This document shows, in pieces, positions 1-64,000 of a stretch of DNA of 64,000 bases. The DNA lies in contig NZ_JAGJBZ010000001.1 of assembly GCF_020010925.1 (NCBI RefSeq), forward strand, positions 2,896,001-2,960,000, written 5' to 3'. The stretch's first letter is position 1, and the number at the start of each line of letters is the position of its first letter. The notes under the pieces were generated by a model. The model saw only the letters and a program-made list of their open reading frames with translations, was not told where the DNA came from and did no database searches. The translations under genes were made by a program, and so were the position numbers. The stretch comes from Streptomyces griseiscabiei. GTDB lineage: Bacteria > Actinomycetota > Actinomycetes > Streptomycetales > Streptomycetaceae.

Positions 1-304
1 AGAACAGCATGTGGCCGAAGCCGCGGTTGTGGTGGCCGTGGCCCCCGTGGTGGCCTCCGTGATGACCGCCGTGCGGGGCGCCCCAGGCCGGGGCGTTGTG
101 GCCGCCGCCCGCCGGGTACTGCGGAGCGGCCGGCGGCGGGGGAACGCCCGGGCCGCCCGCCCACTGGCCCTCGAGGCGGGTCAGCGCCTCCAGCTCGCCG
201 TAGTCGAGGAATATCCCGCGGCATCCGCTGCACTGCTCGATCTGGACGCCATTGCGGTTGTAGGTGTGCATCGGCGCATGGCACTTCGGACACTGCATGT
301 GCAT
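1..304 (-). CDS. Zinc-ribbon (zf-TFIIB type) protein, C-terminus cut by window edge
   Basis: About 101 residues are visible, running off the left edge. The protein opens MHMQCPKCHAPMHTYN and continues with IEQCSGCRGIFLDYGELEAL, giving the CPxC...CSGC four-cysteine zinc ribbon typical of the zf-TFIIB family. The remainder is Pro/Gly-rich followed by a His/Gly repeat tract (GAPHGGHHGGHHGGHGHHNRG), which could bind metal. Two in-frame ATGs (304 and 298) are possible; GAGGAG lies about 12 nt before 304. Members of this family are small cytosolic proteins of unknown function; no specific role can be assigned. Confidence 0.75.
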   Translation of the reverse strand, partial: MHMQCPKCHAPMHTYNRNGVQIEQCSGCRGIFLDYGELEALTRLEGQWAGGPGVPPPPAAPQYPAGGGHNAPAWGAPHGGHHGGHHGGHGHHNRGFGHMLF

Positions 305-385
305 GGTTCGGCTCAACTCCTCGCCGTTCGGTCCTGCTTCGCGTTACGCCAGGACAGACACTGTCCGGCTGCGGTCGGTTGCACC

Positions 386-1336
386 CTACTTCGGGAAAGG
401 CTCCACCAACTCCGGCGGGATGCCTCCCATTCGGTCACATGCGTCCACAACGGACTGCTGCGCCTCGTCGAGGGGGTGTCCGGCGGTGGTGGACTTCGCG
501 ACCGCCAGGGCCGCGGTCTGCACGGTGAGCGCGCGGGCCGGTACGTCCAGTGACGGCCAGGGGTCGCCGTCGGCGGCGACCGCGGGGCCGCCGGCCCGCC
601 GGTACGCGGTGAGGAAGCGGGTCCACTCCTCTGGGTGGAGCAGGCCGCAGGCGTACCAGGCGGCGGGGCGGGCGAGGTCCCAGGCGGGGACGCCCACCCC
701 GAGGTCGTCGACGTCGATGAGGCGCCAGGGGCCGGTGGTGGCGGGGTGGCGGACGAGCTGGCCGAGGTGCAGATCGCCGTGGCAGAGGGCGGTCGTGTCG
801 GGCATGGGGGTCTCGGACCTGGCCCAGGCGGGGAGGGTGCGCCAGGCGCGGAGGATCGAGGCCGTGGCGGGGTGGTCGGGTGCCGCGGCTTCGAGGCGGG
901 CGACAGCCCGGGCGGCCTTGGCCGGGCCGCGCATGGGCGCCAGCCCCGGGGGCGGGGCCTGGCGGTGGAGACGGGCCAGGAGGGTGGCGGTCTCCTCCCA
1001 GGGGGCGGCCTCCGGGGTGTCGGGGTCGACCGGGGTGCCGTACGGCCAGCATGTGACGAGGCGGCCGTGGAGGAGGGCGGGCGTGGTGTCGAGGGGCGCC
1101 AGGAGGATCTCGGGGTGGGAGGCGGCGACGGTCAGGCGGAGTGCCAGCCGGGTGGGGTCCGTGCCGGGGGCGTGAGCCTTGGCGACCGTGTCCGCGTGGC
1201 GGACGACCGTGCCGTCGGCGCGTTCCGCGAGGACCGTGTCCGGGTGCGAGCAGGGGGCGGACTCGGGGTGGGCCGTGCCGCGCAGCTTCGCCCTGAGGGC
1301 GGGGAGTACGGAGGGGTCCGTGCCGGTGGTGGTCAT
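386..1336 (-). CDS. Aminoglycoside phosphotransferase (APH)-fold kinase-like protein
   Basis: A 316-residue protein beginning MTTTGTDPSVLPALRAKLRG. The C-terminal half carries the APH/choline-kinase catalytic loop LCHGDLHLGQLV (HGDxHxxN-like, with Gln in place of the usual Asn) and the metal-binding IDVDDLGVGVPAWDLA segment. The longer open frame to 1441 is not convincing; ATG at 1336 has a run of G residues (GCGGGGGGACCC) at RBS distance. The family phosphorylates small hydroxylated substrates; this one is chromosomal and core-like, so true antibiotic resistance should not be assumed. It is monocistronic on the minus strand. Confidence 0.8.
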   Translation of the reverse strand: MTTTGTDPSVLPALRAKLRGTAHPESAPCSHPDTVLAERADGTVVRHADTVAKAHAPGTDPTRLALRLTVAASHPEILLAPLDTTPALLHGRLVTCWPYGTPVDPDTPEAAPWEETATLLARLHRQAPPPGLAPMRGPAKAARAVARLEAAAPDHPATASILRAWRTLPAWARSETPMPDTTALCHGDLHLGQLVRHPATTGPWRLIDVDDLGVGVPAWDLARPAAWYACGLLHPEEWTRFLTAYRRAGGPAVAADGDPWPSLDVPARALTVQTAALAVAKSTTAGHPLDEAQQSVVDACDRMGGIPPELVEPFPK

Positions 1337-1430
1337 GGGTCCCCCCGCATGCTGCGTCGTCGTACGGCCGCTGTCGTACGGCGCCGGAGCCGAGCCTACG
1401 TTTCGGGTGCGCCATGCGCCGCCCCTCCCC

Positions 1431-1460
1431 CATCGCCCCATCGCCCCATCGCCCCATCGG
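1431..1460. repeat. 8-bp microsatellite (CATCGCCC, 3.75 units)
   Basis: Three perfect tandem CATCGCCC units followed by a partial fourth, in the promoter-side leader of the APH-fold gene on the minus strand. It may be slippage-prone; no function is visible. Confidence 0.8.
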
Positions 1461-1510
1461 CACGGTGGCCCGCAGTTCGCGACGCGGGGAGTGGGGCTCG
1501 GGAAAAGACA

Positions 1511-1542
1511 ACGCCCGCGCAGCTCCCCAGCTGCGCGGGCGT
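1511..1542. terminator. Perfect 14-bp hairpin terminator
   Basis: ACGCCCGCGCAGCT, loop CCCC, then its exact complement. A T-rich run (TTATTTG) follows on the plus strand and TTGTCTTTTCC on the minus strand, so it can work in both directions. On the minus strand it lies downstream of the small membrane-protein gene (ends 1633). Confidence 0.8.
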
Positions 1543-1632
1543 TTATTTGCCGTCCGCCGCACCCCCGTCCCCACGGGGTTTCATGGATGGATGTCCCCGC
1601 CCGGACCGCTCTTCCGGGCCTGGGGTCGCCGC

Positions 1633-1833
1633 TCAGCGCCCCAGCATCACACCCACGGACGACGCCTGTGTGACCACTGCTTCCCAGCCGCCGAAGGCGT
1701 ACACGAGCAGGGCCGCCAGAGGGAGGACCATCGCGGTCGCCACCAAGGGGTGGCGACGACCCGGACGGCGGTCGGCGGTGAACGTCCTGCGCTCCCGTGT
1801 GCGGATCGCGGTCCGCGGTGCCGTGTGGGCCAT
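1633..1833 (-). CDS. Small single-pass membrane protein
   Basis: A 66-residue protein, MAHTAPRTAIRTRERR at the N-terminus, with a basic cytoplasmic segment rich in Arg and one hydrophobic helix (LVATAMVLPLAALLVYAFGGW, about residues 35-55) and a short tail. The start at 1833 is chosen because AGGAGG sits 4 nt before the ATG, whereas longer frames lack an RBS. No family recognised. It stands alone, followed by a strong terminator at 1511-1542. Confidence 0.65.
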   Translation of the reverse strand: MAHTAPRTAIRTRERRTFTADRRPGRRHPLVATAMVLPLAALLVYAFGGWEAVVTQASSVGVMLGR

Positions 1834-2099
1834 GGTCCCTCCTCTGACCTTCTGTCGGTCTTGTGTTGTGGTTGGCAGCGGCGGGTGCCTGACCTCGGGG
1901 GACGAGTGCTGCACCCGCCGCTTGACCTCAAATCTAGGCGCGCGGCGGGTGCGGGTCGTCATGCCCTCGTACCGATTGGCGGGCCTCCCGGAGGATGAGC
2001 GATGACCTGCGGTGTACTCCCCAGGGTGGAGACGAGGTCCTAGGTCTCGGGGTCTTCCCGGAAGGGACGCCCGGTCTGCCCCTTCTGTTACGCGATCCG

Positions 2100-2339
2100 T
2101 TACGCGCCGCGCTCCGAGTCGGCCTCTCGGGGCACCGGCTGTTCGACGAGGGCCAGGACCCTGTTCGCCATGAACCTGGCCGTCCGCACCACCGTGCCGC
2201 TGCGGGTGACTTCGCTCACTTCCACGACACCTCGGCGTACCGCGGTCTCCACCCGTCGGCCCGCCCTGCTCGCGATCACCTCGTACGTCCGTGTTGTGTC
2301 CCCGGCGTCCACGACTATCTCCACACGGTCACCCTTCAC
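2100..2339 (-). CDS. Small conserved-looking hypothetical protein (79 aa)
   Basis: The GTG at 2339 is preceded by AAGGGGG at about 9 nt. The protein (start KGDRVEIVVDAGDTTRTYEV) is a compact beta-rich polypeptide with repeated Val/Arg strands (RAGRRVETAVRRGVVEVSEVTRSG) and no cysteine or membrane segment. It is divergent from the Ser/Thr kinase gene that follows, with about 200 bp between. No function can be given; a longer in-frame extension to 2453 exists but lacks an RBS. Confidence 0.6.
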   Translation of the reverse strand: MKGDRVEIVVDAGDTTRTYEVIASRAGRRVETAVRRGVVEVSEVTRSGTVVRTARFMANRVLALVEQPVPREADSERGA

Positions 2340-2535
2340 GGGTTCAATCCCCCTTCTGTGGCGGGTGGTTGGGATCACAGGCAGCCCAACACCGGCCCGA
2401 ACTCCTGTTCCCTGACCACCCTTCAAGTTTCCCACCCGGCACTGACAATCCATCGAGTCGTGAGGGCGCGGCCTCTGCGCGCCCCCGGCCGCGGAAACGT
2501 AAGCTGTGGCTCGTCAGACGGAACGGGCAGCGGGG

Positions 2536-3870
2536 ATGGACATGGCGATGATGCGCCTGAGGCGCGAGGACCCGCGCGTCGTCGGCTCGTTCAGGATCCA
2601 CAGACGGCTCGGCGCGGGCGGAATGGGCGTCGTCTACCTGGGCTCCGACCGGCGCGGACAGCGTGTCGCGCTCAAGGTGATCCGGCCGGATCTGGCGGAG
2701 GATCAGGAGTTCCGGTCGCGGTTCGCGCGAGAGGTGTCCGCGGCGCGGCGGATCAGGGGCGGGTGCACCGCCCGGCTGGTCGCCGCCGATCTGGAGGCGG
2801 ACCGTCCGTGGTTCGCCACGCAGTACGTTCCGGGGCCCTCGCTGCACGACAAGATCGCCGAGGAAGGACCCATGACGGCCGCCGACGTGGCCGCCGTCGG
2901 TGCCGCGCTCTCCGAGGGGCTCGTGGCGGTGCACGAGGCCGGTGTCGTACACCGGGATCTGAAGCCGTCCAACATCCTGCTGTCCCCGAAGGGGCCGCGG
3001 ATCATCGACTTCGGTATCGCGTGGGCGACCGGGGCCTCGACCCTGACCCATGTCGGTACGGCCGTGGGCTCGCCCGGCTTCCTCGCGCCCGAACAGGTGC
3101 GCGGGGCCGCCGTCACCCCGGCCACCGACGTCTTCTCCCTCGGCGCCACGCTCGCCTACGCGGCCACCTCCGACTCGCCCTTCGGACACGGCAGTTCGGA
3201 GGTCATGCTCTACCGGGTGGTGCACGAGGAGCCGCAGCTGCGCGGGGTGCCCGACGCGCTGGCCCCCCTGGTGCGGGCCTGTCTGGCGAAGGACCCGGAG
3301 GAGCGGCCCAGCACGCTGCAACTGTCGCTGCGGCTCAAGGAGATCGCCGCGCGTGAGGCGCAGGGGATGGCGGATGTACGGCCCCCCGCGCCGCGTACGG
3401 ATCCGGACCGGCCCTCGGGGCGGCTCGCGGAGCAGTACGTGGAGCAGCGCACGTTGCGGCAGCCGCCGGAGACCCGCAGGACACAGCCGGGGCAGTCCGG
3501 GGCGCCCGGCACACCGGCGCCCCGGAACGGTTCCCGCACCGGCGGCGGTTCACGGACCGCGGGCGGATCACGTACGGGTGGCGGGTCGCGGCCGGGGGCC
3601 CGGCCCGTGCCGTCGCGCAACACCACCGGGTCCGGGAAGCGGCCCGCTCCGCGCAGTGGGGCGGGGCGGCCGGGGCCGCGGAACACGGGGACCGGGCGGC
3701 GGCCCGCCAATCCTCGGCTGCTGCGGCAGCGGATCTTCGTGTTCGTGGTGGTGACCCTGCTGGCGGCGATCGGGATCGCCACGGCGCAGGGGTGCCAGGG
3801 GCCGTCCCGGGGGCTGGGCGGGGACGGCCTCCGACCCGAGTGGACGATCGTGGAGTCGGGCGGCAGTTGA
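2536..3870 (+). CDS. Membrane-anchored Ser/Thr protein kinase (PASTA-less)
   Basis: Hanks-type kinase of about 444 residues. Visible motifs are the glycine loop GAGGMGVVYLG (about 26-36), the lysine in ALKVI (about 47), the catalytic loop HRDLKPSN (Asp about 141) and the DFG triplet (about 158-160), followed by VGSPGFLAPEQ. Beyond residue 285 comes a ~120-residue Pro/Gly/Arg/Thr-rich linker with GGGSRTGGGSR-type repeats, then one transmembrane helix (IFVFVVVTLLAAIGIA, about 400-418) and a short extracellular tail with no PASTA or other sensor domain. Start is uncertain: GTG 2506, ATG 2536 and ATG 2542 are all in frame; the GCGGGGA before 2542 favours the ATG pair. Confidence 0.88.
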   Translation: MDMAMMRLRREDPRVVGSFRIHRRLGAGGMGVVYLGSDRRGQRVALKVIRPDLAEDQEFRSRFAREVSAARRIRGGCTARLVAADLEADRPWFATQYVPGPSLHDKIAEEGPMTAADVAAVGAALSEGLVAVHEAGVVHRDLKPSNILLSPKGPRIIDFGIAWATGASTLTHVGTAVGSPGFLAPEQVRGAAVTPATDVFSLGATLAYAATSDSPFGHGSSEVMLYRVVHEEPQLRGVPDALAPLVRACLAKDPEERPSTLQLSLRLKEIAAREAQGMADVRPPAPRTDPDRPSGRLAEQYVEQRTLRQPPETRRTQPGQSGAPGTPAPRNGSRTGGGSRTAGGSRTGGGSRPGARPVPSRNTTGSGKRPAPRSGAGRPGPRNTGTGRRPANPRLLRQRIFVFVVVTLLAAIGIATAQGCQGPSRGLGGDGLRPEWTIVESGGS

Positions 3871-3945
3871 GGGGGTGCTCCGGGCAGCGCAAAGGCAGGG
3901 CTCGGGCCTGCCGCTCGTCTGCTCGCCGCGGAGACGTGGGGGCTT

Positions 3946-3980
3946 GTCGCGCAGTTCCCCGCGCCCCCCTACGGGGCGCG
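3946..3980. repeat. Interspersed intergenic repeat with terminator-like hairpin
   Basis: Contains GTCGCGCAGTTCCCCGCGCC, recurring at several places in this window, merged with an 8-bp GC hairpin (3960-3980, arms CGCGCCCC/GGGGCGCG). It sits between the convergent kinase and methyltransferase genes, where a bidirectional terminator is expected. Confidence 0.75.
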
Positions 3981-4001
3981 CCGTTTCCGGGACGCGTCGG
4001 C

Positions 4002-4820
4002 TTACTGGGCCGGGCGGCCCGTCGCCACCGCGTAGAAGGCGACCGCCGCCGCCGCGCCCACGTTGAGGGAGTCGACTCCGTGGGCCATGGGGATGCGGAC
4101 CCATTCATCGGCGGACATCAGGGCCTTGGTGGAGAGGCCGTCGCCCTCCGCGCCGAGCATCAGGGCGACGCGGTCCATCCGGTGCGGGGCGGCCTCGTCC
4201 AGTGACCTGGCCTTCTCGTCCGGGGTGAGGGCGAGCAGGGTGAAGCCGGCGTCACGGACCGCGTCGAGGCCCTTGGGCCAGGCGTCGAGACGGGCGTACG
4301 GAACGGAGAAGACGGCGCCCATGGAGACCTTGACGCTCCGGCGGTAGAGCGGGTCGGCGCAGTCCGGGGAGAGCAGGACCGCGTCCATGCCGAGGGCGGC
4401 GGCCGAACGGAAGATCGCGCCGATGTTGGTGTGGTCGTTGACCGACTCCATGATCACCACCCGGCGGGCGGCACCCAGGAGTTGGTCGGCCGTCGGGAGG
4501 GGCCTGCGCTGCATGGAGGCGAGGGCGCCCCGGTGCACGTGGTAGCCGGTGACCCGTTCGGCCAGCTCGGGGCTGACCGCGTAGACGGGGGCCGGCAGTT
4601 CGTCGATGACATCGCGCATGACGTCGACCCACTTGGCGGAGAGCAGCATCGAGCGCATCTCGTAGCCGGCTTCCTTGGCCCGTCTGATGACCTTCTCGCC
4701 CTCGGCGATGAACAGGCCCTCGGCGGGTTCGCGCCGTCGGCGCAGCTCCACGTCGGTCAGGCCGGTGTAGTCGCGCAGGCGCGGGTCGTCGGGGTCCTCA
4801 ACGGTGATGAGATCGGCCAC
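4002..4820 (-). CDS. SpoU/TrmH-family RNA 2'-O-methyltransferase
   Basis: 272 residues. The N-terminal ~100 residues form a substrate-binding region (GLFIAEGEKVIRRAKEAG), followed by the knotted SPOUT domain with all three signature motifs: NDHTNIGAIFRSAAALG, LMLGAEGDGLS and VRIPMAHGVDSLNVGAAAAV. The family methylates the 2'-OH of rRNA or tRNA riboses with SAM; the target nucleotide cannot be read from sequence. It starts at 4820 (MADLITVEDPDDPRL) and lies 107 bp downstream of cobA on the same strand, so may be read from the cobalamin genes, though nothing links it to B12. Confidence 0.92.
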   Translation of the reverse strand: MADLITVEDPDDPRLRDYTGLTDVELRRRREPAEGLFIAEGEKVIRRAKEAGYEMRSMLLSAKWVDVMRDVIDELPAPVYAVSPELAERVTGYHVHRGALASMQRRPLPTADQLLGAARRVVIMESVNDHTNIGAIFRSAAALGMDAVLLSPDCADPLYRRSVKVSMGAVFSVPYARLDAWPKGLDAVRDAGFTLLALTPDEKARSLDEAAPHRMDRVALMLGAEGDGLSTKALMSADEWVRIPMAHGVDSLNVGAAAAVAFYAVATGRPAQ

Positions 4821-4927
4821 AGGGTGATACTGCCTTGTCCTGGGTGTGGTGCCAACGGCTTGGGACGGGTTGGGTTACCGGTGGTTACGGTTCCGCTCCG
4901 CTACGGTCCGGGATCGTCTCCCGGGGA

Positions 4928-6160
4928 TCACACGTCCGTCCCGGGCCCCACCTTCACGACCTCGCCGACGACGATCACCGCCGGCGGCTTGACCTCGCGC
5001 GTGCGCACGGTCTCGGCGACGGTGGCGAGGGTCGCGTCGACCCGGCGCTGCGCGGCCGTGGTGCCCTCCTGGATCAGGGCGACCGGGGTGTCCGGGGACT
5101 TGCCGCCGGCCACCAGCGCCTCGGCGATCCGGCCGATCTTGTCGACACCCATCAGGATCACCAGGGTGCCGGTGAGCCGGGCGAGGGCGGGCCAGTCGAC
5201 CAGGGAACGCTCGTCGTCGGGGGCCACATGGCCGCTGACCACGGTGAACTCATGGGCCACCCCCCGGTGGGTGACCGGGATACCGGCCGCGCTCGGGACC
5301 GAGATCGAGCTGGAGATGCCGGGGACGACCGTGCAGGGGATGCCCGCCTCCGCGAGGGCCTGCAGTTCCTCCATGCCGCGGCCGAAGACGTACGGGTCGC
5401 CGCCCTTGAGGCGGACGACCGACTTGCCCTGCTTGGCGTGCTCGATCAGCGCGTTGTTGATCGCCTCCTGGGCCATGAAACGGCCGTACGGGATCTTCGC
5501 CGCGTCGATCACCTCGACGTGCGGCGGGAGTTCGGCGAGCAGGTCGCGCGGGCCGAGGCGGTCGGCGATGACGACATCGGCCTCGGCGAGGAGACGGCGG
5601 CCGCGCACGGTGATCAGGTCCGGGTCGCCGGGGCCGCCGCCGACGAGGGCGACACCGGGGGCGCGGGTGCGGTGGTGGGGGGCGACGAGGGTGCCGTCGC
5701 GCAGGCCCTCGACGACCGCGTCCCGGATGGCGGCGGTGTGGCGGGGGTCGCGGCCCTCGGCGCGGGCGGTCAGGACCGCGACCGTGACGCCCTCGCTGTG
5801 GCCGGTCGCCGGGGTCCAGGCGGTGGCCTCCTCCGCGTTGTCGGAGCGGACGCACCAGATGCGGTGGCGCTCCGCCTCGGCGGAGGCGCGGGCGTTGGCC
5901 TCCGGGTCGCCGGTGGCGATGAGGACGTACCAGGCCTCGGCGAGGTCGCCCTCCGCGTAGCGGCGCCGCTCCCAGGTCAGCTCGCCCGCGTCCACCATCG
6001 CCTCCACGGACGGGGTCGCCGACGGGGAGACGAGGACGATGGCGGCGCCGGCCGCGATGAGGGCGGGGAGGCGGCGCTGGGCGACCTGGCCGCCGCCGAT
6101 GACGACCACTCGGCGGCCGTTGAGGCGGAGGCCTACGGGGTAGGCGGGGTGTTCGGCCAT
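4928..6160 (-). CDS. cobA: Uroporphyrinogen-III C-methyltransferase fused to precorrin-2 dehydrogenase domain
   Basis: 410 residues. The N-terminal ~150 residues are a CysG/Met8-type NAD-binding module (RVVVIGGGQVAQRRLPALIAAGA), which dehydrogenates precorrin-2; residues ~165-405 are the SAM uroporphyrinogen methyltransferase with VALVGGGPGDPDLITVRG, VVRLKGGDPYVFGRG and VVPGISSSISVP. The fusion can therefore make precorrin-2 for B12 and sirohydrochlorin for siroheme. The ferrochelatase function of full CysG is not evident. Start at 6160 (MAEHPAYPVGL) has GAGGAG about 12 nt upstream; the longer frame adds a poor Arg/Ser-rich stretch. It lies just downstream of cobT. Confidence 0.92.
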   Translation of the reverse strand: MAEHPAYPVGLRLNGRRVVVIGGGQVAQRRLPALIAAGAAIVLVSPSATPSVEAMVDAGELTWERRRYAEGDLAEAWYVLIATGDPEANARASAEAERHRIWCVRSDNAEEATAWTPATGHSEGVTVAVLTARAEGRDPRHTAAIRDAVVEGLRDGTLVAPHHRTRAPGVALVGGGPGDPDLITVRGRRLLAEADVVIADRLGPRDLLAELPPHVEVIDAAKIPYGRFMAQEAINNALIEHAKQGKSVVRLKGGDPYVFGRGMEELQALAEAGIPCTVVPGISSSISVPSAAGIPVTHRGVAHEFTVVSGHVAPDDERSLVDWPALARLTGTLVILMGVDKIGRIAEALVAGGKSPDTPVALIQEGTTAAQRRVDATLATVAETVRTREVKPPAVIVVGEVVKVGPGTDV

Positions 6161-6328
6161 GAGGGTGCGGCTCCTCGGGCTGGCGGCGGTGCGGTGGGGG
6201 CGCTGCGGCATTGGAGCGGACCCTGACGTGCGGATTCTAAGGGGCGGGCGGGGGCGCGGCTCAGCAGGTGTGCCGGCTGAGCACCCTTGCCGAGTGCCGA
6301 CCGGTGAGGGCCGGCCCCGCCCTCCCCC

Positions 6329-9300
6329 CTACTTCTCGGTGACCCCCGCCGAGTCGAACGTCGCCACCTCGTGCATCGCTCTGGCCGCGCTCTGCACGAC
6401 CGGGAGCGCGAGGAGGGCGCCCGTGCCCTCGCCGAGGCGGAGATCGAGGTCGACCAGGGGGCGCAGGCCCAGCTTCTGGAGAGCCGCGACATGGCCCGGC
6501 TCGGCGCTGCGGTGGCCCGCGATGCAGGCGGCGAGGACCTCGGGGGCGATGGCGCGGGCCACCAGGGCGGCGGCGCCGGCGCTGACGCCGTCGAGGATCA
6601 CCGGCGTACGCAGGGAGGCGCCGCCGAGGAGGAGGCCGACGATGGCGGCGTGTTCGAAGCCGCCGATCGCCGCCAGGACACCGATGGGGTCCGCCGGGTC
6701 CGGCTGGTGCAGCTCGATGGCACGGCGGACGACCTCGGTCTTGCGGGCGAGGGTCTCGTCGTTGATGCCGGTGCCGCGGCCGGTGACCTCGGTGGGGTCC
6801 GCGCCGGTGAAGACGGCGATCAGGGCGGCGGATGCCGTGGTGTTGGCGATGCCCATCTCGCCCGTGAGCAGGGCCTTGTTGCCGGCCGCGACGAGGTCGC
6901 GGGCCGTCTCGATGCCGACCTCGATGGCCTGCTTGGCCTCCTCGCGGGTCATCGCGGGACCGGTCGTCATGTCGGACGTACCGGCGCGGACCTTGCGCGG
7001 CAGCAGTCCCGGGGTGGCCGGGAGGTCGCTCGCCACGCCCACGTCCACGACGCAGACCTCGGCGCCCACCTGGGCGGCGAAGGCGTTGCAGACCGCTCCC
7101 CCGCCGAGGAAGTTGGCGACCATCTGGGCCGTCACCTCCTGCGGCCAGGGGGTGACGCCCTGGGCGTGGACGCCGTGGTCGCCCGCGAAGATCGCGACGG
7201 CCGCGGGCTCCGGGATCGGCGGCGGGCACTGGCGGGAGAGGCCGGAGAGCTGGGCGGAGATGATCTCCAGCATGCCGAGCGCGCCCGCCGGCTTGGTCAT
7301 GCGCTTCTGGCGTTCCCAGGCCTCGCCGAGCGCCTTGGCGTCCAGCGGGCGGATTCCGGCGACGGTCTCGGCGAGCAGGTCGTGCGGCTCGGCGCCGGGC
7401 AGGGCGCGGCGGCCGTACGTCTCCTCGTGGACGACCCAGGACAGCGGGCGGCGCTTGGCCCAGCCCGCCTGCATCAGCTCGGGCTCCTCCGGGAACTCGT
7501 CCACATACCCGACGCACAGGTAGGCCACGACCTCCAGGTGCTCGGGCAGGCCGAGGGCGCGGACCATCTCGCGCTCGTCGAAGAAGCTGACCCAGCCGAC
7601 ACCGAGGCCCTCGGCGCGGGCCGCGAGCCAGAGGTTCTCGACCGCGAGCGCGGAGGAGTACGGGGCCATCTGCGGCTGGGTGTGGCGGCCCAGGGTGTGA
7701 CGGCCGCCGCGGGTCGGGTCGGCGGTGACGACGATGTTGACCGGGGTGTCGAGGATGGCCTCGATCTTCAGTTCCTTGAACTGCTTGGCCCGGCCCTTCG
7801 GCAGCGACTTCGCGTACGCCTCGCGCTGGCGCTGGGCCAGTTCGTGCATGGTGCGGCGGGTCTCGGCGGACCGGATGACGACGAAGTCCCAGGGCTGCGA
7901 GTGGCCGACGGAGGGTGCCGTGTGGGCTGCCTCCAGGACGCGGAGCAGCACGTCGTGCGGGATCGGGTCGCCGCGGAAGCCGTTGCGGATGTCGCGGCGC
8001 TCGCGCATGACCTTCAGGACGGCTTCGCGTTCGGCGTCGTCGTAGGCGGGTGCGGCGGGGCCGGTGGGCTGCCGGACCACGTCCGGTACGTCTTGCGGTG
8101 CGTCTTGCGTCACGCCGTCCGGTGCTTCGTCCGGTGCTCTTTCCGGTGCTTCTTCCGTCACCGCGTAGGGTACGTCGTCCGGGGCGGCCTCCGGTACGGC
8201 GTCCGTCGTGTCTCGCGCGTCTTCGGGTGCTTCTTCCACCGGGGCCGTGCTCTCTTCGGCTGCTGCTGTCGGTGCTGCTTCCACGTCGGCCGCGGTCCGC
8301 GCCGCCGCCTCGCCGTCCTCCTGGTCGGCGGCCCGGGTGTCCAGGTCCTCGGCGTTCTGGAGGACGTCCGGGTGCGCGTCGGCCGTCGCCGCGACCGGGT
8401 GCGGTACGACGATGGTCTCGGCCTCGGAGTCCCGGGGGGCGGGGACCGTGGCCACGCGCTCCCCTTCCGGCTCGGGGGCGTCCTCGGCCGCGGGGAACGC
8501 GGCGGCGGGTGCCGGCGAGTCGTCGACGGTCTCGGGCCCGCCCAGCGGTTGGTCCTCTGCGTCGGCCTCGGTCACGGGCTCCGCGAGCGGGGCGTCGGGG
8601 GTGTGCTCGGCCGGGGTCCGCACCACGGCGCCCTGGGGGGCGTCGATCCGGGAGGCCACCGGGACCTGGACCGGTGCCTCGGCCGCCGGGTCCGCGACGG
8701 GCGCGGAAGGGTCGGGCGAGGTCTCGTCGGCCGGTCGCTCGGTGGGCGCGGGTTCCGGAGCGGCCGTGCTGTCGGCCGACGGGTCCGGGGCGTTCGCCTC
8801 CGTGGTGCCGGGCCCTACCAGGGCGTCCAGGGCGGAGGGCGGCGTGGCTTCCGGGAGAGGGGCGGGGTCGGTGGCTTGCGGCGGCACGGCTTGGGGGTGG
8901 TCCGTGTTCGCGGTCTCGGTCGGGGCCTCGTTCGGAGACTCGTTCGAGCCGCCGTCCGGGGTCTCGTTCTGGACGTGAACCTGGTCCTGGTCCTGGCCCG
9001 AGTCCTGCTCCGGGTCCTGGTCCTGGTCCTCGACGAGCGCGATCGGCTCGGCGGCGCCCGGGTTCTGCGCGACGGGCTGGGGCTCCGGCTGGGCGGGGTC
9101 CAGCGGCGGGGGCTCCTCGGCCACCGCGTCCGCCTCCGTCACGGGGTCGGCCACGGGCTCGGGCTGCGTGGCCTCCTCCTGGGCCTCCGGCGTCGGTGCC
9201 TCGGCTGTCCCGGCCTCCGCCGGCTGGGGCTCCTCCTCCGTGACCGGGGCCTCGGCCGAGTGCTGGAGGTCCTGGGCGAGGGCGGCGTCCGGGGCCGGTG

Positions 9301-10630
9301 CGGCGGTCGCGAGCTGGGGGTCGGGCAGGTCGGCGGGGGGCTGCTCGTCGGCCCCGGGGGCCGTCGCCTGCTGCTCGGGCTCGGGGGAGGCGGCCTCGGC
9401 CTCCGGTGCGTCGGCCTGGGCGGGCACGACGGCCGCCGTGTCGGCCTGCGGCACCTCGTCGGCCTCGGGCTCCTGCGGGGTCTGGGGGACCTCCTGGGCC
9501 TCGGCGACCGTCTGGGCCGGGACCGGCTCGGGGTCCTCGGCGGCCGGGGGGAACGGGGTCGTGTCCGGCGGCTGCGCGGCGGGCGGGGCCTCCTCGGCGG
9601 CGGGCGCCTCGGGGGCCTGCGGCTCCTCGGCCGGGGGCAGCTGCTCGGCGTCCACGACGGCCGTGGCTTCGGCGGCCTCGGACGCCGAGGGCTCGGCGGG
9701 TGCCTCCACGGGCGCCTGGCCGGCGGCCGGCTCCTCGACGGGCTCCGGGGCCTGGGGCTCCGCGGCGGCCGGGACTCCGACCGCCTCCGGGCCCTGGGTG
9801 TCGAGCGCGGCCGGCGCCTCCACGGCCACCGGGTCCTGGGTCTGTCCCAGGGCCTCGGCCTCTTCCGGTGCCTCGGTCGCCTGGACCTGCGCGGCGACCG
9901 GGGTCCCCACGGCCTCCGGGGTCCGGAACTGCGCGACCGCGGCCTCCTGGGCCAGGGCGTAGGCGGCGTCCTGGGCCTGGTGCAGGGCCTCGGGGTCCTG
10001 CAGCTCCTCCGGCGCCTCCGCGACCTGGGCCGCCAGGGGCGTGTCCGCCACGGCCACGGAGAGCTGCGCCTCCTGCGGAGCGACCGTTTCTGCGGCCGCA
10101 CCCCCCGCGGGCACTCCAGGCGCCGGGGCGGCCGGGGCGCCGACCCACTGCGACACGGGCTGCTGGGGCACGTCGAGGTACTCGGGGCCCGTGGTGGGCG
10201 GGCCGGGGTGGCGCATGGCGCCGGGCGGGACGGGGGCACCGGCCGGGCCCCGGTCGGCGAGGGAGCGGACCGGGCTGGCGGAGGCGTCGGGCGTGGGCGG
10301 GCCGAGGTGCAGCGGGCGGCGGGCCACCGGCGGCTGCGGGACGGGGGTCGCGACGGGGGCGCGGACGGCGCTGAGGTCGTGCGAGCCGCTGTCGCGGCCG
10401 GACATCTCGTGCGGGCCCGGCTCGTGGACGACCTGGACGACGGGCTCGGGAGCGGGCGGCGGCATCTCGTTGCCCCAGGCGCCCTGGGCGCCCGGCAGCA
10501 GGAGGTCCTCGTCCTCGGCGGCGGTTTCGGAGAGGTAGGTGTACGCACCCGGCGCGGGGACGCCCGGCTGCTCCACCATGCCTGCGCTCTCCGGCAGTCC
10601 CTCGCCCGGGACCTGGCCGGTGTCGGTCAT
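6329..10630 (-). CDS. cobT: BluB-CobT fusion with ~860-residue disordered N-terminal extension
   Basis: 1433 residues from ATG 10630 (MTDTGQVPGEGLPES; GAGGGG 5 nt upstream). Residues 1 to ~862 are low complexity, dominated by Ala, Pro, Glu, Gln and Val, acidic, without membrane segments or cysteines of note. Residues ~863-1080 form a BluB-like nitroreductase (RDIRNGFRGDPIPHDVL, SVGHSQPWDFVVIRS, GVGWVSFFDEREMV) expected to make 5,6-dimethylbenzimidazole from FMNH2. Residues ~1085-1433 are nicotinate-nucleotide:DMB phosphoribosyltransferase with FAGDHGVHAQGVTPWPQEVT, TGEMGIANTTASAAL and the catalytic Glu in LRLGEGTGALLAL. Making and activating the lower ligand in one polypeptide is chemically sensible. 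The extension is in frame throughout with a G/C third-position bias, so looks translated. Confidence 0.9.
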   Translation of the reverse strand: MTDTGQVPGEGLPESAGMVEQPGVPAPGAYTYLSETAAEDEDLLLPGAQGAWGNEMPPPAPEPVVQVVHEPGPHEMSGRDSGSHDLSAVRAPVATPVPQPPVARRPLHLGPPTPDASASPVRSLADRGPAGAPVPPGAMRHPGPPTTGPEYLDVPQQPVSQWVGAPAAPAPGVPAGGAAAETVAPQEAQLSVAVADTPLAAQVAEAPEELQDPEALHQAQDAAYALAQEAAVAQFRTPEAVGTPVAAQVQATEAPEEAEALGQTQDPVAVEAPAALDTQGPEAVGVPAAAEPQAPEPVEEPAAGQAPVEAPAEPSASEAAEATAVVDAEQLPPAEEPQAPEAPAAEEAPPAAQPPDTTPFPPAAEDPEPVPAQTVAEAQEVPQTPQEPEADEVPQADTAAVVPAQADAPEAEAASPEPEQQATAPGADEQPPADLPDPQLATAAPAPDAALAQDLQHSAEAPVTEEEPQPAEAGTAEAPTPEAQEEATQPEPVADPVTEADAVAEEPPPLDPAQPEPQPVAQNPGAAEPIALVEDQDQDPEQDSGQDQDQVHVQNETPDGGSNESPNEAPTETANTDHPQAVPPQATDPAPLPEATPPSALDALVGPGTTEANAPDPSADSTAAPEPAPTERPADETSPDPSAPVADPAAEAPVQVPVASRIDAPQGAVVRTPAEHTPDAPLAEPVTEADAEDQPLGGPETVDDSPAPAAAFPAAEDAPEPEGERVATVPAPRDSEAETIVVPHPVAATADAHPDVLQNAEDLDTRAADQEDGEAAARTAADVEAAPTAAAEESTAPVEEAPEDARDTTDAVPEAAPDDVPYAVTEEAPERAPDEAPDGVTQDAPQDVPDVVRQPTGPAAPAYDDAEREAVLKVMRERRDIRNGFRGDPIPHDVLLRVLEAAHTAPSVGHSQPWDFVVIRSAETRRTMHELAQRQREAYAKSLPKGRAKQFKELKIEAILDTPVNIVVTADPTRGGRHTLGRHTQPQMAPYSSALAVENLWLAARAEGLGVGWVSFFDEREMVRALGLPEHLEVVAYLCVGYVDEFPEEPELMQAGWAKRRPLSWVVHEETYGRRALPGAEPHDLLAETVAGIRPLDAKALGEAWERQKRMTKPAGALGMLEIISAQLSGLSRQCPPPIPEPAAVAIFAGDHGVHAQGVTPWPQEVTAQMVANFLGGGAVCNAFAAQVGAEVCVVDVGVASDLPATPGLLPRKVRAGTSDMTTGPAMTREEAKQAIEVGIETARDLVAAGNKALLTGEMGIANTTASAALIAVFTGADPTEVTGRGTGINDETLARKTEVVRRAIELHQPDPADPIGVLAAIGGFEHAAIVGLLLGGASLRTPVILDGVSAGAAALVARAIAPEVLAACIAGHRSAEPGHVAALQKLGLRPLVDLDLRLGEGTGALLALPVVQSAARAMHEVATFDSAGVTEK

Positions 10631-10977
10631 GCGTACCCCTCGCCCATCGGTTAGTGCCTCCATGCCAGCTGGCCCGGGAACGGCGCACCTACCGCCCCGC
10701 TGTGGAGAACGAGCGTGCGTGCCCAGCGGCACGTGACGACCCGGCTGCATGTCGACAAAGCCATTGAATGGCCATTGTCGCGGTCGTACCCCCGTCGCGA
10801 CAGCTTGATCCGCGACGGTCCGCTGTGGACTGCGCCACGTTGCGCGTCCTCCCCGTTTCGCCGTACCACACACGCCCTCAAAACGGGCGCGCTTTTAGGA
10901 CATTGACCGACGAAGTGCCGGATGCCGAAGTGCGGTACAACAGTCGGCCAGCTTACCGCGCCGGTACGACAACCGGA
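10631..10977. other. Intergenic region upstream of cobT, no gene; hairpin
   Basis: 347 bp between cobL and cobT. I see no cobalamin-riboswitch B12 box on the minus strand. Notable structures are an inverted repeat TGTCGCG...CGCGACA (10775-10801) and the overlapping small palindromes CCATTGAATGG/AATGGCCATT (about 10762-10778), which could be an operator. The open frame extends upstream of cobT but lacks an RBS-supported start. Confidence 0.5.
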
Positions 10978-12189
10978 TCACAGGGAACGTTCGGGCAGAG
11001 TCCCACTGAGCAGGAACGCGACGCTCCGTTCGCGTTCCGTCCAAGCCCTTGTATCGAGTTCGACGGACTGGACGAAGTCGCAGCGGACCTCGTATCCGTG
11101 CTCGGTGAGGTCCCGTCCGACGCGCTCGGCGGCGGGGCGGGTGAGGGCGTGGGTGACGATGCGCTGCGGGCGGCGGTCGGCGACGGCGGAGACCACGGCC
11201 GCTCCCCCGCCTCCGACGCGGACGACGTCGGGTTCGGGGAGGTTCTCCAGGATGTGCGGGGCGGCGCCGTGGACGACCTGGAGCCGGACGCCGAAACGGC
11301 GGGCGGCGAGGGTCGTACGGCCGCAGGCCTCGGGGTCGCGGTCGACGGCGATGACGGCGGCGCCGCTGCGGGCCGCCTCGGTGGCGAAGGCACCGCTGCC
11401 GGAGCCGATGTCCCACACCAGGTCGCCCACGCGCGGGCCCAGACGGGCCAGTTGGGAGGAGCGCAGCAGTTCTGCCTCGCCCTCGCCCAGGTGGTGGCCG
11501 TAGACGCCGGAGGGCTGGGCCCAGCCGCGTGGTCCGGTGCCGGGGTCGCGGCCGGCGAGCCAGCCGCCGCCCTCGGCGGAGCCCGCGTGGCCGCCTATGA
11601 CGATGACGAGGTTCGGGTCGCGCCAGGTGCGGTCGACCGCCTTGTCGGAGGCGACGATGGTGACCCGCTCGCGTTCCGTGCCGAGTTCCTCGCAGACCAC
11701 GAAGGTGCGGTGGACCCCGTCGAGGAGCAGCCCCAGTTCGGCGGGTCCGGCGCCGGGCGAGGTGAGGACGGCGACCTTGCCGTGGGCGCGGCAGACGTTC
11801 ACCGCGCGGCGCAGCGTACGGCGGTGGGCGACGACCACCTGGGCGTCGTCCCAGGGCATGCCGGCGCGGGCGAAGGCGGCGGCCACGGAGGAGACGCCGG
11901 GCACGACCTCGACCTCCAGGCCGAACTCGGGGGCCCTGAGGGTGCGGACGACACCGAAGAAGCCCGGGTCGCCGTCGGCGAGGACCACGGCGGTGCCGCG
12001 GTGGCCGGCGATCCGGCGGGCGGCGAGGGCGGCGCTGCCGAGCCGGATGCGTTCGGCGTTCGGGGGCACCTCGGGCAGGGCGAGGTGATGGGCCGCGCCG
12101 GCGACCAGGGTGGCCGCCGCGAGGGCGGAGCGCGCCGCGGCGGTCAGGGGGGAGCCGTCCCAGCCGATCACCGTGACCCGGTCGGCCAT
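10978..12189 (-). CDS. cobL: Precorrin-6Y C5,15-methyltransferase/decarboxylase (CbiE-CbiT fusion)
   Basis: 403 residues. The N-terminal half (1 to ~205) is the CbiE tetrapyrrole methyltransferase (MADRVTVIGWDGSPLTAAAR, VVLADGDPGFFGVVRTL, VEVVPGVSSVAAAFARAG); the C-terminal half is CbiT with the SAM site LVWDIGSGSGAFATEAAR and AVDRDPEACGRT. Together they methylate C5 and C15 of precorrin-6B and decarboxylate the C12 acetate. It belongs with cobA and cobT immediately downstream on the same strand, but the 347-bp gap to cobT suggests separate promoters. Confidence 0.93.
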   Translation of the reverse strand: MADRVTVIGWDGSPLTAAARSALAAATLVAGAAHHLALPEVPPNAERIRLGSAALAARRIAGHRGTAVVLADGDPGFFGVVRTLRAPEFGLEVEVVPGVSSVAAAFARAGMPWDDAQVVVAHRRTLRRAVNVCRAHGKVAVLTSPGAGPAELGLLLDGVHRTFVVCEELGTERERVTIVASDKAVDRTWRDPNLVIVIGGHAGSAEGGGWLAGRDPGTGPRGWAQPSGVYGHHLGEGEAELLRSSQLARLGPRVGDLVWDIGSGSGAFATEAARSGAAVIAVDRDPEACGRTTLAARRFGVRLQVVHGAAPHILENLPEPDVVRVGGGGAAVVSAVADRRPQRIVTHALTRPAAERVGRDLTEHGYEVRCDFVQSVELDTRAWTERERSVAFLLSGTLPERSL

Positions 12190-12312
12190 CGTCGTCAGTC
12201 TCCAGAGGTCTTCGCAGGTCGTCGGAGATGCCCGCGGAGGTCCCGTGAGACTACCTGGTGACGTGCGGGGCTCCGGCGGCCGGGCGTGCGGCCGCGCATG
12301 CCCGTGGGTGGT

Positions 12313-12948
12313 TCAGTTCCAGTCCGGGTAGGAGCCGAAACCACCACTGTCGGCCAGTTCCTCGCCGACGCCCTCGATGTCCTCCGGGAGGAGGCTCCAG
12401 ACGATGAAGTCGGTGCGGACCTCGGTCCAGCCGTCCTCGGCGGTGCGGGCGCGCGCTATGCAGGCGTTGCGCAGCACGCCCTCGCTGATACAGCCGATCT
12501 TCTGCGCGACCTGCTGCGAGGCGGTGTTGTCGGCGGCGGTGCGCAGCTCGATGCGTTCGAACTTCTGCTCACGGAACAGCCATTGGGCGGTGGCGAGGGC
12601 GGCTTCGGAGGCGTAGCCCTCGCCGCGGGCCCAGGGGGCGACGACGTACGACAGTTCCGTCGCTCGCACGTGCCAGTCGGTCTTGGTCAACTGGATGACG
12701 CCGACCAGGCGCTGGGTGAGGAACTCCGTGACGGCGAGGTCGAGGCCGCGGCCGGAGGTGCGTTCGGTGGGCGCGTACTCGGTGATCCAGGTACGCGCCT
12801 CGCGTTCGGTGAAGGGCTGCGGGACCTCGGTCCAGGTCATCACCTGTTCGTCGTTCATCATCTCGGTGAACGCCTGGATGTCGTCCTCGTCGAACGGGCG
12901 CAGAACCAACCGATCCGTGCTGATGGAGATGTCGGGAAAGGTGCTCAT
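12313..12948 (-). CDS. GNAT N-acetyltransferase (RimJ/RimL type)
   Basis: 211 residues from MSTFPDISISTDRLVLRPFDED. The RimJ/L signature is present: TDRLVLRPF at the start, YVVAPWARGEGYASEAAL (acetyl-CoA pyrophosphate loop) and RIELRTAADNTASQQVAQKIG. It likely acetylates an alpha-amine or small amine; substrate unknown. ATG 12951 and ATG 12948 are adjacent; GGAG lies 7-10 nt ahead of both. Downstream of metQ on the same strand but separated by ~200 bp containing a short tandem repeat, so probably an independent unit. Confidence 0.85.
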   Translation of the reverse strand: MSTFPDISISTDRLVLRPFDEDDIQAFTEMMNDEQVMTWTEVPQPFTEREARTWITEYAPTERTSGRGLDLAVTEFLTQRLVGVIQLTKTDWHVRATELSYVVAPWARGEGYASEAALATAQWLFREQKFERIELRTAADNTASQQVAQKIGCISEGVLRNACIARARTAEDGWTEVRTDFIVWSLLPEDIEGVGEELADSGGFGSYPDWN

Positions 12949-13106
12949 CATGCGCCGCTCCGTAACCTTCGAAAACTTTGAGAGCTTGCTGAACTGCCCA
13001 GCATGCAGCATGAAAGCACTGAATCGCACCACAGGGGTCCACTCCCCGTGAGGGAGCGGACCCCATGCGTGGCGATACGCCGTATACGTACGGTCGGAAT
13101 ATGTCC

Positions 13107-13142
13107 GGACCGGAGAACGCATCGGAGAACGGACCGGAGAAC
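13107..13142. repeat. Three 12-bp direct repeats (GTTCTCCGGTCC type)
   Basis: Minus strand reads GTTCTCCGGTCC, GTTCTCCGATGC, GTTCTCCGGTCC back to back. They lie between metQ and the GNAT gene, about 160-190 bp upstream of the GNAT start. Could be an activator-binding array or a minisatellite. Confidence 0.75.
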
Positions 13143-13156
13143 CGATCGCGGGACGG

Positions 13157-13990
13157 TCAGAAGGACGGGACGACGGAGCCGTTGCTCCACTTGTCCTCGA
13201 TGAACTTCCTGACCTCGTCCGAGGTGAGGAGCTTGGCGAGCTTCTCGACGCGCGGGTCGTCCTCGTTGCCCTCCTTGACGGCGAGGAAGTTGCCGTTCGG
13301 GTTGTCCTCGGCGGGCTCGACGGCGAGGGCGTCGTCGGCGGGCGAGAGGTCGGCCTCCAGGGCGTAGTTGCCGTTGATCACCGCGGCGTCGACGTCGTCG
13401 AGGGAGCGCGGGGTCTGGGCCGCCTCCAACTCCTTGAACGTGAGCTTCTTCGGGTTCCCGGTGATGTCGGCGGGGGTCGCGTCGGTGCCGACGCCGTCCT
13501 TGAGCGTGATGATCCCGGCGGAGTCGAGGAGCTTGAGGGCGCGCGCCTCGTTGACGGTGTCGTTCGGGACGGCGACGGTCGCGCCGGTCCTGAGGTCGTC
13601 CTTGCTCTTGACCTTGTTCGAGTAGAGGCCGAGCGGCTCCAGGTGCACGGTGACGACGGGCACGATGTGGGTGCCCCGCTGCTTGTTGAAGTCGTCGAGG
13701 TACGGCTGGTTCTGGAAGTAGTTGGCGTCCACGGAGCCGTCCTCGGTCGCCGTGTTCGGCAGGACGTAGTCGGTGAACTCCTTGACCTCCAGGTCGAGGC
13801 CCGCCTTCTCCGCCAGGTTGTCCTTGACGAAGTTCAGGATCTCGGCGTGCGGGGTGGGGCTGGCGGCGACGACCAGCGGGCCGCTCGTGTCGGACGCGCT
13901 GTCGGCCTTGTCCGCGCCGCACGCGGTGAGCCCGAGGGTGAGGGCTCCGGCGGCGAGGACGGCGGTGGTGAGCTTGGCGGTGTTACGCAC
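13157..13990 (-). CDS. metQ: Methionine ABC transporter substrate-binding lipoprotein (MetQ/NlpA)
   Basis: 277 residues starting at GTG 13990 (RNTAKLTTAVLAAGALTLGL), with GGAAAGG 8 nt ahead. The lipobox LTAC places the lipidated Cys at residue 24. The mature part has NlpA-family features: VAASPTPHAEILNFVKD, DYVLPNTATEDGSVDANYFQNQPYLDDFN, VAVPNDTVNEARALKLLDSAG, and a C-terminal LTSDEVRKFIEDKW. It captures methionine (possibly also methionine sulfoxide or D-Met) outside the cell and delivers it to MetNI. Third gene of the metN-metI-metQ operon, about 80 bp after metI. Confidence 0.93.
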   Translation of the reverse strand: MRNTAKLTTAVLAAGALTLGLTACGADKADSASDTSGPLVVAASPTPHAEILNFVKDNLAEKAGLDLEVKEFTDYVLPNTATEDGSVDANYFQNQPYLDDFNKQRGTHIVPVVTVHLEPLGLYSNKVKSKDDLRTGATVAVPNDTVNEARALKLLDSAGIITLKDGVGTDATPADITGNPKKLTFKELEAAQTPRSLDDVDAAVINGNYALEADLSPADDALAVEPAEDNPNGNFLAVKEGNEDDPRVEKLAKLLTSDEVRKFIEDKWSNGSVVPSF

Positions 13991-14070
13991 GAAAAGTGCC
14001 TTTCCTTTTGGGTGGAGCGATCCCGTCTTGGGTGGGACGGGACATCTGTGAGCGTGCGGGGACCCGGGTG

Positions 14071-14748
14071 TCAGGCCTTGGCGGCCCGGCCGACGCGCCG
14101 GTGCAGGACACGGGCTGCTTGGTCGCCGGCGAACTGGATGGCGGAGATGACGACCGCGAGCACCGCCACGGTGATCCACATCAGTTCGGTCTCGAAACGC
14201 TGGTAGCCGTACCGGATGGCGATGTCGCCGAGGCCGCCCGCGCCGACGGTGCCGGCCATGGCCGAGTAGCCGATGAGGGCGACGACGGTGGTGGTGGCGG
14301 AGGAGATCAGCGAGGGCAGGGACTCGGGCACGAGGACCCTGCGGACGACCGTCCAGGTGTTGCCGCCCATGGCCTGCACGGCCTCGACGAGCCCGTGGTC
14401 CACTTCGCGGACGGACGTCTCGACGAGACGGGCGAAGAACGGGATCGCGCCGATGGCGAGCGGCACGATGGCGGCCTCACGGCCGATGGTCGAGCCGGTG
14501 ACCCAGCGGGTGAAGCCCATCAGCGCGACCATCAGGATGATGAACGGCATCGAGCGGGCGATGTTCACGATCTGCCCGATGATCTTGTTGGCGAGGACGT
14601 TCTGCAGCAGGCCGCCCCGGTCGGTGAGGACGAGCAGGATGCCGAGCGGGAGTCCGCCGACGATCGCGATGAGGGTGGACCAGCCGACCATGTAGAGCGT
14701 GTCCCAACACGCCTGCTCCAGCAGCGGCCGCATCTCGGACCAGGTCAC
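14071..14748 (-). CDS. metI: Methionine ABC transporter permease
   Basis: 225 residues, start GTG 14748 (TWSEMRPLLEQACWDTLYMV), overlapping the metN stop by 4 bp (GTGA), which indicates translational coupling. About five transmembrane helices and the permease EAA loop VEAVQAMGGNTWTVVRRVLVPESLPSL, followed by the conserved GYSAMAGTVGAGGLGDIAIRYGYQRF of MetI proteins. Membrane channel for methionine with the MetN ATPase. Confidence 0.94.
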   Translation of the reverse strand: MTWSEMRPLLEQACWDTLYMVGWSTLIAIVGGLPLGILLVLTDRGGLLQNVLANKIIGQIVNIARSMPFIILMVALMGFTRWVTGSTIGREAAIVPLAIGAIPFFARLVETSVREVDHGLVEAVQAMGGNTWTVVRRVLVPESLPSLISSATTTVVALIGYSAMAGTVGAGGLGDIAIRYGYQRFETELMWITVAVLAVVISAIQFAGDQAARVLHRRVGRAAKA

Positions 14749-15809
14749 TTGGCACCTTCCTTCACCGGCGCGGACGTGGCGGCGGACGTCCGGGCGTCCC
14801 GGCCGACCACGTCGATCTGGAGGCCCTGTTCGCGCAGGAACCCGACGGGGACCACGTTGTCCTCGTAGCGGCCGGGCAGTTCGATGCGCATCCGGCCGAT
14901 CTGGAGGCCGCCGACGGTGTCGATGGCGGCGCCGAGGATCGAGATGTCGATGTTGTACGTACGGGACAGCTGGGAGATGACCGGCTGGGTGGCGGTCTCG
15001 CCCTGGAAGGTGACGTCGAGGACCGTGCGGTCGTCACCGGTGGCCTCGCCGCCGACGGGGAAGAGTGCGGCGGCCAGTTCGGAACCGGGGGTGGCGAGCA
15101 GTTCGCCGACCGTGCCGGACTCCACGATGCGGCCCCTGTCCATGAGGGCGGCCGAGTCGCAGACGGTCTTGACGACGTCCATCTCGTGCGTGATGAGCAG
15201 GACGGTCAGGCCCAGCTGCCGGTTCAGGTCGCGCAGCAGGTGGAGGATCGAGCGGGTGGTCTCCGGGTCGAGGGCGCTGGTGGCCTCGTCGGAGAGCAGC
15301 ACCTCGGGGTCGCCGGCCAGGGCGCGGGCGATGCCGACGCGCTGCTTCTGGCCGCCGGAGAGCTGGGCCGGGTAGACCTTGGCCTTGTCGGCGAGACCGA
15401 CGAGGTCGAGCAGGTCGAGGGCCTTGCGGGAGCGCTCCTTGCCGGACCTGCCGAGGATGTCGAGCGGCAGTTCGACGTTCTCCTGGACGGTGCGGGAGGA
15501 GAGCAGGTTGAAGTGCTGGAAGACCATGCCGATACGGCTGCGCGCCCGGCGGAGTTCGCGGCTCGCGCGGGGGCCGCGCCCGGCCAGGGCGGTGAGGTCC
15601 CGGCCGGCGACGGTCACGGTTCCGGAGGTGGGGCGTTCGAGGAGGTTGACGCAGCGGATCAGCGAGGACTTGCCGGCGCCGGACTGGCCGATCACGCCGT
15701 ACACCTCGCCCTCGCGGACATGCAGATCGACGCCGTCGAGGGCGGTGACCTCGCGGCCTCGACCTCGGTCGGCCCGATAGATCTTCGTCAGGCCCGATGT
15801 GGTGATCAC
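14745..15809 (-). CDS. metN: Methionine ABC transporter ATP-binding protein
   Basis: 354 residues from GTG 15809 (ITTSGLTKIYR). Walker A GQSGAGKS, Q-loop VFQHFNLL, signature LSGGQKQR, Walker B VLLSDEATSALD and H-loop ITHEMDVV are all intact. The C-terminal ~95 residues are a NIL-type ligand domain (TVLDVTFQGETATQPVISQL), which in MetN homologues binds methionine and inhibits transport. An in-frame ATG at 15857 would add 16 residues with no similarity to other MetN N-termini and is disfavoured. First structural gene of the operon; see the leader reading frame upstream. Confidence 0.94.
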   Translation of the reverse strand: MITTSGLTKIYRADRGRGREVTALDGVDLHVREGEVYGVIGQSGAGKSSLIRCVNLLERPTSGTVTVAGRDLTALAGRGPRASRELRRARSRIGMVFQHFNLLSSRTVQENVELPLDILGRSGKERSRKALDLLDLVGLADKAKVYPAQLSGGQKQRVGIARALAGDPEVLLSDEATSALDPETTRSILHLLRDLNRQLGLTVLLITHEMDVVKTVCDSAALMDRGRIVESGTVGELLATPGSELAAALFPVGGEATGDDRTVLDVTFQGETATQPVISQLSRTYNIDISILGAAIDTVGGLQIGRMRIELPGRYEDNVVPVGFLREQGLQIDVVGRDARTSAATSAPVKEGAK

Positions 15810-15978
15810 TGGATTTCCGTCACTGTCGAGTGCGCGGGCGTGGGTGTGCCCGGGCACGGGTGCAAGCGGTCAGGGACGCGACACGGTTCTCGCGGTGGCG
15901 ATGGAACCGGGGGAGAACATGTGCGCGGGGCGGCTCGGTCCGTCGGACGGAGCGGCGTGCGGGGCCCTTTGTCAGGCT

Positions 15979-16065
15979 CTAGCAGGCGCACATTCGACAC
16001 ATACAACGAGCACCGGGCGTCATCGTCGCCTCGGTCGCAGGAGTGCGGTAGCTCGTCGTGGTCAT
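15979..16065 (-). CDS. Putative Cys/Met-rich leader peptide upstream of metN
   Basis: Reads 28 codons from ATG 16065 (MTTTSYRTPATEATM...) to a TAG and ends RCMCRMCAC: four Cys and two Met in the last eight residues. A second ATG at 16023 (MTPGARCMCRMCAC, 14 aa) has GAGG 5 nt before it and is the more likely start; the first ATG could be leaderless (TTTACT 6 nt upstream). Between its stop and metN lie ~170 nt with an imperfect 9-bp hairpin (15933-15953, GCTCCGTCC/GGACCGAGC). Position ahead of a methionine-uptake operon and the Cys/Met tail suggest ribosome-mediated attenuation by sulfur amino acid supply. This is inference from sequence; no expression evidence. Confidence 0.55.
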   Translation of the reverse strand: MTTTSYRTPATEATMTPGARCMCRMCAC

Positions 16066-16206
16066 GAGATCAGTAAAGCAGATGTATGGAGCAGGCGAGA
16101 GAGGGCTGTCCGTATAGCGGACGGGTCTGAGAGACATAACCGCAGGTGTGACGCGGTGGCGTCCACCCTGTGGGCACTTGCCGTTGTGGCCAAGGCCACC
16201 ATGGGC

Positions 16207-16228
16207 GGACCTCCGGGCGGGGAGGTCC
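16207..16228. other. 8-bp inverted repeat (GGACCTCC/GGAGGTCC)
   Basis: Hairpin with 6-nt loop in the divergent region between the metN leader and the membrane-protein pair at 16273. Followed on the plus strand by GCGGGGTTTTGGG. Could be an operator or terminate stray transcription; role unclear. Confidence 0.45.
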
Positions 16229-16272
16229 GGGGCCGGACGCGGCGGGGTTTTGGGCCGTAATAGGGTCGCGGC

Positions 16273-16632
16273 ATGCTTGTAGCCCTGACGGTGACGACCG
16301 CCGTCGCCGCGCTTCTGCTCGCCGCCTGGTGCGGCTGGGCCGCGTATCGCGATCAGCCGACCAAGGACTGGCACTTCATCGGCATGGCCGTGGTGTCGGT
16401 GCTCGCCCTGGTGCAACTGGTCGTCGGCGTCGTGCAGTTGGCGCGCGGGGAGAAGCCGGAGCAGGGGACCACGATCTTCGTCTCCTATCTCCTCGGGGCC
16501 TTCGCCTGTGTTCCGGTGACCGGGTTCATGTCACTGGCGGAGCGCACCCGCTGGGGCAGCGTGACCGTCGCGGCGGGCGGCGTGGTGCTGGCCGTGCTGC
16601 AGGTACGGCTCTATGACATCTGGGGAGGCTGA
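16273..16632 (+). CDS. Small four-helix membrane protein
   Basis: 119 residues, MLVALTVTTAVAALLLAAW at the N-terminus, with about four hydrophobic segments separated by short polar loops (RDQPTKDWHF, ARGEKPEQG, LAERTRWG). No catalytic motif. The ATG at 16273 has no strong RBS (GGGTCGCGGC). It is followed after one base by a second small membrane protein, so the two form a coupled pair, perhaps a complex. No family recognised. Confidence 0.7.
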   Translation: MLVALTVTTAVAALLLAAWCGWAAYRDQPTKDWHFIGMAVVSVLALVQLVVGVVQLARGEKPEQGTTIFVSYLLGAFACVPVTGFMSLAERTRWGSVTVAAGGVVLAVLQVRLYDIWGG

Positions 16633-16633
16633 G

Positions 16634-17068
16634 ATGACGGCCACGGACGACCGCCTGCCGCAGGACGGGAAGCGGGCGCGGCTCATCAGCGGGCCGGGGA
16701 TGCTGCTGGTGTGGCTGTACGGCGTGATGGTCGTCGGGGCCGTGTCGCGGTCCGCCGTGCAGATCTCGACCGAGTTCGAGCACGCGCCGCTCGCCTACTC
16801 GCTGTCCGCGCTGGCCGGGGTCGTGTACGGCTTCATCACGTACTCGCTGGTGCGGGGCGGGGAGTTCGCCCGGCGGGCCGCGCGGGTCTGCTGCGCGGTG
16901 GAGCTGGCGGGCGTGCTGATCGTGGGGACGTGGACGCTGGTGGAGCCGTCGGCGTTCCCGGACAAGACGGTGTGGTCGGACTACGGGATCGGGTATCTGT
17001 TCATTCCGGTGATCCTGCCGGTCACGGCGCTGTACTGGCTGCGCAAGGGTGCGCGGGCGCCCCGTTAG
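16634..17068 (+). CDS. Small four-helix membrane protein, partner of the preceding gene
   Basis: 144 residues from MTATDDRLPQDGKRARLISGPG. Four hydrophobic helices (MLLVWLYGVMVVGAV, LSALAGVVYGFITYSLV, VCCAVELAGVLIVGTW, YGIGYLFIPVILPVTALYWL) with a basic C-terminus. GGGGAGG precedes the ATG and overlaps the upstream stop, so translation is probably coupled. The helix layout resembles small integral membrane proteins common in Streptomyces; function unknown. Confidence 0.75.
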   Translation: MTATDDRLPQDGKRARLISGPGMLLVWLYGVMVVGAVSRSAVQISTEFEHAPLAYSLSALAGVVYGFITYSLVRGGEFARRAARVCCAVELAGVLIVGTWTLVEPSAFPDKTVWSDYGIGYLFIPVILPVTALYWLRKGARAPR

Positions 17069-17074
17069 GGGCGC
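17057..17074. terminator. GC hairpin terminator spanning a stop codon
   Basis: GCGCCCC, loop GTTA, GGGGCGC. The TAG stop of the membrane-protein gene lies partly in the loop. Between convergent genes, so likely bidirectional. Confidence 0.65.
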
Positions 17075-17085
17075 GGCACGCTTCC

Positions 17086-17583
17086 TCACGCGGTCGTCGC
17101 GTACGCCTCCGCCGGTTTCTCCAGCACGACCATCGGTACGCCGTCCTGGCCCTGGCTCGTGCCCACGGTCTCGTACCCCACCCGGCGGTACAACCGCAGG
17201 TTGCCCTCGCTGCGGTGGCCCGCGCTCAGCCGGAACCTGGTGGCGCCGTGCTGCTCGGCGAGGGCCGACTCGGCGGCGCGGAGGAGCCGGGCGCCGATGC
17301 CGTGGCCCTGGAGGCGCGGGTGGACGCAGAGCTTGCCGATGGCGGCGGCGCCGTCGTCGTCGAGGGCGCCGCGCACGGAGCCGACCACCTCGTCACCCAG
17401 CCGGGCCACGAACACGCAGTCCGAGGCGACCTCCGCACGGACGGAGTCGAGCCTCTGCACGAGCGGATCGATGCGGTAGTTGCCGTACAGTGCCGCCTCG
17501 CTCTGGAAGCACAGGTACTGCAGCCTGAAGATCTGCTCGGCGTCCTGCTCGGTCGCCACCGAGATGGTCACGCTCATGCCCAT
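17086..17583 (-). CDS. GNAT N-acetyltransferase
   Basis: 165 residues from ATG 17583 (MGMSVTISVATEQDAEQIF); GGGAGG is 9 nt upstream. Typical GNAT core: VARLGDEVVGSVRGAL, LCVHPRLQGHGIGARLLRAAE (acetyl-CoA loop, Q/RxxGxG/A) and RLYRRVGYETVG. Substrate cannot be predicted. Convergent with the membrane-protein pair. Confidence 0.85.
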   Translation of the reverse strand: MGMSVTISVATEQDAEQIFRLQYLCFQSEAALYGNYRIDPLVQRLDSVRAEVASDCVFVARLGDEVVGSVRGALDDDGAAAIGKLCVHPRLQGHGIGARLLRAAESALAEQHGATRFRLSAGHRSEGNLRLYRRVGYETVGTSQGQDGVPMVVLEKPAEAYATTA

Positions 17584-17628
17584 GTGTGCACGCCTCCCGC
17601 TCACCTGCTCACCCGATGTCCTTCACTC

Positions 17629-18135
17629 CTATCCCCGTGGTTCGCGTGCCGCAACCTCCGCGGTCAGCAATCGCCGAAGACATCCGAGACATCTGGAGCG
17701 TTCCGGACCGAGGCTGCCCTGTGAGATACCCAACTCGCCCGCGATCTCGCGGTAGGTGAGGTCCTGCGGGGAGAGCAGCGCGGCGAGGAGCCGGGGGCAG
17801 CGGCCGGGGAGCCGGCGTACGGCCGCGTACAGCGCGCGGCGGCGGGCTGCCGTGAGGGCCTGCTGCTCGGGGCCGGGCGCGCGGTCGTCGGCGGGTTCGG
17901 CGGCGTAGGGCTGTTCGAGGCGGGCCTTGCGGCGGCTGAGGCGGGCCTCGAAGCGGACGGCGCTGCGCAGCCAGCTCTCCGGGTCCTCGGGCGGGCCGTC
18001 GGCGTCGAGCCGTTCCAGCAGGCGCAGCCAGACCGCCTGTTCCAGGTCTCCCGCCTCGGCGCCGGCCGCGGAGGCCTCGGCCGACACCTCCGCGACCAGC
18101 AGGGGGCGGAGGCCGGTGAGCATGTCGTGTGTCAT
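17629..18135 (-). CDS. Small RNA polymerase sigma factor (ECF-like)
   Basis: 168 residues, MTHDMLTGLRPLLVAEV at the start. A degenerate region 2 (DLEQAVWLRLLERL, ESWLRSAVRFEARLSRRKAR) is followed by a clear region-4 helix-turn-helix: LTYREIAGELGISQGSLGPERSRCLGCLRRLL. No anti-sigma gene is next to it. The longer frame to 18189 has no RBS. The ATG lies 17 nt beyond a strong 11-bp hairpin (18152-18178) in the mRNA leader or upstream terminator, so initiation may be structure-dependent. Confidence 0.8.
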   Translation of the reverse strand: MTHDMLTGLRPLLVAEVSAEASAAGAEAGDLEQAVWLRLLERLDADGPPEDPESWLRSAVRFEARLSRRKARLEQPYAAEPADDRAPGPEQQALTAARRRALYAAVRRLPGRCPRLLAALLSPQDLTYREIAGELGISQGSLGPERSRCLGCLRRLLTAEVAAREPRG

Positions 18136-18151
18136 ATGCCCCGGGACGCCG

Positions 18152-18178
18152 CCGCCCCGGCAGGGGTTGCCGGGGCGG
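18152..18178. terminator. 11-bp hairpin between glpQ and the sigma-factor gene
   Basis: CCGCCCCGGCA, loop GGGGT, TGCCGGGGCGG: perfect stem. Downstream of glpQ on the minus strand, so probably its terminator, though no T-run follows. Confidence 0.6.
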
Positions 18179-18262
18179 ACGGGAGTCACCCCAATCGGGG
18201 GACGGGGCTCAGCCGTTGACGGTCGGGGCCACCGGGCCGCCTCCGGAGCCCGAGGGCGGCCG

Positions 18263-19477
18263 TCAGTCGCCGACGAAGTCCGCGTGGGCCAGCAGACCGG
18301 TGTCCGGGTTGTCGGTGAAGATGCCGTCGATGCCGGTGTCGAAGTACACCTTGAACGCGCCGAAGGCGTCGCCGTAGGCGTTGGCGTCCGTGCCGCTGCG
18401 GAAGTTCGCGGGCAGGAAGGTGTTCTCGTTGCGCATCGTGTAGGGGTGCAGGATCAGGCCCTCGGCGTGCGCGTCGGCGACGAGCGTGGTCGGCGTGGTG
18501 AGGTTGCCGGCCGAGTCGCGCGGGATGATCAGGTCGAGCGTGGGGCCGATGCCGCCCGCGTACGAAGCGATCCAGGCGAGCCCGGCCGGCTTGACCAGGT
18601 CGGCGACGGTGCGCGGGTCGCCGGCCTCGACGAAGTCCCAGGGGCGGGTGGCGGCGCCGGAGAGCAGCACGACGAGGGGGCTGTCGACCAGACGGTTCAG
18701 CCGCTGGATGCTGCTCGGCTCGAAGGACTGCAGGAAGACGGGCGAGTTCTTCTTGTGCCGGTCGTACTTGCGCAGCAGCTTGGCGAGCGGCTCCTCCAGG
18801 CCGAGGCCCAGCTTGCGGAAGTAGGTGGGGTGCTTGGTCTCGACGTGCAGCCAGATCCGCCTGCCCCGCTTCCTGCCCTCCTTGTCGGCCCAGCGCAGGA
18901 CCTCCTCGAAGGAGGGGATCTCCCAGCGGCCGTCGTAGAGGGTGTTCTCCTGGCGGTTGCCCGGGATGCGCTCCTTGGCGCGCAGGGTCTTCAGCTCGGC
19001 GAGGGTGAAGTCCTCGGTGAACCAGCCGGTGTAGGTGACCCCGTCGACGACCTTCGTGGCCTTGCGGCCCGCGAACTCGGGGTGCGCGGCGACGTCGGTC
19101 GTGCCGGTGATGTCGTTCTCGTGACGGCATACGAGATGGCCGTCCTTGGTGGGCACCAGGTCCTGCTCGATGACGTGCGCGCCCATGTCGAGGGCGAGCT
19201 GGTACGAGCCGAGCGTGTGCTCCGGGCGGTAGCCGCTGGCCCCGCGGTGGGCGATGATCGTCGGCACCGGCAGACTCCGGTACCCGCCGCGCGAGTGACC
19301 GGCCGTCTTCGCTTCCGCCTTCGCGCTCGTCCCCGCCTCGTCGGCCCGCGCCGTGGCCGGCAGCCCGAGGACCGCTCCGCCCGCGCCGAGCACCGCGGCA
19401 CCGAGCAGCGCCCGCCGGCCCGATCCGCGTCCCTGCTCGTCCGAGTCCTGCGACTGCCGCGACTCCTGCGTCCCCAT
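18263..19477 (-). CDS. glpQ: Secreted glycerophosphodiester phosphodiesterase
   Basis: 404 residues from ATG 19477 (MGTQESRQSQ); GGAGGAG is ~8 nt upstream. A twin-arginine export signal is visible (GSGRRALLGAAVLGAGGAVLGLPATARA), so the enzyme is folded before export. The GDPD core has IIAHRGASGYRPEHT (catalytic His), EQDLVPTKDGHLVCRHE (metal Glu/Asp) and LHVETKHP. It hydrolyses glycerophosphodiesters to glycerol-3-phosphate and alcohol to scavenge phosphate. Homologous glpQ genes of S. coelicolor are PhoP-controlled; a weak GTTCACC-like array lies upstream (19682-19725). Confidence 0.92.
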   Translation of the reverse strand: MGTQESRQSQDSDEQGRGSGRRALLGAAVLGAGGAVLGLPATARADEAGTSAKAEAKTAGHSRGGYRSLPVPTIIAHRGASGYRPEHTLGSYQLALDMGAHVIEQDLVPTKDGHLVCRHENDITGTTDVAAHPEFAGRKATKVVDGVTYTGWFTEDFTLAELKTLRAKERIPGNRQENTLYDGRWEIPSFEEVLRWADKEGRKRGRRIWLHVETKHPTYFRKLGLGLEEPLAKLLRKYDRHKKNSPVFLQSFEPSSIQRLNRLVDSPLVVLLSGAATRPWDFVEAGDPRTVADLVKPAGLAWIASYAGGIGPTLDLIIPRDSAGNLTTPTTLVADAHAEGLILHPYTMRNENTFLPANFRSGTDANAYGDAFGAFKVYFDTGIDGIFTDNPDTGLLAHADFVGD

Positions 19478-19681
19478 GAACGGCTCCTCCACCGTGATGC
19501 CCTGCACCTGTCAAAGCGGGACGATCGTAGGTGTCCTGAGGTGACTGCCGGGAGACCTGGGACCGAACACGCGGAAGACGCCTTATGTCGCACCGAAGGC
19601 AGAAGTTGACGGAGTATCGGTTCAGGGACGCGACATACGTCACATGTCACGCCCGGGTGACAACCCGCCACCTCTGCGTCA

Positions 19682-19725
19682 CCGCAGGTAAAACAGCGTC
19701 AACAGTTGGTATCCACTCGGTGAAC
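19682..19725 (-). promoter_or_regulatory. Possible PHO-box-like direct repeats upstream of glpQ
   Basis: Read on the minus strand, four 11-nt units begin GTTCACC, GGATACC, GTTGACG, TTTACCT. Streptomyces PHO boxes are 11-nt direct repeats with GTTCACC core, so this is a candidate, but only the first unit is good and it lies ~205 nt from the glpQ start. Confidence 0.3.
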
Positions 19726-19808
19726 CCGATGTGCGCGGGCCTGTGAGCCGGGAGTATCGTCCTCACCTGCACAGACTTGTACCGGAACGCTTGACATGGG
19801 AGGGCCCG

Positions 19809-20483
19809 TTGTCCCGCTTCGTGCTCATCAAGGCAGTGCTCGGACCGATCATGCGCCTGATGTTCCGCCCCCGGGTGGAGGGTGCGGAGAACATTCCGGG
19901 GGACGGTCCGGTGATCCTCGCCGGCAACCATCTGACCTTCATCGACTCGATGGTCCTGCCGCTGGTCTGCGACCGGCAGGTCTTCTTCATCGGCAAGGAC
20001 GAGTACGTCACCGGCAAGGGGTTCAAGGGCCGGCTGATGGCCTGGTTCTTCACCGGGGTCGGCATGATCCCCGTCGACCGCGACGGCGGCCGGGGCGGGG
20101 TCGCCGCGCTGATGACCGGGCGGTGGATCCTGGACGAGGGCAAGGTGTTCGGCATCTACCCCGAGGGGACCCGGTCGCCCGACGGCCGGCTGTACCGGGG
20201 GCGGACCGGGATCGCCCGGCTGACGCTGATGACCGGGGCGCCGGTGGTGCCGTTCGCGATGATCGGGACGGACAAGCTCCAGCCGGGTGGTGCGGGGTTG
20301 CCCCGGCCGGGGCGGGTCACGGTGCGGTTCGGCGAGGCGATGGAGTTCTCCCGGTACGAGGGGATGGACCGGGACCGCTATGTGCTGCGCGCGGTGACCG
20401 ATTCCGTGATGGCCGAGGTCATGCGGTTGTCGGGGCAGGAGTACGTGGACATGTACGCGTCCAAGGCGAAAGAGGCGGCCTAG
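19809..20483 (+). CDS. 1-acyl-sn-glycerol-3-phosphate acyltransferase (PlsC family)
   Basis: 224 residues from a TTG at 19809 (SRFVLIKAVLGPIMRLMF) with GGGAGGG 4 nt upstream. The acyltransferase motifs are NHLTFIDS (HX4D catalytic), GRLMAWFFTGVGMIPVDRD and the substrate-binding YPEGTRSPDG, plus PVVPFAMIGTDKL. The N-terminal segment is a membrane-associated helix. It transfers acyl groups to lysophosphatidate or a related acceptor at the cytoplasmic membrane. Divergent from glpQ. Confidence 0.88.
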   Translation: MSRFVLIKAVLGPIMRLMFRPRVEGAENIPGDGPVILAGNHLTFIDSMVLPLVCDRQVFFIGKDEYVTGKGFKGRLMAWFFTGVGMIPVDRDGGRGGVAALMTGRWILDEGKVFGIYPEGTRSPDGRLYRGRTGIARLTLMTGAPVVPFAMIGTDKLQPGGAGLPRPGRVTVRFGEAMEFSRYEGMDRDRYVLRAVTDSVMAEVMRLSGQEYVDMYASKAKEAA

Positions 20484-20522
20484 CTCCGCGGTGGCGCTCC
20501 GCTGGGGGTGCCGGGGACTTCG

Positions 20523-21328
20523 GTCGTTTGTCGGGTGCGGGTCGGTGGGGGCTGGTCGCGCAGTTCCCCGCGCCCCTGACCATGCTGGCCCTGAGCCGCG
20601 CTTTCCAGGCGCCGGCCGCGCAGCATGAACCAGGCCGCCACCGACGTGGCCAGCAGAACCACCGCACCCGCGATCGGTCGTTTGTCGGGTGCGCGTCGGC
20701 GGAGGCTTCTCGCGCCGTTCCCCGCGCCCCTGACCATGCTGGCCCTGAGCCGCGCATTCCAGACGCCGGCCGCGCAGCATGAACCAAGCCGCCACCGACA
20801 TGGCCAGCAGAACCACCGCACCCGCGACCGCCGCGATCGGTCGTTCGTCGGGTGCGCGTCGGCGGAGGCTTCTCGCGCAGTTCCCCGCGCCCCTGACCAT
20901 GCTGGCCCTGAGCCGCGCATTCCAGACGCCGGCCGCGCAGCATGAACCAAGCCGCCACCGACGTGGCCAGCAGAACCACCGCACCCGCGACCGCCGCGAT
21001 CGGTCGTTCGTCGGGTGCAGGTCGGTGGAGGCTTCTCGCGCAGTTCCCCGCGCCCCTGACCATGCTGGCCCTGAGCCGCGCATTCCAGGCGCCGGCCGCG
21101 CAGCATGAACCAAGCCGCCACCGACGTGGCCAGCAGAACCACCGCACCCGCGACCGCCGCGATCGGTCGTTCGTCGGGTGCGGGGCGGTGAGGGCTTCTC
21201 GCGCAGTTCCCCCGCGCCCCTGGTCGCGCTGTCCTAAGCGGCGCTTTCCAGGCGCTGGCCGCGCAGCATGAACCAGGCCGCCACCGATGTGGCGAAGAGG
21301 ACCGCCGCGCCCGCGCCCGCCGCGATCG
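20523..21328. repeat. Tandem array: five copies of the 3' end of the MFS gene plus flank
   Basis: Unit starts are at 20523, 20677, 20840, 21003 and 21166, so periods are 154, 163, 163 and 163 bp; the shorter first unit lacks 9 bp (ACCGCCGCG). The last unit (21166-21328) contains the real C-terminal ~95 bp of the MFS gene with its TAG stop. The other four carry the same final helix (minus-strand ATSVAAWFMLRGRRLE) but with the stop changed to CAG, then the GGGCGCGGGGAACTGCGCGA element. The array fills the 750 bp between the PlsC-like and MFS genes, and I see no separate gene in it. Confidence 0.92.
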
Positions 21329-22757
21329 TGAGGCCGTCCACGAAGGACTCCCGCGCGGAGGACAGCAGGGCCTGGGCCGTGTCCGACGGCATGCCTCCCG
21401 CCGCGTCGACCGCGCCGCCCAGTGATTCGTACGCGCCTTCCGGTGTGCCCGCCGGTGCCGTGAAGTCGCGGTACACGCCCGTCACGATCGAGCCGAGGAC
21501 CGCGATGCCCAGGGCCGCGCCCAGTTCGTAGGCCGTCTCCGAGACCGCCGAGGCCGCGCCCGCCTGTTCCTTGGGGACGCTGGAGAGGATGACGTCGGCG
21601 GTGACGGTGAAGGAGAAGCCGGCGCCGATGCCGACGATCAGCAGGGCGGCGCCGATCAGGGGGTAGCCCGTGGACCGGTCGACGACGGTGAGCAGGGCGA
21701 GGGCCAGGCCGATGGCGGCCAGGCCGCCCGCGACCACGGAGCGGACGGAGAGACGGCGGGCGGCGGCTCCGGCGATCAGGCCCGCGACCACCGCGCCGAT
21801 CGCCGCCGGGAGTTCCGCGAGACCCGCCTCCAACGGGCGCCTGTCCTGGACCAGTTGCAGGAACTGGGAGAGGAAGAAGACCAGCCCGGACAGGCCGAGG
21901 ATGGTCAGCAGGTCGGCGAGGACGGCTCCGGAGAAGCCCCGGTTGCGGAAGAGCCGCATGTCCAGCAGCGGGTGCGGCAGGGTGAGCTGACGGCGTACGA
22001 AGAAGAACAGCCCGGCGATGCCGAAGAGGCCCGCGGCGAGCGCGTTGCCGTCGACGCCGTGGGTGGCGATCTCCTTCACCGCGTACACGACACCGATCAT
22101 GCCGACCAGCGACAGGCCGACGCTGAGCATGTCCCAGGGGCCCGGGTTCGGGTGGCGGGACTCGGGGAGCAGCTTGATGCCGACGAGGACCAGGACGGCC
22201 ATCACGGGCAGGTTGATGAGGAAGACCGAGCCCCACCAGAAGTGTTCGAGCAGGAAACCGCCGACGACCGGGCCGACCGCCGTACCGGCGGAGGCCGTGG
22301 CGCCCCAGATGCCGATGGCGAGGCTGCGTTCGCGCGGGTCGTGGAAGAGGTTGCGGATCAGGGCGAGGGTGGCGGGCATCAGGGTCGCGCCCGCGACACC
22401 GAGCAGGGCCCGCGCGACGATCATCATCTCGGGTGTCGTCGCGTACGCGTTGAGCACGGATATCGCGCCGAACGCCGTGGCGCCGATCAGCAGCAGCTTC
22501 TTGCGGCCGATGCGGTCGCCGAGGCTGCCGGCCGAGACGAGCAGGCCCGCGATGACGAACGAGTAGACGTCGCCGATCCACAGGAGCTGGGTGCCCGAGG
22601 GCTGGAGGTCCTCGCTGATGTAGGGGGTCGCGAGACCGAGGACGGTCGCGTCGACGGCCACCAGCAGCACGGCGAGCACGAGGACGGCGAGCGCGAGCCA
22701 GCGGCCCGGCCTCTTCTCCGCCTCCACGGTGCGGGCCGGCCGCAGGGTGCTGGTCAT
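21234..22757 (-). CDS. MFS multidrug efflux transporter (DHA2, 14-TM type)
   Basis: 507 residues from ATG 22757 (MTSTLRPARTVEAEKRPGRW). DHA2 motifs: LVAVDATVLGLATPYISEDL in helix 1, GSLGDRIGRKKLLL (motif A) and ALLGVAGATLMPATLALI (motif C-like). About 14 helices. Proton-driven export of hydrophobic compounds is expected. The start overlaps the TetR stop (ATGA), so the repressor gene and pump form one coupled operon. Its last ~95 bp have been copied in the adjacent tandem array. Confidence 0.93.
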   Translation of the reverse strand: MTSTLRPARTVEAEKRPGRWLALAVLVLAVLLVAVDATVLGLATPYISEDLQPSGTQLLWIGDVYSFVIAGLLVSAGSLGDRIGRKKLLLIGATAFGAISVLNAYATTPEMMIVARALLGVAGATLMPATLALIRNLFHDPRERSLAIGIWGATASAGTAVGPVVGGFLLEHFWWGSVFLINLPVMAVLVLVGIKLLPESRHPNPGPWDMLSVGLSLVGMIGVVYAVKEIATHGVDGNALAAGLFGIAGLFFFVRRQLTLPHPLLDMRLFRNRGFSGAVLADLLTILGLSGLVFFLSQFLQLVQDRRPLEAGLAELPAAIGAVVAGLIAGAAARRLSVRSVVAGGLAAIGLALALLTVVDRSTGYPLIGAALLIVGIGAGFSFTVTADVILSSVPKEQAGAASAVSETAYELGAALGIAVLGSIVTGVYRDFTAPAGTPEGAYESLGGAVDAAGGMPSDTAQALLSSARESFVDGLTIAAGAGAAVLFATSVAAWFMLRGQRLESAA

Positions 22758-23371
22758 GATTCCTCTCTCGGTCGTACGGATACGGAGTGGTCGGGGTGTC
22801 CCGGCTGATCGGGGTGTGCCGGTCGTTCGGGGTGGCGCAGGGCGCCGCCGAGCAGCAGCTCGGTGATCATGAAGGTGAAGTCGTTCGGGGCCACACGGCC
22901 TTCCGAGACCGCCCAGGCGCCGGAGGCCAGCAGGCCGTACAGCGCCTCGGTGAGCCAGGCCGGGGTGAGGTCGATACGGAACTCGCCCGCCGCCTGGCCG
23001 CGTTTGAAGAGGGCCGCGACACCGGCGTCGATCCGGGCCCAGCCCTCGTGCTGCTCCTCGCCCTCGAACAGCTGGTTCTCGGTGTAGAGGAAGGCGAGGA
23101 GGCCCGCGGCCGGCTCGATCTCGCGCACCAGCCGCCGTACGGCGTCGCGCGCCGGGCCCTCGGCCGGGCGGGCCGCGGCCAGTGCGGCCTCGCACTCCTC
23201 GATGCCGAGCGCCTCCAGCGCCCGGACGAGCGCGTCACGCCCGGCGAAGTGGCGGTGCAGCGTGGCCCGGCTGATCCCGGCGGCCTTCGCGACCTCGTCC
23301 ATCGTCGCGGTGGACTTACGGGTCAGCAGGGCGGCTGCGCTGCGCAGCACATGTTCACGATCGACGGCCAT
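22754..23371 (-). CDS. TetR-family repressor of the adjacent MFS pump
   Basis: 205 residues from ATG 23371 (MAVDREHVLRSAAALLTRKS). The TetR helix-turn-helix is AKAAGISRATLHRHFAGRDALVRALE at about residues 29-55; the C-terminal ligand domain is variable. The tail is His/Pro-rich (ERPAHPDQPGHPDHS). A perfect palindrome TGAGACAT-TC-ATGTCTCA lies 20 bp upstream of the start, a likely autoregulatory operator. First gene of the two-gene operon with the MFS pump. Confidence 0.92.
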   Translation of the reverse strand: MAVDREHVLRSAAALLTRKSTATMDEVAKAAGISRATLHRHFAGRDALVRALEALGIEECEAALAAARPAEGPARDAVRRLVREIEPAAGLLAFLYTENQLFEGEEQHEGWARIDAGVAALFKRGQAAGEFRIDLTPAWLTEALYGLLASGAWAVSEGRVAPNDFTFMITELLLGGALRHPERPAHPDQPGHPDHSVSVRPREES

Positions 23372-23390
23372 GAGACAACCATAGCCCATG

Positions 23391-23408
23391 TGAGACATTC
23401 ATGTCTCA
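23391..23408. promoter_or_regulatory. TetR operator palindrome
   Basis: TGAGACATTCATGTCTCA: 8-bp perfect arms around a 2-bp centre. TGAGAC/GTCTCA half sites recur at 23371-23376 and about 23431-23436 (GACGTCTCATC), suggesting several bound dimers. Confidence 0.75.
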
Positions 23409-23482
23409 TTACGAGCATGGACGTCTCATCACGGGCATGGATGTGTCAGGACTGGGAGGTCAGAGGGGTGCCTCCGGGCGGG

Positions 23483-24454
23483 TCAGTGCCAGGGGAGGCT
23501 GCCGCGCTTCTCCCAGTACGTGCGCGGGTCCTCGGCGAGGTCCGCCAGACGGGCCAGCTGGTCGTCGTCGAGGTCGACGACCGCCGCGTGCAGGTTGGAG
23601 GCGAGCTGGTTGACCGTGGCCGCACCGGAGAGGACGACGCCCGCCCACGGCTGTCGCAGGACGACCGCGAGGGCGACCGCGTCGCAGCCGAGGCCCGTCC
23701 GTTCGGCCACGGCCCTGAGCGCGTCCGGGGCGTGCGGGCCCGCGAGCCGGCCGTTGGCCATGCCCTCCTTGACGATCACGGTCAGACCGGCGTCGTGCGC
23801 CTCGGCGAGGGCGGGGGCGGCGGAGGTCTCCAGCGCGTTGTACGTCGACTGGACGGTACGGAAGAGGGGTTCGCCGTCGACGGTCACGGTGAGGGCGGTG
23901 CGGATGGCGTCCGCCTGGGCCGGGCCGCTGGTGGAGAAGCCGATGGTGACACCCTGGGCGGCGGCCTCCGCCAGCCTGGCGTGGAGTTCCTTGTCGGTGA
24001 GGGCCGGGCTGTCTGGGGTCACCGAGTGGATCTGGTAGAGATCGAGGCGGTCGCCGAGCAGGTCGGCGGTCTCGGCGCGCTGACGCTCGTACGTCGGGAG
24101 GGTGTGGTCCTTGACCTCGTGCTGCTCGGCGTCGGTGGTCCAGTCGGCGGTGTAGGTGTAGCCCCATTTGCTGCCGATGACCACGTCGTCGAGGCCGGGG
24201 CGGGCGGTGAGCCAGCCGGCGAGGAACTCCTCGGAGAGGCCGTAGGAGCGGGCCGCGTCGAAGTAGCGGACGCCCTGGGCGTAGGCGGCGTCGAGGAGTT
24301 CGTGGGTGCGGGTGCGCAGGGCCTCGACGGTGCGGGTCTCGCCGAGGTCGGTGTCGCGGTCGAGGGTGATGTAGCCGGGGCGGGCGACTGCGGCGAGGCC
24401 GAAACCGATGTGGCAGGTGGGGGTGGTGGCTGCGGCCAGTCGGGCGAAGGGCAT
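23483..24454 (-). CDS. Aldo/keto reductase
   Basis: 323 residues from ATG 24454 (MPFARLAAATTPTCHIGFGL); GGAGC lies about 8 nt ahead. The AKR core is recognisable: GVRYFDAARSYGLSEEFLAGWL (catalytic Asp/Tyr), VIGSKWGY (Lys), LDLYQIHSVTPDS (His) and VVLSGAATVNQLASNL near the cofactor pocket. NADPH-dependent reduction of a carbonyl is expected; the substrate is unknown. The long in-frame extension to 24610 is Pro/Gly-rich intergenic repeat and not coding. Confidence 0.88.
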   Translation of the reverse strand: MPFARLAAATTPTCHIGFGLAAVARPGYITLDRDTDLGETRTVEALRTRTHELLDAAYAQGVRYFDAARSYGLSEEFLAGWLTARPGLDDVVIGSKWGYTYTADWTTDAEQHEVKDHTLPTYERQRAETADLLGDRLDLYQIHSVTPDSPALTDKELHARLAEAAAQGVTIGFSTSGPAQADAIRTALTVTVDGEPLFRTVQSTYNALETSAAPALAEAHDAGLTVIVKEGMANGRLAGPHAPDALRAVAERTGLGCDAVALAVVLRQPWAGVVLSGAATVNQLASNLHAAVVDLDDDQLARLADLAEDPRTYWEKRGSLPWH

Positions 24455-24660
24455 CGCGGGCTCCGTTCGGTCGGATCCTTGGGGCTTCCGACCAACGTAA
24501 CCCTCGATGACCTTCGTGGGGTGGGGTGGGGAGGGTGGGGCGGGGAGTTGTTCGCCCCCGCCGCCCCTACCCGTCCCATCCCCCAAGGGCTGCGCCCCTT
24601 CGGCCCCCATCTATTCGCGCTCCGCGCCGGGGTGGGTGGGTACGTGCGGGTTCGGTGGGG

Positions 24661-24697
24661 GCTGGTCGCGCAGTTCCCCGCGCCCCTTTCGGGGCGC
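24661..24697. repeat. Interspersed repeat with GCGCCCC-TTTC-GGGGCGC hairpin
   Basis: Same element as at 3946, adjacent to the argH stop. Here the hairpin arms are perfect (24680-24697), giving argH a terminator-like 3' structure. Upstream of it, 24500-24660 is GC-rich non-coding sequence with G-runs, including CCCAAGGGCTGCGCCCCTTC. Confidence 0.8.
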
Positions 24698-24703
24698 TTC
24701 GGC

Positions 24704-26200
<1,497 letters not shown>

Positions 26201-26211
26201 CTACGATCCGC

Positions 26212-26252
26212 CATGCATGATTATGCAGAACTCTGCATGAATCGTCAATCTG
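26212..26252. promoter_or_regulatory. ArgR operator (ARG box) upstream of argH
   Basis: Minus strand contains TTCATGCAGAGTTCTGCATA then ATCATGCATGG: overlapping TGCAT/ATGCA half sites as in Streptomyces ARG boxes. It is ~80 bp upstream of the argH start, also upstream of the divergent repeat-protein gene. Confidence 0.6.
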
Positions 26253-26375
26253 GGAGAACTTTGAGAGATGCGGAGAAAGGTTTGAACAAACGAAACCGCT
26301 TACCCGTAACTCTCCCCGAACGCAGGCGCCGCGTTTGTAAACGACGACCACACCCGACCCTAGTGAGGCATCCGC

Positions 26376-27629
26376 ATGTCCAGGGCTCTTCCGAAGTACA
26401 ACAAGCGTCGCGTAGGGATCATCGGCGGCGCCGCCGCTGTCGTGCTCTCCGGAGCGGTCATCGCGGGTTCCGCTCTTGCCGGTGAGGGTGCCGACAACGG
26501 CCAGGACGCGGCGGGGGCCGCCTCTCCCGGCACCATCTCCTGCCCGGCCGTCGAGGGCAGCCTGCCGGCGATCCCGGCGTCCGCGCAGGCCGAGGTCGAC
26601 CGCAATCTCGCCCAGCTGCAGACCCAGATCCAGGAGGCCAACCAGCGCCTCATCGACACGGTCGGCCAGGGCGGCCCGAACTTCGTCCAGAACGCCATCC
26701 TCGGCCCGCTGGAGGACAAGCGCGTCGCCGCGCTGAACCGCATCGAGACCGCCATCGGCCGCGCCGCCGCCAAGCCCGAGGGCCTCGAAGCCCTCGCCCC
26801 CTGCCAGCTCAACCAGGGCGGCGCCGCGGGCGCCGGCCAGGAGACCGGGGCTGCCGCGGGCGGGGCCGCCGACGCGGGCGCGGGCGCCGACGCCGGGGAC
26901 GCGGGCAACGCGGGTGCCCCGGGCACCATCTCCTGCCCGGCAGTCGAGGGCAGCCTGCCCGCGATCCCGGCCTCCGCGCAGGCCGAGGTCGACCGCAACC
27001 TGGCCCTCCTCGACACGCAGATCCAGGAGGCCAACCAGCGCCTCATCGACACCGTCGGCCAGGGCGGCGCCAACTTCGTCCAGAACGCCATCCTCGGCCC
27101 GCTGGAGGACAAGCGCGTCGCGACGCTGAACCGCATCGAGACCGCCATCGGCCGCGCCGCCGCCAAGCCCGAGGGCCTCGAAGCCCTCGCCCCCTGCGAG
27201 CTGAACGAGGGCGCCGCCGCCGGTGCCGGTGAGCAGGCGGACGCCGGTGCCGAGGCGGGCGCCGAGGCCGGTGCGGGCGAGGAAGCCGGCGCGGGCGCCG
27301 ACGAGGGTGCCGCCGACGCGGGCAACGCCGGTGCCGCGGGCACCATCTCCTGCCCGGCCGTCGAGGGCAGCCTGCCCGCGATCCCGGCCTCCGCGCAGGC
27401 CGAGGTCGACCGCAACCTGGCCCTCCTCGACACGCAGATCCAGGAGGCCAACCAGCGCCTCATCGACACCGTCGGCCAGGGCGGCCCGAACTTCGTCGAC
27501 AACGCCATCCTCGGCCCGCTGGAGGACAAGCGCGTCGCCGCGCTGAACCGCATCGAGACCGCCATCGGCCGCGCCGCCGCCAAGCCCGAGGGCCTCGAAG
27601 CCCTCGCCCCCTGCCAGCTCAACCAGTAG
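26376..27629 (+). CDS. Secreted protein of three near-identical 96-residue units
   Basis: 417 residues. N-terminal signal segment (RRVGIIGGAAAVVLSGAVIAGSALAG, ends about residue 36). Three repeats follow at 52-147, 183-278 and 322-417, each starting GTISCPAVEG and ending LAPC(Q/E)LN, with two Cys per repeat (56/143, 187/274, 326/413), probably disulfide-paired. Each unit looks helical (QAEVDRNLALLDTQIQEANQ, AALNRIETAIGRAAAKPEG). Gly/Ala/Asp/Glu linkers separate them. At the DNA level the units are almost identical, so recent amplification is likely. GAGG lies 8 nt before the ATG. No family recognised; divergent from argH. Confidence 0.8.
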   Translation: MSRALPKYNKRRVGIIGGAAAVVLSGAVIAGSALAGEGADNGQDAAGAASPGTISCPAVEGSLPAIPASAQAEVDRNLAQLQTQIQEANQRLIDTVGQGGPNFVQNAILGPLEDKRVAALNRIETAIGRAAAKPEGLEALAPCQLNQGGAAGAGQETGAAAGGAADAGAGADAGDAGNAGAPGTISCPAVEGSLPAIPASAQAEVDRNLALLDTQIQEANQRLIDTVGQGGANFVQNAILGPLEDKRVATLNRIETAIGRAAAKPEGLEALAPCELNEGAAAGAGEQADAGAEAGAEAGAGEEAGAGADEGAADAGNAGAAGTISCPAVEGSLPAIPASAQAEVDRNLALLDTQIQEANQRLIDTVGQGGPNFVDNAILGPLEDKRVAALNRIETAIGRAAAKPEGLEALAPCQLNQ

Positions 27630-27726
27630 TCCACGGACTCGATCGGAGTGACCTCCTGCGCCCCCAGCGGGTGACAGGGGCCGTGGCCGCCCCGCGCGCC
27701 GGCCGGGGCGGCCATGGAAGACCTGG

Positions 27727-27762
27727 TTCCGGGTGGATCCCAGCGATGGGACCCACCCGGAA
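27727..27762. terminator. 15-bp hairpin terminator
   Basis: TTCCGGGTGGATCCC, loop AGCGAT, GGGACCCACCCGGAA, one mismatch, followed by TCCGTGTTTTCC. Terminates the three-repeat gene. A second GC hairpin follows at about 27774-27799. Confidence 0.8.
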
Positions 27763-27842
27763 TCCGTGTTTTCCGGGCCCGGCCCCCGGAGCCGGGCCAA
27801 ATCCTTAGACAGACGAAGCGTTTCCGTCGATAATCGTTAGAC

Positions 27843-28430
27843 ATGGGAAAGACTTATGAGCGCATCGACGGCCGCCTGCGTACGTTCATCGAGGCCCAGC
27901 CCCTCTTCTTCACCGCGACCGCGCCGCTGTCCGGCGACGGCACGGTCAACCTCTCCCCCAAGGGCCTCAAGGGCTCGTTCGCGATCCTCGACGAACTGAC
28001 CGTCGCCTACCTGGACTTCGCCGGGTCCAACGCGGAGACCATCGCGCATCTGCGCGAGAACGGCCGGATCACCCTGATGTGGTGCGCCTTCCAGGGCCCG
28101 CCGAACATCGTGCGGGTGCACGGCACCGGCGAGGCCGTCCTGCGCGACGACCCGCGGTTCGCGGGACTCCTGGCCCGCTTCCCCGACATCGACCCCACCG
28201 CCCACGGACTGCGCGCGATCGTCGTGGTCCACGCCCGGCGGATCCGCGACAGCTGCGGCTACTCCGTGCCGTTCATGGCGTACGAGGAGGACCGCGACCT
28301 GCACGGCCGGCGCTTCGCACGCGAGGACGACGACTCGCTCAGCGCCTACTTCGCCTCCAAGGAACACATCGCGACCAGCCTGGACGGACTGCCGGGACTC
28401 CCCCTGCCGCTGCCCCCCTCGGCCCTCTGA
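27843..28430 (+). CDS. Pyridoxamine 5'-phosphate oxidase-family (split-barrel flavin) protein
   Basis: 195 residues, MGKTYERIDGRLRTFIEAQPLFF. The split-barrel region includes FTATAPLSGDGTVNLSPKG, AYLDFAGSNAETIAHLRENGRITLMWCAFQGPP and VRVHGTGEAVL. Family members bind FMN or F420; substrate unknown. No SD sequence is seen; GATAAT lies 8 nt upstream of the ATG, so the message may be leaderless. Precedes the flavin-redox operon but with ~150 bp between. Confidence 0.85.
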   Translation: MGKTYERIDGRLRTFIEAQPLFFTATAPLSGDGTVNLSPKGLKGSFAILDELTVAYLDFAGSNAETIAHLRENGRITLMWCAFQGPPNIVRVHGTGEAVLRDDPRFAGLLARFPDIDPTAHGLRAIVVVHARRIRDSCGYSVPFMAYEEDRDLHGRRFAREDDDSLSAYFASKEHIATSLDGLPGLPLPLPPSAL

Positions 28431-28578
28431 CGGTGTCCGCCGAAGCGGGACGCGCGGCCGGCGTCGGGCATCGCACCCGGTACCACGCGTTCCGCAAGGC
28501 AGTTGTACACATCTTTGAACACGCGGCACTCCCAGCACGTACGTGTGGGCCAAGGGTCCAGCCCACCACGGAGGAACC

Positions 28579-29958
28579 GTGTCCACGATCGCCGGAGGTC
28601 GCGCCGCGCGCCGCCAGACGATGCGCCGCATCCGCCCTCGTCGTTCTCCCGCCGTCCCGCTGCTGATCGCCTTCTGGGCGGGCGCGGCCGCGGTGGTGTG
28701 GCTGTGGTGGGACAACACACCGTCCATCGCGGACCAGGGCAGCAAGATGGTCAACGCCGGGCGGATCACCGGTCTGCTCGGCGGGTACCTGATGGCCCTG
28801 GTGGTGCTCCAGATGGCCCGGGTGCCCGCGCTGGAGCGCCGGGTCGGCTCCGACCGGGTGGCCCGCTGGCACGCGATGACCGGCCGCTACACGCTCTGCC
28901 TGGTCGTCGCGCACGTCGTCCTCACGATGTACGGGTACGCCCTGCAGGCCGGTCTGACCCACACCGCGATCCTGCAGCAGACCATCGACTCCATCAACCA
29001 GCTGCCGGACATGGGCAAGGCCGCCATCGGCACCGGTCTGCTGGTGTTCATCGGGCTCATCTCGATCGGCCCGGTGCGCAAGCGGATCCCCTACGACCTC
29101 TGGTACCACACGCACCTGCTGACGTACGCGGCCACGTTCCTGACGTTCTGGCACCAGATCACCACCGGCAACGAGTTCGCCGCCACACCGGCCGCGAAGA
29201 CCGCCTGGTACGGGCTGTACGGGGCGGTGACCGCGCTGGTGGTCTGGTACCGGATCATCTGCCCGATCAAGCTGAACATGAAGCACCGGCTGCGGGTCGA
29301 GGCGGTCATCGAGGAGTCGCCCGGCATCGTCTCCGTGCTGATGAGCGGGCGCAAGCTGCACCGGATGGGCGCGGAGGCCGGGCAGTTCTTCCGCTGGCGG
29401 TTCCTCGCGCCGGGCATGCGGTTCAGCTCACACCCGTACTCGCTCTCGGCGGCGCCCCGCCCCAACATGCTGCGCATCACGGTCAAGGCGATCGGTGACC
29501 ACAGCTCGGCCCTGCGCGATCTGGAGCCCGGCGTCCGGGTCTGGGCCGAGGGCCCGTACGGGGCGCTCACGGCCGGCAAGCGCAGCCGGGGCAAGGTGCT
29601 GCTGGTGGCCGGCGGGGTGGGCATCACCCCGATGAGAGCCCTGTTCGAGACGCTGCCCGGCGCGGCCGGCGACCTGACCCTGCTCTACCGGGCCAACACC
29701 ACCCAGGACCTGGCGCTGTGGGACGAGCTCGCGCAGATCGCCGAGGAGCGCGGGGCGCGGCTGATGTACGCGGTGAACAGCCCGGAGGGCGAGCGCCCGG
29801 ACATCTCGCCCGACTCCCTGCGCCGCAAGATCCCGGACATCGAGAGCCACGACGTCTTCCTGTGCGGGCCGCCCGGATTCTCCCAGGGTGTGTTCGAGGC
29901 GCTGCGCGGCGCGGGCGTACCGACCCGCCGTATCCACCACGAGTCGTTCGAGATGTGA
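28579..29958 (+). CDS. Ferric-reductase-like transmembrane flavoprotein
   Basis: 459 residues from GTG 28579 with GGAGGAA 2-8 nt upstream. About six N-terminal helices carry paired histidines (RWHAMTGRYTL, VVAHVVLTMYG, WYHTHLLTY, TFWHQI) as in b-type haem transmembrane domains of the FRE/NOX family. The cytoplasmic half is an FNR-type flavin/NAD(P)H module: FSSHPYSLSAAP (FAD), VLLVAGGVGITPMRAL (NAD(P)H), FLCGPPGF. It should pass electrons from NAD(P)H across the membrane. First gene of a three-gene set with the FMN-domain protein and ApbE. Confidence 0.92.
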   Translation: MSTIAGGRAARRQTMRRIRPRRSPAVPLLIAFWAGAAAVVWLWWDNTPSIADQGSKMVNAGRITGLLGGYLMALVVLQMARVPALERRVGSDRVARWHAMTGRYTLCLVVAHVVLTMYGYALQAGLTHTAILQQTIDSINQLPDMGKAAIGTGLLVFIGLISIGPVRKRIPYDLWYHTHLLTYAATFLTFWHQITTGNEFAATPAAKTAWYGLYGAVTALVVWYRIICPIKLNMKHRLRVEAVIEESPGIVSVLMSGRKLHRMGAEAGQFFRWRFLAPGMRFSSHPYSLSAAPRPNMLRITVKAIGDHSSALRDLEPGVRVWAEGPYGALTAGKRSRGKVLLVAGGVGITPMRALFETLPGAAGDLTLLYRANTTQDLALWDELAQIAEERGARLMYAVNSPEGERPDISPDSLRRKIPDIESHDVFLCGPPGFSQGVFEALRGAGVPTRRIHHESFEM

Positions 29959-30151
29959 GCGACGGGACCGCACCGCGCCGGTCCCACCCGACCGGGACTC
30001 CGGGCCCACCGGAACCCCGGGTCCACCCGCACGACCGTCCCAGCCGCAGGTCCCCGCGACCTCCCACCCCGACTTCTGGCCATGGGATTCCCACGGGTTC
30101 GCCCCCGGGAACTCCCCCGCGAGACTTCACACTTCAGGAGCTGAAGGAGCG

Positions 30152-31246
30152 ATGAAGAAGAGCCACCCCATCCGGCGGACCCTGCTCGCCACCGCCGCCA
30201 CCGTGTCCGGCATCGTGCTGTTGCTGTCGCTGAAGCCGGCCTCGGACGCCGGTTCGGTACAGGCCGGAGCGGCCGGGGGCGCGCCTTCGGCACAGGGCGG
30301 GGTGGCGGCCGGGGCGCAGACCCTGACGGGTACCGCCGTCGAGACCGAGTACGGCCCGGTGCAGGTCCGGATCACCGTCGACGGCGGCAAGATCACCGGC
30401 GCCGAGGCCGTCCAGCAGCCCAGCGGCGGCCGGTCCACCCAGATCAGCGGCACCGCCATCCCCCAGCTCAACCAGGCGGCCGTGGCGGCGGGCAGCGCCG
30501 AGATCGACGCGGTCTCGGGCGCGACCTACACCAGCGCCGGCTACAAGGAGTCCCTCCAGTCCGCCCTGGACCAGGCCGGCAGCGGCCAGGGCGGCGGCGC
30601 GCAGGTGCTCACGGGTACGACCGTGCAGACCGACTACGGGCCGGTGCAGGTCCGGATCACGGTCGCCGGCGGCAAGATCACCGGCGCGGAGGCCGTCCAG
30701 GCGCCGAGCGGCGGCCGGTCCACCCAGGTCACCGCCGACTCGGTGCCCAAGCTCAACCAGGCGGCCGTGGCGGCGGGCAGCGCCGAGATCGACGCCGTGT
30801 CGGGCGCGACCTACACCAGCGCCGGCTACAAGGAGTCCCTCCAGTCCGCCCTGGACCAGGCCGGCAGCGGCCAGGGCACGGGCACCGAGGTCGAGGCGGG
30901 CGGCTCGCAGGACGCGGGCGGCGGCGCCGAGGACGGCGGGGACGCGGCGGGCTCCGGGGCCGGGCAGGCGACGGGCACCCAGGTGCTGACCGGCTCCGCC
31001 ATCCAGACCGACTACGGGCCGGTCCAGGTCCGTGTGACGGTCACCGACGGCAAGGTCACCAATGCCGAGGCCCTGCAGCAGCCCAGCGGTGGCCGGTCCA
31101 CCCAGATCAGCGGTACCGCCATCCCCCAGCTCAACAAGAACGCCGTCTCGGCAGGGAGCGCTGACATCGATGCTGTCTCGGGCGCCACTTACACCAGCGG
31201 TGGCTACAAGCAGTCCCTCCAGTCCGCCCTGGACCAGGCCGGCTGA
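30152..31246 (+). CDS. Extracytoplasmic protein with three covalent-FMN domains
   Basis: 364 residues, MKKSHPIRRTLLATAATVSG then a hydrophobic anchor/signal. Three FMN-binding domains at 57-143, 150-237 and 277-364 share YGPVQVRxTV and end in the flavinylation motif D-A-V-S-G-A-T, with the acceptor Thr at 125, 220 and 346. ApbE attaches FMN through a phosphoester to that Thr. Multi-flavin proteins of this type act as electron wires on the outer face of the membrane. A Gly/Asp-rich linker separates domains 2 and 3. GGAG 6 nt ahead of ATG 30152. Confidence 0.92.
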   Translation: MKKSHPIRRTLLATAATVSGIVLLLSLKPASDAGSVQAGAAGGAPSAQGGVAAGAQTLTGTAVETEYGPVQVRITVDGGKITGAEAVQQPSGGRSTQISGTAIPQLNQAAVAAGSAEIDAVSGATYTSAGYKESLQSALDQAGSGQGGGAQVLTGTTVQTDYGPVQVRITVAGGKITGAEAVQAPSGGRSTQVTADSVPKLNQAAVAAGSAEIDAVSGATYTSAGYKESLQSALDQAGSGQGTGTEVEAGGSQDAGGGAEDGGDAAGSGAGQATGTQVLTGSAIQTDYGPVQVRVTVTDGKVTNAEALQQPSGGRSTQISGTAIPQLNKNAVSAGSADIDAVSGATYTSGGYKQSLQSALDQAG

Positions 31247-31250
31247 TCCG

Positions 31251-32045
31251 GTGGCCGAACCCGCCGGGGCCGCCGCGCCCGCCCAGCTGCGGCACGTCGA
31301 GGAGGTCATGGGCACCGTCTTCTCGTTCGACGTGCGGGGAGGCGAGCCCGAAGTGGTCAGGGCCGCGCTCGCGGAGGCGGTGGCCGGGCTCCACACCGTG
31401 GACGAGGTGTTCAGCACCTACCGCGAGAACAGCCAGATCTCCCGGCTCGACCGGGGTGAGGTGACGATCGAGGAGTGCGGTCCCGAGGTCGGTGAGGTAC
31501 TCCGGCTGTGCGCCGAGGCCGAGCGGTCGAGCCACGGCTGGTTCAGCGCGACGTACGAGGGCCGCTTCGACCCGACGGGACTGGTGAAGGGGTGGGCCAC
31601 CGAGCGGGCGGCCCAGCGGCTGGTCGAGGCGGGCGCGGTCGGGGTGAGCGTCAACGGCGGCGGTGACGTGCAGCTGTGCGGTGTGCCCGGCCCCGAGCGG
31701 CCGTGGCGGGTCGGGGTGGCCGATCCCCTGCGGCCCGGGGGGCTGGCGGCCGTCGTCACGGCGGCCGGTGCGGACCGGCTCGCCGTCGCCACGTCGGGGA
31801 CGGCGGAGCGGGGCGCCCATATCGTCGACCCGCGCACCCGAAAGTCCGCCGTGACGGACCTGGTCTCGGTGACGGTCGTGGCCCCCAGCCTCACCTGGGC
31901 CGACTGCTGGGCCACCGCCGCCTTCGCCATGGGCTCCCGCGAGGGCCTGGCCTGGCTGGAGTCCCTGGACGACGCCGAGGCCCTGCTGATCACGGCGGGC
32001 GACGAGGTCCGTTGCACGGGAGGGTTGGCGGCGCGGCTGGGCTGA
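31251..32045 (+). CDS. apbE: FAD:protein FMN transferase (ApbE)
   Basis: 264 residues from GTG 31251, 4 bp after the previous stop, so co-translated. ApbE features: RHVEEVMGTVFSFDV, HTVDEVFSTYRENSQISRLDRGE, FDPTGLVKGWATERA, VSVNGGGDVQLCG, TSGTAERGAHIVDPRT (metal site) and DCWATAAFAMG. It hydrolyses FAD and attaches FMN to the Thr of the adjacent flavinylation motifs. No obvious signal peptide in the coded start, though the family often acts outside the membrane. ATG 31308 has GAGGAGG but would cut the conserved RHVEEVMGT. Confidence 0.92.
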   Translation: MAEPAGAAAPAQLRHVEEVMGTVFSFDVRGGEPEVVRAALAEAVAGLHTVDEVFSTYRENSQISRLDRGEVTIEECGPEVGEVLRLCAEAERSSHGWFSATYEGRFDPTGLVKGWATERAAQRLVEAGAVGVSVNGGGDVQLCGVPGPERPWRVGVADPLRPGGLAAVVTAAGADRLAVATSGTAERGAHIVDPRTRKSAVTDLVSVTVVAPSLTWADCWATAAFAMGSREGLAWLESLDDAEALLITAGDEVRCTGGLAARLG

Positions 32046-32089
32046 GCGGGCCGCCGACCGGCGAAAGGCGGGCGCGGCCCGTCCTTTTC

Positions 32090-32121
32090 AGGGGCGCGGG
32101 GAACGGCGCGGCCGGCCACGG
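32090..32121. repeat. Interspersed repeat, reverse orientation
   Basis: AGGGGCGCGGGGAACGGCGC, a variant of the element at 3946 and 24661 (GGGCGCGGGGAACTGCGCGA), between apbE and argR, which are convergent. Confidence 0.75.
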
Positions 32122-32158
32122 CGGACCCGCGGCCGGCCTCCCCGCGAAACGCACTCCT

Positions 32159-32701
32159 TCAGTGGCCGTTGCCGTTCTGGGCCAGCCGCAGCAGATGGTC
32201 CGCCAGCGCCTGCCCGCCCACCGGATCCCGGCTGATCAGCAGCAGCGTGTCGTCGCCCGCGATCGTCCCCAGGATGTCGTGCAGTTCTGCCTGGTCGATG
32301 GCCGAGGCGAGGAACTGGGCCGCGCCCGGCGGGGTCCGGAGCACCACCAGGTTCGCCGAGGCCTCCGCGGAGATCAGCAGCTCCGCGGAGAGCCGCCGCA
32401 TCCGCTCCTCCTTCGCCGACTCCCCCAGCGGCGCCCGGGGGGTCCGGAAACCCCCCTCGCTCGGCACCGCGTAGATCAGGTCGCCGTCGGTGTTGCGGAT
32501 CTTCACCGCGTTCAGCTCGTCCAGGTCCCGGCTGAGCGTCGCCTGGGTGACGCTCAGGCCGTCGTCGGACAGCAGCTTCGCCAACTGGCTCTGCGAGCGC
32601 ACCGGTTGCCGGTTGAGGATGTCCACGATCCGCCGGTGGCGTGCGGTGCGGGTCTGCGGTACGGCGGGCCCCGCCTGGTCGTGCTCCTGCGCCTGGCTCA
32701 T
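32159..32701 (-). CDS. argR: Arginine repressor
   Basis: 180 residues from ATG 32701 ([12 protein letters not shown]). N-terminal winged helix: [29 protein letters not shown]...[13 protein letters not shown]-terminal arginine-binding hexamerisation domain with [31 protein letters not shown]. It binds ARG boxes with arginine as co-repressor. Last gene of argC-J-B-D-R, 7 bp after argD, so the repressor is itself in the regulated operon. Confidence 0.96.
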
Positions 32702-32708
32702 CGTCGTC

Positions 32709-33926
32709 TCATTCTCCGGCTCGTCCGTCCCCGCTGGCTTCGTGCGCCGCCCGCGCCGCGTCGAGGATGCCGGGCAGCGCCTGGAGGAGGGCGTCCACCT
32801 CCACGTCACCGATATTGAGCGCCGGCATCAGCCGTACGACATCGGGGGCGGGCGCGTTCACCAGGAAACCGGCGTCCTGAGCGGCCTGTTGCGCCAGGGG
32901 CGCGAGTGGCTCGGTGAGCACGATACCCAGCAGCAGGCCCGCGCCACGGACATGGTCGATCATCGGGTCGCCGAGGGACTCGATTCCGTTCCGCAGCTTC
33001 TCGCTCTGCCGCTTGACGTTCTCCAGCAGCCCTTCCGCCCGGATGGTCTCCAGAACGGCGAGTCCGGCGGCGCAGGCGACCGGGTTGCCCCCGAAGGTCG
33101 TCCCGTGGTGTCCGGGCTGGAGCAGGTCGGCGGCGCGGCCGAAGGCGACGGTCGCGGCGAGCGGCAGTCCGCCGCCGATGCCCTTGGCGAGGGTGACGAC
33201 GTCCGGCAGGACGCCCTCGTGCGCCTGGTACTCGAACCAGTGGCCGGTCCGGCCGATGCCGGTCTGCACCTCGTCGAGGACCAGCAGCGAGCCGGTGGCG
33301 GCCGTGATGGCGCGCGCGGCCTTGAGATAGCCGGGCGGCGGGACGACGACGCCCTTCTCGCCCTGGACGGGCTCGATGATGACGAGGGCGGTCTCCTCGG
33401 TGACCGCGGCGGCCAGGGCCTGCGCGTCGCCGTAGGGGACGTGGGTGACGTCGCCGGGCAGCGGGTGGAAGCCGGTCTGCTTGCCGGGCTGCCCGGTGAG
33501 GGCGAGGGCGCCCATGGTGCGGCCGTGGAAGGCGCCCTGGGTGGCGACCATATGGGTCCGCCCGGTCAGCCGGCCGATCTTGAAGGCGCCCTCGTTGGCC
33601 TCGGCGCCCGAGTTGCAGAAGAAGACCTTGCCGTCGCGCCCGAAGTGCTCCAGGAGCCGTTCGGCGAGGGCGACGGGCGGCTCGGCGACGAACAGGTTGG
33701 AGACATGGCCGAGGGAGGCGATCTGGTTGCTGACGGCCTCGACGATCGCCGGGTGGGCGTGGCCGAGGGCGTTGACCGCGATACCGCCGACGTAGTCGAC
33801 GTACTCCTTGCCGTCGGCGTCCCACACCCGGGAGCCCGTGCCGCGGACCAGGGAGAGCTTCGGGGTGCCGTAGTTGTTCATGAGCGAGCCCTGCCAGCGC
33901 CGGGTCAGCTCGGTGTTCGCGGTCAT
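32709..33926 (-). CDS. argD: Acetylornithine aminotransferase
   Basis: 405 residues from ATG 33926 ([20 protein letters not shown]). Class-III PLP aminotransferase: [43 protein letters not shown], and the PLP lysine in [16 protein letters not shown]. Converts N-acetylglutamate semialdehyde and glutamate to N-acetylornithine. ATG overlaps the argB stop (ATGA), so coupled. Confidence 0.96.
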
Positions 33927-34830
33927 GCGGCGTCCCCCTCTTGGTCGGCGTCGGGCACGACCATCGTGCCGATGCCCTCGTCGGTGAAGATCTCCAGCAG
34001 GATCGAGTGCTGGACCCGGCCGTCGATGACGCGGGCCGTCTGCACGCCGTTGCACACGGCGTGCAGGCAGCCCTGCATCTTCGGCACCATGCCGGAGGAC
34101 AACTCCGGCAGCAGTTTCTCCAGTTGGGAAGCGGTGAGGCGGCTGATCACCTCGTCGCTGTGCGGCCAGTCCTCATAGAGACCTTCGACGTCCGTGAGGA
34201 CCATGAGCGTCTCGGCGCCCAGAGCAGCAGCGAGTGCCGCAGCCGCCGTATCAGCATTGACGTTGTAGACATGTCCGTCGTCCTGGCTACGGGCGATCGA
34301 GGAGACGACCGGGATGCGGCCGTCGGCGAGCAGTGCCTCGATCGCGCCCGTGTCGATCGAGGTGATCTCGCCCACCCGCCCGATGTCGACCAACTCGCCG
34401 TCGATCTCGGGCTGGTGCTTGGTGGCGGTGATGGTGTGCGCGTCCTCGCCGGTCAGTCCGACGGCGAGCGGTCCGTGCTGGTTGAGCAGCCCGACCAGCT
34501 CACGCTGCACCTGTCCGGCGAGCACCATGCGTACGACGTCCATGGCGTCCTCGGTGGTGACGCGCAGACCCGCCTTGAACTCGCTGACGATGCCGTGCCG
34601 GTCGAGGGCGGCGCTGATCTGCGGGCCGCCGCCGTGCACGACGACGACGTTGAGGCCGGCGTGCCGCAGGAAGACGACGTCCTGGGCGAAGGCGGCCTTG
34701 AGGTCCTCGTCGATCATGGCGTTGCCGCCGAACTTGATGACGACCGTCCTGCCGTTGTGACGGGTCAGCCAGGGCAGCGCCTCGATGAGGATCTGCGCCT
34801 TGGGGAGAGCGGTGTGCTTCCGCGTGGTGC

Positions 34831-34834
<4 letters not shown>
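33923..34834 (-). CDS. argB: Acetylglutamate kinase
   Basis: 303 residues ([20 protein letters not shown]). Amino-acid kinase fold: [52 protein letters not shown]-like ([15 protein letters not shown]). Phosphorylates N-acetylglutamate, the usual feedback-controlled step. Its ATG overlaps the argJ stop by 4 bp (ATGA). Confidence 0.96.
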
Positions 34835-37065
<2,231 letters not shown>

Positions 37066-37106
37066 TGTGGAGGGTGCCGTGCGCGGGCCGCCGACGTGCC
37101 CGGCGT

Positions 37107-38225
37107 TCAGGCGGGCTGGACCTCGTCGAAGAGGGCGAGGGCTTCGGCGGGGTCCGGGCTCACGAGGCGGTCCAGACCGGCTGTCGTGATCCTCGCCCAT
37201 CTGCCGGCCCGTGACCACATCCGCTCCTCGTGGGCGCGGACCACGTCGTCCGGATCCCCGGGCGCGGCGGCGAGGGACTCGGCGAGTTCGGCGCCGTCCA
37301 GCATCGCGAGGTTCGCGCCCGCTCCCAAGGGGGGCATCAGATGGGCGGCGTCGCCCAGGAGTGTCACTCCGGGGACATGGGTCCAGGTGTGGGCGACGGG
37401 CAGGGCGTGGAAGGGGCGGTGGACGAAGGCGGCGCCGTGGCGGAGGAGGTCGAGGACGGGGGCGGCCCAGCCGTCGAACAGCGCGAGCAGGCCCGATCGC
37501 ACGGCCTCGGCATCGGCCGGGTCCAGGCTCTCGTGCCAGTCCAGCGGCGCGCGGAACTTGGCGTACACCTTGACGTGGCCGCCGCTGTTGCGCTGGGCGA
37601 CGAGGGAGCGGTTCACGCCGTACACGGCCACGGAACCGTCGCCGATCAGCCGGGCGAGGCCGGGATGGCGGGTGTCGACGTCGTCGAGGGAGGTCTCGAC
37701 CGAGGTGACGCCGGTGTAGTGCGGTGTCGCCGCCGAGACCGCCGGGCGGACCCGGGACCAGGCACCGTCCGCACCGACGACGAGGTCGAACGTCTCCTGC
37801 CGCCCGTCCGTGAAGTGGACCCGTACGCCGTCCCCGGTTCCCGGCACCACCCGTGCCACGCCCTGCCCCCATCGGACGTCGAGCGGGCCGAGCAGCAGGT
37901 CACGGAGGTGCCGGCGGTCGATCTCGGGGTTGGCCCGGTCGTCCGGACCGGGTCGCCAGTCGCGCAGGACGGTCCCGTCCGGGTCCAGGATGCGCATGGC
38001 CTGCCCCTCGGGACGGGACAGCGCCTCGAACTCCGCCAGCAACCCCGCCTTCTCCAGCGCGAGTTGCCCCAGCCCCTCGTGGAGGTCCAAGGTGCCGCCC
38101 GGCGGACGGGCGTCGGGGGCGGGATCGCGCTCCAGGACGACGGCGGGAAGGCCGTGGCGGTGCAGGACGCGGGCGAAGGTGAGGCCGGCCGGACCGCTCC
38201 CGACCACGGCGATGCGGTGTCTCAT
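37107..38225 (-). CDS. FAD-dependent monooxygenase (class A hydroxylase)
   Basis: 372 residues from ATG 38225 (MRHRIAVVGSGPAGLTFARVL). GxGxxG FAD site at residues ~8-15, DG motif VVGADGAWSRVRP and the FAD ribityl motif GVTLLGDAAHLMPPLGAGANLAM. It belongs to the phenolic/tetracycline hydroxylase-like clan; substrate unknown. ATG 38240 would add MQCID. It is divergent from a TetR gene 53 bp away with an operator between, so probably induced by its substrate through that regulator. Confidence 0.87.
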   Translation of the reverse strand: MRHRIAVVGSGPAGLTFARVLHRHGLPAVVLERDPAPDARPPGGTLDLHEGLGQLALEKAGLLAEFEALSRPEGQAMRILDPDGTVLRDWRPGPDDRANPEIDRRHLRDLLLGPLDVRWGQGVARVVPGTGDGVRVHFTDGRQETFDLVVGADGAWSRVRPAVSAATPHYTGVTSVETSLDDVDTRHPGLARLIGDGSVAVYGVNRSLVAQRNSGGHVKVYAKFRAPLDWHESLDPADAEAVRSGLLALFDGWAAPVLDLLRHGAAFVHRPFHALPVAHTWTHVPGVTLLGDAAHLMPPLGAGANLAMLDGAELAESLAAAPGDPDDVVRAHEERMWSRAGRWARITTAGLDRLVSPDPAEALALFDEVQPA

Positions 38226-38228
38226 GTC

Positions 38229-38259
38229 GATACACTGCATTGCTCCATGACAACGTATC
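38229..38259. promoter_or_regulatory. Imperfect palindrome between monooxygenase and TetR genes
   Basis: GATACACTGCAT, 6-nt centre TGCTCC, ATGACAACGTATC: outer arms GATAC/GTATC are exact and CAT/ATG flank the centre. Candidate TetR operator covering the divergent promoter. Confidence 0.5.
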
Positions 38260-38278
38260 GCAACAGTACGGTGGGGCC

Positions 38279-38971
38279 ATGACTGTCTGGGACCGACCGG
38301 AGCCGCCGACCCGCCCCGTGCCGCTCGACCGGGAGCGGATCGTCGCCGCCGCCGTCGCGCTGGCCGACGAGGGCGGGCTGGAGGCGGTGTCACTGCGTAA
38401 GGTCGCCGCCCGGCTCGACGCCGGCCCGATGCGGCTGTACGGCTTCATCTCCACCAAGGAGGAGCTGTTCGACCTCATGGTGGACGAGGTCCAGGCCGAG
38501 ATCCTCCCCGAGGAGCGGGCCGGCGACTGGCGAGAGGCACTGCGCGTCCTCGCCCACCGCACCAGAGAGACCGCTCTCCGGCATGAGTGGCTGGCCGACC
38601 TGCTCGGCAACCGCCCGACCCTGGGTCCGAACGGCCTCGCCGTGACCGAGGCCACGCTGGCCGCCCTCGACGGTCACGCCGACGTCGACACCGTCATGCG
38701 TGCCGTGGAGACCGTCGGCGCCTACTTCACCGGCGCCATCAGACGCGAGATCGCGCACCTGCGGGCCGAGCGCGCCACCGGCCTGTCCGAGCGCGACTGG
38801 CAGCGCGCCCACGGCCCCCATGTGACGAGAATGCTGGCCACGGGCCGCTTCCCGGCGCTGGCCAGGGCCGTGCACGACGGCACGGACGTGGACGCCGGGA
38901 CCTCGTTCTCGACCGGCCTGGAGTGGGTCCTCGACGCCGTCGCCACGAAACTCGACCGGCCGCCGGTGTGA
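38279..38971 (+). CDS. TetR-family transcriptional regulator
   Basis: 230 residues from ATG 38279 (MTVWDRPEPPTRPVPLDRER), preceded by GGTGGGG. HTH: AAAVALADEGGLEAVSLRKVAARLDAGPMRLYGFISTKEELFDLMVDE, the standard TetR N-terminal domain. C-terminal part has the tetracycline-repressor-like fold signature (VETVGAYFTGAIRREIAHLRAE). Divergent from the monooxygenase, so likely its regulator. Confidence 0.9.
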   Translation: MTVWDRPEPPTRPVPLDRERIVAAAVALADEGGLEAVSLRKVAARLDAGPMRLYGFISTKEELFDLMVDEVQAEILPEERAGDWREALRVLAHRTRETALRHEWLADLLGNRPTLGPNGLAVTEATLAALDGHADVDTVMRAVETVGAYFTGAIRREIAHLRAERATGLSERDWQRAHGPHVTRMLATGRFPALARAVHDGTDVDAGTSFSTGLEWVLDAVATKLDRPPV

Positions 38972-38974
38972 GAG

Positions 38975-40546
38975 TCAGGGGCGGCACGAGGCGTCCGTGC
39001 CATCGGTGCTTGCTTGTGACCGCTTCGGTGACCACCGCTGGGGCCGGCTCGCCCCGGTGTGCCGTCCCAGCAGTCGCGGCATCGCCGTGAGGGGGAGCGC
39101 GGGGTTGGCAGCCGCGGCCTGCGCCACCTGCTCGTCGGTGTCGGAGAGCAGTTCCACGACGATCGCCGGCGGGAGGGCCGAGTGAGCGGCGGCGAGGGGC
39201 CGTGCCCGGTCGTCCGTCAGACAGGACAGGAGCGCCGGGGCGGTCGCCCGGGGATGCCGGGCGACCTCGCGGAGCGCCTTCCGTACCGGTGGCCGGTGCC
39301 GGGCCACACGCTCCAGGAGCGCCGGGGTCGCGTCCGGATTGGCCGCCACCCCGGTGAGGACCTGGACGCCGAGCCGGTCGACCATGGCGTGCAGCCGGGT
39401 CTCGGAGAGGCCGGGGTGCGAGGCGACGGCGCTGACCACCTGGGCGTCGGGGTCGTCGGCCAGCGCGTCCCGGATCCCGGCCGGCAGATCACGCCGCCGG
39501 GCCAGGAGCATGCGTACGACGGCCTGCGGCGACCGCGCCAGCCCCTGGACCTCGGCCGCCGTCGCGGCGGCGATCCGGGACAGCGGTGTGCCGCCGGTCC
39601 TGGTGGTGGCCGCCAGGCCGGTGAGCACGTCGAGCGGGACCCTCGGGTGCTGCGCGACCCGGCGCCGTACGTCGGGATCCGGGTCGCCGGCCAGCACGCG
39701 GAGCGGGGTGCCGTCGACCGCCGGGTTCTCGGCGAGGTCGGCGCGGACCCCGGGCGCCGGGTCCACCGCGAGCCGTGCGTACGCCTCCGGGGGAAGACGG
39801 GGGTGGGTGGCGAGCGCCCGGCGCAGCGGTGTCGACGGGTGGTCGGTGAAGCGCACGGCCACCTCCGCCGGGGTGGCCGGGTTCGCCAGGGCGGCCCGCA
39901 CCACGTCGTACGCGGTGGAGCCGTGGAAGTCGTCGCAAGGGTCGCCCGGGACCGGGCCCGACCCTGTGACGAGGGCCGCCAGGACCTCCGGGGGCGTCGC
40001 CTCGTTGTGCGCCACCGCGCGGCGGACCCCGGGATGCGGATGCCCGCCGAGCCGGGCGGCCACGTCCGGCCCGGCCCACAGGGCCAGTTCCGCGACGACC
40101 TCCGTGTCGGGGTCCGAGGCGAGGGTCTCCACCACGTCCGGGGGCAGGCCGGGGCAGGCGGCCAGCTTCTCGCGGTGCCGGACCACGGGGTCCGCCGCGA
40201 GGAGGCGAGCCCATCGCGGGTCGCCCCGGCCCTCGTCGAGCAGGGCCAGGGCGACGAGCGGTTGTGCCGTGGGGTCGACGTCCGCGGTGGTCAGCACGCC
40301 TTCGTACGCCAGGCGCACCCCCGCTCCCTCGTCCCGCGAGGCCAGCGCGACCGCCTGCGCCCGGCTGAGATCCGCGCGGCGGGCGAGGCAGAAGGCGAGA
40401 TCGTCGAAGGCGAGATCGTCGAAGGCCGGATCGCCGGAGACGGCATTGGTGTCCGCCATCGCCACCTCGATCAGCCGGTCCAGCAGGCCGGACGGCAGCG
40501 CGGGATTGGCGGCGAGCCCGCACAGGAGAGAGTCCACGGAGGGCAT
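38975..40546 (-). CDS. Leucine-rich-repeat-variant (LRV) solenoid protein
   Basis: 523 residues, MPSVDSLLCGLAANPALPSG. Many ~24-residue units share the pattern NP(A/D)(L/T)P..LL..L or HP.LP...(V/L)..L, e.g. LAANPALPSGLLDRLIEVA, VAANPDATPALLERVARH, AAANPALPLTAMPRLLG, so the whole chain is a helical solenoid of the LRV/HEAT type. No catalytic residues or signal. Such proteins are binding scaffolds; partner unknown. Ends 4 bp from the convergent TetR stop. Confidence 0.8.
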   Translation of the reverse strand: MPSVDSLLCGLAANPALPSGLLDRLIEVAMADTNAVSGDPAFDDLAFDDLAFCLARRADLSRAQAVALASRDEGAGVRLAYEGVLTTADVDPTAQPLVALALLDEGRGDPRWARLLAADPVVRHREKLAACPGLPPDVVETLASDPDTEVVAELALWAGPDVAARLGGHPHPGVRRAVAHNEATPPEVLAALVTGSGPVPGDPCDDFHGSTAYDVVRAALANPATPAEVAVRFTDHPSTPLRRALATHPRLPPEAYARLAVDPAPGVRADLAENPAVDGTPLRVLAGDPDPDVRRRVAQHPRVPLDVLTGLAATTRTGGTPLSRIAAATAAEVQGLARSPQAVVRMLLARRRDLPAGIRDALADDPDAQVVSAVASHPGLSETRLHAMVDRLGVQVLTGVAANPDATPALLERVARHRPPVRKALREVARHPRATAPALLSCLTDDRARPLAAAHSALPPAIVVELLSDTDEQVAQAAAANPALPLTAMPRLLGRHTGASRPQRWSPKRSQASTDGTDASCRP

Positions 40547-40588
40547 CCTGCCCGGCCGCTCACCGAACGGCTCGTGGATTTTCGACGG

Positions 40589-40993
40589 TCAGGAACGCCG
40601 GTCGTCCGCCTCGGCCGCCCGCTCCGCGTTCCGCTTCTTGATGCGGGCGCCTTCCTTGCGGACCTCGGCCTGGGTGGCGCGCTCCTTGCGCAGCCACTCG
40701 GGGCCGTCCTGCTTCAGGGCCTCGATCTGCTCGGTGGTGAGGGCCTCGGTGACTCCGCCGCGGGCGAGCCCCGCGATGGAGACGCCCAGCTTCTCGGCGA
40801 CCACGGGACGGGGGTGCGGGCCGTTGCGGCGCAGCTCCTCCAGCCAGGCGGGCGGGTCCGTCTGGAGCGCGGTCAGCTCGGCACGCGAGACGACGCCCTC
40901 CTGGAACTCCGCGGGGGTGGCCTGGAGGTACACACCCAGCTTCTTCGCCGCGGTGGCGGGCTTCATGGTCTGGGCGGTCTGGTGCGACGTCAT
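40589..40993 (-). CDS. DUF5997-family protein
   Basis: 134 residues from ATG 40993 (MTSHQTAQTMKPATAAKKLG). A helical, charged protein: VYLQATPAEFQEGVVSRAEL, WLEELRRNGPHPRPVVAEKLGVSIAGLARGG, EWLRKERATQAEVRKEGARIKKRN. I recall this pattern as DUF5997; function unknown. Divergent from the LysR-substrate-domain gene with 83 bp between, a pairing that looks conserved. Confidence 0.75.
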   Translation of the reverse strand: MTSHQTAQTMKPATAAKKLGVYLQATPAEFQEGVVSRAELTALQTDPPAWLEELRRNGPHPRPVVAEKLGVSIAGLARGGVTEALTTEQIEALKQDGPEWLRKERATQAEVRKEGARIKKRNAERAAEADDRRS

Positions 40994-41076
40994 GGGGTCA
41001 AGGGTATCGACCGTGCGCACGACCGCCGACCACGTCCCCGACCGGACCGCTGTCCGCGGCCCGTTAGCCTGGTCAT

Positions 41077-41838
41077 GTGACAGGCTCGGATGCACCTTCT
41101 TCGTCCCCCTCGTTCCGGTTGGCGTACGTCCCGGGAGTGACCCCCACCAAGTGGGTGCGGATCTGGAACGAGCGGTTGCCCGACATCCCCCTGACCCTGC
41201 TCCAGGTGACGGCCACCGAGGCGTTCGGTGTGCTGCGCGACCGTGGCGCGGACGCCGGCTTCGTACGGCTGCCCGTGGACGACACCGACCTCAGCGCGAT
41301 CCCCCTCTACACCGAGACCACCGTGGTCGTGATCCCCAAGGACCACGTCGTCGCGGCGGTCGAGGAGGTGACCTGCGAGGACCTGGCGGACGAGGTCGTC
41401 CTGCACCCGCTGGACGACACCCTCGGCTGGGAGCGCCCCCCGGGGGAGCCCGCGTTCGAGCGCCCCGCCACCACGGCGGACGCGATCGAGCTGGTGGCGG
41501 CCGGGATCGGGCTGCTCGTCGTGCCGCAGTCCCTCGCCCGGCTCCACCACCGCAAGGACCTCACCTACCGCCCGGTCACGGACGCCCCCGAGTCCCGCAT
41601 CGCCCTCTCCTGGCCCCAGGACGCGACCACCGACCTGGTCGAGGACTTCATCGGCATCGTCCGGGGCCGCACGGTCAACAGCTCGCGGGGCCGCGCCAAG
41701 CCCGCGGAGGAGAAGAAGCCCCAACAGAAGCCCAAGCGCCCCACGACGAACACCCCCCGCCGCCAGCCCACGGCAGCCCGGGGCCAGCGGAACGCGAAGA
41801 GCGGCGGCAGGCCAGGAAAGCCCCGCCGCCGCTCCTGA
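41077..41838 (+). CDS. LysR-type substrate-binding-domain protein without HTH, basic C-tail
   Basis: 253 residues from GTG 41077. The body resembles the LysR ligand domain alone (FRLAYVPGVTPTKWVRIWNERLPDIPLTLLQVTATEAFGVLRDRGADAGFVRLP, GIGLLVVPQSLARL); there is no N-terminal winged helix. The last ~60 residues are Lys/Arg/Pro/Gln-rich (KPAEEKKPQQKPKRP). GTG is 6 nt after TAGCCT with no SD, so probably leaderless. Could be a solute/ligand sensor; role unknown. Confidence 0.75.
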   Translation: MTGSDAPSSSPSFRLAYVPGVTPTKWVRIWNERLPDIPLTLLQVTATEAFGVLRDRGADAGFVRLPVDDTDLSAIPLYTETTVVVIPKDHVVAAVEEVTCEDLADEVVLHPLDDTLGWERPPGEPAFERPATTADAIELVAAGIGLLVVPQSLARLHHRKDLTYRPVTDAPESRIALSWPQDATTDLVEDFIGIVRGRTVNSSRGRAKPAEEKKPQQKPKRPTTNTPRRQPTAARGQRNAKSGGRPGKPRRRS

Positions 41839-41865
41839 GAAGCGCTTCGGGCCGCAGGCCCGCGA

Positions 41866-41899
41866 GGGGGTGCCCGGCTCACCAGGCCCAGGCACCCCC
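41866..41899. terminator. Hairpin terminator between convergent genes
   Basis: GGGGGTGCC ... GGCACCCCC, 9-bp arms around a 16-nt loop containing TGGGCCTGG. Between the LysR-like gene (ends 41838) and the GH51 gene (ends 41904). Confidence 0.65.
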
Positions 41900-41903
41900 A
41901 CCC

Positions 41904-44387
41904 TCACCGCTCCCTGATCCTCAGGAACGTCACCGAGTTCGCCGGGAACGTGTAGCTGAACTTCTCGGCCACCCCACTGAACGTGGACGTCACCGGCGCC
42001 ACCGGCGTGGCCGTCTCCGTGTTCACCGCGTCGGGCGCGGCGGCCAGCGTGGTGACCCGCGCCTTGGAGCGGACGTCCGCGCCGCCGAGGTCGATCGCCG
42101 CCCGCGCGGCGACCCCCTGCGCGTTGACGACCTTGACGATCAGGTCACCGGTCTTGGCGTCCCGCGTCACGACCTGCCGGAACGGCTCCGCCGGCTTGTC
42201 GTCCTTGAAGCTCCCCCACTCCTTGCCGTCCAGCAGTAGGGTCACCTGCCGGCCGCGCACCTTGACCTCGACGTCGTACGTACGGCCCGTCTCGATCGTG
42301 CCCGGCTTGGAGATCAGCGAGGACTTGCCGCCGTCGACGGCCTGCTCGACCGCGCTGGTGGTGTTGTTCCAGCCGCCGAGGTTCCACCAGTAGAAGTTCC
42401 CGGTGTCCTTGACGCCGAAGGCGACGAGGAAGCCCTCCTTGCCGGCCTTCTTCGTGGCCTTCACCTTGAGGTCGTAGTCGTGCCAGGCGGTGTCACCGGC
42501 CGAGACCATGGTGTTCTCGGCGGCCACGTCGGTCTGGACGTACTGCCCGTCCTGGACGGTCCAGCTGCCCTTGCCGGTGTGGGTCCACTTCGAGGCGTCA
42601 CCGCCGAAGTCGTCGCTGAGCAGGCTCGTGCCGTCCTCGGCCGTGACCGTCACATCGTCGTACGCCGCTGTCGTCGCCCAGGTGGAGAGGCCCACGGCGC
42701 CGGTGATCGGGCCGGTCAGCGCGGGTGTGCCGGTGGCCGTGGACGGGACCACGCGGTCTCCGACGTTGGTCATGAAGAGCTTCTGGGTCTCGTAGTTGGC
42801 GGAGTTCCACGAGGCGTGGTTGTTGAACCAGATCATGTCGGGGCTCCACTGCACATAGTCCTCGTTGGCGAGGAGCGGTGCGTAGGAGGCGAGTTTCACG
42901 ATGTCGGCGTTGCGCTCCAGGCCGGTCATGAACGCGGCTTCGGAGAGGGCGTTCTTGAAGGCGTTGCCCTGGGAGGCGTACTCGCCGAGGAAGACCTTCG
43001 GACCGCTGCGGTCGTAGGAGTCGTAGCGGTCGTTGTTCTGGAGGAACCACTGGGGGCTGTTGTAGTAGTGCTCGTCGACCATGGCGACGTGTCCGTCGCG
43101 GTTCAGCTTCCAGGCGGTGTCGAAGGTGGTGCCCGTGTCGTCGGGGCCGGAGTTCGAGATCACCTTGATGTCCGGGTACTTCGCCGCGATGGCGGCCCGG
43201 AACTTCTGGAAGCGGGCGAAGAACTCGTTCGGCAGGTTCTCCTCGTTGCCGACGCCGAGGTGGGTGAGGTGGAAGGGCTCGGGGTGGCCCATCTGGGCCC
43301 GCTTCTTGCCCCACTCGCTGGTGACCGGCCCGTTGGCGAACTCGATGAGGTCCAGGGTGTCCTGGATGTGCCGCTGGAGGAGGGCCTCGTCGTCGGTGGC
43401 CTTGTTCTGGCCGCAGCCGGTGACGAGGGCGGGCACCACGGGCAGCGGCATGGCGCCGATGTCCTCGGAGAACTGGAAGTACTCGTAGTAGCCGAGGCCG
43501 TAACTCTGGTTGTAGCCCCAGAAGTTGGAATTGGTGGCGCGCTGCTCGACGGGGCCTATGGTGTCCTTCCACTGGTACGAGCGCTTGCGCTCCCAGTTGG
43601 AGGCCTCGCTGTAGTCCTGCATGGAGCCGGTGTTGACGAGGCAGCCGCCGGGGAAGCGGACGAAGCCCGGCTCCAGGGCGGCGATCTTCTCGGCGAGGTC
43701 CTTGCGCAGGCCGTTCTTGTGGCCCTTGTAGGTGTCGCGGGGGAAGAGGGACACCTCGTCGAGGGCGACGGCACCGGCGGAGGCGACGGTGAGACGGCCG
43801 TCGGAGCTGGTCCGTGTCGCCCTGAACGAGAACTTGTGCCTGGCCCAGCCGCCCTTGACCACGACCTGGCCGGCCTCGGCGAGCGGGCCGTCCGCGTCCT
43901 GGAGGGTGACGGTCAGTGACGTGCGGGCGTCGGCGCGCGCCCACACCGAGAAGTTGTACCTCTCGCCCTCCTCGACGTGGACACCGGTGTTGTAGCCGGC
44001 GTTGGTGACGGCCGAACCGGCGCCCAGGGAGAGGTAGTTGCGGTTGCGTTCGTTGAGGCGGCCGACGTCGTTCACGACCTGCGCGGTGCCGTCGACCGCC
44101 CATGAGGTGAGGGGGGTGTAGGCGCGGTTGTCGGCGGTCGAGTACTCGAAGGACCGGTTCTGCACGAGTTCGGCGTAGAGACCGCCGTCGGCGGCCCGGT
44201 TGATGTCCTCGAAGAAGACGCCGTACATCGTGTCGTCGATGTCCGCGCCCTTCGCGGACGGGTCGACGGTGATCGCGTAGTCGGTGACGTCCTCGGCGTG
44301 TGCGGGGGCCGGGACGGAGGCGGCGGCCACCAGGAAGGCGGTGGCGGTGAGGCCGAGTCTCCAACGGGTGCGGGTGCTGCGTGACAT
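41904..44387 (-). CDS. Secreted alpha-L-arabinofuranosidase (GH51)
   Basis: 827 residues from ATG 44387 (MSRSTRTRWRLGLTATAFLV), Sec signal ending ...PAPAHA about residue 31. GH51 marks: MYGVFFEDINRAADGGLYAELVQNRSFEY, LVRFPGGCL-like (FVRFPGGCLVNT), acid/base Glu in HLGVGNEENLPNEF and nucleophile Glu in KVFLGEYASQG. A carbohydrate-binding-type beta region occupies ~105-220, and a laminin-G-like segment (~560-720, SWTVQDGQYVQT) follows. Releases arabinose from arabinoxylan/arabinan. A TTCGA-N4-TCGAA site lies 37 bp upstream. Confidence 0.92.
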   Translation of the reverse strand: MSRSTRTRWRLGLTATAFLVAAASVPAPAHAEDVTDYAITVDPSAKGADIDDTMYGVFFEDINRAADGGLYAELVQNRSFEYSTADNRAYTPLTSWAVDGTAQVVNDVGRLNERNRNYLSLGAGSAVTNAGYNTGVHVEEGERYNFSVWARADARTSLTVTLQDADGPLAEAGQVVVKGGWARHKFSFRATRTSSDGRLTVASAGAVALDEVSLFPRDTYKGHKNGLRKDLAEKIAALEPGFVRFPGGCLVNTGSMQDYSEASNWERKRSYQWKDTIGPVEQRATNSNFWGYNQSYGLGYYEYFQFSEDIGAMPLPVVPALVTGCGQNKATDDEALLQRHIQDTLDLIEFANGPVTSEWGKKRAQMGHPEPFHLTHLGVGNEENLPNEFFARFQKFRAAIAAKYPDIKVISNSGPDDTGTTFDTAWKLNRDGHVAMVDEHYYNSPQWFLQNNDRYDSYDRSGPKVFLGEYASQGNAFKNALSEAAFMTGLERNADIVKLASYAPLLANEDYVQWSPDMIWFNNHASWNSANYETQKLFMTNVGDRVVPSTATGTPALTGPITGAVGLSTWATTAAYDDVTVTAEDGTSLLSDDFGGDASKWTHTGKGSWTVQDGQYVQTDVAAENTMVSAGDTAWHDYDLKVKATKKAGKEGFLVAFGVKDTGNFYWWNLGGWNNTTSAVEQAVDGGKSSLISKPGTIETGRTYDVEVKVRGRQVTLLLDGKEWGSFKDDKPAEPFRQVVTRDAKTGDLIVKVVNAQGVAARAAIDLGGADVRSKARVTTLAAAPDAVNTETATPVAPVTSTFSGVAEKFSYTFPANSVTFLRIRER

Positions 44388-44423
44388 GGATACTCCGCGG
44401 CTCGGGGTGGGGGTCTGGAGCTA

Positions 44424-44437
44424 TTCGAGATGTCGAA
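44424..44437. promoter_or_regulatory. Candidate operator upstream of GH51 gene
   Basis: TTCGAGATGTCGAA, 5-bp arms around GATG, with a further TTCGAA at about 44451. Could be the site of a sugar-responsive (LacI-type) repressor. Confidence 0.45.
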
Positions 44438-44540
44438 CAATGATCAGCACTTCGAACGGCAAGATAGGGAGGCGACCCGGACAGCGTCAACGGGTCGCAC
44501 AGCACCGAAAGTGTCGGAAGTGATCGGAGATGCGGGGCGG

Positions 44541-45074
44541 ATGGGCGATTTCCTGCCGGTGCCCGATGTACTGGCCCATCTCGCTGGCCGCTGGCGCGTC
44601 CTGAGGTCCGTGCGGGATCTCGCCGGCGGTGCGGAAGGGGAGTTCTCCGGGACGACCGTCTTCGGCCCGCCGGACGACGACGGCGACGTCCGCGACCTCG
44701 ACGGCGTCCGCGACCTCGGCGACCTCGGCGGCGGCCTGCTCCACCGGGAGGCCGGTACCTTCGTCTGGCAGGGCGTCCCGCGCCCCGCCGAACGCACCCT
44801 GCGTTTCCTGCCGGGCCCCGCCCCCGGCACGGCGGACGTCCGCTTCGCCGACGGCCGCCCGTTCCACGACCTGGATCTGACCACCGGCCACTGGCGCACG
44901 GACCACCCCTGCGTCGCCGACCTCTACCGGGGCGAGTTCGAGGTGTACGACGAGGACCGCTGGCGGACCACCTGGCGGGTCGGCGGCCCCGCGAAGGACC
45001 TGCTCCTGGTCACCGACCACACCCGCGAGCCCCCGGGCCGAGGCCGAGGGCCTACCGCGCGGCGCCCAGCCTGA
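44541..45074 (+). CDS. DUF6314-like protein
   Basis: 177 residues from ATG 44541 (MGDFLPVPDVLAHLAGRWRV). A beta-rich fold: RSVRDLAGGAEGEFSGTTVF, GLLHREAGTFVWQG, YRGEFEVYDEDRWRTTWRVGGPAKDLLLVTDH. This is the pattern of DUF6314 proteins, beta-barrel small ligand binders in actinobacteria; function unknown. Internal Asp-rich insert (DDDGDVRDLDGVRDLGDLGG). Its last 23 bp overlap the convergent histidine-phosphatase-like gene. Confidence 0.75.
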   Translation: MGDFLPVPDVLAHLAGRWRVLRSVRDLAGGAEGEFSGTTVFGPPDDDGDVRDLDGVRDLGDLGGGLLHREAGTFVWQGVPRPAERTLRFLPGPAPGTADVRFADGRPFHDLDLTTGHWRTDHPCVADLYRGEFEVYDEDRWRTTWRVGGPAKDLLLVTDHTREPPGRGRGPTARRPA

Positions 45075-45627
45075 GGTTCCAGCGGCCCGCGTGCCCCGCG
45101 ACCGTGACCGTCGACAGGGGGCGGATGTCCATGTTCCAGTAGGACGAGGGCGGCGCCTTCAGCGCGAAGACCAGGGCGGCGCGCAGCACGGACGGCTCGG
45201 CCACGGCGACGATACGGCCGCCGTCGTCCGCCGGACGGGTGTCGAGCCAGCCGCCGATACGGGAGATGAAGCCGGTCAGCGACTCGCCGCCGTGCGGGGT
45301 GGCGTACGGGTCGGCGAGCCAGGCGTCGACGGCCGAGGGCTCCCGGGCCATGGCCTCGCCCAGGGTGAAGCCCCGCCAGCGGCCCATGTCGCAGTCCCGC
45401 AGCGCGGGCTGGGCCAGCGGCGCGTAGCCGAGGGCGTCACCCGTGGCCCGGCTGCGGGGCGTCGGCGAGCAGTAGCGCAGCTCGGCCGCCGCCAACGGCA
45501 CCAGCTCATGGGCGGCGCGCTGCACTTCGTCCCATCCGGCCTGGTCCAGCGGCCGGTCGTCCTCGAAACGCTCCGCGAGCAGCGAGGAGCAGCGCGCGGC
45601 GGCGACGAACGTGACCCGAAGATGCAT
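45052..45627 (-). CDS. Degenerate histidine-phosphatase-fold protein
   Basis: 191 residues (MHLRVTFVAAARCSSLLAER). The overall order follows the phosphoglycerate-mutase/histidine phosphatase family (RPLDQAGWDEVQRAAHEL, CSPTPRSRATGDALG, MGRWRGFTLGEA), but the RHG motif is replaced by AARC and the second catalytic His site reads VAVAEPSVLRAAL rather than SHG. So both catalytic His look absent; probably a binding pseudo-enzyme. The preserved R-x-x-T after the first Ser/Thr patch is consistent with phosphate-fold retention. Confidence 0.78.
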   Translation of the reverse strand: MHLRVTFVAAARCSSLLAERFEDDRPLDQAGWDEVQRAAHELVPLAAAELRYCSPTPRSRATGDALGYAPLAQPALRDCDMGRWRGFTLGEAMAREPSAVDAWLADPYATPHGGESLTGFISRIGGWLDTRPADDGGRIVAVAEPSVLRAALVFALKAPPSSYWNMDIRPLSTVTVAGHAGRWNLRLGAAR

Positions 45628-45733
45628 GCGGCGATGGTGGAACGGGGTTCTGCGCAGGTCAAGAGGCGTTACTCAGGAGTTACCCGGGGTATCGCGGCGC
45701 GCACTCCGGGCACGCGTCACCTTGCTCCACCCC

Positions 45734-46177
45734 TCACTCGAACACCAGCGCCATCCACTGGCCGGGCTCGGCGAGCGGCTCGAACCCGAGCTTGGCGTAG
45801 ACGCCGTGCGCGTCGTGCGTGGCCAGCACGACGCGCCGCAGCCCGTCCGACCGCAGCCGCTCGCACACGGCCGCGACCAGCGTGGTGCCGAGCCCCTTCC
45901 CCCGCGCCGACGGGGCGACGTACACGTCGCAGAGCCAGGCGAACGTGGTCCGGTCGGTCACCACCCGCGCGTACGCCACCTGCTCCCCCGAACCCGTCTC
46001 GTACACACCGAAGTTGAGGGACCCCCGGATCGCGCGCTCCTGCTTCTCCCGGGAGCGGCCGAGGGCCCAGTACGCGTCGGTGGACAGCCATCCGTGGACC
46101 CGTCCGACATCGACGCGGCCGGGGTCGTCGGACAGTTCGTAGCCCTCGGGCAGGCCCGGGTTCGGCTCTTCGCTCAT
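45734..46177 (-). CDS. GNAT N-acetyltransferase
   Basis: 147 residues (MSEEPNPGLPEGYELSDDPG). GNAT motifs: FAWLCDVYVAPSARGKGLGTTLVAAVCERL and VVLATHDAHGVYAKLGFEPL. Similar to small acetyltransferases of unknown substrate. The ATG overlaps the stop of the MocR gene by 4 bp (ATGA), so it is co-translated with that regulator. Confidence 0.88.
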   Translation of the reverse strand: MSEEPNPGLPEGYELSDDPGRVDVGRVHGWLSTDAYWALGRSREKQERAIRGSLNFGVYETGSGEQVAYARVVTDRTTFAWLCDVYVAPSARGKGLGTTLVAAVCERLRSDGLRRVVLATHDAHGVYAKLGFEPLAEPGQWMALVFE

Positions 46178-47643
46178 GGCTGGACGTTCGCAGGCCAGGG
46201 GGCTCCTGTCGAACCGTTTACGGCCTCCTTCAGCCGTCGTACGCCCTCCACGATCTCCCCCGCTCCCGCGACCCCGGCGAAGCTCAACCGCAGGTGCCCG
46301 GCCGGGGGTTCGGCGCTGAAGTAGGGGCGCCCGGGGGTGACGGCGACGCCCGCGCGGAGGGCGGCGGCGACCAGCGAGGGCTCTCCTCCGATGCCGTCCG
46401 GCAGGCGCAGCCACAGGTGGTAGCCGCCGGAGGGGATGTGGGGCAGGGCGAGTTCGGGCAGGCGCAGTCGCAGCTCGGTCGTGAGGGTGTCCCGGCGGTT
46501 CTTCAACTCCCTGGACACCGAACGGAGATGGCGGGGCCAGGCGGGAGAGCCGACCAGTTCGAGGGCGGCCTCCTGAAGAGGGCGCGGCACGAAGAAGGTG
46601 TCGACGACCTGGATGGCGCGCAGCCGTTCCAGCACCGGCCCGCGCGCGGCCAGGGCGCCGACCCGGAAGCTGGGCGAGGTCGCCTTGGTCAGCGAGGAGA
46701 CATGGACGACCACTCCGTCGGGGTCGTCCGCCGCCAGCGGCCTGGGCAGGGGGCCGGCGTCCTCGTGCACGAGCCGGCGCACGAAGTCGTCCTCGACGAC
46801 GAAGGCCCCCGCCTCCCGCGCGATCCGCAGCACCTCGCCCCGGCGGTCGGCGGACAGGACGGCGCCGGTGGGGTTCTGGAACAGCGGCTGGCAGACGAGG
46901 ACTCGGGCGCCGGACGCCTTGAACGCGTCGGCGAGCAGGGCGGGCCGTACCCCGTCCGCGTCCACCGGCACCGGGACGGGCCGCAGCCCGGCCGCCCGCG
47001 CGATCGCCAGCATGCCCGGATAGGTCGGCGACTCGACCAGCACGGGCGCCCCGGGCGGCGCGAGCGCGCGCAGGGCGGTGGTCAGCGCGGACTGGCCGCC
47101 CGCCGCGACGATCACCTCGGCCGCGGTGATCGCCCCGCCGATGCTCCGGGCGAACCACTCGCGCAGTTCCGGCACGCCCTCGACCGGTGGTCTCGCCCAC
47201 ACGCCGGGACGCCGCCCGGCCCTCGACAGGGCCGCGCCCATCGCCTGTTCCGGCTGGAGCGAGGGGTGCAGATAGCCGCCGTTGAACTCGATCACGCCGG
47301 GTGGCGGGGAGGCCAGCGAGACCAGCACCCCGGAGGCGTCCACCGTGCGGGGCGAGGGCTCGGCGCTGCCGTCCGCGCTCAGCGCGACCTCCTGCCAGGA
47401 GGTGTCCCCCACGACCGCCGTCCCGCTCTCGCGCGGCCGGGCCCGGAAGGCGCCCGCGCCCGGCCGGGTCACCACGAGCCCCTCGGCGGCGAGGTGCGCC
47501 AGGGCCCGCGAGACCGTCACCGGGCTCACCCGGAAGCGCTCGACCAGAGCCCGACTCGACGGCAGTTTTCCACCGGGAGAGTAGCGGTCCAGCTCCTTCC
47601 GCAGGTGTTCCACCAGTTCCGCGACACTGCTACGCTCGTGCAT
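46174..47643 (-). CDS. MocR-type GntR/aminotransferase regulator
   Basis: 489 residues from ATG 47643 (MHERSSVAELVEHLRKELDR). N-terminal GntR winged helix (SPGGKLPSSRALVERFRVSPVTVSRALAHLAAEGLV) and C-terminal fold-type-I aminotransferase with PLP Lys in VVHVSSLTKATSPSFRVG and PVLVESPTYPG. MocR proteins usually sense PLP or an amino acid. The gene is head-to-head with the EamA exporter: the two ATGs overlap, and a 9-bp inverted repeat (47629-47659) spans both starts. The start has no SD, so is probably leaderless. Confidence 0.9.
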   Translation of the reverse strand: MHERSSVAELVEHLRKELDRYSPGGKLPSSRALVERFRVSPVTVSRALAHLAAEGLVVTRPGAGAFRARPRESGTAVVGDTSWQEVALSADGSAEPSPRTVDASGVLVSLASPPPGVIEFNGGYLHPSLQPEQAMGAALSRAGRRPGVWARPPVEGVPELREWFARSIGGAITAAEVIVAAGGQSALTTALRALAPPGAPVLVESPTYPGMLAIARAAGLRPVPVPVDADGVRPALLADAFKASGARVLVCQPLFQNPTGAVLSADRRGEVLRIAREAGAFVVEDDFVRRLVHEDAGPLPRPLAADDPDGVVVHVSSLTKATSPSFRVGALAARGPVLERLRAIQVVDTFFVPRPLQEAALELVGSPAWPRHLRSVSRELKNRRDTLTTELRLRLPELALPHIPSGGYHLWLRLPDGIGGEPSLVAAALRAGVAVTPGRPYFSAEPPAGHLRLSFAGVAGAGEIVEGVRRLKEAVNGSTGAPWPANVQP

Positions 47644-47659
47644 GAGAGCAGAGAGTAGC
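47629..47659. promoter_or_regulatory. Shared operator/promoter over overlapping divergent starts
   Basis: GCTACGCTC ... GAGAGTAGC, 8/9 matched arms with 13-nt spacing centred on CATG, the shared start codons (plus 47642, minus 47643). TACGCT (plus) and TACTCT (minus) in the arms are plausible -10 boxes. Confidence 0.65.
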
Positions 47660-48586
47660 GCTATCACGCGGGATTCAGTAGCGGTCCCGGCCAGGGTCAC
47701 CGAGGCCGGCGCGTCCGGGCCGCACCGCGCCCGCACCGGCGGCACCCTGCAGGCCGCCCTCGGGGTCATCGCCTTCTCCCTCACCTTCCCGGCCACCGCC
47801 TGGGGTCTGGAGAGCTTCGGCCCCTGGTCGCTGGTCGCCGTGCGCAGCGTCCTCGCGGCCGTCATCGCGGGCGGCTGTCTGCTGGCCCTCGGGGTGCGAC
47901 CGCCGGGCCGCCGGCACTGGGCGGGGCTCGCGGTCGTGGCCGCCGGAGTGGTCGTCGGCTTTCCCCTGCTGACCACGCTCGCGCTGCGGACCTCGACCAC
48001 CGCGCACGCCGCCGTCGTGGTCGGTCTGCTCCCGCTGACGACCGCCCTGTTCTCGGCGCTGCGCATGGGCACCCGCCCCTCGCGCACCTTCTGGGCCGCC
48101 GCCCTCGCCGGGGCCGCCGCCGTCCTCGCGTTCACCGTGGCGCAGAGCGGCGGCGCGCTCACCGCGGCCGACCTCTATCTCTTCGGCGCCCTGCTGGTGT
48201 GCGCGGCCGGCTACACCGAGGGCGGCCGGCTGGCCCGGGTGATGCCCGGCTGGCAGGTCATCGGCTGGGCCCTGGTGCTCTGTCTGCCGCTGACCCTGCC
48301 GGGCGCGCTGCTGGCCCTGTCGTACGAACCGGTCCGGCTGACCGCGCACGGTGTGGCCGGGCTGCTGTGGGTGGCGGCCGGGTCCCAGTTCCTGGGGCTG
48401 GTCGTCTGGTACCGGGGCATGGCGGCGATCGGCATACCGAAGGCCAGCCAGTTGCAGCTGGCGCAGCCGCTGCTCACACTGGTGTGGTCGGTGCTGCTCC
48501 TCGGTGAGCAGCTCACCCCGGCCGCGCCCCTGACGGCCGCCGCCGTGCTGGTCTGTATCGCGGTCACCCAGCGCTCCTCCGCCTGA
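47642..48586 (+). CDS. EamA/DMT-family transporter
   Basis: 314 residues, MRAESSAITRDSVAVPARV then ten transmembrane helices with two EamA repeats (LGVIAFSLTFPATAWGLESFG, ALVLCLPLTLPGALLAL, SQLQLAQPLLTLVWSVLLLGE). Drug/metabolite exporter, substrate unknown. ATG overlaps the divergent MocR ATG by 2 bases; no SD, so likely leaderless. Probably controlled by that MocR protein. Confidence 0.9.
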   Translation: MRAESSAITRDSVAVPARVTEAGASGPHRARTGGTLQAALGVIAFSLTFPATAWGLESFGPWSLVAVRSVLAAVIAGGCLLALGVRPPGRRHWAGLAVVAAGVVVGFPLLTTLALRTSTTAHAAVVVGLLPLTTALFSALRMGTRPSRTFWAAALAGAAAVLAFTVAQSGGALTAADLYLFGALLVCAAGYTEGGRLARVMPGWQVIGWALVLCLPLTLPGALLALSYEPVRLTAHGVAGLLWVAAGSQFLGLVVWYRGMAAIGIPKASQLQLAQPLLTLVWSVLLLGEQLTPAAPLTAAAVLVCIAVTQRSSA

Positions 48587-48686
48587 GGACGCCGGAGAAC
48601 CCGTACGCACACCGGTCCAACCGGCGCCGCCCGCAATAGACTGCGGTCACGGACCGCCACTCCCGTGCGAGACGAGGAGGCCCCCG

Positions 48687-48884
48687 ATGCAGGCAGCTGT
48701 AGGCGACACCCTGCTGGTGCACGGCAGGACCGTCGGGCACCACGACCGGACCGCGGAGGTCCTGGAGGTGCTCGGCCAGAACGGGAACCCGCCCTACCGG
48801 GTCAGGTTCGAGGACGACGGTCATGAGGCGCTGATGTCCCCCGGCCCGGACACGGTCGTCCGCCACCCCGGGGACCCGAGGTAG
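48687..48884 (+). CDS. DUF1918 protein
   Basis: 65 residues, MQAAVGDTLLVHGRTVGHHDR..., the whole length matching the DUF1918 pattern (GDTLLVHGRTVGxxDRxAEVLEVxGxNGxPPYxVRFEDGHExLxxPGPDxVV). A small SH3-like protein common in actinobacteria, function unknown. GAGGAGG at 7-13 nt before the ATG. Confidence 0.92.
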   Translation: MQAAVGDTLLVHGRTVGHHDRTAEVLEVLGQNGNPPYRVRFEDDGHEALMSPGPDTVVRHPGDPR

Positions 48885-48931
48885 CCGACCCGCGTCCGTC
48901 ACCCCGGTCCCGCCGGTTCACCCCGGCCCCG

Positions 48932-49245
48932 TCAGCGCGGTGGTTCCGCCGGCCGCCGGTAGTGGTCGGCGACCACGCGTGCCATCGCGCCGATCCGGTC
49001 GAGCCCGACCTCCTTGGCCGAGAAGAACACGTGTCCGCGTACCTCCGGGACGTCCCGGGCCAGGGTGAGGTGCTTCGACAGCTCGGCCGGGTCCTGCCAG
49101 GCCGCGGGCTGCGCCGGGTCGCCCGCCTTGTACAGGGCCTCCCCGAGGTACAGCCGTGTCCCGCTGTCCCGCGCGGTCTCCGCCCACCAGGACAGCAGCT
49201 TCGCGTAGTCGGCGGCGGCGAAGCCGATGATCCAGTACAGCTGCG
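48932..49245 (-). pseudogene. Truncated C-terminal remnant of family-10 glycosylhydrolase-like gene
   Basis: About 103 codons still in frame from QLYWIIGFAAADYAKLLSW to YRRPAEPPR and a stop, with no start or N-terminal ~310 residues. It matches the C-terminus of the intact gene at 53317; the stretch 49093-49230 and its counterpart differ by only one base in ~138 bp, while the 3' end differs more. Abuts the IS630 remnant. Confidence 0.85.
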
Positions 49246-49545
49246 GGCAGAAGTCTCACGTCAGCCCGGTCACCCCGGGGGGGGCTCTCACGGAAGTCGG
49301 TCGGCACGCCGTGGCGGGAACCAGGTCCGGGGTGGTGTGCGGGGAGAGGTTGTCCGGCACGATAGGGACTTCCTGGCCGGCGCACGGCTTCACCGCCTTC
49401 TCCAGGAAGGCCAGGAAGGTCGCGCCGTTCCGGTTCGGACTGCACGCGCCGAACACCGCGCCGGCGGCGAACGGGTTCGTGCTGCCGTGCCGCACGTGGT
49501 CGTGGGTGCGGGATCGCTCCTGGTTCCACCCATGGTGTACGGGTC
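49246..49545 (-). pseudogene. IS630-family transposase fragment
   Basis: The minus strand reads THDHVRHGSTNPFAAG, AVFGACSPNRNGATFLAFLEKAV and EVPIVPDNLSPHTTPD, recognisable as part of an IS630-type DDE transposase (middle domain, second Asp in the DNLSPHT motif). Both ends are lost and the frame is interrupted near 49545. No inverted repeats seen. Confidence 0.65.
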
Positions 49546-49651
49546 CTGAGCGTCGTGTGAACCGGGCGCTCTCGGGAAACTGACCGAGCGCGGGTCGAGA
49601 TCACGGTCGGTGATGTCGAGGGTGACCTGCGACAGCGAACAGTCACGCAGG

Positions 49652-52525
49652 TCAGCACATGACCGTCGGCTTTCCGTGGGCGAGATGGCGGAGGATCTTG
49701 GCGCGCAGCCGGGCTGCCTTCGGGTGGCCGAGTTCGTCGAAGATGGTCAGCGCCCGTGTCCAGGCTTCGTGGGCGGCTGTGGGCTCGGAGGCGGTGTGGT
49801 GGGTGTCGCCGACGTCGGCGAAACTGGTGGCCTCGTGGTATCTGTCGCCGGTCTCGCGGAACAGGTCGAGAGCTTTCCGATAGCAGCCGATCGCTTGCCG
49901 GCACTGGCCGAGATGGTGGTGGACGTAGCCAAGGGCGTCCCAGGAGTACGCCTGACCGTCGAGATCCATGATCTCCTCGGCCAGCGCGAGGGCCTGCCGA
50001 CCATGGGTGAGGGCCTGTCGGCGTTCGCCGAGCCTGGCGTGATACCGGCCGATGTGGTTGAGGGCGATGACCTGTCCGCCACGGTTGTGCACGGCCCGGT
50101 AGTGCACGAGGGCCTGGTGCGCGTGACCGAGTGCGTCCCGGAAGCGGCCGTGGTGCAGGGAGATCCGGCCGAGTTCCTGGTGGATACGGGCCTGGCCGGC
50201 GGGGTCTGCGAGTTCACTGAACAGGTCCAGCGCGAGCGCGTACTGGGTATGTGCAGCGTCCGGGTGGCCCAGCCTGGTGTGGATGAATCCGAGAGCACGA
50301 TGGGAGTTGGCTTGACCGGCCCTGTCGTCGTGGCGCCGTGCGGCGTCCAGGGCTGTGGTGAGGGCTGCGGCCTGCGCGTGCCAGTGTCCCTGCCGGTCGA
50401 GGAAGGTGGTGAGGGCGGCGGCGAGCCGCCAGGTGTGGGCGTCGAATCCGCCAGGGGTCTGCTTGATGGCGGTGAGGAGGACGGAGCGCTCGGTGGTGAG
50501 CCAGGTAAGCGCCTGCCGGTGGTCGGTGAGTTCCTCGGCGGCGGCGCCCGGCCGTGCCGGGGCAAGGGGGATCGGGTCGCGTGTGCAGGTCAGCAGCGAG
50601 TCGGCGGAATGGGCGGTATGCAGGTAGTGGTCGAGCAGGCGATGCGTCGCGCTGCGGCGTTCGTGATCGCTGTCGTGGACGCCGACGAGTTCCGTGGCGT
50701 AGGCGCGGAGCAGGTCGTGAAAGATGTATCGGCCGGGTTTGTGTTCGGTGAGCAGGTGTCCGCGGATCAACTCGGTCACCAGGGCGCGGGTACGGGTCAG
50801 CGGCAGACCGGCCAGCGCGGCCACGGCCCGCAGGGCCGTGTCGGGGCCGGGGTGGAGGCCGAGGAGCCTGAAGAGCCGGGCGGCGTCGGTGCTCAGTGCC
50901 TGGTAGGAGGAGGAGAACACCGCCCGTAGCCGGGTTGTCGGGTCTCCGCCGTCCAGCGCGTCCAGAGGACTGCTGTCCTCCTGGAGTTCCTCGGCGAAAA
51001 CGGTGAGCGCGACATCGGGGTGGGCGGCGGCGCGGGCGGCCACGATCGCCAGCGCCAGCGGCAACCCTGCGCACCGGGCGATGATCTGATCCGCGGCGGC
51101 GGATTCGCCGGCCGTTCGGCGAACGCCGAGGCGGCTGGTCAGCAGATCCCGTGCTTCGGCCGGGGCGAGCAGGTCCAGGGCCAGCGCCTGTGCGTTTTCC
51201 GCCACGGCCAGGCCGGTGAGCCGGTCACGGCTGGTCACCAGTGCCAGACAGCCGCGTGCGCCGGGCAGCAGCGGGCGCACCTGCTGGACGTCACGGGCGT
51301 TGTCGAGCAGCACGAGTACCCGTCTGTCGTCCAACAGACTGCGGTAGAGACCGACCTGTGCTTCCAGGGTGGGCGGTACACGGTCTGGGGATATTCCGAA
51401 GGCGTCCAGGAACCCCCGGACCGCCTCAGCCGGGCTCACCATCGGTCCGCTGGGGTCGAACCCGCGCAGGTTCACATACAGCTGCCCGTCGGGAAAGGCT
51501 TCCCGTACCCGGTGGGCCCAGTGCACGGCAAGTGTGGACTTGCCGACCCCGGCCGTGCCCGAAACCGACGCGACGACCGCCGAAGCCGCTCGGGCGATGC
51601 CCTGTTCCTCGCCGCGCGGCGAGGGCGCGGACACGGCGGTCAGGAGGCCGTCGAGCTGGGCCATTTCGCTGAAGCGCCCGGTGAAGTCAGCTGCTGCCAG
51701 GGGAAGTTGGGCAGGACGCGGGCTCTGCCACACCGGCGTTCCGGACAGCGAGGCAGGGGTGGAGTCCTGCTGGAGGATGGCGGTCTGGATGTCCCGAAGC
51801 GCCTGGCCGGGGCCGATGCCGAGTTCGTCGGCCAGGCGGCGGTGGATTCGCCGGTAGTGATCCAGTGCCTCGGCGGGGCGTCCGCAGCGGTGCTGTGCGA
51901 GCATCAGTTGGCCGTTCACCCGTTCGTCCAACGGGTACATCGCGGCACGAGCCGACAGCTCCGGCAGCAGAGCGGCGTGGCGCCCCATGCCTAATCGCAG
52001 GTCTGCCAGGTCCAGTTGGGCCGCAAGCCGTTCCTGGTCGAGGGTGTCGCGCAGGGCGTTGATCCAGGGGGTGTCCAGGTCGGCGAAGGCCTCGGCCCGC
52101 CACAGCCTCAGCGCTTGTTCGAACAGGGATTCCGCGTGGCTTCCGTCGTTGCTGGCGCCTGCTTGTGCGACCAGGTGACGGAAGGAATGCAGGTCCACGC
52201 TCGCGGTCTCGGCGAGGGTGAGAACATAGCCGCCGGGCTGCCGCGCGATGGCCGCCTCGCTGGTGGCGTCGAGAGACCGTCTCAGCCGGGAGAGATAGCT
52301 GTGCAGAGTGGCCCTCGCCCGCTTGGGCGGGCGGTCGCCCCATATACGGTCCGCCAGCTGATCGGGCGTCACCAAGCAGTTGACGTCCACCAGGAGTACC
52401 GCCAGTACGCCACGCTGCCGAGTATGGCCCAGCATCGCGGACTGCCCGTCGATGCTGGCTTCGACGCTTCCCAGCACCCCGAATTCCACCGTCACCCTGA
52501 CCGCACTCCCCCCGAGGCCGGACAT
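49652..52525 (-). CDS. AfsR/SARP-family regulator with NB-ARC and TPR domains
   Basis: 957 residues from ATG 52525 (MSGLGGSAVRVTVEFGVLGS). Order: OmpR-like winged helix (10-105, TPDQLADRIWGDRPPKRARATLHSYLSRLRRSL), BTAD (110-255), NB-ARC ATPase with P-loop SGTAGVGKST (323-331) and VLVLLDNARDVQQVRPLLPG (Walker B), then ~8 TPR repeats to the end. Members activate secondary-metabolite or stress genes. Start is uncertain: GTGs at VRVTVEF just downstream are also possible. Divergent from a secreted lectin gene, so perhaps controls it. Lies inside the accessory patch. Confidence 0.92.
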   Translation of the reverse strand: MSGLGGSAVRVTVEFGVLGSVEASIDGQSAMLGHTRQRGVLAVLLVDVNCLVTPDQLADRIWGDRPPKRARATLHSYLSRLRRSLDATSEAAIARQPGGYVLTLAETASVDLHSFRHLVAQAGASNDGSHAESLFEQALRLWRAEAFADLDTPWINALRDTLDQERLAAQLDLADLRLGMGRHAALLPELSARAAMYPLDERVNGQLMLAQHRCGRPAEALDHYRRIHRRLADELGIGPGQALRDIQTAILQQDSTPASLSGTPVWQSPRPAQLPLAAADFTGRFSEMAQLDGLLTAVSAPSPRGEEQGIARAASAVVASVSGTAGVGKSTLAVHWAHRVREAFPDGQLYVNLRGFDPSGPMVSPAEAVRGFLDAFGISPDRVPPTLEAQVGLYRSLLDDRRVLVLLDNARDVQQVRPLLPGARGCLALVTSRDRLTGLAVAENAQALALDLLAPAEARDLLTSRLGVRRTAGESAAADQIIARCAGLPLALAIVAARAAAHPDVALTVFAEELQEDSSPLDALDGGDPTTRLRAVFSSSYQALSTDAARLFRLLGLHPGPDTALRAVAALAGLPLTRTRALVTELIRGHLLTEHKPGRYIFHDLLRAYATELVGVHDSDHERRSATHRLLDHYLHTAHSADSLLTCTRDPIPLAPARPGAAAEELTDHRQALTWLTTERSVLLTAIKQTPGGFDAHTWRLAAALTTFLDRQGHWHAQAAALTTALDAARRHDDRAGQANSHRALGFIHTRLGHPDAAHTQYALALDLFSELADPAGQARIHQELGRISLHHGRFRDALGHAHQALVHYRAVHNRGGQVIALNHIGRYHARLGERRQALTHGRQALALAEEIMDLDGQAYSWDALGYVHHHLGQCRQAIGCYRKALDLFRETGDRYHEATSFADVGDTHHTASEPTAAHEAWTRALTIFDELGHPKAARLRAKILRHLAHGKPTVMC

Positions 52526-52678
52526 CACACGTTCGTTCCTACTGCGTTCGGATCCCCGATTCAAGGATTGTCCAAGGAGTGTCCTCGGCCGGCCCGACAC
52601 ATTGATACAGCCACCACGCAAACCCGCTGCTCTGCTCGGCAGGGCACCGTGAGTACAGTCCCGGAAAGGCAGTCACTG

Positions 52679-53215
52679 ATGAACGATCGAAGAAAAATCG
52701 CCTCACGTATCGTCCTCGCACTGATCCTGGCGGCCTGCACGCTCCTGGGTTCGGTCGGGGTCGCCCAGGCCGCGTCGTCAGCCGCGCCCACCGTGCTGGC
52801 GCAGCGCGTCGTCACCATCACCCAGGCCAGCTCCAACCGGTTCCTGGACGCCCATGAGATCGAGAGTCTCGACTTCAGGGTGGTCACCCGACCGTTCCAG
52901 AACAACACCACCCAGCGTTGGCTGTTGACCGACCTGGGGAACGGTCTCTCCACGATCCAGCAGGTGAGCAACGGGCGGTACCTCGACGCCCACGAGTACT
53001 CCGGGATGGACTTCCGCGTCGTCACCCGCCCCGCGCAGGACAACGCGACCCAGGCATGGGTGATTCTTCCGTCCCTCAACGGGACGTTCACGATCCAGCA
53101 GGCCAGCAACAGCCGGTACCTCGACGCCTACGAGAACTCCGGCGACGACTTCCAGGTCGTGACCCGGCCGCGGAAGAACGCCGACCAGCAGCGCTGGCGG
53201 ATCATCAACGTCTGA
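52679..53215 (+). CDS. Secreted beta-trefoil lectin (ricin-B-like)
   Basis: 178 residues from ATG 52679 (MNDRRKIASRIVLALILAAC), GGAAAGG ~9 nt ahead. Signal peptide about 1-31 (VGVAQA/AS). Three ~45-residue units at 46-84, 91-131 and 137-176 each carry (S/N)xR(F/Y)LDA and FxVVTRP and end QxW (QRW, QAW, QRW), the ricin-B QxW signature. So it is a complete beta-trefoil, likely carbohydrate binding, without any attached enzyme. Terminated by a strong hairpin at 53249. Divergent from the AfsR-like gene. Confidence 0.85.
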   Translation: MNDRRKIASRIVLALILAACTLLGSVGVAQAASSAAPTVLAQRVVTITQASSNRFLDAHEIESLDFRVVTRPFQNNTTQRWLLTDLGNGLSTIQQVSNGRYLDAHEYSGMDFRVVTRPAQDNATQAWVILPSLNGTFTIQQASNSRYLDAYENSGDDFQVVTRPRKNADQQRWRIINV

Positions 53216-53248
53216 ACCGCACCGGTCGGCGATCTCACCCGCGCTCGG

Positions 53249-53276
53249 ACGATCTGCCGGTTCCCCGGCAGATCGT
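53249..53276. terminator. 12-bp hairpin terminator
   Basis: ACGATCTGCCGG, loop TTCC, CCGGCAGATCGT, followed by TTCGCTTG. Downstream of the lectin gene, convergent with the glycosylhydrolase-like gene. Confidence 0.85.
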
Positions 53277-53316
53277 TTCGCTTGTCCCGAGCACCCCGCA
53301 GGGGCGTGCCCCTCGA

Positions 53317-54576
53317 TCATCGGGGCGTCGGCGCCGTCCGCCGGTAGTGGTCGGCGACCACCCGGGCCATGGCCCCGATCTTGTCCTCCTCGACCTCCTT
53401 GGCCGAGAAGAACACGTGCCCCCGTGCTTCCGGATGCTCCTTGGCGAGAGTGAGGTGGCGGGACAGTTCGGCCGCGTCCTGCCAGGCCGCGGGCTGCGCC
53501 GGGTCGCCCGCCTTGTACAGGGCCTCCCCGAGGTACAGCCGTGTCCCGCTGTCCCGCGCGGTCTCCGCCCACCAGGTCAGCAGCTTCGCGTAGTCGGCGG
53601 CGGCGAAGCCGATGTTCCAGTACAGCTGCGGCACGATGTAGTCGATCCAGTTCTCCTGGACCCATTTCCGGGTGTCCGCGTGCAGATCGTCGTACGTCTG
53701 CACGCCGGCCCGGGTGTCCGAGCCGGCCGCGTCCGTCGTGGCGTTGCGCCACACCCCGAACGGGCTGATCCCGAACTGCGTGCCGGGGCGGACGGCCTTG
53801 ATCTGGGCCGCCGTCTCCCGCACCAGCCGGTCGATGTTGTCGCGCCGCCAGGCCGCCCGGTTGGGGAAGCCCCCGCCGTACGCGTCGTACGCCGCGTCGT
53901 CGTCGAAGACCTGGCCGGCCACCGGGTACGGGTAGAAGTAGTCGTCGAAGTGCACGGCGTCGACGGCGTACTTCCGTACGGCGTCGAGCATGGCCTTCTC
54001 CACGAAGGCGCGGACGGCGGGGATGCCGGGGTTGTAGTAGAGCTTGCCGCCGTAGGGGACGACCCAGTCGGGGTGCACCCGGGCCGGGTGCGAGGCGACG
54101 AGCCGGCTCGGGTCGGTGTGGACGGCGACCCGGTACGGGTTGAACCAGGCGTGCAGTTCGAGTCCCCGGGCGTGGGCCTCCTCGACCGCCGTGCCCAGCG
54201 GGTCCCAGCCGGGGTCCTTGCCCTGGGTGCCGGTGAGGACCTGCGACCAGGGCTCGTACGGGGAGGGCCAGAGCGCGTCGGCGGTGGGGCGGACCTGGAA
54301 GATCACCGCGTTGAGCCGGCGCTCCACGGCGGTGTCGAGGTGGACGCGGAGTTCGGCGAGCTGTTGGGCGGCGGTGAGGCCGGGTGCGGAGGGCCAGTCC
54401 CGGTTGACGACGGTGGCCAGCCACATGCCGCGCAGTTCGCCCTCGGCGGCCCGGCGGCGGGGGCCCGGGTCCCCGCCGGCGATGGCGGTGCCCGCCGCCA
54501 CCCCGCCGGCCGCCACGAGGGTCGCCGCCGCGGTCGCCCAGAACGCCCGTCGTGACATCCGTGGCCTGCGATGCAT
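53317..54576 (-). CDS. Family-10-like glycosylhydrolase (GHL10), Tat/Sec exported
   Basis: 419 residues from ATG 54576 (MHRRPRMSRRAFWATAAATL), GGAGG 8 nt ahead. Signal with MSRRAF twin-Arg (RRAFWATAAATLVAAGGVAAG). The body is a TIM-barrel of the GHL10 family: ELRGMWLATVVNRDWPSAPG, RRLNAVIFQVRPTADALWPS, LHAWFNPYR, AVHFDDYFYPYP, GISPFGVWRN and PQLYWNIGFAAADY. Such enzymes probably act on cell-envelope or environmental glycans. A truncated second copy lies at 48932, so this gene's 3' end has been duplicated around the accessory patch. Confidence 0.88.
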   Translation of the reverse strand: MHRRPRMSRRAFWATAAATLVAAGGVAAGTAIAGGDPGPRRRAAEGELRGMWLATVVNRDWPSAPGLTAAQQLAELRVHLDTAVERRLNAVIFQVRPTADALWPSPYEPWSQVLTGTQGKDPGWDPLGTAVEEAHARGLELHAWFNPYRVAVHTDPSRLVASHPARVHPDWVVPYGGKLYYNPGIPAVRAFVEKAMLDAVRKYAVDAVHFDDYFYPYPVAGQVFDDDAAYDAYGGGFPNRAAWRRDNIDRLVRETAAQIKAVRPGTQFGISPFGVWRNATTDAAGSDTRAGVQTYDDLHADTRKWVQENWIDYIVPQLYWNIGFAAADYAKLLTWWAETARDSGTRLYLGEALYKAGDPAQPAAWQDAAELSRHLTLAKEHPEARGHVFFSAKEVEEDKIGAMARVVADHYRRTAPTPR

Positions 54577-54769
54577 CCTTCTACCTCCGCGTACCGCGTC
54601 CCGCGGGTCCGCTCCGTCGCGGACCGGTCCGTCGCGGGCCGTTCCCGGATCCAGCCTTCCATGTGACACCCGGAATACTGATCAGTAGACGTCGCGGGTA
54701 ACGTGCGGGTTTGGCGCAGGCCCACACCCCGGGTATCTGCCAGGCACGTAGACCAGTGAAAGGGACGAT

Positions 54770-55645
54770 GTGACGGACTTCCCAACGGGAGATCTCGCAC
54801 GGGTCGGAGTCGTGGGCTGCGGCCAGATGGGAGCGGGCATCGCCGAGGTGTGCGCCCGCGCCGGACTGGACGTGAAGGTCGCCGAGACCAGCGGCGAGGC
54901 TCTGGAGATCGGCCGTACCCGGCTGTTCAACTCCCTGTCCAAGGCCGCCGAGCGCGGCAAGATCAGTGAGGCGGAGCGGGACGACACCCAGGCCCGGCTG
55001 AGCTTCACCACGGACCTCGGCGAGTTCGCCGACCGGGACCTCGTCATCGAGGCGGTCGTGGAGAACGAGCAGGTGAAGACGCAGATCTTCCAGGTGCTCG
55101 ACCAGGTGGTGACCCGCCCGGACGCGATCCTCGCCTCCAACACCTCCTCCATCCCGCTGGTGAAGCTCGCGGTCGCCACCTCGCGGCCCGACCATGTCAT
55201 CGGCATCCACTTCTTCAACCCGGCCCCGGTGCAGAAGCTCGTCGAGCTGATCCCGGCGCTCACCACCTCCGAGGGCACGCTCAGCCGGGCGCAGCTGTTC
55301 GCCGAGAAGGTGCTCGGCAAGCACGCCGTGCGCGCCCAGGACCGCTCGGGCTTCGTGGTCAACGCGCTGCTCGTGCCGTATCTGCTCTCCGCGATCCGGA
55401 TGTTCGAGTCGGGCATCGCGGGCCGTGAGGACATCGACAACGGCATGGAGCTGGGCTGCGCCCACCCGATGGGTCCGCTGAAGCTCTCGGACCTGATCGG
55501 TCTGGACACCATCGTCTCCATCGCCAACAGCATGTACGAGGAGTACAAGGAGCCGCTGTACGCCGCTCCCCCGCTGCTCCAGCGCATGGTGGACGCGGGC
55601 CGGCTCGGCCGCAAGTCGGGGTCGGGCTTCTACTCGTACGCCTGA
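54770..55645 (+). CDS. 3-hydroxybutyryl-CoA dehydrogenase
   Basis: 291 residues from GTG 54770 (TDFPTGDLARVGVVGCGQMG), AAAGGGA ~6 nt ahead. NAD site VGVVGCGQMGAGIAEVCA, catalytic HFFNPAPVQKLVELI with the active-site His, and C-terminal GxGFYSY (GSGFYSYA). Full-length HBD. Oxidises (S)-3-hydroxybutyryl-CoA in fatty-acid or polyketide/butyrate metabolism. Strong terminator follows at 55688. Confidence 0.95.
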   Translation: MTDFPTGDLARVGVVGCGQMGAGIAEVCARAGLDVKVAETSGEALEIGRTRLFNSLSKAAERGKISEAERDDTQARLSFTTDLGEFADRDLVIEAVVENEQVKTQIFQVLDQVVTRPDAILASNTSSIPLVKLAVATSRPDHVIGIHFFNPAPVQKLVELIPALTTSEGTLSRAQLFAEKVLGKHAVRAQDRSGFVVNALLVPYLLSAIRMFESGIAGREDIDNGMELGCAHPMGPLKLSDLIGLDTIVSIANSMYEEYKEPLYAAPPLLQRMVDAGRLGRKSGSGFYSYA

Positions 55646-55687
55646 TCACCGAAGGACCGGCTACGGACGGTCAGTTCGCCGTCCCGC

Positions 55688-55721
55688 ACGGGCCCGGCAC
55701 CGGAAACGGTGCCGGGCCCGT
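55688..55721. terminator. 15-bp perfect hairpin terminator
   Basis: ACGGGCCCGGCACCG, loop GAAA (GNRA tetraloop), CGGTGCCGGGCCCGT, then CGTATT. Follows the 3-hydroxybutyryl-CoA dehydrogenase gene. Confidence 0.9.
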
Positions 55722-55850
55722 CGTATTCACACACCGTGTGCGCGGCGGACACGCATATGCCGTCCGCACACTCTCCCCACCCGCCCACCAGGCGAGTTGA
55801 CTTCACGTGCGCATGCAAGGGATGCGCTGACTACAGAAAGGAGCGGACTC

Positions 55851-56108
55851 GTGGCCATCGACCCCGAGCATCCCGTGCACCACGGCGAACTCGCAGAGTT
55901 ACGCCGCCGCCTGGATGTGGCGCACACACGCGTCGAAGGAGGGCTGACCCTGCTGAGCCACCGCGCCGAACAGAGCGCCAAGGAACTCGACGACCTGCAC
56001 ACGCGGGTCGTCACGCTGGAGCACGCCCGCTGGCCCCTGCCGGCGGTGGCGGCCCTCACGGCCCTGGGCGCCCTGGTGGTGTCCGTCTGGCAGGCGCTGG
56101 GCCGCTAG
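55851..56108 (+). CDS. Small coiled-coil membrane protein (XhlA-like layout)
   Basis: 85 residues from GTG 55851 with AAAGGAG 7 nt ahead. A coiled-coil segment (LAELRRRLDVAHTRVEGGLTLLSHRAEQSAKELDDLHTRVVTLE) precedes one C-terminal helix (LPAVAALTALGALVVSVWQAL), the layout of XhlA-type haemolysin/holin partner proteins, though identity is not certain. The stop TAG lies in the CTAG target of the IS481 element; the gene is intact. Confidence 0.75.
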   Translation: MAIDPEHPVHHGELAELRRRLDVAHTRVEGGLTLLSHRAEQSAKELDDLHTRVVTLEHARWPLPAVAALTALGALVVSVWQALGR

Positions 56109-57061
56109 GTGTATTGAGCCGCAGCGTTGTTGACGCGGCTGATGGGTGGCTGGCCGCCGAGTGCGGTGTGGCAGCGGTGGTGGTTGTAGGTGTGCAGGAA
56201 GTCTGCCAGGGCGTCGGCGCGTTCGGTGTTGCTGGTGTAGGGCCGCAGGTAGGCCCATTCGTCGAGCAGGGTGCGGTTGAAGCGTTCGACCTTGCCGTTG
56301 GTCTGCGGCCGGTAGGCGCGGGTGAGCTTGCCGGTCGCGCCGAGGTCGGCCAGCGCCTGCTGCCAGGCGAAGCTCTTGCGGTAGGGCCAGGCGTTGTCGG
56401 TCAGGACCCGCTCGATGCGGTCGATGCCCGATGCGGCGAAGAAGGCCGCGGCCCGGCGCAGGAAGGCGGCGCAGGTGTCGGCCTTCTCGTCCGGGTGGAT
56501 CTCGCTGTAGGCGACGCGAGTGTGGTCGTCGACGGCGGAGTGGACGTAGTCGAAGCCCATGCCGCTGCGCGTGGTCCGGCCCGCCCGGCGGCCCAGCACC
56601 TTGTGGCCGCCGCCGTCGGGGATCCGGCCGAGCTTCTTGACGTCGACGTGGATCAGTTCGCCGGGGCGGTCGCGTTCGTAGCGGCGGATCACGGCGCCGG
56701 TGGGGCGGTCCAGCCAGGCCAGGCGGTTGAGGCCGTGGCGGGTCAGGATCCGGTGCACGGTGGAGGTGGGCAGGCCCAGGACCGGGCCGATGCGGGCCGG
56801 GCCGGGCTTGCGCTCCCGCCGCAGCCGGCACACCCGGTCCTCCGCCGTCGCCGGGGTGCGGTGCGGCGTCCGATGCGGCCTGCTCGAACGGTCAAGAAGC
56901 CCGGCCTCGCCTTCACAGCGCCAGCGGCGGATCCACTTGTGGGCCGTGGCGCGTGAGATGCCCATCTCTGCGGCCACGTGCGCCACGGGACGACCCGAGC
57001 GGACACGTTCGACGAGCAGCCGCCTGCCGTGAACGGTCAGCCGGGCATTACGGTGGGACAC
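56105..57061 (-). CDS. IS481 transposase
   Basis: 318 residues from GTG 57061 (SHRNARLTVHGRRLLVERVR). N-terminal HTH (GRPVAHVAAEMGISRATAHKWIRRW), DDE core with HVDVKKLG (first Asp), FDYVHSAVDDHTRVAY (second Asp) and VERFNRTLLDEW (Glu). The reading frame runs past the left end of the element and stops at TAG (56107-56105), whose bases belong to the target CTAG; the last sense codon (Thr) straddles the element border. Confidence 0.93.
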   Translation of the reverse strand: MSHRNARLTVHGRRLLVERVRSGRPVAHVAAEMGISRATAHKWIRRWRCEGEAGLLDRSSRPHRTPHRTPATAEDRVCRLRRERKPGPARIGPVLGLPTSTVHRILTRHGLNRLAWLDRPTGAVIRRYERDRPGELIHVDVKKLGRIPDGGGHKVLGRRAGRTTRSGMGFDYVHSAVDDHTRVAYSEIHPDEKADTCAAFLRRAAAFFAASGIDRIERVLTDNAWPYRKSFAWQQALADLGATGKLTRAYRPQTNGKVERFNRTLLDEWAYLRPYTSNTERADALADFLHTYNHHRCHTALGGQPPISRVNNAAAQYT

Positions 57062-57161
57062 GAAGACCTCCGAGCGGTGTGTTCCTAGACAGCTCCACCA
57101 CATCGGAGGTCTTCGCCATGTTCAAGACCCGCCAGTGTCAACAACGCTCATGCTCAATACA
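56110..57161. mobile_element. Complete IS481-family insertion sequence
   Basis: 1052 bp. Terminal inverted repeats of 25 bp (56110-56134 and 57137-57161) match at 22 positions, both starting TGTATTGAGC. Flanked by a 6-bp target duplication GCTAGG (56104-56109 and 57162-57167), fitting the NCTAGN target of this family. The transposase frame spans it. Duplication still perfect, so insertion is recent. Confidence 0.95.
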
Positions 57162-57162
57162 G

Positions 57163-57699
57163 CTAGGGCCTGTCGAGCCTGAGATGGTGCAGCAGGAGCA
57201 GGGCGGCCGCCATGTTGGCGGCCGGGACCTCGCCGCGGGCGACCATGTCGGGGACGAGCTTGAGGGGAACCCATTCCCTGCGGTCCGACTCGAAGTCGTC
57301 CACCGGGTGACCGACATACGCGCCCTCGTCGGCCCAGTAGATGTGGTGCCGGGCGTCGGTGAGCCCGTTGGAGGGCTCGACGCTCATCAGGTGGTGCAGG
57401 GGTCCCGGCCGCCATCCGGTCTCCTCCTCCAGTTCGCGGGCGGCGGCCTCCACGACGGGTTCGCCGTCCTCGACGACACCCGCCGCGAGTTCCCACCCCC
57501 AGCTGTCGGTGATGAAGCGGTGCCGCCACAGCAGCAGCACCTCGTTGGCCTCATTGACCACGGTGGCCACGGCCACAGGCCGCAGCCGGATCAGGAAGTG
57601 GTCGAGGTGCCGCCCGTCCGGCAATGCGACATCCGCGAGATTGACGCTGAACCAGCGGTTCGAGTACACAGTTTGTTCGCTCTGTTTCGCCCATTGCAT
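57163..57699 (-). CDS. Nudix hydrolase
   Basis: 178 residues from ATG 57699 (MQWAKQSEQTVYSNRWFSVN). Nudix box GVVEDGEPVVEAAARELEEETGW (G-x5-E-x7-R-E-x2-E-E-x-G), complete. Likely hydrolyses a nucleoside diphosphate derivative; the flanking segments resemble the NUDIX ADP-ribose class. Its stop TAG (57165-57163) is in the right copy of the IS481 target duplication, so it is unbroken. Before insertion it shared CTAG with the convergent small gene. Confidence 0.92.
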   Translation of the reverse strand: MQWAKQSEQTVYSNRWFSVNLADVALPDGRHLDHFLIRLRPVAVATVVNEANEVLLLWRHRFITDSWGWELAAGVVEDGEPVVEAAARELEEETGWRPGPLHHLMSVEPSNGLTDARHHIYWADEGAYVGHPVDDFESDRREWVPLKLVPDMVARGEVPAANMAAALLLLHHLRLDRP

Positions 57700-57797
57700 G
57701 GTTCTGCCACCTTCCGCCGAGTAAGTGGCAATATCGCAGCAGGAGCTTGGTGACAGCAGGCGCACGGCCGGTGCACGGCCGCGCCCCCGGGACACTG

Positions 57798-59138
57798 TCA
57801 GAGCGGTACGCGCAGCGCTCCGTCGATGAGTTCGGCGGCCTCGGAGGTCCCCGCGCAGCCGCTGCGCACGAGGTGTTCGCGTACCGCCCGGAGTCTTTCG
57901 CGCAGGCGCATGGACTCCATTCCGCGCGCCCGTTCGGCCATTTCGACGGCCGTCGCCGCCGCCTTGTCCGCGTTTCCCTGCCGCAGTTCGATCTGGCTGA
58001 GCATCGCCAGCCGGTGCACCCGGCCCCGGTCGTGCGCCGGGGTGCCGACGGCCGCCGCCGCGTGCTCCGCCGCGGCCGTCAGGTCGCCGAGGCTGAGCAG
58101 CGCCTCCGCCACCTGTACGTTCACCAGGCCGGGTTGGACATAGCCGGTCTCATCGGGTTCGTACCCGCGCCGGATGCGCTCGGCGGCCTGCTCGGCCCGC
58201 CGGATGCAGGAGAGCGCGCTCGTGCCGTCGCCCAGGTGCGCGTACGCCTTCGCCTGCATCGCGTAGAGGTCGGAGGAGAGCGCCGGGGTGATGTGCTTGC
58301 CCGCCGTGCGCAGCGCCGCCTCGGCGAAGGCGACGGCCTGCCGGTGCTCCCGCATGAACAGCGACTGGTTGACGAGGAGCGCGATGACGTACGCCCCGAG
58401 CCCCCGGTCCCCGCTGGCCTTCGCCAGCCGCAGCGCCTGGTGGAAGTAGCGCTGGGCCAGTCCGTGGGCGTCGGAGTCGTAGGCGCAGATCCCGGCGATC
58501 GCGACCAAACCGCCGGTGGCCCGGTGCAGTTGACGGCCGGTGGCGTCGGTGTAGCTGCCCCGCAGCAGCGGCGCGGCCTCGGAGTTGAGGAAGCCGACGA
58601 TCCGGGCGCGCGTGGCGACTCCCCCGGCCTTGCGGTACAGCTGCTCGTAGTGGGTCCGGGCCGCGCGCAGCATCTCGATGTCGGCGATGCTGACGCGGTG
58701 CCGTCCGCCCCGGGACACATCGACGTCCTCGGGCGGGTTCTCCCACTCCCAGACCGGCATCACGGCGGGCGTCCCGGTGACGGCGGGGGCGCCGAGGACA
58801 TGGGGGCGCTGCTGTTCGTCGGAGCGCCACAGGGCGGTGGCCCGCTCCACGAAACCGGAGAGCCCGGCGCCGTGCGGGGAGGTCAGCTCGCCGGGGACGC
58901 CGAGTCCTATGTCGTCGAGGGTGACGGTCCGGCGCAGCCGTCCGGCGAGCACCTCGCAGATCAGGTCGGGCACCTGACCGCGCGGGCGCTGGCCCTTCAG
59001 CCACCGGGCCACGGCGGTGTGCTCGTACCGCAGCGCCAGCCCCCGGGCGCGCCCCGCCTGGTTCACGTGCGCGGCCAGACCGGCGTGGGAGATACCGGCC
59101 TCGTCGAGGATCGCGTCGAGCAGGGTGTTGGGCTGCAT
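57798..59138 (-). CDS. NsdA-like transcriptional regulator with TPR domain
   Basis: 446 residues, MQPNTLLDAILDEAGISHAG. N-terminal XRE-like region (LAAHVNQAGRARGLALRYEHTAVARWLKGQRPRGQVPDLICEVLAGRL) followed by ~300 residues of TPR-like helices (YFHQALRLAKASGDRGLGAYVIALLVNQSLFMREH, AEALLSLGDLTAAAEHAAAAVG). This matches the NsdA/NsdB layout, which in Streptomyces represses differentiation and antibiotic production; paralogue identity unsure. Ends 98 bp from the Nudix start on the same strand. Confidence 0.82.
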   Translation of the reverse strand: MQPNTLLDAILDEAGISHAGLAAHVNQAGRARGLALRYEHTAVARWLKGQRPRGQVPDLICEVLAGRLRRTVTLDDIGLGVPGELTSPHGAGLSGFVERATALWRSDEQQRPHVLGAPAVTGTPAVMPVWEWENPPEDVDVSRGGRHRVSIADIEMLRAARTHYEQLYRKAGGVATRARIVGFLNSEAAPLLRGSYTDATGRQLHRATGGLVAIAGICAYDSDAHGLAQRYFHQALRLAKASGDRGLGAYVIALLVNQSLFMREHRQAVAFAEAALRTAGKHITPALSSDLYAMQAKAYAHLGDGTSALSCIRRAEQAAERIRRGYEPDETGYVQPGLVNVQVAEALLSLGDLTAAAEHAAAAVGTPAHDRGRVHRLAMLSQIELRQGNADKAAATAVEMAERARGMESMRLRERLRAVREHLVRSGCAGTSEAAELIDGALRVPL

Positions 59139-59188
59139 GGGCCCTCCGGTGGCTCGGTGGAGACACCCGCCGGGGAAGGGCCGGGCGC

Positions 59189-60178
59189 CTAGGGGGTGGG
59201 AGCGAGAGGAGGGTTGTCGGCCGCGGGTCGTCCGTGGCCGGTGGCGCCGTTCCTCGCGCCCCTGAGGGTGAGTGGGCGGTCGTTGCGCAGCACCAGTATC
59301 GCGATGTCGTCCTTGGGGCGTCCCCGTGTGTGGCGAAGGAGTTGGGTGAACACGGCCCGCAGTACGGAGTGGGGGGAGATCGGCCGGCCGCGCACGGCTT
59401 CGGCGAGCACGCTCTCCAGCGGGAAGAACCGGCGCTCGGCGTCCCGCGCGTCCGGCACCCCGTCCGTGTGGAGGAACAGTGCCTCGCCGGGGAGGAGCCG
59501 ACCGCAGGGCGTGACCGGCAGGTCTCCGGGGAGAGGGAACGCGCCCAGCGGGGGCAGCGGCTCCGCGGGGGCCACGAGTTCCGCCCGGCCGCCGCTGAGC
59601 AGATAGGGCCAGGGATGGCCGCAGTTGAGGGCGTGGAGGGCGCCGTCGGGGGCGATCTCCAGAAGGAGGACGGTGACGAAGTCCTCGGTGTCCTCGGCGT
59701 GGGCGCGGGCGCGGTGGTGCCGGGCGAGGGCGCGGTCGAGGCGGGTGAGGACCCCGGCGAGCTCGGCCTCGTCGTGGACGGCCTCGCGGAAACTGCCCAG
59801 CACGGCGGCGACGGTGCCTACGGCGGCGAGGCCGTGCCCCCGTACGTCGCCCATCACCACCCGTACGCCGTGTTCGGTGGAGATCACCTCGTAGAGGTCG
59901 CCGCCCGCGTGCGCTCCCCGGTCGGCGGAGAGCTGCGCGGCGGCGGTGGCCAGTCCGTCGACCCGTGCGGGCGGCGGCCTGAGCAGCACGCCCCGCACCG
60001 CGCAGGCGGCCTCACGGGCCTGCCGCACTTCCCGCAGCATCACCTGCCTGACGTGCAGCATCAGCCCCGTGCCGACCGCGAGGAACACGGCCCCGCCGAC
60101 GATCCGGACCCCGCCCAGCGCCCGCCGTACGTGCCGTCGGCCGGAACGCCGAGGAGCCCCGGCCCTGCTTCGAATCAT
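59189..60178 (-). CDS. Membrane PP2C/SpoIIE-type Ser/Thr phosphatase
   Basis: 329 residues, [20 protein letters not shown]. One or two N-terminal helices (VRIVGGAVFLAVGTGLML) anchor it; the cytoplasmic domain is PP2C SpoIIE: AHAGGDLYEVI, VRVVMGDVRGHGLAAVGTV (metal Asp), HALNCGHPWPYLL, EALFLHTDGVPDARD (metal Asp) and KDDIAILVLR. Likely dephosphorylates an anti-anti-sigma factor. The last ~25 residues (LRGARNGATGHGRP...) come from a copy of the interspersed repeat read as protein. Confidence 0.9.
   Translation of the reverse strand: MIRSRAGAPRRSGRRHVRRALGGVRIVGGAVFLAVGTGLMLHVRQVMLREVRQAREAACAVRGVLLRPPPARVDGLATAAAQLSADRGAHAGGDLYEVISTEHGVRVVMGDVRGHGLAAVGTVAAVLGSFREAVHDEAELAGVLTRLDRALARHHRARAHAEDTEDFVTVLLLEIAPDGALHALNCGHPWPYLLSGGRAELVAPAEPLPPLGAFPLPGDLPVTPCGRLLPGEALFLHTDGVPDARDAERRFFPLESVLAEAVRGRPISPHSVLRAVFTQLLRHTRGRPKDDIAILVLRNDRPLTLRGARNGATGHGRPAADNPPLAPTP
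59235..59264. repeat. Interspersed repeat variant inside the phosphatase 3' end
   Basis: GGCGCCGTTCCTCGCGCCCC, a diverged copy of GGGCGCGGGGAACTGCGCGA in the reverse sense. It lies in frame at the C-terminus of the PP2C gene. Confidence 0.65.
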
Positions 60179-60351
60179 GCCGTTGGCCCCCCATCAGGCC
60201 CGGACAGCGCAGAAGGCCCCGAGAGGCCGGTCCGATTCTGTCCACCGGATGCCTCGACAGGGGCCTTCACAGGAAGTTGTCACCCAAATGAGTGAGGTGA
60301 CTACGGAGGGGGCGATGGGGGTGGGAGGTTCGCCCCCACCCCCCAAGCGCC

Positions 60352-62865
60352 CTAACTCCGCAGAACCGCCCCGGTGCGCTCGCCAGCGAGGGCAACCGCC
60401 GCGTCCCGCGCCGCCGAGGCCTCGTCCACGGTCAGCGTCCGGTCCCCGGCCCGGAAGCGGAGCGCGTACGCCAGCGACTTCCGCCCGTCGCCGAGCTGCT
60501 CCGCGTTCTCGTAGACGTCGAACAGCCGGATGCCCTCCAGCAGTTCACCCGCCCCCTCGCGCAGCGCGGCCTCCACGTCGGCGTGCGGCACGAACGCGTC
60601 GACGACGAGCGCGACGTCCTGCGTGGCGACGGGGAACGTGGAGATGCCGGGCGCCCGCGGGGTGTCGTCGCCGACCCGCTCCAGGGCGTCCAGGTCCAGT
60701 TCCATCGCGGCGGTGCGGGCCGGCAGTCCGAGCGCCTTGAGGACTCGCGGGTGCAGCTCACCGGCGTGGCCGACGACCTGCTCGACGCCGTCCGCGACGA
60801 CCACGAGCTCGGCGCACCGGCCCGGGTGCCAGGGGCCGTACTGCCCCTTGCGGACGATCAGTTCGGCACCGGCCTCGCGGGCGACCGCGCGACCGGCCTC
60901 GACGGTGTCGGCCCAGTCGGCGGCGCGCCCCTTGCCCCACCAGCCGGCCTGCTCACGGGCCCCGGCGACGACGACGGCGACGTGGCGCGGCTGCTCGGGC
61001 AGCGCGGCGTTCAGCGACGCGATCTCCTCGTCGGTCGGCCGGCGGTCGACCGGCGGCGACGCGGCGATCCGCTGCTCCTCGCGCGGGAGGAACACCAGCC
61101 CGGTCTCGAACAGGGCCAGGTCGTGCGTGCCCCGGCCGTCGTTGCGCCGCAGCGCGCCCAGCAGGCCCGGCAGCAGCGAGGTGCGGAGCGCGGGCTCCTC
61201 GTCGTTGAGCGGGTTGGTGAGCCGGACGACACGGCGGGCCGGGTCGTCGGCGTCCAGGCCGAGCTGGTCGAAGACCTGCTCGCCGATGAACGGGTAGTTC
61301 GGCGCCTCGACGTAGCCGGCTCCGGCCAGCGCCCGGCCGACGCGGCGGTGCAGCCGCTGCCGGTGGGTGAGGCCGCGGCCCGAGGGGGGCTTGGGGAGCG
61401 TGGAGGGCAGGTTCTCGTAGCCCTCCAGCCGGATGACCTCCTCCGCGAGGTCGTTGACCTCGGTGAGGTCGGGCCGCCAGGACGGCACGGTGACGATCAG
61501 CTCGTCCGCCCCGTAGACGTCGCAGCCGACCTCCTGGAGGCGGCGTACGACGGTCTCGCGGCCGTAGTGGACGCCCGCGACCTTGTCCGGGTGGTCCGCC
61601 GGGACGGTGATGGTGTGCGGCGCGGACGGGGCGACGACCTCGGTGACGCCCGCGTCGGCGGTGCCGCCCGCGAGGAGCACCAGCAGGTCGACGGTGCGCT
61701 GGGCGGCGGCAGCGGCGGCCTGCGGGTCGACGCCGCGCTCGAAGCGGCGGGACGCCTCCGACGACAGCTTGTGGCGGCGGGCCGTGCGTGCGATGGCGAC
61801 CTGGTCGAAGTGGGCGGCCTCGATGACGACGTCGCTGGAGGCCTTCTCCAGGTCGTCATGGTCGGCGATCTCCGTGTCGGCGCCGCCCATGACCCCGGCG
61901 AGGCCGATGGGCCCGCGCTCGTCGGTGATCACCAGGTCCTCGGCGTGCAGCTTCCGCGTGACGCCGTCGAGGGTGACGATCTTCTCGCCCTCCTCGGCCC
62001 GGCGCACGCCGATGGTGCCCTGGACGAGGGAGCGGTCGTAGGCGTGCAGCGGCTGGCCCAGCTCCATCATCACGTAGTTGGTGATGTCGACGGCGAGCGA
62101 GATCGGGCGCATGCCGACCTTCTGCAGCCGGCGCTTCAGCCAGATCGGGGAGCGCGTCTCGGGGTCGAGCCCGGTGACGGTGCGGGCCGTGAAGCGGTCG
62201 CAGCCGAGCGGGTCCGAGACCTGGACGGCGTACCCGAACGCGTTGGGGCCGGGGACGTCGAGGAGCGCCGGGTCGCGCAGCGGCAGACCGTAGGCGATGG
62301 CGGTCTCGCGGGCGACGCCACGGATCGACAGGCAGTCGCCGCGGTTGGCGGTGACGGCGATGTCGAGGACCTCGTCGACCAGCTCCAGCAGCTCGATCGC
62401 GTCCTTGCCGACCTCGGTCTCGGGCGGCAGCACGATGATGCCCTTGGTGCCGTCGTCGCCCATGCCCAGCTCGTCGCTGGAGCAGATCATGCCGTGGGAG
62501 GTCTTGCCGTACGTCTTGCGGGCGGAGATGGCGAAGCCGCCGGGCAGTTCGGCACCGGGCAGGACGACCACGACCTTGTCGCCGACGGCGAAGTTGCGGG
62601 CGCCGCAGACGATCTCCTGGGGCTCACCGGTGCCGTTGGCCGTGGAGACGTCGACGGTGCAGAAGCGGATGGGCTTCTTGAACTCCGTCAGCTCCTCGAT
62701 GGTCAGCACCTGACCGACGACGAGGGGGCCCTTGAGGCCGTCGCCGAGCTGCTCGACCGTCTCGACCTCCAGACCGGCCGAGATCAGCTTGGCCTGGACG
62801 TCACGACCGGTCTCGGTGGCCGGCAGGTCGACGTACTCCCGCAGCCAGGAAAGCGGGACCCGCAT
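60352..62865 (-). CDS. pheT: Phenylalanine-tRNA ligase beta subunit
   Basis: 837 residues ([20 protein letters not shown]). Domain order: EMAP-II-like tRNA-binding domain (about 40-150, [24 protein letters not shown]), B3/B4 editing domain, B5, central catalytic-like core, and C-terminal ferredoxin-fold anticodon-binding domain ([27 protein letters not shown]). Forms the (alpha-beta)2 enzyme with PheS. The ATG overlaps the pheS stop by one base (TGATG), so coupled. Confidence 0.97.
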
Positions 62866-63986
62866 CAGATCTCCATCCCGAACGGCCGGGTGAACCGGAC
62901 GTCACCCTCGACCATGTCTCGCATGTCTTCGACGTTGTGGCGGAACATCAGCATCCGTTCGATGCCGAACCCGAAGGCGAATCCGCTGTACTTCTCGGGG
63001 TCGACCCCGCAGGCGGTGAGGACCTTGGGGTTGACCATGCCGCAGCCGCCCAGCTCGATCCAGCCCTCGCTGGAGCAGGTGCGGCAGGGGCGGTCGGGGT
63101 TGCCGACGGACTCGCCGCGGCAGACGTAGCAGACCATGTCCATCTCGGCGGACGGCTCGGTGAACGGGAAGAAGTTCGGCCGCAGCCGGGTCTTCATGCC
63201 CTCCCCGAACAGCGCCTGGACCATGTGGTCCATCGTGCCCTTGAGGTCGGCCATGGTCAGGCCCTCGTCGACGGCGAGCAACTCGACCTGGCGGAAGACC
63301 GGGGTGTGCGTGGCGTCCAGCTCGTCGGTGCGGTACACGACACCGGGGCAGATCACGTACACCGGCAGCTCGCGGCTGAGCAGGGAGCGGATCTGCACGG
63401 GCGAGGTGTGGGTGCGCAGCACGACACCGGACTCGGTGCCGCCTTCCGGGCCCTGGACGAAGAAGGTGTCGGCCTCGCCGCGGGCCGGGTGGTCCGGGCC
63501 GATGTTGAGGGCGTCGAAGTTGAACCACTCGGCCTCGGCCTGGGGGCCCTCGGCGACCTCGTAGCCCATGGCCACGAAGACGTCCTCGATGCGCTCGGAG
63601 AGGGTGGTGAGCGGATGGCGGGCGCCGGCCGGTACGCGGTCGTACGGCAGCGTGACGTCCACGGCCTCCTCGACCAGCACCCGGGCGTCGCGCTCGGCCT
63701 CCAGCTCGCTCTGGCGGGCGGCGAGGCCCTTGTTGACCGCGCCCCGGGCCTGGCCGACGAGCTTGCCTGCGGCGGCCTTCGCCTGCGGGGGCAGGGCGCC
63801 GATCTCGCGGTTGGCGAGGGCCAGCGGGGAGGTGCCGCCGGTGTGGGCGACCTTGGCCTCCTGGAGGGCGTCGAGTGAGTCCGCGGCGGCGAAGGCGGCG
63901 AGCGCCTCGTCCCGCATGCGCTCGATCTCTTCGGGTTTCAGGGCCTCGACCTCTACAGGGTCGTACGACTTGTTCGGTGCCGACAT
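62865..63986 (-). CDS. pheS: Phenylalanine-tRNA ligase alpha subunit
   Basis: 373 residues from ATG 63986 ([20 protein letters not shown]), GGGAAGAG directly ahead. N-terminal coiled-coil (~1-105) for tRNA, then class-II catalytic core: motif 1 ([21 protein letters not shown]), motif 2 ([27 protein letters not shown]) and motif 3 ([22 protein letters not shown]). Four Cys (CYVCRG...CRTC) form a zinc-finger-like insert. Upstream regulatory sequence is outside the window. Confidence 0.97.
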
Positions 63987-64000
63987 CTCTTCCCGTGCTT

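Follow-up and report, generated by a model that had tools for sequence, protein, structure and literature searches.

The window, meaning the whole 64,000-nucleotide stretch of Streptomyces griseiscabiei DNA that was analysed, carries on its minus strand a metNIQ methionine-uptake operon that is preceded by a short leader open reading frame (Table 1). The best NCBIfam match of metN was TIGR02314 MetN, yet under the curated cut-off. MetI passed its curated NCBIfam cut-off, and the third gene matched MetQ-type families best, none of them passing the cut-off. An earlier note on this DNA had described a frame from ATG 16065 that ends in R-C-M-C-R-M-C-A-C-stop, with about 170 nt of leader RNA between it and metN. 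This frame exists and runs to TAG 15979, its translation (minus-strand 16065..15979) is MTTTSYRTPATEATMTPGARCMCRMCAC, and the distance from its stop to the metN start was measured as 169 nt. Two other elements of that description were given up. The alternative start at ATG 16023 was rejected, since ATG stands at codon 15 in 80 of 133 Streptomyces leaders and another codon does in 53, and the hairpin placed at 15933–15953 had no counterpart in six aligned relatives, a similar stretch being seen by eye in a few nearest ones (L020, L022, and L039).

Table 1. Features of the metNIQ leader region in the window.
Feature	Position	Strand	Basis
Operator-like palindrome GTCCGCTATACGGAC (= GTCCGnnATnCGGAC), -57 to -43 from the presumed start site	16108..16122	-	Pattern counts
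-10-like hexamer TTTACT, 6 nt before ATG	16072..16077	-	Conserved spacing; leaderless start of metL reported in S. lividans (PMC8079986)
Leader ORF (metL-like), 28 aa, leaderless ATG to TAG	15979..16065	-	ORF listing and comparison across relatives
P1 5' strand of the predicted three-way junction, nt 7–15	16051..16059	-	RNAalifold and pair counts
P2 hairpin, nt 19–22 with 27–30; loop formed by variable codons 8–9	16036..16047	-	RNAalifold and covariation
P3 hairpin, nt 31–39 with 47–54, bulged A at 16031; loop formed by variable codons 14–15	16012..16035	-	RNAalifold and covariation
P1 3' strand, nt 55–63; takes in the first Cys codon TGT	16003..16011	-	Pair counts
Cys/Met tail, codons 21–28 (C M C R M C A C)	15982..16005	-	Tail alignment
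Hairpin of the earlier note, outside the conserved element	15933..15953	-	Alignment of relatives
Conserved block CACTCGACAGTGACGGAAATCCA (= ACTCGACAGTGACGG) before metN, ribosome-binding region	15810..15832	-	Alignment
metN, GTG start	14745..15809	-	NCBIfam and conserved start region
metI	14071..14748	-	NCBIfam
metQ ORF, listed start	13157..14179	-	NCBIfam; true start probably further in

The leader had been taken for undescribed, which was wrong. Table 4 of PMC8079986 includes it for S. lividans: metL (SLIV_29928, MSTTSDRTPATEATTTPGARCMCRRMCAF) is a leader peptide with a leaderless start ahead of the metNIQ operon and was interpreted there as an attenuator containing several Met and Thr, with several hairpins and the "typical structure missing" for a terminator. 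Compared by eye, the published S. lividans TK24 peptide can be aligned with that of the window and its relatives. Both leaders precede metNIQ, both start leaderless (as reported for metL and as suggested here by the spacing of the TTTACT hexamer), and neither shows a typical Rho-independent terminator (PMC8079986). By sequence and place, the leader in the window is the metL leader and hence already known. A full-text search on metNIQ leader peptides in Streptomyces returned PMC8079986 as the sole paper; the accessible part of its metL account mentions no cysteine role, fold within the ORF, or cross-species comparison. What is new here is the predicted three-way-junction RNA that is made by leader codons 3–21.

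A DNA match to the leader (E <= 0.01) was obtained in 378 of 392 Streptomyces genomes, including one weak and doubtful match (G364) in a genome with no close MetN. Judged by these matches, conservation of the leader exceeds chance, and the claim that a Cys/Met-tailed leader fronts metNIQ is well supported by the comparison. The leader tracks metN. Ten of the 14 leader-negative genomes have no close MetN (G030, G052, G087, G118, G120, G153, G241, G305, G385, and G397; best MetN search E 1.3e-73 to 2.0e-52; genomes with a close MetN reach 5.5e-156 or better), two have metN cut off or at a contig end (G008 and G058), and two carry metN with a diverged leader (G121 and G143). Diverged leaders before metN also occur in G551, G493, and G210, with covariance-model matches that were weak, due to chance, or none, and G502 and G584 resemble G364 in having no close MetN either. 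The covariance model further revealed the leader in six additional genera of the same family (29 leaders read). Stricter filters applied to 394 genomes elsewhere in the class gave no convincing leader, the best E outside the family (5.1e-6) being treated as noise.

In total, 166 leaders were counted, namely 133 distinct Streptomyces leaders and 33 later ones, and 29 of the 166 come from the six other genera. The Streptomyces set goes back to 167 loci, which yielded 146 parsed leaders and, after merging of 13 duplicates, 133. Reading of 13 of the 21 unparsed loci revealed five leaders (three with longer tails, two cut at the locus end) and eight chance matches; by their titles, none of the other eight loci is from Streptomyces. 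For the later set, 36 loci were retrieved and 33 leaders counted, as three weak within-family matches (L262–L264) proved to be chance matches on reading and were left out of all counts.

Conserved Cys-Met tails, which the earlier note had proposed as a check across Streptomyces, were indeed present in 133/133 Streptomyces leaders, parsed under the demand of a Cys/Met-containing end. Once the 33 later leaders are added, for which the search model lacked the tail, 166/166 have one or more Cys and one or more Met after a PG[AVLI] motif. No leader devoid of Cys and Met was met among the parser-missed loci that were read (13/21). The commonest tail is RCMCRMCAF (54/133). Its length varies by whole codons only: 21 of 98 parsed leaders from a tail-blind pattern scan exceed 28 aa, and three further longer leaders were read in frame by eye. 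Strict amino-acid selection is countered by tail position -3, which is Arg in 19/133, and by position -7, which is other than Met in 23/133. A separate observation concerns the rare Arg codon CGA, which stands just before the last tail Met in 166/166 leaders (CGA-ATG, 15991–15996 in the window) and for which the three-way junction gives no explanation.

The codons ahead of the tail appear to be constrained at the RNA level. RNAalifold of 66 leaders (<90% identity over leader and spacer) predicted a three-way junction, of which P1 comprised nt 11–15/55–59 and was extended by pair counts to 7–15/55–63. Variable codons fall on the linker (6) and on the loops (8–9 and 14–15). Codon 9 has T as its last base in 127/133 whatever the residue, which matches pairing with A22. 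Among codons whose residue is shared by at least 97% of 119 loci, synonymous variants were absent in 10 of 12 leader codons, compared with 2 of 39 in a 60-codon stretch of metN from the same loci, where the mean minor-codon share was 18%. Three of the frozen leader codons, GCT, GGT, and CGT, make up 1, 7, and 9% of their own families in seven neighbouring ORFs. The synonymous-only changes that had been proposed as a further check were looked for, and the outcome was unexpected: most of the first 20 codons are without synonymous change, apparently because the RNA fold is built by those codons.

Covariation was assessed at three depths, each against shuffles without correction for shared descent. 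Streptomyces alone (81 sequences) gave little, with one double-change pair and 42/500 shuffles as high, because the stems hardly vary within the genus. Across the family, compensating changes were found at nt 14–56 (GC to AU in other genera), 39–47 (GC to AU in three groups, L256, L258/L259, and L270/L271), 21–28 (CG to UA in L258/L259), and 37–49 (GC to AU in L270/L271). For 36 leaders, picked by hand from the 114 then listed (81 + 33), 93.5% of the cells were paired and 21 showed a double change, and 0/500 shuffles were as high in paired cells, double-change cells, or score. The weaker measures were the number of pairs (23/500 shuffles as high) and further pair types (307/500); slid partners left 25–45% of the cells paired, slide -2 equalling the covariation score (0.098) at 45%. 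In 113 distinct codon-aligned rows, taken from 170 with L254 left out owing to an extra codon, 94.6% were paired and eight pairs and 41 cells showed a double change, against means of 3.8 pairs and 9.3 cells in shuffles (0/500 as high).

The window fold had a predicted energy of -23.3 kcal/mol (z -3.0; -1.4 to -3.0 in seven relatives). When each leader was recoded synonymously 1000 times, the share folding at least as well was 1.2% for the window and 1.6% for L009; the distinction was weak for L230 (5.7%), L269 (10.7%), and L235 (12.2%), and there was none for L258 (43.5%), L267 (57.8%), and L270 (87.8%). The junction was not the minimum-energy fold in 6/18 diverged or odd leaders (L251, L255, L257, L267, L268, and L269). 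In L006 and L053, P1 is restored by a shift or extension of its register, and in L271 the junction forms with a largely different P3. Among other RNAalifold candidates, a pairing of the leader start with the metN start was disbelieved, as the strands are nearly invariant, a mismatch is retained, and GTGATCAC is self-complementary, and a pairing of the tail with a post-stop hairpin showed mostly one-sided changes. Comparison across relatives establishes the ORF, its Cys/Met tail, and a predicted three-way-junction RNA folded from its own codons 3–21.

Downstream, metN starts 130–249 nt past the leader stop in 125/133 Streptomyces leaders and was found after 32/33 later ones. Among the remaining eight, the locus ends too soon in seven, and the pattern in L134 is slightly different by eye. 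The spacer contains 44.8% C and 27.8% G, with C exceeding G in 125/125, figures that describe leader spacers alone. Rho sites are C-rich and G-poor. An intrinsic terminator was searched for in 15780–16260 and rejected, as no terminator-like site was found there, which also sets the leader apart from trp-type attenuators with a terminator hairpin and U-run competing with an antiterminator. Two further features of the spacer were observed. The block directly before metN is strongly conserved, non-coding, and wider than a ribosome-binding site would need, and a hairpin core CGC-GCCCCGAA-GCG follows the leader stop in 134/166 leaders (L002, L230, L258, and others; some loci end too soon) and is missing in the window and in its near relatives, L020, L022, and L039 among them.

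The effect of a ribosome on the junction was approached in a folding model of 60 leaders, in which it was represented as a blocked stretch. With the ribosome at the stop, the junction was kept (P1/P3 probability 0.84/0.99); with the ribosome on the tail, it fell to 0.00, an outcome fixed by construction, as its 3' strands lie within the blocked stretch. The metN start had a predicted openness of 0.46–0.49 in all ribosome states, with no junction effect. Thus, a direct switch on metN translation is unsupported, and sequestration of the metN start by the junction was rejected. If the junction acts, leader re-initiation and downstream RNA exposure would be more likely targets than the metN start.

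Upstream of the leader, TTTACT lies 6–7 nt ahead of the ATG in 130/133 distinct Streptomyces leaders and in 32/33 later ones, and this spacing fits leaderless initiation at ATG 16065. Further upstream, GTCC-N7-GGAC begins 56–58 nt before the ATG in 124/133 Streptomyces leaders. Such a fixed distance would suit a transcription factor that regulates the operon from the -57 palindrome, with leader and fold setting mRNA stability or basal expression and no amino-acid sensing involved. However, the palindrome was present in only 3/33 later leaders, all three from Streptomyces, and in 0/29 in other genera, where leader and fold persist, and the retention of Cys and Met in every tail likewise speaks against this explanation, which is considered unlikely. 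Across this genome, the pattern is present at eight places (reversed control pattern, two), one copy lying between genes of the TauD family and for an amino-acid permease (L176) and one before an isopropylmalate/isocitrate dehydrogenase-type gene (L175).

As a conserved structured RNA stands before a methionine gene, the junction might also be a riboswitch whose ligand is a sulfur metabolite (e.g. SAM or methionine) and whose target is translation of the leader, the tail being secondary. This appears improbable, since linker nt 16–18 vary and some relatives have replaced or shifted stems, which is not typical of a binding pocket, and since the in-frame tail and stop are retained. Nor was there an Rfam match: at the gathering score, Rfam 15 gave no family in window positions 10000–22000 or in five relatives, and a permissive scan of 401 nt returned two weak eukaryotic families only. 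A literature search, with most subscription papers outside its reach, found no described structured RNA at the metNIQ leader. Least probable is that the Cys/Met tail itself arrests the ribosome as a metal or oxidation sensor, for which the C-M-C-R-M-C spacing and the induction of S. coelicolor metNIQ by oxidative stress (PMC4991794) would speak, but the peptide upstream of the tail is unconserved in diverged leaders and tail spacing is variable.

The best reading, held with slightly less than even confidence, is that the leader is a leaderless regulatory upstream ORF (uORF) of metNIQ that reports Cys and Met supply through ribosome position. Under a shortage of Cys-tRNA or Met-tRNA, the ribosome would pause on codons 21–27, where its footprint would cover P1 and P3 in their 3' halves and keep the junction open. 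With an ample supply of both amino acids, the ribosome would reach the stop and the junction could refold behind it, from three nucleotides after the 5' AUG. The refolded junction might then hinder the next leaderless initiation and keep ribosomes off the C-rich RNA that precedes metN. In the output, the weakest step, plenty might lead to more Rho-dependent termination or decay before metN and starvation to less. In S. coelicolor, metNIQ was raised together with cysteine genes under oxidative stress in dependence on HbpS-SenS-SenR (PMC4991794), which fits a joint Cys/Met logic, though not uniquely.

Related systems are known from other actinobacteria. Mycobacterial Cys-rich leaderless uORFs (PMC4633059; Canestrari 2020 via PMC9031893) are likewise short, have a Cys-rich end, and precede sulfur-related operons, and no conserved terminator was seen upstream of mycobacterial cys operons (PMC1262725). 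The leader described here differs in mixing Cys with Met, in preceding a Met-uptake operon, and in sharing its sequence with a conserved RNA fold. A run of contiguous Cys codons close to the stop, a feature of the mycobacterial polycysteine attenuator, was not found in the C-M-C-R-M-C-A-C tail of the window, and Cys and Met are likewise interspersed in the other tails compared. For the Corynebacterium ilvBNC operon, a conserved region titled uORF was sought as a structured RNA before an amino-acid operon (PMC10272879); the likeness is one of description, and other amino acids and genes are concerned. It is a rather doubtful but conceivable extension that the leader represents a new class of dual-coded cis-regulator, confined to one bacterial family as far as searched, in which uORF codons would build a ribosome-gated junction, integrate Cys and Met charging, and throttle their own re-initiation.

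Several actinobacterial leader peptides have no visible terminator (PMC8079986, PMC1262725). A conserved fold that is contained in the leader ORF and immediately precedes the putative sensing codons is a concrete candidate switch. It also calls for caution, as RNA pairing, and not peptide function, can underlie Cys/Arg exchanges and rare codons in leaders of this kind. One short stretch may thus do two jobs, as a leader peptide and as a conserved three-armed RNA.
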